Positions 1-22,763 of a DNA stretch of 22,763 nt are shown in pieces. Within the stretch, counting starts at the first letter, position 1, and each line of letters begins with the position of its first letter. The position numbers and the translations under genes are program-made. The notes beneath the pieces were generated by a model. That model did no database searches. It had not been told where the DNA came from and saw nothing but the letters and a program-made list of their open reading frames with translations. Origin of the DNA: a virus; the IMG/VR virus record IMGVR_UViG_3300020201_000100, positions 1 to 22,763 of that record; one strand, written 5' to 3'.

Positions 1-180
1 TCATTGGGCGTGTGGCCGAATTGTGGCATTATCGCAAATAAGGCAATTGTGGCAGGGTACCCTTTTGCCGTCCCTGTGCCTTTCCTCACGTACGCGGGGG
101 TGATTTATAGTATTACATGTGTATAGAGTTTTATTTGTCTTAATTGTTATAATAGGGAACCACAACGACTTACGCGACAT
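1..180 (-). CDS. Small Cys-rich hypothetical ORF
   Basis: A 59-residue ORF starts inside the end of the primase gene (11-base overlap) and ends in TGA at the window edge. A GAGG motif lies 9 bases before the ATG. The N-terminal half is unusually AT-rich and rich in Ile, Thr and Asn. The C-terminal half is basic and holds a C-x2-C-x2-C cluster (PCHNCLIC) that could bind a metal. No family is recognised. Base composition differs sharply from its neighbours, so part of it may be an intergenic regulatory stretch read by chance. The overlap and ribosome-binding motif favour a gene; composition and direct repeats inside it argue against. Low confidence. Confidence 0.33.
   Translation of the reverse strand: MSRKSLWFPIITIKTNKTLYTCNTINHPRVREERHRDGKRVPCHNCLICDNATIRPHAQ
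19..55. repeat. Two 10-bp direct repeats
   Basis: AATTGTGGCA occurs at 19-28 and again at 46-55, a 27-base period. They sit in the AT-richer stretch downstream of the primase gene, which also contains the AT-rich block 100-155. They may be a protein-binding site or chance; no regular promoter hexamer pair was found beside them. Confidence 0.35.
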
Positions 181-2353
181 CTTCGCTTGCCTCAATTGCC
201 GTAATTGACTGGAGAACGAGCGCCTTGCGTGGGGCCCCTGCGCCTTTGTGCGGCACATCCGTCCATGCGGCGTACGTGGCGTGCTGCGCCCACTCGATCG
301 TTTCGTCGCGGTCGCGTTTCGGCGTCCCCCGAAACACGGGACACCGATATAATTCCTTGGCTGTTAATCCGCGGTCCCCCGCCTCGCGCAGCGATTGTAA
401 AAAGCGGTTGCGTAGCGCGTGCGTCGGACTGTCGGCCATCCGCGACCGCACGGACGGGATGAGCTGGTTAAGCAGGTACGCCGCCACACGAATGCCCCAG
501 TACGCATCGGTGGTGTCAATGCTTGTGGCGGCCGCATCACGCGCCAGCGCCGAAATCAGCGCCAACCGCATGGCCATTTCTGCGGCGCGCATCGGCAGCT
601 CGCCCAGCTTTTCTTTTTCCAGCGCGTCAGCCTGGCGGTTGCATCCGCGCCGAAAATTGATAAAGGCGTCATACGCGGCATCGTTGATCGTGAGACGGTG
701 CGGCGTCGGGATTTCTGTGATGCGATTGGTGGTGTCGAGATCGCCCTTGGGTTTGAGAATCGCACGCACCCAATCAACCAACGCGGCAGGCGGCGACGCG
801 TCGCCGGGGATTGCGAGGTCGCCGCGCGGCACGTCCGCTTCCATGACGAGGAAGCGGTTCAGGAACCCGGAACTGATGCGGGACGACTTGAGCGAATCGT
901 ACCATTCTTCTGGCGTCGTCAACCCAATCAGCGACAGGGCCGGCCGTTCGATGACCTTCCGGTCGGCCGCCCTGCGCTGTTTTTCATTGAGCGTCAGCGT
1001 CGAGAATTGCGGCGTGATCGCGAAGTCGTCGACGCGCCCGAACAGCTCCATCAGGGCCGTGAGCACGCCGTTTTTCATCGTGGCGCCGTCACTGCCGCCG
1101 CTGGCCGCGCCCAAGAATTGCCCGAACTCGTCAATGACGGCCAGCGATTGCGGTTGCACGAACACTGAGGACCACACGGCACTCCGGCTGGTCCATTCGT
1201 TGGGGCCAATCAACCGCGCCGCATCGGCGGCGCGGAGCAAGGCCGTCACCGAACGCCGGACGTGTTCTTTGCCCGTGCCCGAACGGCCCACCACCAAGAC
1301 GTACAGCGTCGCGTAATTGTTGGCCGAGCTCGTGTACCGGCGCGCGCAAACGGTGGACGCCACGGCGATCGCCGCAGCGACACTATAAATACGGACGGGT
1401 CCCGGCGCGGTGCTCAACGACCACTGCACGATGTCTTCGAGAATGCCGGGCAGGGGGTCGTCAAACGGGTTGCGTTCGGCGGGCACGTCTTTGACGAGGC
1501 GCGGGCCGGAGGGCTTCACGTGCGCGACCATGAGGTGCTTCGCGACGTCGCTGAATTTTTGGTGTTCTTTCGCGTAGGTGTATTGCACCATGTCGACGAC
1601 TTCTTCCCGCGGTTTTGGCGGATGACAGCGCGCAACGTTCGTGTCCATCACCAACTGGATGGCGGTTTCTTCCGGGACTTGTGCAGAGGCAAGGGTGCCA
1701 GCCAGCGTCAAAAGCGCGGCGTGCCGTTCCCCTGGGCCGATCGACTGTGTGTGCACGGCATACCGCACGCGCGCTTTGCGCCCTTCGCCGCTCGCTGCTT
1801 TGGCGACCGCTTCGGCGGCCCGTGGTGGCAGTTCGATCGGCGGTGTTTCGTCCAGCACATGATATCGGTTGCCGCTTTCGTGAAGCGACGGGGGCAGAAT
1901 CACAAGTCCCCGCTTCGACCGGACGATGATGCCGTTGACATTCGCGCCACTGGCCGGCGGGTTCGTCACCTTGAAATAGCGGTGCGTCGCATCCGGTTTC
2001 CCCGTTTTGATCGTGAGCGTTGGTTCCGCATACAATCCCATTTCGATGGCGGCTTTCTCGGCCGCGGGCGTGTCCAAATCCCACGCCACCAGACCGACCG
2101 AGCCCGGGAGTCCGCCAATATTGGAATCGGGGAACTGGGTCCACCAGCGCGTGATTTGTGCAAGGTCGGACGTCGCCTCGAGCAACCCGTGTTCCGTGCC
2201 GCGGGGGTGTTTGCCCTTGGTGCCACAGTGAATGCCTTTCGCGCACGAACAGCGGACGGTGCCCTGCTCGAAAATGGGGACATGGCATGGGAAGACGTGC
2301 CAGCCCTGCGCCGCATACGATAACGCGGCCTCTAACATGTTCGGCGGGGTCAC
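170..2353 (-). CDS. Primase-polymerase / DUF3987-type helicase fusion
   Basis: A 727-residue replication protein. The N-terminal part looks like a bifunctional primase/polymerase (Prim-Pol) domain: a Cys/His cluster (C35, C37, C43, H49 in CSC...C...GKHP), the metal-binding pair D92 and D94 in AWDLDT, and a later H123 in THRYFK, all typical of archaeo-eukaryotic-type primases in mobile elements. The C-terminal part is a P-loop ATPase resembling DUF3987 helicases, with Walker A GRSGTGKE at 355-362 and Walker B VIDEFG with D407 and E408. Such fusions prime and unwind DNA at phage or plasmid origins. The start is GTG at 2353, preceded by AAGGA at good spacing; an ATG lies five codons in. It follows the SF2 helicase gene in the same orientation, and the two probably act together in replication. 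Domain identity is confident; the exact start is less so. Confidence 0.88.
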   Translation of the reverse strand: MTPPNMLEAALSYAAQGWHVFPCHVPIFEQGTVRCSCAKGIHCGTKGKHPRGTEHGLLEATSDLAQITRWWTQFPDSNIGGLPGSVGLVAWDLDTPAAEKAAIEMGLYAEPTLTIKTGKPDATHRYFKVTNPPASGANVNGIIVRSKRGLVILPPSLHESGNRYHVLDETPPIELPPRAAEAVAKAASGEGRKARVRYAVHTQSIGPGERHAALLTLAGTLASAQVPEETAIQLVMDTNVARCHPPKPREEVVDMVQYTYAKEHQKFSDVAKHLMVAHVKPSGPRLVKDVPAERNPFDDPLPGILEDIVQWSLSTAPGPVRIYSVAAAIAVASTVCARRYTSSANNYATLYVLVVGRSGTGKEHVRRSVTALLRAADAARLIGPNEWTSRSAVWSSVFVQPQSLAVIDEFGQFLGAASGGSDGATMKNGVLTALMELFGRVDDFAITPQFSTLTLNEKQRRAADRKVIERPALSLIGLTTPEEWYDSLKSSRISSGFLNRFLVMEADVPRGDLAIPGDASPPAALVDWVRAILKPKGDLDTTNRITEIPTPHRLTINDAAYDAFINFRRGCNRQADALEKEKLGELPMRAAEMAMRLALISALARDAAATSIDTTDAYWGIRVAAYLLNQLIPSVRSRMADSPTHALRNRFLQSLREAGDRGLTAKELYRCPVFRGTPKRDRDETIEWAQHATYAAWTDVPHKGAGAPRKALVLQSITAIEASEDVA

Positions 2354-2400
2354 GCGGCCCGTTCCTTGGCGGCTTTGGTGTGGGAGTGCTCAAGCATCAT
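2350..2400 (-). CDS. 16-codon micro-ORF coupling helicase to primase
   Basis: ATGATG begins 5 bases after the helicase stop, just behind a GAGAG motif, and runs 16 codons (MMLEHSHTKAAKERAA) to a TGA that overlaps the primase GTG start as GTGA. The arrangement matches the overlap style of other genes here and could serve translational coupling. It may equally be chance. No function is proposed. Confidence 0.25.
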   Translation of the reverse strand: MMLEHSHTKAAKERAA

Positions 2401-2405
2401 CTCTC

Positions 2406-4205
2406 TCAAAAGGGGAGTTCTGGTTCGCGATCGTCCCACGCATCGCAGCCCACGGGTTGGGCGTCGGCCGGCACGTCGCAGTCCCAGTGCGCGCACGCCT
2501 TGATCACCGGCTCGAAATGCACGCAGGACCAACACGCTTTCGGGAGCGTCGACGCGGGCGTCGGATCGTCGGCGAAGCGGTAATCCGTGACCTGTGTGTA
2601 TCTGGGGTTGTCTTGTTGCGGGCGCGTCGCAATGTGCGTGGGCACGCGTAAATCACTCGACAGCGCCAGCGCGTCTTCCAGCGTCGCGGGGCAGCGGTCC
2701 GGGCTGCGTTTGTCCCACCACTGTTGCGCTTTGGTGCGGGCGTAGCCGGTGTGCGCGATGCAAAGGAATTCACTCGCCAGGGTGGTCAGTCCGGCCTTGT
2801 ATCGCACATGCAGCGTATCCAATTTCTTGACGCCGTTGACGGTCTTGCCGGTGTTGATCGCGTATTCGACCACGCCAACCGTGTGCCAGGTCGGCTCGCG
2901 GTCGCTGCTGAGGATGGGTGCGGTGGACGCTACCGCCAACAGCACAACGGGCGGCGGCGGGAAAACAAATCCGCAGTTGATGCACTCACGCATACCGGCC
3001 GGTTGGTACAGTTCGCACGCGGGGCACACCTTGACCACCGCGTCGCCTTCCTCGTCTCTCGTGGCGGATTTCTTGGCGACCACCATCGGCATATCCACGG
3101 GGCCGTGGGTCTCGATATTGGCCGCGAAATCTAGGATCAGACAATCCACCTTGCCGGGCGCGATGCGCATGCCGCGTCCAACCATCTGTTGGTAGAGGCC
3201 CACGGATTTGGTGGGACGGAGCAGCGCGATGGCATCAACGCTAGGCTCATCGAACCCCACGGTTAAGAGTTGCACGGATGCCAGTGCTCGAATTTCACCA
3301 CGCTTAAACGCTTCGAGTCGGTAGGCACGTTCATCCTTAGGAAGTTCGCCGTGTACCACCGCCGCGATAATGCCCCGTTCGGTTAAGGCTTCGGCCAAAT
3401 GGCGCGCATGGTCAATGGACACAGCGAACAACAACCATTTCTTACGGTCAGAAAAACGTACACACATTTCTGACACCGCTTGCTGTGTGATGGCGTCGAT
3501 GTCCACCGCATCGGCCAATTCTTTCGCGATGAATTCGCCGCCTCTCAGCTTGACGGCCGACACGTCTAACGTGAGCGGCAACTTCGGCGTCACAGGGCGT
3601 GCTAAGTAGCCTTCGTCAATCAGTCGCAGCACGGGCGCCGAGTAACAAATACCACGAAAAAGGGCGTGGGGACCCTCCGTCAACATTCCAGACGACAGCT
3701 TGAACGGCGTCGCGGTCAACCCGAGAATGCGCGCGCCCGGGTTTTGTAGGCGCTGTGCCTGGATAAAGGAGCGATACATCCCGCTATCCGCGTCCGCGAT
3801 GTTCTGGCACTCGTCAATGATAATCAAATCGTAGGGGGCGTAATCGTACGCCTTCTTGCGTAATGATTGGATATTCGCGACGGTGACTGCACGGCTGGCG
3901 TCTTTTTCCCCCAGCCCGGCCGAGTAGATGCCAATATCACGACGCGGGATAAACGTGGCGGCTGCGCGCACGTTTTGTTTAACCAACTCCGCTTGCGCCG
4001 CGAGCACGCACGCGCGAAACGCGGGATAGTTCGCGCGTGCGCGATGCATAATCGCGGAGAGCACCGCGGATTTCCCGGAGCCCGTTGGCAAGACGATGAG
4101 CGGGTCACCGTTCTCCGTCGCGAACCAGTCGAACGCCGACTGTACCGCCTCCTCTTGGTACCAGCGGAGTTCAAAGGTGGGCGGGGCTTCCGCTAAGGCA
4201 ATCAT
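2406..4205 (-). CDS. DEAD/DEAH-like SF2 helicase
   Basis: A 599-residue ATP-dependent helicase of the SSL2/phage type. Visible motifs in order: Q-like RWYQEEAV near residue 14, Walker A PTGSGKS at 40-46, DECQ (motif II) at 130-133, TATP (motif III) at 163-166, and a motif VI QMVGRGMR in the second RecA-like domain. Downstream are a Cys4 zinc element (CPAC...CINC) and a C-terminal Cys-rich stretch (CWSC...CAHWDC...GC). Phage helicases of this layout work in early replication, usually beside a primase, as here. The start at 4205 is the ATG nearest the domain start; no strong ribosome site precedes it. The C-terminal cysteines could bind zinc or, less likely, an iron-sulfur cluster. It is not DinG-like, so it does not fill the dinG role known from type IV-A CRISPR. 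Confidence 0.9.
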   Translation of the reverse strand: MIALAEAPPTFELRWYQEEAVQSAFDWFATENGDPLIVLPTGSGKSAVLSAIMHRARANYPAFRACVLAAQAELVKQNVRAAATFIPRRDIGIYSAGLGEKDASRAVTVANIQSLRKKAYDYAPYDLIIIDECQNIADADSGMYRSFIQAQRLQNPGARILGLTATPFKLSSGMLTEGPHALFRGICYSAPVLRLIDEGYLARPVTPKLPLTLDVSAVKLRGGEFIAKELADAVDIDAITQQAVSEMCVRFSDRKKWLLFAVSIDHARHLAEALTERGIIAAVVHGELPKDERAYRLEAFKRGEIRALASVQLLTVGFDEPSVDAIALLRPTKSVGLYQQMVGRGMRIAPGKVDCLILDFAANIETHGPVDMPMVVAKKSATRDEEGDAVVKVCPACELYQPAGMRECINCGFVFPPPPVVLLAVASTAPILSSDREPTWHTVGVVEYAINTGKTVNGVKKLDTLHVRYKAGLTTLASEFLCIAHTGYARTKAQQWWDKRSPDRCPATLEDALALSSDLRVPTHIATRPQQDNPRYTQVTDYRFADDPTPASTLPKACWSCVHFEPVIKACAHWDCDVPADAQPVGCDAWDDREPELPF

Positions 4206-4286
4206 CGGTTTTGCAAGAAAGGTGTACCCAATGCGCGGGCGCGCATCATACCACGTTGGCGCACAGAGTGCGAGCCCTGTGTCACG

Positions 4287-4613
4287 TTATTTTCCCCACA
4301 CGGTGCGCGCTCTGCTCAGCGCCGTGTCGCGCGCAATCGGATGCCCGTGGATGCGTTCGTGGCAGGGTGCGCACACCGCGCGTAATTGGAAGCAGGGCTG
4401 ATGCTCCAGGCTTTCCAGGGTGAGCGGTTGCGGGTACACCACGTGGTGTACTTGCACCGAGGGGGCGCGTAAGCAACTTTCACACACGTGGCCGGCGCGT
4501 GTGTGGATGCGCGCGCGTTTTTTGAACCACGCGTCGGACGACATGAAGATGGTGTACACCGTGCGCCACTCTTGTGGCGTTTGCCGCACCCGCATGCGCT
4601 GGTCGCGGGTCAT
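4287..4613 (-). CDS. HNH endonuclease-like protein
   Basis: A 108-residue protein with the HNH signature: CESC, then VQVHHVVYP, then CAPCHERIHG. The paired CxxC motifs hold structural zinc, and the double His in VHHV is the catalytic position of the family. Small phage HNH proteins of this kind nick or cleave DNA; many are homing or packaging-associated nucleases. Here it lies in the early region, not beside terminase genes. The ATG at 4613 overlaps the stop of the preceding zinc-finger ORF (ATGA), which supports this start over longer in-frame extensions that would swallow the neighbour. Confidence 0.8.
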   Translation of the reverse strand: MTRDQRMRVRQTPQEWRTVYTIFMSSDAWFKKRARIHTRAGHVCESCLRAPSVQVHHVVYPQPLTLESLEHQPCFQLRAVCAPCHERIHGHPIARDTALSRARTVWGK

Positions 4614-4789
4614 CGCCGGTTCCACTGGTCGTACCGAAACACGCGCTTGTGAATAGGGCAGGATTGGGTAGCCACGCAGCGCACGCCTTTCAGGTACACC
4701 GATTCCGGGACCGCGCCGCAAAACCGACACGGCGCCTGCGGTTTCTGGTGCCACTGTTCGCGCTCGGGGATGGTGAGCGGGCTGCTCAC
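4610..4789 (-). CDS. 59-residue zinc-finger-like protein
   Basis: A GTG start at 4789 overlaps the stop of the HTH gene (GTGA), and the TGA overlaps the ATG of the HNH gene (ATGA). The product has C-x2-C at residues 21-24 (CRFC) and later C38 and C44, with H47 nearby, a pattern that could bind one zinc ion. No family is recognised. Exact coupling at both ends makes it a convincing gene despite its size. It belongs to a run of small Cys-rich proteins with the HTH and HNH genes. Confidence 0.7.
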   Translation of the reverse strand: MSSPLTIPEREQWHQKPQAPCRFCGAVPESVYLKGVRCVATQSCPIHKRVFRYDQWNRR

Positions 4790-5001
4790 GGGTTCGCCTT
4801 GACGACCGCGAGCACCATTCCCAGGCGCGCGAGTACGTCAATCAACGTCCGCACGTGCAACCCTTGCTTGTTGCGCTCATAGAGAGAGATCCGCCGCTGG
4901 TCGATGCCAATAGTGTCGGCGAACGCGTACATACTCTGGTGCGCGTCGGCACGCGCTTGCTTGAGCAATGCGCTCACGTCTGCGGGGTCTCGGATGATCA
5001 T
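4786..5001 (-). CDS. XRE/Cro-type HTH protein
   Basis: A 71-residue DNA-binding protein. Residues of about 6-62 fit a Cro/C1-type helix-turn-helix: SMYAFADTIGIDQRRISLYERNK holds helices 2 and 3, with the typical Q/RRISLYE recognition helix, followed by a helix ending in DVLARLGM. The C-terminus (VLAVVKANP) resembles the short beta tail of HipB-like XRE proteins. Its ATG at 5001 overlaps the upstream stop (ATGA), so it is embedded in an operon and is not a stand-alone repressor facing a divergent promoter. It may regulate early genes or act as an antitoxin-like partner, but no toxin is evident next to it. Confidence 0.82.
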   Translation of the reverse strand: MIIRDPADVSALLKQARADAHQSMYAFADTIGIDQRRISLYERNKQGLHVRTLIDVLARLGMVLAVVKANP

Positions 5002-5294
5002 GCGGCGGCCCGCGCTTCGATCAACCGGCGCACGGTCCGCGCGTGGGACCGTGCCCGTTGATGGTGCGCGCTCCAGCGCTGCCCGCTGCGCGCTTTTTCG
5101 TTCGCGCGTGCGCACGACGCGCAGAACCGCGATTGGGGGCGCGTGATCTTTCGCCGACAGGTGACACATTGCCGCCGATCAGCGCGCCGGCACGAGGGGC
5201 AATACGCGCCGCTCGCGCCCGTGCGGAGCGTGTCGCGGCAGACCTGGTTCCGGCCGGGCAATCGCTTGTGGCAGGGGGTGCCGACGGGGCTCAT
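4998..5294 (-). CDS. Zinc-ribbon/Cys-rich basic protein
   Basis: A 98-residue, strongly basic protein with several CxxC pairs: CPSC at about residue 34, CVTC at about 45 and CASC at about 59, plus isolated cysteines near the N-terminus. These suggest one or two zinc ribbons that bind nucleic acid. The C-terminal third is Arg/Ala-rich. The ATG overlaps the RNA-ligase stop, and its stop overlaps the HTH start (ATGA at both ends), fixing the start at 5294. No named family is recognised. Confidence 0.72.
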   Translation of the reverse strand: MSPVGTPCHKRLPGRNQVCRDTLRTGASGAYCPSCRRADRRQCVTCRRKITRPQSRFCASCARANEKARSGQRWSAHHQRARSHARTVRRLIEARAAA

Positions 5295-6211
5295 GCGGCA
5301 CGCTCCGGCGGAAAGGCCTCCGCCAGCAATTGCGTCTTGTACCATTCGGGCAGCCCCGCCAATACGCCGCGCTGAATCTGTGGCCACGCCCAGTTGAATA
5401 GCTTCGTCTTGATGTAGTCCGCCTCGTCGTTGCGCAAATCGGACGCCGCCTCTTTCATCAGCGCGCCGATGTCGCGCGCGTCGCCTTGTCGCGTGCCTGC
5501 CTCTTTCAGGTGCTGGACGCTCTTCTGCCAGCGCGCTTCGGTTTTGAGCTCGTGGATAAGGCGCGCCACGACATCGCCCGCCTGTGGATTGGACCGTTTC
5601 CATTCTTTTTTGTGCGTCTCTTTGAACGCTTCGGTGACATACTTGCCCATCAACACTTTGTGGTCAGGCGTGTAGTGTGCGTAATTTTTTGCTACGATGC
5701 CTTCTGGTTGAATGGGTCCGAGCATCGAATGGCTGGGGAGGAGCGCCTGCAATTGCTGGACGGAGTCCAGGGGGCCGTGAAAAAGGACGGGCACGCATTC
5801 CAGTCCGATGCGTTGTGCTTCCGTGGCGCGATCATCGGGCGCCATATAGTCTTGGTCACCACGGTCGATATCAAAGAGCACGATGTATCCCACGGGGACA
5901 CGCGCGTACGCGAGCGTATTGTGTTTCGGCTTTTGCAGGTACTCGCCGCGATAGGTGTATCCCGGAGTGAGGAGCGGGGCGCGCTGTGTGATGGCGTCGA
6001 CCCCACGGACGAACATGCCCTCGGGCGCTGCACTGTCGATAGCAGCGCCGCGTGACCGACAGTGGAGCGCGCCATCGTGCGTAAGGCGAAAGGAGAACTG
6101 CGAGCCGTCGATTTTTTCTTCGACCACGACCGGGCCGTCGAACAACCGGTCGGCGCCCTTGTGGCCGAGGCCGAGCGGCGAGGAGTAGCTGGGAATGGTT
6201 CGTTCAGACAT
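5291..6211 (-). CDS. RNA ligase (Rnl2-like nucleotidyltransferase)
   Basis: A 306-residue ATP-dependent ligase that would adenylate itself on lysine and join RNA ends. The nucleotidyltransferase motifs appear in order: motif I EEKIDGS with adenylated K33, motif III YRGEYL with E90, motif IIIa VLFDID at 111-116, motif IV EGIVAKNY with E170, and motif V VLMGKYV with K190. The approximately 100-residue C-terminal helical part is family-variable. Phage RNA ligases repair host-cleaved tRNAs, classically with a polynucleotide kinase; no kinase is visible here. The ATG at 6211 overlaps the truncated methyltransferase ORF by 8 bases. Rnl2-type PF09414 is the best guess; a DNA-ligase role is less likely because no OB or zinc domain follows. 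Confidence 0.85.
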   Translation of the reverse strand: MSERTIPSYSSPLGLGHKGADRLFDGPVVVEEKIDGSQFSFRLTHDGALHCRSRGAAIDSAAPEGMFVRGVDAITQRAPLLTPGYTYRGEYLQKPKHNTLAYARVPVGYIVLFDIDRGDQDYMAPDDRATEAQRIGLECVPVLFHGPLDSVQQLQALLPSHSMLGPIQPEGIVAKNYAHYTPDHKVLMGKYVTEAFKETHKKEWKRSNPQAGDVVARLIHELKTEARWQKSVQHLKEAGTRQGDARDIGALMKEAASDLRNDEADYIKTKLFNWAWPQIQRGVLAGLPEWYKTQLLAEAFPPERAA

Positions 6212-6551
6212 CAGAGGTTTCCATGGTGGGGGGTGGTCCTGCGTTCTGCCAGTCGCTGTTCAAAACAGGGGCGGCTGGCGCGCCCCCGCTCACGAGTGAC
6301 ACACCCTGGTGTGCGCGCCAGTCCACGTCGCGCACGTCGCCATACAGCGGCGTGTCCGGCCAATGCGTGCGCAACACCGCTTGTGCGTGCGGGGCTTTCT
6401 CTGCGTGCGCCGCGCATTGCCATCCAGTCTGCTCCAGCCCGCGCGACAATCCACCAACGCCAGCAAACAGTTCGACGTATGTCACGGCCCCACCCGCCGC
6501 CGATCCGGTGCCGCTAAATTCGCACGCAATCAGCACACGGCGCGCCGTCAC
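6204..6551 (-). CDS. Truncated, apparently dead C5-cytosine methyltransferase
   Basis: A 115-residue ORF keeps only the front of a C5-cytosine methyltransferase: motif [10 protein letters not shown] (about residues 26-34), the motif II acidic residue E51, motif III GDVRDV (71-76) and the frame of motif IV, GGAPAAP (89-95). In motif IV the catalytic Cys of the family (GGxPCQP) is Ala93 and the Gln is Ala94. The protein stops about 20 residues later, without the target-recognition domain or motifs VI-X, against a usual length of 300 or more. The first residues ([11 protein letters not shown]) resemble the start of a different phage methylase-like family, so the ORF looks like a fusion of two gene starts. 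The GTG start overlaps the upstream methyltransferase stop (GTGA). It could bind SAM but should not methylate. Confidence 0.7.
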
Positions 6552-7588
6552 GCCGCCCCCAGATCAAGCGTTTCCTGCGAGCACCGGCGCGCGGCGATCT
6601 CGCAATACCGTTCGTCGATCTCGATGCCGATGGCGCGACGGCCGAGCGATTTCGCGGCGACGAGGGTCGTGCCGCTGCCCATGAAAGGGTCGAGGACGGT
6701 ATCGCCAACACGCGAACTCGCTGCAACAAGGTGCAGCATCAGCGACAACGGCTTTTGCGCGGGGTGATGGCGGTTACGCTCTACCCCAAACCGCCACACG
6801 TCACCCCACTGCGCCTGAGCGGTAAGGAAGAACGGCCGGCGGAGGTCTTCGTACTCGCGGCGGAGGTCTTCGTACTCGCGGCGGAGGTCTTCGTACTCGC
6901 GGCGGAGGTAGTCGCCCCCCGCTTTCTCGTTGAACAGCGCGCGCAATTTTAAGTAGGCAGCCCCAGTCGGCAGCGCCCACTGTGACGCGCCGAAATAGTG
7001 TCCGGCCATTCCCGCCGTCCCCAAACACAGGTCGACTTCGCGATTGCTGACGCCAGCAGCATCACGCTCAGCCACGAGATACGCGCGGATCGGCTCAAAT
7101 ACGCCCGCGCGCGCCTTCGCGTCCTCGGCGGCATAACCGGACCCCCGCAGCGCGGACCCGTCAGCGCCGTGCCGTTCCGCAACGATAACGCGTTCGGTGT
7201 TCGCGGTCCAGAACGTGCGCAGCGATGTGACGTCGACCCCCGATCCCGCCGCGCCTTTGCGCCCGTCCGACTTATCCCACACGGCGCTCGCAATCACGTT
7301 GAGCCGTGTTCTGACTTGGACATCCATCCGCCCGGACATTTGCGGAGAGCAGAAAAAGTAAAACGTCGCGTTATCGGTACTGGTGGAGATAGCACGCGCG
7401 GTAACGTCATCCATCCACGCTAAAAACGCGGCATCGTCAGCCCATTGGTTATCCCAATCGTCGGCAAGTACGCCGTTGTACGGCGGATCGGTCAACACAA
7501 GCGCCACCCCGCTCAGCGTCGGCAGCACCTCCCGACAATCCCCGTGATAAATTGTGACGCTGGCGTCCTGATAGTATGGCGCGCTCAT
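6548..7588 (-). CDS. N6-adenine/N4-cytosine DNA methyltransferase
   Basis: A 346-residue methyltransferase. The catalytic motif DPPY is at residues 34-37 and the SAM-binding DPFMGSGTT is at 300-308, so motif IV precedes motif I, the beta-class order of N6/N4 enzymes. Between them lies a variable region that should set the target sequence. It contains three tandem copies of a heptad reading REYEDLR (about residues 229-251), encoded by perfect 21-bp DNA repeats. The ATG at 7588 overlaps the stop of the small membrane-protein gene (ATGA), which selects this start over a longer read-through. No restriction enzyme lies beside it, so an orphan phage enzyme protecting its own DNA is likely. Adenine versus cytosine specificity cannot be told. 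Confidence 0.9.
6840..6909. repeat. 21-bp tandem repeat in methyltransferase gene
   Basis: Three identical 21-bp units lie at 6840-6860, 6861-6881 and 6882-6902, followed by a 7-base partial copy. They encode heptads with Arg, Glu, Tyr, Glu, Asp, Leu and Arg, likely a helical rod. Copy-number change would keep the reading frame. Confidence 0.95.
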
Positions 7589-7764
7589 GCCGCACCAACC
7601 GGCGTATGCGCCACATTCACGTCGCGGCGCGCCTGGCTGCGCTTGTACCACAGGCGGACCGCCACGCGCACTTCCACCGCGTCCGTCCACAGATCGGACG
7701 CAATGAGGGCGAGGCACGCGCCAATGATCGCGGCGACGAGGGTCGGTGTGCGGTGGGTGGTCAT
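7585..7764 (-). CDS. 59-residue single-span membrane protein
   Basis: An ATG at 7764 overlaps the upstream stop, and the TGA overlaps the methyltransferase ATG. The product begins MTTHRTPT, followed by a hydrophobic stretch of about 15 residues ([15 protein letters not shown]) fitting one transmembrane helix, then a basic, amphipathic tail. No family is recognised. Coupling at both ends supports it as a real gene. Confidence 0.65.
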
Positions 7765-8039
7765 GCGTCACCTTCCACCACTCGCCCCGCATCCAGCACC
7801 CGCTTCACTGACCCGTACACTTCCACCGCGGTCATCCCGCGAAAGTAGTGCACGCATAAGCACAATCGGTTGACGGGCGAGTCCGCGAACCGCAGCGCGC
7901 GCCACACATTGCCGAGAATACGGCGGTCTTCGGCGTTCGTGTGCGCGTCGGGAAAGATCTCGGGGCATCCGTTCGGTGCCGTGCGCTGCTTCATACCCAC
8001 CACGCCCGAAAGCGCGGGGATGGATAAGCGGCGCTTCAT
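7761..8039 (-). CDS. Hypothetical phage protein (92 aa)
   Basis: A 92-residue basic protein of unknown family. The ATG at 8039 overlaps the stop of the next gene upstream by two bases, and its own stop overlaps the membrane-protein ATG. It has four Cys residues (one CLC pair) without a clear zinc-binding spacing, and a C-terminal [11 protein letters not shown] segment. No transmembrane segment or catalytic motif is visible. The [16 protein letters not shown] stretch may be helical. Confidence 0.65.
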
Positions 8040-8410
8040 TTCCCCTCCCCCCGTGCCGCGTTGAGGATGGCGCGCGCCATCGTCAGCATGTCCTTTTGCG
8101 TCAACACGAAATCGTGCGCCGAGGATATCGGCAGCGCGTCAAAGCCGCCGGCGCCAGCGTGCCGCGTCCGATACGACTGTGCAAACAACACGCGCGCCGC
8201 GCGCATTAGTTCCGCGTCCGTGATCGGTGCGCGGCGGTTGTTGTATTCGGCCTCCCGTTTGCGCGCCGCTTCGTCGAGACGTGCCGAGTAGCGCTCGTAT
8301 GTTGGCAACCCGCCCGCGTGGTAGAGCTCTTTTATGTCGGCGCCTTCCCGCAGCACGTCGCGCAGAAACTCCCCCATCGAAAACTCCCGCCCCTCGCCCG
8401 GCGCGGTCAT
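8036..8410 (-). CDS. Hypothetical phage protein (124 aa)
   Basis: A 124-residue mainly helical protein of unknown family. It is charged in the middle (YSARLDEAARKREAEYNNRR, a possible coiled coil). A second half rich in Ala and Leu reads like a helical bundle. The ATG at 8410 overlaps the TGA of the 85-residue gene; a longer in-frame extension would run through that gene and is rejected. Confidence 0.65.
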   Translation of the reverse strand: MTAPGEGREFSMGEFLRDVLREGADIKELYHAGGLPTYERYSARLDEAARKREAEYNNRRAPITDAELMRAARVLFAQSYRTRHAGAGGFDALPISSAHDFVLTQKDMLTMARAILNAARGEGK

Positions 8411-8664
8411 GGTGTTTTCAGGTGCGCGGGAATCGTGGCGCCAACAATCGACACGCACTGCTCCGGATACAGCAACACGTGCCGGTGACGCGGGTCGCTC
8501 TCATCCGTGAACGCCGCCAGCTCTTTCCGCCAGCAGTCGTCGTCGATGTTGACCCACGCGGCATTATCGCTCCTGCGTAAGCGCACCACGGTACCGGTCA
8601 TGTGGTGTGCGCCATGTTCAGGGTCAAGCACGAGCACGCGTTGATTACCACGAAACGGTTTCAC
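8407..8664 (-). CDS. Hypothetical phage protein (85 aa)
   Basis: An 85-residue protein of unknown family, probably a small beta-rich domain: alternating hydrophobic strands (QRVLVLDPE, GTVVRLRR, AAWVNIDDD, HVLLYPEQCVSIV) suggest an SH3-like or OB-like barrel, an inference from pattern only. It starts with GTG at 8664, supported by GGAGGG about 8 bases upstream. It lies 4 bases after the stop of the next upstream gene. Confidence 0.65.
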   Translation of the reverse strand: MKPFRGNQRVLVLDPEHGAHHMTGTVVRLRRSDNAAWVNIDDDCWRKELAAFTDESDPRHRHVLLYPEQCVSIVGATIPAHLKTP

Positions 8665-8668
8665 GTCC

Positions 8669-9061
8669 CTATCCCTCCGCTGGTGTGGTGGCCGTCAGTG
8701 CCAGTAGCGCATCCCGCTGTCGGCCGTAATTGTCAAAGTTGAGCACCAACGTCACGCCGTCGCTGCGCACGGACGCCGCGCGCACCACTTGCGCCCGCAA
8801 CCGCGTGACTTCCGCGAGGAGGGATTCGGCATCGGTACGAGCGTGCGCGATGAAGTTGACGTTGCTCGACTGCTCGGCACGGGCCCTTGCGCGAATCCAC
8901 CAATCCACGCGAAGGGAGGCGATCACGCCGGACAGGTTCGGGCCATTGCCGCGAACGGTGCGGCGGATCGAGTCTTCTTCGATGATCCACCACGGCCCCG
9001 GCGTCGCGTTCGCCACACGCGCGGCAATCGCCTCCAGGTCACAGGGCTTTGTTTCAATCAT
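8669..9061 (-). CDS. Phage protein of the ATPGPW family
   Basis: A 130-residue protein resembling a widespread phage family of unknown function, with the pattern NATPGPWW near residue 18, then NFIAHARTDAESLLAEVTRLRAQV around residues 75-95. That second stretch is a helix with coiled-coil character. The ATG at 9061 has GGGAG seven bases upstream, which decides the start against the longer frame. Its N-terminus overlaps the preceding zinc-ribbon gene by 8 bases. It stops with TAG. The family assignment is from memory of recurring sequence patterns and is moderately sure. Confidence 0.7.
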   Translation of the reverse strand: MIETKPCDLEAIAARVANATPGPWWIIEEDSIRRTVRGNGPNLSGVIASLRVDWWIRARARAEQSSNVNFIAHARTDAESLLAEVTRLRAQVVRAASVRSDGVTLVLNFDNYGRQRDALLALTATTPAEG

Positions 9062-9275
9062 GTTGTGTCTCCCTTTTGTTGTCCGGTGGTACCGCTGTAG
9101 TGGTAAACGTTCGATACGCGTAGGCGGTGAACAGGAACCGCCGACCGCACGCGTTGCAGTCGGTATCGCCGTCATCGCTAAATTCCCAGCTATCACGGTG
9201 CACGTGCGCGCAGTACGGACACACGGGGTGCTCCGTGTGGTAGCAGCGCCATGCGGGGTCTTTGTCGTCACTCAT
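9054..9275 (-). CDS. Zinc-ribbon protein (73 aa)
   Basis: A 73-residue protein with two CxxC pairs, CPYC at about residue 19 and CNAC at about 40, the geometry of a rubredoxin-like zinc ribbon. The remainder is acidic around DDGDTD and ends hydrophilic. GGAG lies seven bases before the ATG, and that ATG overlaps the upstream stop (ATGA). A nucleic-acid or protein-binding role is likely, but no partner is evident. Confidence 0.75.
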   Translation of the reverse strand: MSDDKDPAWRCYHTEHPVCPYCAHVHRDSWEFSDDGDTDCNACGRRFLFTAYAYRTFTTTAVPPDNKRETQHD

Positions 9276-9631
9276 CCGGTGTCTCCGTGGTCGGGGTGGT
9301 GGACGCCGCTGATCGCGCGGTCAATGGCCACGCGTGCGGCGTCCTTCACCGCATTGACCCACGCCAGTTCGTCGTCTCGTTCGTCCGCTGGCACGCGGAG
9401 CGCCGCTAACGCGTGGATGTCAATGCCTCCGATAATCGTATCTTGCATCACTTCGTCGATTACCCAATCCAGGCGCGCCGCGTCCTTCGCGTTCGCGTCG
9501 TGCTCGGCGAGGAACGCGCGGAGTGCAATACTCTCGGTCATAAATATCGGGTTGGCATCGACGTGTCGCGCCATACGCTCAAGGAACGCGATGTGCATCA
9601 CTACCACCGCCCGTCCGTGCGCGGCGCTCAT
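9272..9631 (-). CDS. Hypothetical phage protein (119 aa)
   Basis: A 119-residue, mostly helical protein without a recognised catalytic motif. It contains a segment like those in phage accessory proteins (FLAEHDANAKDAARLDWVID). The ATG at 9631 overlaps the upstream stop (ATGA). A longer in-frame extension would read the Ala-repeat region of its neighbour out of frame and is rejected. Confidence 0.65.
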   Translation of the reverse strand: MSAAHGRAVVVMHIAFLERMARHVDANPIFMTESIALRAFLAEHDANAKDAARLDWVIDEVMQDTIIGGIDIHALAALRVPADERDDELAWVNAVKDAARVAIDRAISGVHHPDHGDTG

Positions 9632-10332
9632 GGGGTATCCTCTTTCATCGCGCACAGCTCCAGAATGAGCGGCGTGACGCGTCGCCAGATGGCGGCGTCG
9701 TCGGCTGCGTAGGCTGCGTAAGCTGCTGCGTCGGCTGCGTTGGCTGCGTTGGCTGCTGCGTGGGCTGCGTAGGCTGCGTGGGCTGGGTGGGCTGCGTTGG
9801 CTGCTGCCCGCACAGCCCACGCAGCGTTACGCGCCATGCGCGCCGTCCTGGCGTCCGTCACGACGGCCAACGCTCGCAGCTCGGCCGCCCCACTCGGCAA
9901 CTTTGCTGCGTCAAGCGCGAGCGGCAGGATCTCGCGCACCGTCCAATCCACTACGCGGAACATGCGTCGTGCGGTCAGCGCGCGACTGCCACGCGTATTA
10001 AAAGCCGGGAGCAGTGTCGGCCAGAGCAGTTCGTCGCGCAGCGCGTCCGAGCACTTATCGTTGACCGCAATACGCAGCGTACGAATCACGCGGCAGACGC
10101 TCGGATTGTCATCGCTAATGTCGTGCAACTGCTCCAGCTCGTAGGCCGGAACCAGCCGCTCACCCTGCCGCGAACACGCAACGGCGTTCGCCAATTGCTC
10201 GATGCACACCTCGCAGTGCTCGGGATCATTCGGCGTGATGCCGGACCCCTTGCCGCTCCGCAGGTGGAGCCCTTGCACCATTGCTAGACGGTCGGGGCAG
10301 ACAACAACGGGGGTGTAGGTGGGTTCGCTCAT
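9628..10332 (-). CDS. Ala-rich tripeptide-repeat phage protein
   Basis: A 234-residue protein. Residues of about 1-85 include two Cys (CEVC at about residue 40), a motif of the form IRTLR, and charged helices. The C-terminal part from about residue 180 is a run of Ala-Ala-X units with X = Asn, His, Tyr, Asp or Pro, which should form a long amphipathic or stacked helix. Similar AAYAAYAA tails are common in early phage proteins of unknown role. The ATG at 10332 overlaps the upstream DnaJ-type zinc-finger stop (ATGA). The last residues leave the repeat (ILELCAMKEDTP). No enzymatic motif is seen. Confidence 0.7.
   Translation of the reverse strand: MSEPTYTPVVVCPDRLAMVQGLHLRSGKGSGITPNDPEHCEVCIEQLANAVACSRQGERLVPAYELEQLHDISDDNPSVCRVIRTLRIAVNDKCSDALRDELLWPTLLPAFNTRGSRALTARRMFRVVDWTVREILPLALDAAKLPSGAAELRALAVVTDARTARMARNAAWAVRAAANAAHPAHAAYAAHAAANAANAADAAAYAAYAADDAAIWRRVTPLILELCAMKEDTP
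9702..9807. repeat. 9-bp tandem repeat encoding Ala-Ala-X
   Basis: Units of GGCTGCGTN repeat with interspersed 12-base variants (GGCTGCTGCGTN). The third codon of each unit varies in its last-strand base and so changes the residue X, while both Ala codons hold. Length changes keep the frame. Confidence 0.9.
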
Positions 10333-10511
10333 GGGGTGGGCTCGGTTGGGGTGATGAGTTCGTGTCCGGGCGTGAACGAAAACTTCCCGGACCCGTTGCA
10401 CGCATCGCACACGCGTTGCGGGCCAGCCGTCGATCCCGCAATCACTCCGCGACCGCGACAACGCGCACAAGAAACGCGCGCCATGAACGCTTCCATTGAG
10501 ATGATTTGCAT
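10329..10511 (-). CDS. DnaJ-type zinc-finger small protein
   Basis: A 60-residue protein with two CxxCxGxG repeats, CARCRGRG and CDACNGSG, the zinc-binding module of DnaJ, but without a J domain. Free-standing modules of this kind are common in phages and bind zinc; their client is unknown. GTG at 10514 and ATG at 10511 are both possible starts, overlapping the previous stop as GTGATG; ATG is preferred. The stop overlaps the next ATG (ATGA). Confidence 0.75.
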   Translation of the reverse strand: MQIISMEAFMARVSCARCRGRGVIAGSTAGPQRVCDACNGSGKFSFTPGHELITPTEPTP

Positions 10512-10657
10512 CACGACGCCTCCGCCAGTGCGGCGCGAATGGCCGCGCGCAAATGCTCGATATATGGAGCCGTGCCTGGCTGCAAGTCACTCAGCCACCG
10601 CTGTCGCTCAAATATTGCAATGATCGCATCGCACTGCTTGTCAGAGAGCGTCATCAT
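10511..10657 (-). CDS. 48-residue helical hypothetical protein
   Basis: A small protein starting ATGATG at 10657, overlapping the TGA of the gene before it, and ending in a TGA that overlaps the next start. It reads as two helices around a PGTAPY turn. Its last seven residues (ALAEAS plus the preceding Ala) match the end of the upstream 126-residue protein, because the two genes share a 22-bp 3' sequence. No family is recognised. Confidence 0.6.
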   Translation of the reverse strand: MMTLSDKQCDAIIAIFERQRWLSDLQPGTAPYIEHLRAAIRAALAEAS

Positions 10658-10679
10658 GACGCCTCCGCCAGTGCGGCGC
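10515..10679. repeat. 22-bp direct repeat at two adjacent gene ends
   Basis: An identical 22-base sequence starting GACGCCTCCGCC lies at 10515-10536 and 10658-10679. Each copy is the 3' coding end of one of two consecutive genes and directly precedes the stop/start overlap. Confidence 0.9.
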
Positions 10680-11034
10680 CTCGATAGACCGGGTAGATGG
10701 TGGCGTCTTGTGCGCCGTTCGGAGTCGTTGCATGGCGGGTGGCCTCGCTACGGTGCGTGAAGAACGATGACGAGCCGTCCGCAAACACCACTTGCCACCC
10801 ATCACTCACCGTCCCCCGTTCGCGCGCGGCGAGTTGAGTTTCAAGTGCGCGGATACGCGCGGCCTGCGTTGACAGCTCGTGGCCAATATCGAACCAGCTC
10901 CGGCGGTCCTCGGGCAATGCGTTGATGGCCATCGCCGCGTCACGCTGCGCCTTGAGCGCGTCGATGTACTGCTCGACGGCGCGAACGTCCCGCCGCATGT
11001 TGCGCACTTCGTCTGGCTCTGCCGGGTTCGTCAT
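10654..11034 (-). CDS. Coiled-coil hypothetical protein (126 aa)
   Basis: A 126-residue protein. Residues of about 15-75 form charged helices with coiled-coil character (QYIDALKAQRDAAMAI, then ARIRALETQLAARERG). This is followed by a compact stretch (DGWQVVFADGSSSFFTHRSEA) that looks like beta strands. The ATG at 11034 overlaps the pentapeptide gene stop (ATGA). The end (ALAEAS) is shared with the downstream 48-residue gene. Function unknown. Confidence 0.65.
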   Translation of the reverse strand: MTNPAEPDEVRNMRRDVRAVEQYIDALKAQRDAAMAINALPEDRRSWFDIGHELSTQAARIRALETQLAARERGTVSDGWQVVFADGSSSFFTHRSEATRHATTPNGAQDATIYPVYRGAALAEAS

Positions 11035-11375
11035 CGGTTATATCCAAGTACAAGGTGCGCGCCGAGAAAGGTCGCCCCGCGCAAGTCCGCGCCGAGAAAG
11101 GTCGCCCCGCGCAAGTCCGCGCCGAGAAAGGTCGCCCCGCGCAAGTCCGCGCCGGAAAAGTCCGCGCCGCGCAGGTCCGCGCCGGAAAGGTCCGCGCCGA
11201 AAAGTTGCGCCCCGCGCAAGTCCGCATCGGAAAGGTCCGTCTTACGAAGGTCCGCGCTGAAGAGCATCGCACCGCTCCTGACGGCAGTCTCCACCAGCTC
11301 GCGCAATGTTCCCGCGTCACCTTCGTATACGATCCGATTACTGTCCCAACAGTCCCTAATAACGAATTGCGTCAT
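11031..11375 (-). CDS. Pentapeptide-repeat protein
   Basis: A 114-residue protein. The N-terminal 35 residues are non-repetitive (helix LRELVETAVRSG). From about residue 37 it is a chain of A(D/N)LxG-type pentapeptides (SADLR, SDADL, GADLSG, GADFSG, GATFLG). These build a right-handed quadrilateral beta-helix, which in some families mimics DNA and binds gyrase. The repeat run is about 65 residues, short but enough for three or more coils. Three of its 30-bp units are identical in DNA. The start at 11375 overlaps the upstream stop (ATGA). A DNA-mimic or anti-gyrase role is only a possibility. Confidence 0.88.
   Translation of the reverse strand: MTQFVIRDCWDSNRIVYEGDAGTLRELVETAVRSGAMLFSADLRKTDLSDADLRGAQLFGADLSGADLRGADFSGADLRGATFLGADLRGATFLGADLRGATFLGAHLVLGYNR
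11061..11150. repeat. Perfect 30-bp tandem repeat
   Basis: Three identical 30-bp units lie at 11061-11090, 11091-11120 and 11121-11150, each encoding two pentapeptides. Decayed copies continue to about 11240. The perfect identity at synonymous positions points to recent expansion. Confidence 0.95.
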
Positions 11376-11743
11376 TCCGTGCCCTCCGCCGTAGCCCGGT
11401 AGGCTGTGCCACTCACCACGAACGGCGCAGGAGCGGGCGTGGGCGCACCGATGCGTACGGATTGCCCGGGGCCTGTCGCGTTCAACGCTTCGCGCAGCAC
11501 ATTGCAGAATTCTTCAAACGTCAACGCGCGCGGCGCAATCGTGACCGCATCGGCGAGACCCGCGTTGTACCCTTCCGTGAACGACGGCACGGATTGAAGG
11601 GGCTCTGGTAACGTGCCCCGCGCCTTTTCTAGCGCAACCTGGGCCGCATGGTGATCGGCATTGGCAGCATGGCACGACTGTAGCGTCGTTGCACACTGTT
11701 CGTACGCGGCGACCACCCGCGCGGCTGGGGAGTCGGCGCTCAT
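11372..11743 (-). CDS. Hypothetical phage protein (123 aa)
   Basis: A 123-residue protein with an N-terminal helical segment rich in Ala and Gln (AARVVAAYEQCATTLQSC), a central GYNAGLADA motif, and a C-terminal Ala/Pro stretch (PTPAPAPFVV) ending in a short beta-like tail. No family is recognised. The ATG at 11743 overlaps the stop of the 228-residue gene (ATGA); a longer in-frame start is rejected because it would run into that gene. Confidence 0.6.
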   Translation of the reverse strand: MSADSPAARVVAAYEQCATTLQSCHAANADHHAAQVALEKARGTLPEPLQSVPSFTEGYNAGLADAVTIAPRALTFEEFCNVLREALNATGPGQSVRIGAPTPAPAPFVVSGTAYRATAEGTE

Positions 11744-12426
11744 GTGCGCACCGCCGCCAACTGGCGCGCCAACGATTGGCACTCACCCTCGACGTACCCA
11801 AGGGGCTTATACCAGCCGTCCCGGAAGACGATTTCGTCGCGTCCTGGGCCTATGTCCCCGCCGTGCGCGCAGTTGAACCCGAGCCACCACACATCGCCCG
11901 ACCGCCCCGGCTGCGGAATGTGGCAAATACGTTTTGTCTGCTGGTCCGCTTGCCAGTCCTCGAATGACAGCGCGGATTGTGCGCGGAAGGATGCAATGCG
12001 CCGCGCGGCATCCCCTTGCGGATATTCCGCCGCTTCCGCGACACGCGACGGATCGGTCGCCAACGCATCGAGGGTGTCGTACTGGTCACGCGTCGGCTCG
12101 TGGCAGCCCTCGGCAAACGTGATCCCGCCATGCACGTCAAAGAACGCTACGGCGCAATGACCGCAATACCTTTCTCCGCACGATTCAACGGCGGCGCACT
12201 CGCCGACTCCTTTCCCGTGGAACCGATGCGCTTCGGGCACGCCGACGTAGCCGCACCAATGGCCAGCCCACGGATTGCGCAGTGCCAGACAGTCGAGACC
12301 GGACGCGGCGTCGACCCACTGCACCTTATCGGGCTCCGTGTTCCATTCGCCGCGTGGCCACGAAGATTTGTCGATATGCGTCCACGCTTGCGCGGCCAGC
12401 GACGGCCCTTTCGTTTCTTCATTCAT
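11740..12426 (-). CDS. Conserved phage protein (WCGYVGVP type)
   Basis: A 228-residue protein of a phage family I recognise by pattern, function unknown: NPWAGHWCGYVGVPEAH near residue 51, then HGKG, a HGGITFAEGC segment near 100, ICHIPQPG with DVWWLGFNCAHGGD near 165-190, and a C-terminal helix with YVEGECQSLARQL. Conserved Cys, His and Trp positions hint at metal binding. An ATG at 12426 begins 40 bases after the cysH-like stop, a non-overlapping junction, so this gene may open a separate translational unit. Confidence 0.75.
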   Translation of the reverse strand: MNEETKGPSLAAQAWTHIDKSSWPRGEWNTEPDKVQWVDAASGLDCLALRNPWAGHWCGYVGVPEAHRFHGKGVGECAAVESCGERYCGHCAVAFFDVHGGITFAEGCHEPTRDQYDTLDALATDPSRVAEAAEYPQGDAARRIASFRAQSALSFEDWQADQQTKRICHIPQPGRSGDVWWLGFNCAHGGDIGPGRDEIVFRDGWYKPLGYVEGECQSLARQLAAVRT

Positions 12427-12466
12427 GGTGTCTGGGGTGAGGGTTGTTTGTTGGGGAGCGCGCGCG

Positions 12467-13246
12467 TCATCGTCCGCCCTTCAGCACAATTACGGCACGG
12501 TCGTAGTCCACAAGATGCTCCGGGTAGTGGTATTGCAGCCACGCGCGGTAGCCGTGCGCGTCCGCTGTTTGGTTCGGCATCCACGTGCCGTCGCGCAACC
12601 GCTCAAGATTGAATTGCAAGTGCTGCCGCTCGTAAACCGGATTCAACGGCAATTGATTGCTGGCCAGGATAGCACCGACCACCTCGTCCGCGGTCCAGTC
12701 GCCGAGTGGGTTGCAGGTCAGCCGCCCACGCATGCGATACGTGTGGCCGCGCAGGTCGGCGTTCCAGGACCGGCCCCGACTCTCCGCGCGTCGCAATCCC
12801 ATCGCGAGCCCGTCCCCGCCTTCGTCGCGCTGCCGCTCTTCGAGTGCGGTGATTTTCCAGCTCTTGATTCCGTGTCGATACGGCACATCGCCAGCGAGCA
12901 CACCGGCCACATCGTAGGTGTACGGCACGATCAACCAGTCCCCGCCCGCCGCCCGCTCCAGCTGCGCCACGTGCGCGGCGCGGTCCGACAGCGACACCGG
13001 CCCATCGGCGCGCATCGCCGGGACGCGGGCATCAATCCCGCGCACCAGCTGCAGCAACAACGTGCTGTCCTTCCCGCCGCTGCATGCGATGATCGGGCGC
13101 TCACACTGGCCCAACCAGCGGTCAATGATCCGCTGCGACCGCGCAATTTTCTGCCGGACTACCGCCGTCCGCCCCAGCGCGACGAGCAGCGCGAGCCTGC
13201 TTTTGACGACCGTAGTGTGCGTGTTGTGTAGCTGCGTTAGCATCAT
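12467..13246 (-). CDS. cysH: CysH/PAPS-reductase-like protein of the csf module
   Basis: A 259-residue protein of the PP-loop phosphoadenosine-phosphosulfate reductase family. Motifs: P-loop IIACSGGKDST (about residues 52-62), MGLRRAESRGR (149-159) and NPLGDWTADEV (179-189), followed by LPLNPVYER. These are the nucleotide-binding parts; the redox Cys motif of true reductases (ECGLH) is absent, so sulfate assimilation is unlikely. A CysH-like protein is the known ancillary partner of type IV-B CRISPR-Cas, and csf3-like, csf2-like and csf1-like genes lie immediately upstream. Its start overlaps the csf3 3' end by over 120 bases; ATG at 13261, 13246 or 13243 are possible. Family assignment is confident, role inferred from neighbours. 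Alternative: a nucleic-acid modification enzyme related to DndC. Confidence 0.85.
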   Translation of the reverse strand: MMLTQLHNTHTTVVKSRLALLVALGRTAVVRQKIARSQRIIDRWLGQCERPIIACSGGKDSTLLLQLVRGIDARVPAMRADGPVSLSDRAAHVAQLERAAGGDWLIVPYTYDVAGVLAGDVPYRHGIKSWKITALEERQRDEGGDGLAMGLRRAESRGRSWNADLRGHTYRMRGRLTCNPLGDWTADEVVGAILASNQLPLNPVYERQHLQFNLERLRDGTWMPNQTADAHGYRAWLQYHYPEHLVDYDRAVIVLKGGR

Positions 13247-13931
13247 GGCGCAAAAGGTCAAGGTAGTAAGGCGCCACCGTCACCGGTGACCCGGCGCGCG
13301 CGACGTGTTCGCGCTGTTGCGCCGGGTGCCAATAGGGGTATTCCAAGGCCGCGGTACCCAATTCGCCGTGTTCGAGGAGCACCGCTTGCGGGAGGTTGCG
13401 TTGCGCCAAGCCATCCCGCACCCACACACACGCCGGATCTAGGTCGGGGTCGTCCGCCACCGTCCATTCTCGGACTTGCCCGTGACCCGCGCCCCGCATC
13501 TGGCCAAGGTGCGTAATGCGTCGCGCCAGCCGGATCAGCCCACGCCGATGGCCGACGGCATACCAGCGCACCCACGGCGTGACGACGGACGTCAGTTTCG
13601 TCCAGCGATTTTTCCCAGGTCCGAGCCCGAGGTGGATCGGCTGGGCCAGCGATTCGATATCAAGGCCGTCGCGGCGCTTCACGACGTCGATGGTGGCCAG
13701 TCGTGCGTCGTCGGCGAACTGCGCGGCCGTGCAGTAGTACATCTGTTCCCGGTGGACACGCACACTTTGCATCGGCAGTGGGGGCCGTACGAATGCGGAC
13801 GGTGCCGTCTCCCGTCCGATGGGTTCAGCGCGGCACATCGGGTGCGCGCTGGCCAGCAGCCCGTCGAGGTGGAGCTCTTGGCTGAGGACAATCGGTGCGT
13901 CCATCACGGCCGTGATTATGAGGACGCCCAT
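13122..13931 (-). CDS. csf3: Csf3-like RAMP protein (type IV Cas5)
   Basis: A 269-residue protein resembling Csf3, the Cas5-like RAMP subunit that caps the 5' end of a type IV effector. Evidence: the opening strand plus helix LIITAVMDAPIV...HLDGLLA, the mid-protein VVKRRD, the pattern RWYAVGHRRGLIRL, and the glycine-rich RAMP loop LGQMRGAGHGQVREW (residues 142-156) at the usual C-terminal position. The ATG overlaps the csf2-like TAA by one base (TAATG). The last 40-46 residues are encoded in the out-of-frame overlap with cysH and are low-complexity, so the natural domain may end near residue 223. Whether it processes RNA cannot be told. Confidence 0.82.
   Translation of the reverse strand: MGVLIITAVMDAPIVLSQELHLDGLLASAHPMCRAEPIGRETAPSAFVRPPLPMQSVRVHREQMYYCTAAQFADDARLATIDVVKRRDGLDIESLAQPIHLGLGPGKNRWTKLTSVVTPWVRWYAVGHRRGLIRLARRITHLGQMRGAGHGQVREWTVADDPDLDPACVWVRDGLAQRNLPQAVLLEHGELGTAALEYPYWHPAQQREHVARAGSPVTVAPYYLDLLRHDANAATQHAHYGRQKQARAARRAGADGGSPAENCAVAADH
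13279..13290. promoter_or_regulatory. 12-bp perfect palindrome before cysH
   Basis: GTCACCGGTGAC is a perfect inverted repeat 18 bases upstream of the first cysH-like ATG, inside the csf3-like coding sequence. It could be an operator half-site pair or a minor RNA structure affecting cysH translation; chance is also possible in GC-rich coding DNA. Confidence 0.25.
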
Positions 13932-14776
13932 TACATCGACTCCACAGCGATTTTCCAGAGCGCCAACCGCGCGCGCGCAATCTGTGCGTCATCGGCGAGC
14001 CACGCCTCATACGGCGTCGCGTCGAGGGGGTGCGTCACCTGCACCCTCCCGAAGCCGGCGCCGGTCTTGCCTCCAATCATCGAGAGCAGGTCCATCCCGT
14101 GCGCGAGGCAGCCGGATTCCTCTGGCGTCAATCGAGTCATCGGGATGATGGTGGTCGTGAGCACGGTACCGGGAATCAGCGCTTCGACGGTCACCGGCAT
14201 GGGCGTGACGCCGCTCAGCGAGGGGTCTTGCCAGTCGCGGTCGATGTGGCGCGTGAGGGCGGTTTCGACGATCAAGTCATCGGCATCACGGAGCCCCTCA
14301 ATAGGCGCACACAATCCGGCGTGCACGGTTTCGGTGCACGTGGGATAACACCATCCCACGGACATCTGGCCTGGCAGCATATAGCTATACAGCGCGGCGC
14401 CGAACAACGACAACGCGGGGAGCGCGTCCCGCAGCGCACGTCGGTCTGCCGGGTTCGCGCGCGACTCGCTACCGGTGAGGTGCCCACCATTCGCGAGCGC
14501 TCCGTACAGCTTATCCCACTGTTTCGGCGACAATCCCGCCGTCACACGCGATAGGTCGCACCGCTCGAATAGTTCTCGCATCACGAGACGTCGCAGCGCC
14601 CCGCGTAACGCATTCCCGGACAAGACCGGTATGCCCGCCCGCTGGGGCGCGCTCGCCAAGGGGATGCGGCGCAGCGCGACCGCGTTTCCGGTGTCCTCGC
14701 CGAACGCGCCGTGGTGGAGCGGGCTCTCGCACCGCAGCGTGACGACCCACCGGGGGATATTCATTGTTGCACTCAT
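13931..14776 (-). CDS. csf2: Csf2-like RAMP protein (type IV Cas7 backbone)
   Basis: A 281-residue RAMP-superfamily protein fitting Csf2, the Cas7 subunit that polymerises along the guide RNA. Visible: an opening strand with LRCESPLHHG, the RAMP hallmark LSGNALRGALRRLVMREL (residues 52-69), the ALSLFGAALYSYMLPGQM stretch with LFG typical of Cas7/Csm3-type backbones, and the glycine-rich loop IGGKTGAGFGRVQV near 234-247. Length matches the family. The ATG at 14776 overlaps the csf1-like stop (ATGA). A plain CRISPR-unrelated RAMP is the alternative, but the neighbours make type IV more likely. Confidence 0.87.
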   Translation of the reverse strand: MSATMNIPRWVVTLRCESPLHHGAFGEDTGNAVALRRIPLASAPQRAGIPVLSGNALRGALRRLVMRELFERCDLSRVTAGLSPKQWDKLYGALANGGHLTGSESRANPADRRALRDALPALSLFGAALYSYMLPGQMSVGWCYPTCTETVHAGLCAPIEGLRDADDLIVETALTRHIDRDWQDPSLSGVTPMPVTVEALIPGTVLTTTIIPMTRLTPEESGCLAHGMDLLSMIGGKTGAGFGRVQVTHPLDATPYEAWLADDAQIARARLALWKIAVESM

Positions 14777-15819
14777 AGGGCGAGCTCGTGGGAAGCGGCG
14801 ACGGCCGCAGGTTTCTGTTTGCGCGCCTCGTACGTGAGCGCGATCAGCACCGGCGTGTGCTGGTGAATGCGTTTCATGAGTGCGTCCTGCTCGCTCGCGT
14901 CAAGCGTGCGCAGTGTCTCGTCCACGACGCGCGCGGCTTCGCCGGTGGGCTCTACTTGCAGGTCCTGCATGATGCGAGTCAGAAACTGCGGCAGGGGCCG
15001 GTGGGCGTGCCGTTGGACGCGCCGCAGAAAAAACGAGGACCAGAATTGAATCGGGTTCGCGTTCCGAAACTGACTGCTCCGCGCGAGCGGGCCGAGAAGC
15101 GCGATCGCGCGTTCGTCCTCACGTTCAAGCATGGGGGGTGGTGGTGAGAGGGGAGCGTCAGACACCGGGCAGTGTTCGACGTACAACTGCAGCGCGGCAG
15201 TGCCGCGCCACGGAGCGATTTGTGCTTCCGCCTGGGACCATCGCGCCGCGCCTAATGCGGCGATGGTGGACGGGCGGTATTCGCCGCTGAGGATTTCGGC
15301 CCGTGTGCACGCTGCCTTGGCCGCCGGGCCGCTGCGCAGGTCGCACAACGCGGCCACCAGCGGGCGCATACGTAGCGGCGACACGGGAATCACCGCATCG
15401 TCACTCCCGATGCGCAGGTGTCCGCTGGTCGAGCGCTCGGCCGTGAAATGGTGTTGCCGTTGCGCGGACGTGGCCCATGACAGCACTTCAATCCCTGGCG
15501 AGGGGTGCAGGAGGGTCGCCCACAATTGCTTGCGGTCGTGCGGCACGAACACGCCGTCAATCACCGCGAAACTGCGGAGCCGCAGCGGAAACACGACGTC
15601 GCCGCCCCGGCCCCGCATCAAGCGATGGCACCCGGTGCAAATCACCGCGCCGCTGCGGTTCGCCATCAAATGCCAATCACTCCACCCGATGCCCAGGATA
15701 TCCTGGCTCTTCCCCGCGACATCGAACGGCGATTCTCCACAGCTCGCGCACTGGCATCCAGCGCCAGTGCTGATTCCAAGTGCGAGCGCCGTGCGATGTC
15801 GCGCTTCGCGTGTGCTCAT
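14773..15819 (-). CDS. csf1: Csf1-like protein with C-terminal helical extension
   Basis: A 348-residue protein at the head of the csf block. It opens with a zinc finger, CASC (24-27) and CTGC (61-64), the arrangement expected of Csf1, the Cas8-like subunit of type IV effectors. A Pro-rich linker (about residues 223-229) separates a C-terminal approximately 120-residue helical part (ERAIALLGPLARSSQF to EARKQK). Csf1 proteins are usually nearer 200-260 residues, so the extension is a candidate fused Cas11-type small subunit, which type IV-B otherwise encodes separately. The ATG at 15819 overlaps the glycosidase stop (ATGA). Csf1 sequences are very divergent: identity rests on the zinc finger, size, and the csf2/csf3-like neighbours. 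Confidence 0.7.
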   Translation of the reverse strand: MSTREARHRTALALGISTGAGCQCASCGESPFDVAGKSQDILGIGWSDWHLMANRSGAVICTGCHRLMRGRGGDVVFPLRLRSFAVIDGVFVPHDRKQLWATLLHPSPGIEVLSWATSAQRQHHFTAERSTSGHLRIGSDDAVIPVSPLRMRPLVAALCDLRSGPAAKAACTRAEILSGEYRPSTIAALGAARWSQAEAQIAPWRGTAALQLYVEHCPVSDAPLSPPPPMLEREDERAIALLGPLARSSQFRNANPIQFWSSFFLRRVQRHAHRPLPQFLTRIMQDLQVEPTGEAARVVDETLRTLDASEQDALMKRIHQHTPVLIALTYEARKQKPAAVAASHELAL

Positions 15820-16691
15820 TGCATCTCCCGAATTGTGTGCATCACCGGCCGCTCGCTGCCGTCGTGGCGCAAGAGGCTAAAGCCGAAGTCCCCACCGCTT
15901 TCGAGCTGGTACAGATAGACCCGCTCCACGCCCAGGGCGTGCGCTGCCCGTAGCCCGTGCGCGATTTCGCGCGCTTGCAGTGCGTCCAATTGCGGCGCGG
16001 TCCATGCGCCCGGCCACGCGGTGGTGATGCCAGCGGCATCGACCCCCATCTCAGTAATCACAACCGGCATCGTGCCGCGCAATTGGTGTTGCGCCGCTTG
16101 CACGCGCGCGGCGACTGAGGGCGCGAGCGCCACGCCGTAGCAGTGCACCGCGAACGCGCGGAGCACCGGTCCATCCGCTGCGACGTACTGCGCTGCGAAT
16201 TGATTCACGGTCGCGAGCCCCATGCCGATGAAGCGCTGTGCGGGCACCGCTGCGACCACGCGGCGCATCAAGTCGGCGTACTGCGCGCCGGTCAAGCGCG
16301 TGTCGGCCTCGTTGAGCACCTGTATGGTGATCCCTGGGATACTGGCCAGCGCGACAATCTCGGCGACCGTGTCGCGGGCAAACGTGTGTTGGACCACGAG
16401 CACATCGAGCCCGCGCGCTTGCAGTCGGTCGACGCGGTGGCGGAATGCGGGGCGGTCATCGCCGGCGTAGTAGGTGATGCGCGCGAGCGTGCCGAGGCTG
16501 GCCAGTTGCGCGGCTTCGCGTGGACTGCCGTGGCTGCCGGCGCCGATCAGCATGGCGCGGGGCGGTGCGGGGATTTCGGTTGGCGTTGCGCAGGACAGGC
16601 CGACGGCTAGCACCGAGAGCAGGGTGCGGCCGACGGTGTGTAGTGCGCTCGTCAGATCGCCGGACGGGAGGCCGTAGCCGGCGTCCGTCAT
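15816..16691 (-). CDS. Clan GH-A-like glycoside hydrolase, putatively exported
   Basis: A 291-residue protein. Residues of about 20-34 are hydrophobic (TLLSVLAVGLSC), a possible signal peptide or lipoprotein-like signal ending in Cys34, though the -3 residue is not the usual one. The rest fits a TIM barrel of clan GH-A: the acid/base pair N127-E128 (VLNEAD), a VHCYG strand at 182-186, the nucleophile E214 in VVITEMG, and LYQLES near the end. Substrate unknown; GH39- or GH5-like enzymes act on polysaccharides. In a phage it could degrade surface glycans, but it sits in the early region upstream of csf1, with coupled overlaps on both sides. The ATG at 16691 overlaps the upstream zinc-knuckle TGA. 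Confidence 0.72.
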   Translation of the reverse strand: MTDAGYGLPSGDLTSALHTVGRTLLSVLAVGLSCATPTEIPAPPRAMLIGAGSHGSPREAAQLASLGTLARITYYAGDDRPAFRHRVDRLQARGLDVLVVQHTFARDTVAEIVALASIPGITIQVLNEADTRLTGAQYADLMRRVVAAVPAQRFIGMGLATVNQFAAQYVAADGPVLRAFAVHCYGVALAPSVAARVQAAQHQLRGTMPVVITEMGVDAAGITTAWPGAWTAPQLDALQAREIAHGLRAAHALGVERVYLYQLESGGDFGFSLLRHDGSERPVMHTIREMQ

Positions 16692-16816
16692 GATGGCACC
16701 GCCACCGGCACCCGCCCACATCCATTGCACGCCGGGCAGGGCCGCACGATCGGCACGCCCTCGTAGGTCCGGAGCGTGCCTTCGCCGGCGCAGACTTCGC
16801 ACGTGTTGGTGGTCAT
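16688..16816 (-). CDS. 42-residue zinc-knuckle protein
   Basis: A DnaJ-zinc-finger-like micro-protein with CEVCAGEG and CPACNGCG, the two halves of a CxxCxGxG-type site. The ATG at 16816 directly follows the upstream gene's TAA, and the TGA overlaps the glycosidase ATG (ATGA). Such free zinc-knuckle genes recur in this genome. No client can be named. Confidence 0.65.
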   Translation of the reverse strand: MTTNTCEVCAGEGTLRTYEGVPIVRPCPACNGCGRVPVAVPS

Positions 16817-16963
16817 TTACATCGGCCTCCGGCCTTCGAAGGTCGTGAGCAGGGCCGGAATCGGGTGGCCGACTTCGACGGTGTGCGTGACGTGGCGGAC
16901 ATTGCGCCGACCGTGCCAGGCAGCGAGGACGAAGAGCAGGGCGATGGCGAGCAGGCGGGCCAT
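16817..16963 (-). CDS. 48-residue single-span membrane protein
   Basis: A short protein starting MARLLAIALLFVLAAWHG, a clear N-terminal transmembrane or signal helix, followed by a basic and then mixed tail ending in TAA. The frame is open upstream to a GTG at 17164 that overlaps the integrase stop (GTGA); that start would add 67 low-complexity Arg/Ala-rich residues, so the ATG before the hydrophobic helix is preferred. Function unknown. Confidence 0.5.
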   Translation of the reverse strand: MARLLAIALLFVLAAWHGRRNVRHVTHTVEVGHPIPALLTTFEGRRPM

Positions 16964-17110
16964 TGGGCCGATTCTCTGCGCGTGCGCGGTGTGCCCAGCG
17001 GTGTGCGCTGTCTTTCTGGCCACGTCCAATGCGCACGGTGCGGGCGCAGACGGTCCGGCGCGCCTCTCTGAAACGTGCGGTGCGCTTCTTGTCTGCTTTG
17101 CCCTTCTTCG

Positions 17111-17137
17111 GCGAGAGACTATCGCTGGTAGTCTCGC
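17111..17137 (-). other. Imperfect hairpin downstream of integrase
   Basis: GCGA, a 2-base bulge, GACT, a 9-base loop, then AGTC and TCGC, just beyond the integrase stop in a 197-base stretch (16964-17160) that holds no convincing gene. No T-run follows on the coding strand, so it is not a standard terminator. Structures near integrase genes often mark the attachment site or integrase arm sites, but no duplicated core is visible to support that. Confidence 0.25.
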
Positions 17138-17160
17138 GGGATAGCTGCAATCGCGATTCG

Positions 17161-18393
17161 TCACTTTGCGGTGTCTCCTGCGGTGTCCAATTGAGTTTTG
17201 AGCCACCGCGCGCTCAGCAGTTCCACGGTGGCCAGCCGATGTTGCGGAGAGAGGTGCGCGTACGTTTCCTCAAGCTGTTTGGTGGAGCTGTGGCCCATCA
17301 GTTTGGCTACGGTAAAGAGGTCCGCGCCGGCCATCACCAGCCACGACGCAAAGGTGTGTCGGAGCGTGTGGAAGGTGACGCCCTCGAGCTTCGCGCGGCC
17401 GGGCTCAAGCCCTGAATCCGTGACGACGCGCCGGAAGACGTAGCGGAGCTTGGTCCGGCCGATATTCGAGTCATCAGACCGGCCGCCGAACAAATACGGC
17501 GCGTTGGCCGGCAGCCGGGCCAGGTGCGCGGTGAGGTACGGCTCCAGCGCACTGGAGATGGGGACTTCGCGATTCTTGCGATACTTGGGCGTCCAGCCCT
17601 CACGCGCCTGCACGTATATCACGCTGCGCTCGGCGTCCACATCAACGAACGGCCGGAGCGTCTCCACTTCCCCAAACCGGAGCCCGGCGAAGAGGCCGAG
17701 CGCCACCGCTAGCGTGTAATCGGGCGGCGTGGCCTCGAGCATCTGCTGCGCCTCCGCTTCCACGAGAAACCGCACGCGCGTCTTGACCTTATCCGGTACG
17801 TGCTCGTCACGGTCCAACGGGCTAAACAAGACCGCCGGATGCCGCTTCTGTTGCAACGCGCGCCGCGTTTCGCGCTTCTGCAAGAACGTGAACAGGGCGC
17901 CGAACTTGATCAGGTTCAGCGCGACGGTATTGCTCGAATGACCTTGCAAGCGCAGATAGTCGCGGAACGCGGAGACCTGATCGAAGGTGATCGCCTCAAT
18001 GGGCGACGCTCCGCCGAAGTGTGCGATCGCATGATTGAGCGCAATGCGAGCGCTGGCGATCGTGGACGCCGCGGTTTTCTCTTGGCTCTCGAGTGTCTTT
18101 AGGTACTGCGCCGTTGCGTCAGCCAGCGTCGGCCACGTAGACGGCAAGAGCGCATCAAACGGACGTTTGGCGCGCACGCACTCTTCTACGGCCTGTATGG
18201 TCAACTTCCGCTTGCGCAAGGCCTCCACCAACGCGCGCACAGGCTCGCCCGTGTCGAGCAGCTGCTGCAACGCGGTATGCCGCGTCATGGCCACCGTCTT
18301 CACTTTCGTATGCAGCCGAAGATGAATACGGCCGAACGTGCGGTGCTTGATTTCCGCCGAATACGTACGGCGCACCGTATCGAGTCGGAGCAT
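17161..18393 (-). CDS. int: Tyrosine integrase
   Basis: A 410-residue phage integrase that would insert the genome into the host chromosome. A core-binding/SAM-like domain lies around residues 90-190 (STIASARIALNHAI...FRDYLRLQGHSSNTV). The catalytic set follows in order: R239 in AGLRFGE, a Lys around 270-273, H342 and R345 in FHTLRHTFA, H368 in LMGHSS, and Y378 in ETYAHL. All tyrosine-recombinase residues are present, so it should be active. The ATG at 18393 overlaps the excisionase-like TGA by one base (TGATG), which picks this start over a longer frame. Its presence indicates a temperate phage or an integrated element. No attachment core was identified. Confidence 0.93.
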   Translation of the reverse strand: MLRLDTVRRTYSAEIKHRTFGRIHLRLHTKVKTVAMTRHTALQQLLDTGEPVRALVEALRKRKLTIQAVEECVRAKRPFDALLPSTWPTLADATAQYLKTLESQEKTAASTIASARIALNHAIAHFGGASPIEAITFDQVSAFRDYLRLQGHSSNTVALNLIKFGALFTFLQKRETRRALQQKRHPAVLFSPLDRDEHVPDKVKTRVRFLVEAEAQQMLEATPPDYTLAVALGLFAGLRFGEVETLRPFVDVDAERSVIYVQAREGWTPKYRKNREVPISSALEPYLTAHLARLPANAPYLFGGRSDDSNIGRTKLRYVFRRVVTDSGLEPGRAKLEGVTFHTLRHTFASWLVMAGADLFTVAKLMGHSSTKQLEETYAHLSPQHRLATVELLSARWLKTQLDTAGDTAK

Positions 18394-18632
18394 CAGCCAG
18401 TTTTCTCCAGTCGCTTCGACTCGTACGCGTACACATCTTCTGGCCGGTACCGCCGCAATTCGCGTTGCAGTCCATGCCCCAGGTTGAGGTACGGCAATGC
18501 GGTCGATGGGATGGCTCGGACCGTGGGCGTGGAACACCCCCAGCGGGTGGCCAGTGTTTGCACACTGAAGAACGCGACGTTTTTCTCAAGGTCCATTTGA
18601 TGGCGCGCGGCCTTCGCCGTAAGGTCGCTCAC
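18393..18632 (-). CDS. Excisionase-like HTH protein
   Basis: A 79-residue basic protein with a winged HTH of the excisionase/MerR-like kind: FFSVQTLATRWGCSTPTVRA is a helix-turn-helix and LRRYRPEDVYAYE is the typical wing plus helix. Such proteins bend DNA at attachment sites and direct integrase towards excision. A GTG at 18632 overlaps the upstream ORF stop (GTGA); an ATG at 18596 is an alternative. It is directly upstream of and overlapping int, the usual xis position. It could also act as a transcription factor. Confidence 0.75.
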   Translation of the reverse strand: MSDLTAKAARHQMDLEKNVAFFSVQTLATRWGCSTPTVRAIPSTALPYLNLGHGLQRELRRYRPEDVYAYESKRLEKTG

Positions 18633-18727
18633 GCGTCCATCCCCTTCGTCTGATACGTCGTCAGATCGGGGATCGCATCGAGACAACAGCGGAAGACACC
18701 GCCGATGCGGAAGGAGTCGGTTGTCAT
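18629..18727 (-). CDS. 32-residue hypothetical ORF
   Basis: Starts ATG at 18727 just past a terminator-like hairpin, ends in TGA overlapping the excisionase-like GTG. It contains a Cys pair (RCC) but no recognised domain. The overlap and position as first ORF of the lysogeny block support it as real, but it is short and no ribosome-binding motif is clear. Confidence 0.35.
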   Translation of the reverse strand: MTTDSFRIGGVFRCCLDAIPDLTTYQTKGMDA

Positions 18728-18748
18728 AGTGAGCGAGAAGGAAAGAGG

Positions 18749-18774
18749 GACCGCCCCGATGGGCTGGGGCGGTG
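18749..18774 (-). terminator. Likely intrinsic terminator after DUF669 gene
   Basis: An 8-bp GC-rich stem (ACCGCCCC paired with GGGGCGGT) with an 8-base loop lies just after the DUF669 stop. On the coding strand a pyrimidine-rich stretch with TTT follows. It separates the early operon from the lysogeny block. The T-run is weak. Confidence 0.6.
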
Positions 18775-18780
18775 GGAGGA

Positions 18781-19272
18781 TTACGCGGACTTCTTCGTCC
18801 AGCCGGGCGCGGTCACTGCCGCTTTCGGAGCGGGTGCCGTTTTCATGGGTACGCGGCCCACCACGCCGGCGAGCGACTTGAACGACGTGATCTTGTTGCC
18901 AGGGCCGTAGTCGCCGCGTGCGGGCGTGACTTTGACATGCGCCAGGAACGGCTTGCTGTGCAACTCCACCGTGTCGCTCACACTCGCCACGCCCACGGCC
19001 AGGCAGAGCTTCGCCAGCGTTGCGTTCGCGCGGCGGCGCGTTTCGTCGATTGTGTTGCCGAGGTTGAGGTACTCGAACACTTTGCGGCCAGCCATCGTAT
19101 CGCTCAACACGGTGAACTCGCATGAAATGCCCCAGCCGTTGCCGCTCGCAGTGTCTTTGCGCGTGCTGGCGGTCAGCTCCAACACGTACTCTCCAACGGG
19201 CAACGGTTCGCCGTCAAATCCCTCGGAGAGTTCGGCATCGTTTGCGTTGAACGCGCTATCCAATTGTGCCAT
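18781..19272 (-). CDS. DUF669-family phage protein
   Basis: A 163-residue protein matching the DUF669 pattern: LPVGEYVLELTAS, then WGISCEFTVLSDTMAGRKVFEYLNLGN, then a helix before CLAVGV, then FLAHVKVTPA. The family usually lies beside an AAA ATPase and Gp157-type proteins and is thought to work in phage recombination or replication, possibly binding single-stranded DNA. The same two neighbours are upstream here. AAGGA seven bases before the ATG supports the start. The Lys/Pro-rich tail is likely disordered. It ends in TAA before a terminator-like hairpin. Confidence 0.87.
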   Translation of the reverse strand: MAQLDSAFNANDAELSEGFDGEPLPVGEYVLELTASTRKDTASGNGWGISCEFTVLSDTMAGRKVFEYLNLGNTIDETRRRANATLAKLCLAVGVASVSDTVELHSKPFLAHVKVTPARGDYGPGNKITSFKSLAGVVGRVPMKTAPAPKAAVTAPGWTKKSA

Positions 19273-19293
19273 CGTTCGATCCTTGCGTGAGTG

Positions 19294-20175
19294 TTAAACA
19301 GCGGTCGCGAAACTTTCGGCAATCAAGCCGAGCAGCGTGTCTGCGGTCTGCGCGTCCAGCGGGATTTCATCGGGGAGCCCGTACCCGTTCTTCGCTTCAT
19401 GTGTACTGCGGCGCTGCAGGGCGAGGAAGCGGCCCACCGACGAACCGCCTTTGGTGGTCGTCGTCTTCGACTTGCCGGTGCCCCGTTCAATTGTTTTCGT
19501 CAGATTCTTTTCGTACGCGAACCCGACGACGTCCGCCCACTCGTGGATCATGGCGCGTGCGCGCTTGTGTAACGCCAAGTCGTAGCGGTCGTACTTGTCG
19601 GATTCGGGTGGGCTGAATGACGTCACTTCGGAATGTCCGAGTAACACGATGTGCATGCCCGCGTCCCGCAACGCGTCAAACCCTTGCAACAATTCGGCCC
19701 ATACGTCATCGGCCATCAAATAGCCCTTGCCGTAGCCGGGTTCCTCGATGCTGCTGATGTGATTCCGACGACAGGCTTCCGCCCACACCAACGGCTCCAA
19801 CCAGTCCACCGTGTCGAGGAAAAACGTCTGGTACTGATGGACGCTGGAGAGCAGGGCGCTCATCGCGCTCATGAGTTCCGAGTACGTGGTAATGATTTTC
19901 GGGAAGCGCGCAACGCGAATGTTGCGCACGCCATCTTCCGTAAACGCGCCGATCGCGCGGGGGAACCGGCTCGCGAGGGTGCTCTTTCCGATGCCGATTG
20001 GTCCGTAGACGACCATGCGCACCGGCCGCATGTCGGGCTCATGGACAACGGCATCCAACGAAAACGCGGTGGCCTCGTCAATCATGTGTTGTGTGGGGTG
20101 AGATTGAATGGTTTTGATGTCGTTCGCGAAGGTCTCGTCGGGTTCCAGCCAGTCGGGCGCGTCGGAGAATCCCAT
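19294..20175 (-). CDS. AAA ATPase (AAA_24-type phage nucleotide-binding protein)
   Basis: A 293-residue P-loop ATPase of the phage recombination group (AAA_24/Sak4-like). Walker A is GPIGIGKST at residues 58-66, Walker B is FFLDTV with D121, and LLGHSE is a sensor-like motif in a RecA-like fold. Adjacent Gp157-like and DUF669 genes are the typical partners, so a role in single-strand annealing or recombination is likely. It starts with ATG overlapping the Gp157-like TAA by one base and ends with TAA. It lies upstream of DUF669, with 21 bases between. Confidence 0.85.
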   Translation of the reverse strand: MGFSDAPDWLEPDETFANDIKTIQSHPTQHMIDEATAFSLDAVVHEPDMRPVRMVVYGPIGIGKSTLASRFPRAIGAFTEDGVRNIRVARFPKIITTYSELMSAMSALLSSVHQYQTFFLDTVDWLEPLVWAEACRRNHISSIEEPGYGKGYLMADDVWAELLQGFDALRDAGMHIVLLGHSEVTSFSPPESDKYDRYDLALHKRARAMIHEWADVVGFAYEKNLTKTIERGTGKSKTTTTKGGSSVGRFLALQRRSTHEAKNGYGLPDEIPLDAQTADTLLGLIAESFATAV

Positions 20176-20681
20176 TACTTGATCCGCAGCGATTGCGCTT
20201 GCACCAGCGAACAGCCGTCAATGATCTCGCCCGCTTTCAATGCGGCTTTGATCGCGCTTTTGTCGGCCTCCAACGTCTGCGGAATGATTCGCACAAACGC
20301 AGCGGGCAACGCGCCCGGCAGCACATCGACTTGCACCGACGGCGGGTTGTTCTGGACGGCCAGCGTGAACAGCGAGCCCTCCACACGGTTGCGCCCCATC
20401 GTCTGCAACGCGAACAGCGCGCGACGCATCAGCCAGTCCCTTTTGCCTTCAATACTCTTGCGGCGGCTGGCCAATCGCGTTTCTTCTTCTTTAATGGCCG
20501 ATGCGTTCGCCTCCATCTCGCGCACAAACCCGCCGAACGCATCGGCCTTGAGTGCAAGCTTGCCTGCGAGTTCGTCGGCAAGGTTCGCTGCTTCGTCAGT
20601 CCACTCGCCTTCATCCATCGCAATCAGCGCGTCCAGCGCCACGCGCTCTTCGGCGAGTTCGTACAGCGTCAACGTCTGCAT
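20175..20681 (-). CDS. Siphovirus Gp157-like protein
   Basis: A 168-residue protein fitting the Gp157 family: N-terminal LYELAEERVALDAL, long charged helices (EMEANASAIKEEETRLASRRKSIEGKRDWL) forming a coiled coil, and a C-terminal part with FTLAVQNNPPSVQV and VPD-like beta strands. The family is found in early phage operons, and one member was reported to protect against other phages; the role here is unproven. GGAGG lies 8 bases before the ATG, the clearest ribosome site in the region, which fixes the start against a longer frame. It overlaps the zinc-ribbon gene by 13 bases. Confidence 0.87.
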   Translation of the reverse strand: MQTLTLYELAEERVALDALIAMDEGEWTDEAANLADELAGKLALKADAFGGFVREMEANASAIKEEETRLASRRKSIEGKRDWLMRRALFALQTMGRNRVEGSLFTLAVQNNPPSVQVDVLPGALPAAFVRIIPQTLEADKSAIKAALKAGEIIDGCSLVQAQSLRIK

Positions 20682-20899
20682 CGCTGCTCCTCCAGTAAGG
20701 TTGATTGTAGTGTCTCCAAATCCAACGCGGTCAGCAGATAGGTGCACTGCTCGCACTCGTCCAACTGGATATCAAACCGCGCGGGCTCTTCCGGGCTCGG
20801 GCCGGTGTCGCTGTAATGCGCCGCGGGCACACGGGGCACGAACGCGACGTCAAACTCGGTGACGTGCTCGCACTGCGGGCACAAAAACGCGTTTACCAT
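20669..20899 (-). CDS. Zinc-ribbon protein (76 aa)
   Basis: A 76-residue protein with CPQC near residue 7 and CEQC near residue 49, a split zinc ribbon, separated by an acidic and Pro-rich stretch. It ends with a helix (LETLQSTLLEEQRCRR). It starts with ATG at 20899, overlapping the upstream 46-residue gene by 7 bases. Similar small proteins accompany Gp157-like genes; no specific function is known to me. Confidence 0.72.
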   Translation of the reverse strand: MVNAFLCPQCEHVTEFDVAFVPRVPAAHYSDTGPSPEEPARFDIQLDECEQCTYLLTALDLETLQSTLLEEQRCRR

Positions 20900-21033
20900 C
20901 GGTCGCGGCGTTGCATGGATTGTTGCGCCAACAGCAAATCAATTTTGGTAATCGGGTGCGCGTGTTTTCGGCCCAGCTTGATGCCAAGGAGGAGCGCCGC
21001 GCAGACGGAGATCAGCCAGTAGAGGGCGGTCAT
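20893..21033 (-). CDS. 46-residue membrane protein
   Basis: Starts MTALYWLISVCAALLLGIKL, an N-terminal single transmembrane helix, followed by a basic cytoplasmic-type tail ending QRRDRW and TAA. The ATG overlaps the upstream stop (ATGA). Unknown function. Confidence 0.6.
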   Translation of the reverse strand: MTALYWLISVCAALLLGIKLGRKHAHPITKIDLLLAQQSMQRRDRW

Positions 21034-21317
21034 GCTTCGCGCTCCAGCACGCGATCTGCCGATTCGCGCGCGGTCTTGTTGCGCCGATATTGTTTGGCGT
21101 AGTCCCGCGCGCCCGCGAGGTATCCGGTGCGGTGGTTTGCGATGAGCGCCGACGCTTTGCCGTCCCGGAACGCGTTCGTGGCGATCGCGTCCTCTCGCTT
21201 CGCTTGGCTCGCCTGCTGGTCGGCCGATGCGTCGGCGCGCTTCGAGGCGTGGAGCATCCCCGCAATCACGACGCCGAAACAGGCGCCAACGCTGAGAGCG
21301 ATCAGGTGGGAAATCAT
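21030..21317 (-). CDS. Membrane-anchored hypothetical protein (95 aa)
   Basis: A 95-residue protein beginning MISHLIALSVGACFGVVIAG, a single N-terminal transmembrane helix, followed by a charged, mainly helical tail (SKRADASADQQASQAKRED, then a Lys/Arg-rich end). This layout resembles inner-membrane accessory proteins. A spanin is not proposed, because no lysis genes lie nearby. ATGA overlaps at both ends fix the boundaries. Confidence 0.62.
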   Translation of the reverse strand: MISHLIALSVGACFGVVIAGMLHASKRADASADQQASQAKREDAIATNAFRDGKASALIANHRTGYLAGARDYAKQYRRNKTARESADRVLEREA

Positions 21318-21544
21318 GCGGCCTGTCCCTCGGCGCTCCGCACAATCGCCACCAGCCGCCACTGTGCGCCCTTGTGCAATATCTGGCGCGACACGGTGCA
21401 ATCGCTCGGCACGGGCAGGCGCACGGTGCGGCCTGGGTGCGCGATGGCTTCGTAGACAAGCACGCGGTCGTCGAGATCAGCGAGCAAGCGCGTGTAGCCT
21501 GGGTGCGTCGGAGACGGCAGGCGTCCGGCGGCAAAATTTTTCAT
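21314..21544 (-). CDS. Hypothetical phage protein (76 aa)
   Basis: A 76-residue protein of unknown family, with beta-like alternation (DRVLVYEAIAHPGRTVRLPVPS, then WRLVAIVRS). It overlaps its neighbours by ATGA on both sides. No motif is recognised. Confidence 0.6.
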   Translation of the reverse strand: MKNFAAGRLPSPTHPGYTRLLADLDDRVLVYEAIAHPGRTVRLPVPSDCTVSRQILHKGAQWRLVAIVRSAEGQAA

Positions 21545-21747
21545 GACTCATACTCCAGCGAGGGGATACGGAGCGGGGGATTGATGGACTGCTGCAGCCG
21601 CGCGACCACGCGGTCGGTGTGCGCGGTGTGGGCTTTTATTTCCGCGATCACGCGGCGCGCTTCTTTGCACACGGCGTAGCCGTCGGCCATGGCTTGCGCA
21701 TAGGCGGCTTCTTCGGCCCAATACTCGGCGCGGTGGGGGGTGGTCAT
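21541..21747 (-). CDS. Helical hypothetical protein (68 aa)
   Basis: A 68-residue Ala-rich helical protein (AEEAAYAQAMADGYAVCKEARRVIAEIK), possibly a short coiled coil. ATGA overlaps at both ends. Unknown function. Confidence 0.6.
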   Translation of the reverse strand: MTTPHRAEYWAEEAAYAQAMADGYAVCKEARRVIAEIKAHTAHTDRVVARLQQSINPPLRIPSLEYES

Positions 21748-22265
21748 AGCGCGCGCGCTCCGCGGACCAGCGTCAACGGTGGCCGCGCCTGCTGACCCAT
21801 CAGCCGATTCCCCAATTGCAGCGCCGTGCTGGCGTGCCGGTACAGCGTGCGCGCGGTCAGCATCCGGACCTCTGCGGTCGCATCTTTCGCCAGCGCGCGC
21901 GGCATCATCTTATTGGCTTCCGCTTCGGCGTGTGTCTCCGCGTCGTGCAGCGCCATCGGATCACCGAACACCGGCGACGCCGCGATCTCTGCAAGGCGGA
22001 ACGCGACATCTTGCGCGAAGGTCAGCGTCTCGATCGCCGACAGACGCGGCACCACGGCCATTATGCAGGCTGTGGCGGTTTCGAGCGTGGCGCTGCGGCC
22101 TCGGAGAAAATCTTTGAGCATGGTGCGCAGCGTGTCCGGCAGCACGACGCGCGGCGACACGGGGCGGATCGCCTCGCGCACGACATCGACGAACCGCTGT
22201 GTTTGCTGCCGGGCGGTCGCCCTGTCCGTCACGATTGGTGACGGGAATTGCAGAATGGTTGCCAT
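21744..22265 (-). CDS. Hypothetical early phage protein (173 aa)
   Basis: First gene of the visible early operon: a 173-residue mostly helical protein starting MATILQFPSP, with no recognised domain. AGGAG lies about 11 bases before the ATG, and this start is chosen over upstream in-frame ATGs at 22370 and beyond, whose translation runs through the low-complexity tract. Its stop overlaps the next ATG (ATGA). The length and even codon use argue for a real gene. Confidence 0.7.
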   Translation of the reverse strand: MATILQFPSPIVTDRATARQQTQRFVDVVREAIRPVSPRVVLPDTLRTMLKDFLRGRSATLETATACIMAVVPRLSAIETLTFAQDVAFRLAEIAASPVFGDPMALHDAETHAEAEANKMMPRALAKDATAEVRMLTARTLYRHASTALQLGNRLMGQQARPPLTLVRGARAL

Positions 22266-22296
22266 TGCCTCGGTCTCCTGCGGTGGTAGATTGTGA

Positions 22297-22316
22297 GAGC
22301 CCGTTGATGCGGGCTC
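22297..22316 (-). other. Hairpin in the leader of the early operon
   Basis: A perfect 7-bp stem (GAGCCCG/CGGGCTC) with a 6-base loop, 31 bases upstream of the ATG at 22265. No T-run follows on the coding strand, so termination is unlikely; an RNA stability or translation element is possible. Confidence 0.4.
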
Positions 22317-22349
22317 CTCGGTCCACAGATCGGTCGCCCGCGATGGCGG

Positions 22350-22763
22350 CCGATTCTGTTTGGTGCCCATGCCTTGCCTGCCATGCCTCGCCTTGCCGCG
22401 CCGCGCCAAGCCGCGCCCGGCCCTGCCTTGCCTGCCGTGCCATGCCATGCCCTGCCACGCCCCACCGAGCCTCGCCTGCCTTGCCTCGCCGCGCCAAGCC
22501 AGGCCCCGCCTAGCCGCGCCTGCCGTGCCATGCCGTGCCATGCCGTGCCATGCCCAGCCGTGCCCTGCCTTGCCTGCCGTGCCGCGCCTCGCCTCGCCGT
22601 GCCTAGCCCAGCCGTGCCGAGCCGCGCCTCGCCTGCCTATTGGTGCCCATGCCTCGCCTGCCTTGCCTCGCCTCGCCGCGCCAAGCCAAGCCCCGCCAAG
22701 CCGCGCCTGCCGTGCCTAGCCTAGCCGCGCCATGCCTAGCCCCGCCTCGCCTGCCGTGCCGTG
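22350..22763 (-). repeat. Degenerate GGCNN pentanucleotide tract
   Basis: About 400 bases to the window edge consist largely of 5-base units, GCCNN on the plus strand and so GGCNN on the coding strand, with occasional 4-base slips (GCCT). The two variable bases differ from unit to unit. An internal duplication shows as TTGGTGCCCATGCC at 22360 and again at 22640, 280 bases apart. No gene is supported inside; open frames across it give only Arg/Ala/Gly-rich junk. It may be a structured leader, a spacer or a genome-end feature. Confidence 0.85.

Follow-up and report, generated by a model that had tools for sequence, protein, structure and literature searches.

A GGCNN pentamer tract cut by a viral contig end very probably belongs to a phage VIPR system as its vrRNA array, in a compact GGCA-punctuated form

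The window analysed here, a whole viral stretch of 22,763 bases, runs out in several hundred bases where GGC triplets recur with two free bases between them. What is such DNA for? The initial annotation offered a structured RNA leader, a packaging or recombination tract, or a replication spacer. We find that the tract is very probably the vrRNA array of a phage VIPR system, whose vipr gene and putative accessory gene lie just off the contig. Among the roles first proposed, one as RNA is judged the likeliest, and one in packaging, recombination or replication is not supported.

The minus strand of 22360-22763 is a GGCNN chain of 79 GGC triplets with 78 gaps, of which 65 measure five bases, nine measure four (all GGCA), two measure six and two measure ten. 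This confirms the unit of five bases with two free positions, and the 65 five-base units are of 14 kinds. On the plus strand, GCC pairs five bases apart number 65 in the tract versus at most three in any 414-base piece clear of it, when such pieces are taken in 50-base steps along the whole record, so the repeat does not arise from composition alone. C stands at the first free position in just 2 of the 65 units, and in about 13% of the 3715 units overall (245 chains); this avoidance keeps GGCC away and may leave the RNA unfolded.

The 14 bases TTGGTGCCCATGCC occur at 22360 and again at 22640, exactly 280 apart as first noticed, and on the minus strand they form the end of a guide block. The block duplication read from them holds in part. 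Beyond the 14-base element and outside the shared GCC, 22 of 49 positions agree at offset 280, still more than a quarter, but most of the total agreement there (95/124 bases, 77%) is forced by the common GGC frame. The record consists of a single contig and the tract continues up to its final base, so the true tract end lies off the contig. The parts are collected in Table 1.

Table 1. Parts of the probable array in the window, its possible 3′ tail and the first gene downstream (L147 is the overlapping contig described in the text)
Feature	Position	Strand	Basis
Probable vrRNA guide array of GGCNN units, cut by the contig end	22360..22763	minus	pattern; 126/126 bases identical with the L147 end
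Putative guide segment, 8 dinucleotides GA GG TA AT GC TA TA AC	22712..22751	minus	present in L147 too
Putative guide segment, 9 dinucleotides GC TT GG TT TT GC GA GA AA	22663..22707	minus	present in L147 too
Inner copy of the block end, GGCGA GGCATGGGCACCAATA	22638..22658	minus	repeat comparison
Putative guide segment, 11 dinucleotides	22579..22633	minus	
Putative guide segment, 10 dinucleotides	22525..22574	minus	
Putative guide segment, 8 dinucleotides, near-copy of 22663-22707	22481..22520	minus	
Putative guide segment, 8 units, one of them GGT	22437..22476	minus	
Putative guide segment, 10 dinucleotides	22383..22432	minus	
Final block end, GGCAA GGCATGGGCACCAAA, then a possible structured, hairpin-bearing 3′ tail, up to the start of the next gene	22266..22378	minus	fold score
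First gene past the array, MATILQF..., 173 aa, AGGAG ahead of ATG at 22265	21744..22265	minus	reading frame

The near-copy segments in the table share 81% over eight units (GC TT GG TT TT GC GA GA AA versus GC TA GG CT TT GC GA AA). Past the tract, the 101 bases of 22266-22366, which double as leader to the following gene, have a fold of -38.8 kcal/mol where shuffles average -29.3 (z -2.79, with 2 of 200 shuffles as good), as would suit a vrRNA tail. Rfam gives no match to this tail region at gathering scores. A promoter scan of 21700-22763 finds none on either strand and a sole terminator-like site on the opposite strand, and a tRNA scan finds none.

The tract was rightly placed upstream of an early-type gene block, and the nameable genes downstream of it are all on the minus strand. 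The first gene past the array, scanned with one extra codon, has no Pfam or PHROG match at E≤0.01, and a single-query search of viral contigs with it confirms no relative. The helicase and primase of the window have relatives only below 60% identity, spread over many phages. Elsewhere on the minus strand lie an RNA ligase family gene (5291-6211; Pfam PF09414, 4e-12) and, at 11031-11375, what appears by eye to be a pentapeptide-repeat-like protein with ADLRG units, its DNA having 15-base repeats. A perfect 21-base repeat in 3.5 copies (6837-6909) sits within a DNA methylase gene. Compared by BLAST with phage records, neither the tract nor the window has a match; low-complexity filtering may mask the tract.

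A 2026 preprint (PMC13142463) describes, in its main text, Vipr as a phage RAMP that works with vrRNAs of 9–16 YNNGG (GGY/NN) repeats and a structured tail. By the same text, VIPR recognises double-stranded DNA with one skipped base per dinucleotide, silences genes and targets competing elements, and comes in seven types with varied array forms, among which that of SUSP1 has four separate vrRNAs of ~100 nt. No second VIPR paper is found by title among the literature matches listed, nor anything relevant by title among those listed for pentanucleotide GGC repeats in phage.

The window tract has the same fixed GGY and variable NN in tandem pentamers. It resembles the vrRNAs of SUSP1, an Escherichia phage, and those of a prophage in Pseudomonas fulva, as the main text of PMC13142463 presents them, in being GGY/NN pentamers with variable NN, noncoding and phage-encoded. 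It further resembles them in the adjoining Vipr RAMP gene, which stands here on L147, and would do so in the putative accessory gene of that contig and in the possible folded 3′ tail. Class 1 CRISPR arrays (types III and IV) are likewise guide banks for a Cas7-like RAMP protein, but the tract differs from them in having no long direct repeats with contiguous spacers, its information lying in separated dinucleotides.

Does a protein go with such tracts generally? A scan of IMG/VR for the repeat only, ten GGC triplets at 5-base steps, finds such tracts in at least 120 other viral stretches; two of them (L111 and L113) lie in one record, which leaves 119 distinct records among the stretches listed. 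By clustering, the tracts stay on one strand per stretch, with the exception of one short tract in L115. A strand count of flanking open reading frames (113/148 downstream and 104/148 upstream on the GGC strand) was set aside for the strand count of the Vipr genes below, because GC-rich shadow frames blur it.

A profile seeded with six proteins, chosen by two motifs seen in tract loci viewed with short flanks, and iterated once shows one protein family encoded in 88 of the 120 tract loci listed. The family gene is on the GGC strand in 87 of these 88, and all 87 lie within 1 kb of the tract at a median of 29 bases, the tract being only 3′ of the gene in 46, on both sides in 26 and only 5′ in 15. 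The full records of the remaining 32 loci add two matches, a piece of 29 positions in L046 and that in L113, which shares the already counted L111 record, so the family total is 89 of 119 distinct records. The 30 other records have no Vipr by the profile, and some are long (up to 48 kb).

The family matches Vipr, and its fold is predicted to be that of a Cas7-like RAMP. In the alignment of 62 of the 82 near-complete members, G170, G174, R179 and G183 are invariant, which together with the fold matches below fits a glycine-rich loop and an RRM-type core; 61 of the 62 match phrog_4652, of unknown function. The alignment profile matches PDB 36pp_D, the 'SUSP1 Vipr protein', at E=2e-36, the next PDB match being at 0.095. 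None of six members scores above the curated cut-offs of Pfam/NCBIfam (weak matches at E 0.03 to 0.23), and none of six is matched by PADLOC at E 0.1. An AlphaFold2 model of one member (L110; pLDDT 96), compared by Foldseek with structures up to early April 2026, matches Csm3 and other Cas7-like chains with a best E of 1.2e-5; all of its best 50 matches, of which 48 reach E≤1e-3, are to chains of Csm, Cmr, type III-D or type VII.

Other tracts show further forms. In L006 (1995-2351) the guides are split by a 9-base junction, GGCGTTCA(G/C/A), in place of GGCA, and in L013 (2145-2427) three guides each have a similar tail behind them that looks like a hairpin (AAACACACTGCATCTC...GTTTGC or nearly so). 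A tract that looks variable by eye goes without a profile Vipr in 26 of the 119 records (L010, L018, L052, L069, L079, L098, L107 and others); these may be orphan vrRNAs borrowing Vipr from another element, companions of divergent Viprs, or fragments.

The window stops inside the array and hence lacks a Vipr; the Vipr profile has no match in its record. A vipr gene is found through an overlapping contig. Searching for the block end preceded by GGCRA gives seven stretches, three of which look array-like or repeat-like by eye (L141, which has a Vipr, the simple repeat L145, and L147) and four of which do not. L147 is the end of a 40,765-base contig and is identical to the window end over 126 bases, two guides included, and over 130 of 133 bases in all, the three differences falling in the last seven bases of its contig. 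The rest of its record has no further match to 20500-22763 of the window at E≤0.001.

From this overlap, L147 and the window would be contigs from a single phage or from two closely related ones, with the break falling in the repeat; the three differences in the last seven bases may mean a close relative and not the same genome. The overlap also answers in part the concern that the tract is an assembly artefact, as a separate contig has the same 126 bases and similar tracts stand in the other viral stretches.

The gene order of L147 is vipr, a 147-aa gene overlapping the vipr end by four bases, and the array. Its Vipr has 215 aa and matches the family profile at E 8.3e-50, phrog_4652, and 36pp_D as a single sequence at 1.6e-4. 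The 147-aa gene is phrog_15946 and a putative accessory (vap-like) gene, a family found in 28 of the 120 tract loci listed, 27 of the 28 having a Vipr. On the drawn Vipr tree, read by eye, all 27 loci fall in the same half of 34 rows.

How is the array divided? When the window and L147 arrays are joined, eight segments of 8–11 dinucleotides (74 units) are separated by GGCA or a block end, and two shorter segments of six and three units stand at the 5′ side. Of the 183 four-base units in 245 chains, those of the window among them, 157 read GGCA; A comes first in about a third of the ordinary units. The spacing between successive short units is 7–13 units in 81 of 107 cases, with a mode of 9. 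From these we infer that GGCA is a boundary between guides.

Arrays with at least two GGCA, a cut-off for 'punctuated' that was set after seeing the data, make up 19 of 34 rows in one half of the Vipr tree versus 3 of 48 in the other, the tree being a quick one with near-copies included. On the same tree the trait takes 14 changes, a number as low in 2 of 500 shuffles. The L147 Vipr, added later, falls in the same half within a supported set of 14 rows, as expected from the form of its array; the row closest to it, L007, contains one GGCA only and is classed as plain.

This form differs from those in the main text of PMC13142463. Unlike the separate vrRNAs of SUSP1, the window and L147 present one compact tract whose eight segments of 8–11 units are mostly tail-less and split by GGCA. 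The window segments measure 8, 9, 11, 10, 8, 8 and 10 units between short units, and those of 8 would, if a segment corresponds to one vrRNA, lie below the published 9–16. GGCA-split guides of 8–11 dinucleotides are absent from that main text, and the 'staggered arrays with overlapping vrRNAs' of the preprint may be the same architecture. We suggest only tentatively, with the balance somewhat against it, that the arrays of one tree half use a register slip (GGCA) as punctuation, ending each of many tail-less guides of 8–11 dinucleotides in long transcripts, neighbouring vrRNAs sharing units, and that the window phage adds a second RNA-guided machine, a type IV complex without a visible array, on the same strand.

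That complex raises the question of whose array this is. The window encodes Csf2-, Csf3- and Csf1-like proteins (PADLOC 6.5e-40, 2.5e-27 and 9.5e-16) together with a PAPS reductase at 12467-15819 on the minus strand, and Csf2 is a Cas7-like protein as Vipr is. All the Csf-like proteins score below the NCBIfam curated cut-offs, so the module is divergent. Its closest viral relatives, L126 and L127, are at about 40% identity, and the window Csf2 as a single query in viral contigs confirms no relative. No CRISPR-like array appears in 1-22300, where direct repeats of at least 18 bases within 120 bases give three tandem families, none CRISPR-like. The PAPS reductase also has a PADLOC match to BrxP at 2.7e-5.

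The array could then serve the Csf complex of the same record, instead of or besides Vipr, and two records would lend this some colour. The L089 record (L168, L169) has a Vipr, an array, a helicase and a primase, with Csf2 and Csf3 on the same strand some 12 kb past the array, and the L139 record, one of 14 viral records with Csf2 relatives, has a Vipr elsewhere (L140). The survey run both ways speaks against it, as no GGYNN tract is found by pattern in any of the 14 viral records or of four plasmids with Csf2 relatives, and a type IV Cas7 is found in only 1 of the 119 other tract records, that of L089, and not in the L147 record, by a search that recovers the window's own copy. Csf genes and a tract both occur in the window, but arrays are not linked to Csf genes across records. 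Moreover, an ordinary vipr adjoins the same array in L147, and L089 has a Vipr as well. Ownership by the type IV complex is hence improbable; by this survey the array belongs with Vipr, and a phage having both VIPR and type IV is uncommon but not unique.

The L140 Vipr frame looks whole (217 aa), though one stop is counted in the matched stretch, and no GGYNN tract accompanies it by pattern. As to gene order, a Sak4-like gene, a DUF669-like gene and Vipr with its array follow one another in L002, L005, L050, L089 and L109, and a helicase and a primase come next in all of these except L002, a short contig. In the window, an integrase and the type IV module come between the Sak4 and DUF669 genes and the helicase.

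The tract might also be a non-functional simple sequence left by slippage, as a few pattern matches are indeed perfect or nearly perfect microsatellites (L051, L056, L093 and L094, 4 of the 30 Vipr-less tracts). Slippage yields identical units, against the variety of units in the window, and it leaves unaccounted for that GGC stays fixed while NN varies, that one strand only is used and that one gene family adjoins. This origin is therefore very unlikely.

TRAP sites are NAGNN. The period of five in the tract resembles them, and the tract might be a structured regulatory leader or a TRAP-like protein target of a triplet and a two-base spacer. However, the 414-nt repeat tract folds no better than its shuffles (z -1.16, 13 of 100 at least as good), which leaves the structured RNA leader of the initial annotation unsupported, and the associated protein family is a RAMP; we give this explanation hardly any weight. 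That the repeat codes for an N-terminal extension of the downstream gene is next to incredible, as the 265-aa frame that crosses part of the tract (22541-21744) begins within it and misses the 5′ half, the downstream gene is equipped with a separate AGGAG and start codon, and the tracts look intergenic by eye in nine other loci viewed with short flanks.

What the guides are aimed at was sought in sequence collections with three of the seven in the window, 22579-22633, 22383-22432 and 22663-22707, and no convincing target is found among the guides searched. The 20-base skip pattern of 22579-22633 (10 of 11 units) has 0 matches in viral and 0 in genome contigs, and the 18 bases of 22383-22432 (9 of 10 units) have 0 in viral contigs. 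The whole of 22663-22707 (18 bases) has five viral matches, all one sequence, and 14 genome matches in unrelated taxa. By an uncontrolled count, the base it skips is the third of a codon in the longest open frame for 9 of the 14 genome and 5 of the 5 viral matches; this codon phase would fit the skip rule, but the matches were treated as chance.

Against the tract loci, the best scores of 242 nine-unit guide pieces equal those of permuted guides at skips 0–3. An earlier, apparent preference for skip 1 when at least 15 of 16 letters match (178 versus 92, 66 and 56 for skips 0, 2 and 3) is gone at 16 of 16 (28 versus 31, 0 and 4) and was dropped because many of the listed matches came from microsatellite loci.

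The VIPR reading is based here on the repeat, its strand, the link to the Vipr family, the family fold, the L147 vipr with a putative vap gene, and the well-folding tail. Against it count the absence of a Vipr from the window record, the chance that L147 is a close relative, the tract records without a profile Vipr, the fruitless target searches and the segments of 8 units. By analogy with the VIPRs in the main text of PMC13142463, the production of the RNA, its binding by Vipr, the one-base-skip reading and the silencing would extend to this phage. The minus-strand array would lie behind vipr and the putative accessory gene. As a small RAMP of the Cas7-like kind, Vipr would grip the GGC triplets and keep the NN pairs free. 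Taken one after another, these pairs would recognise a double-stranded DNA target in which a single base is passed over from one pair to the next, and the complex, once bound, would stop a competing element from being transcribed.

In summary, the VIPR system itself is already published, and the window array is very probably a further case of it in a compact, GGCA-punctuated form. An odd repeat in raw sequence thereby becomes recognisable as a likely phage weapon, and a one-line DNA pattern finds VIPR loci in metagenomes without knowledge of the protein. The compact form makes the GGCA boundary directly testable, and a phage that apparently carries VIPR together with a type IV module, both RNA-guided, is well suited to asking how such systems divide or pool their tasks.
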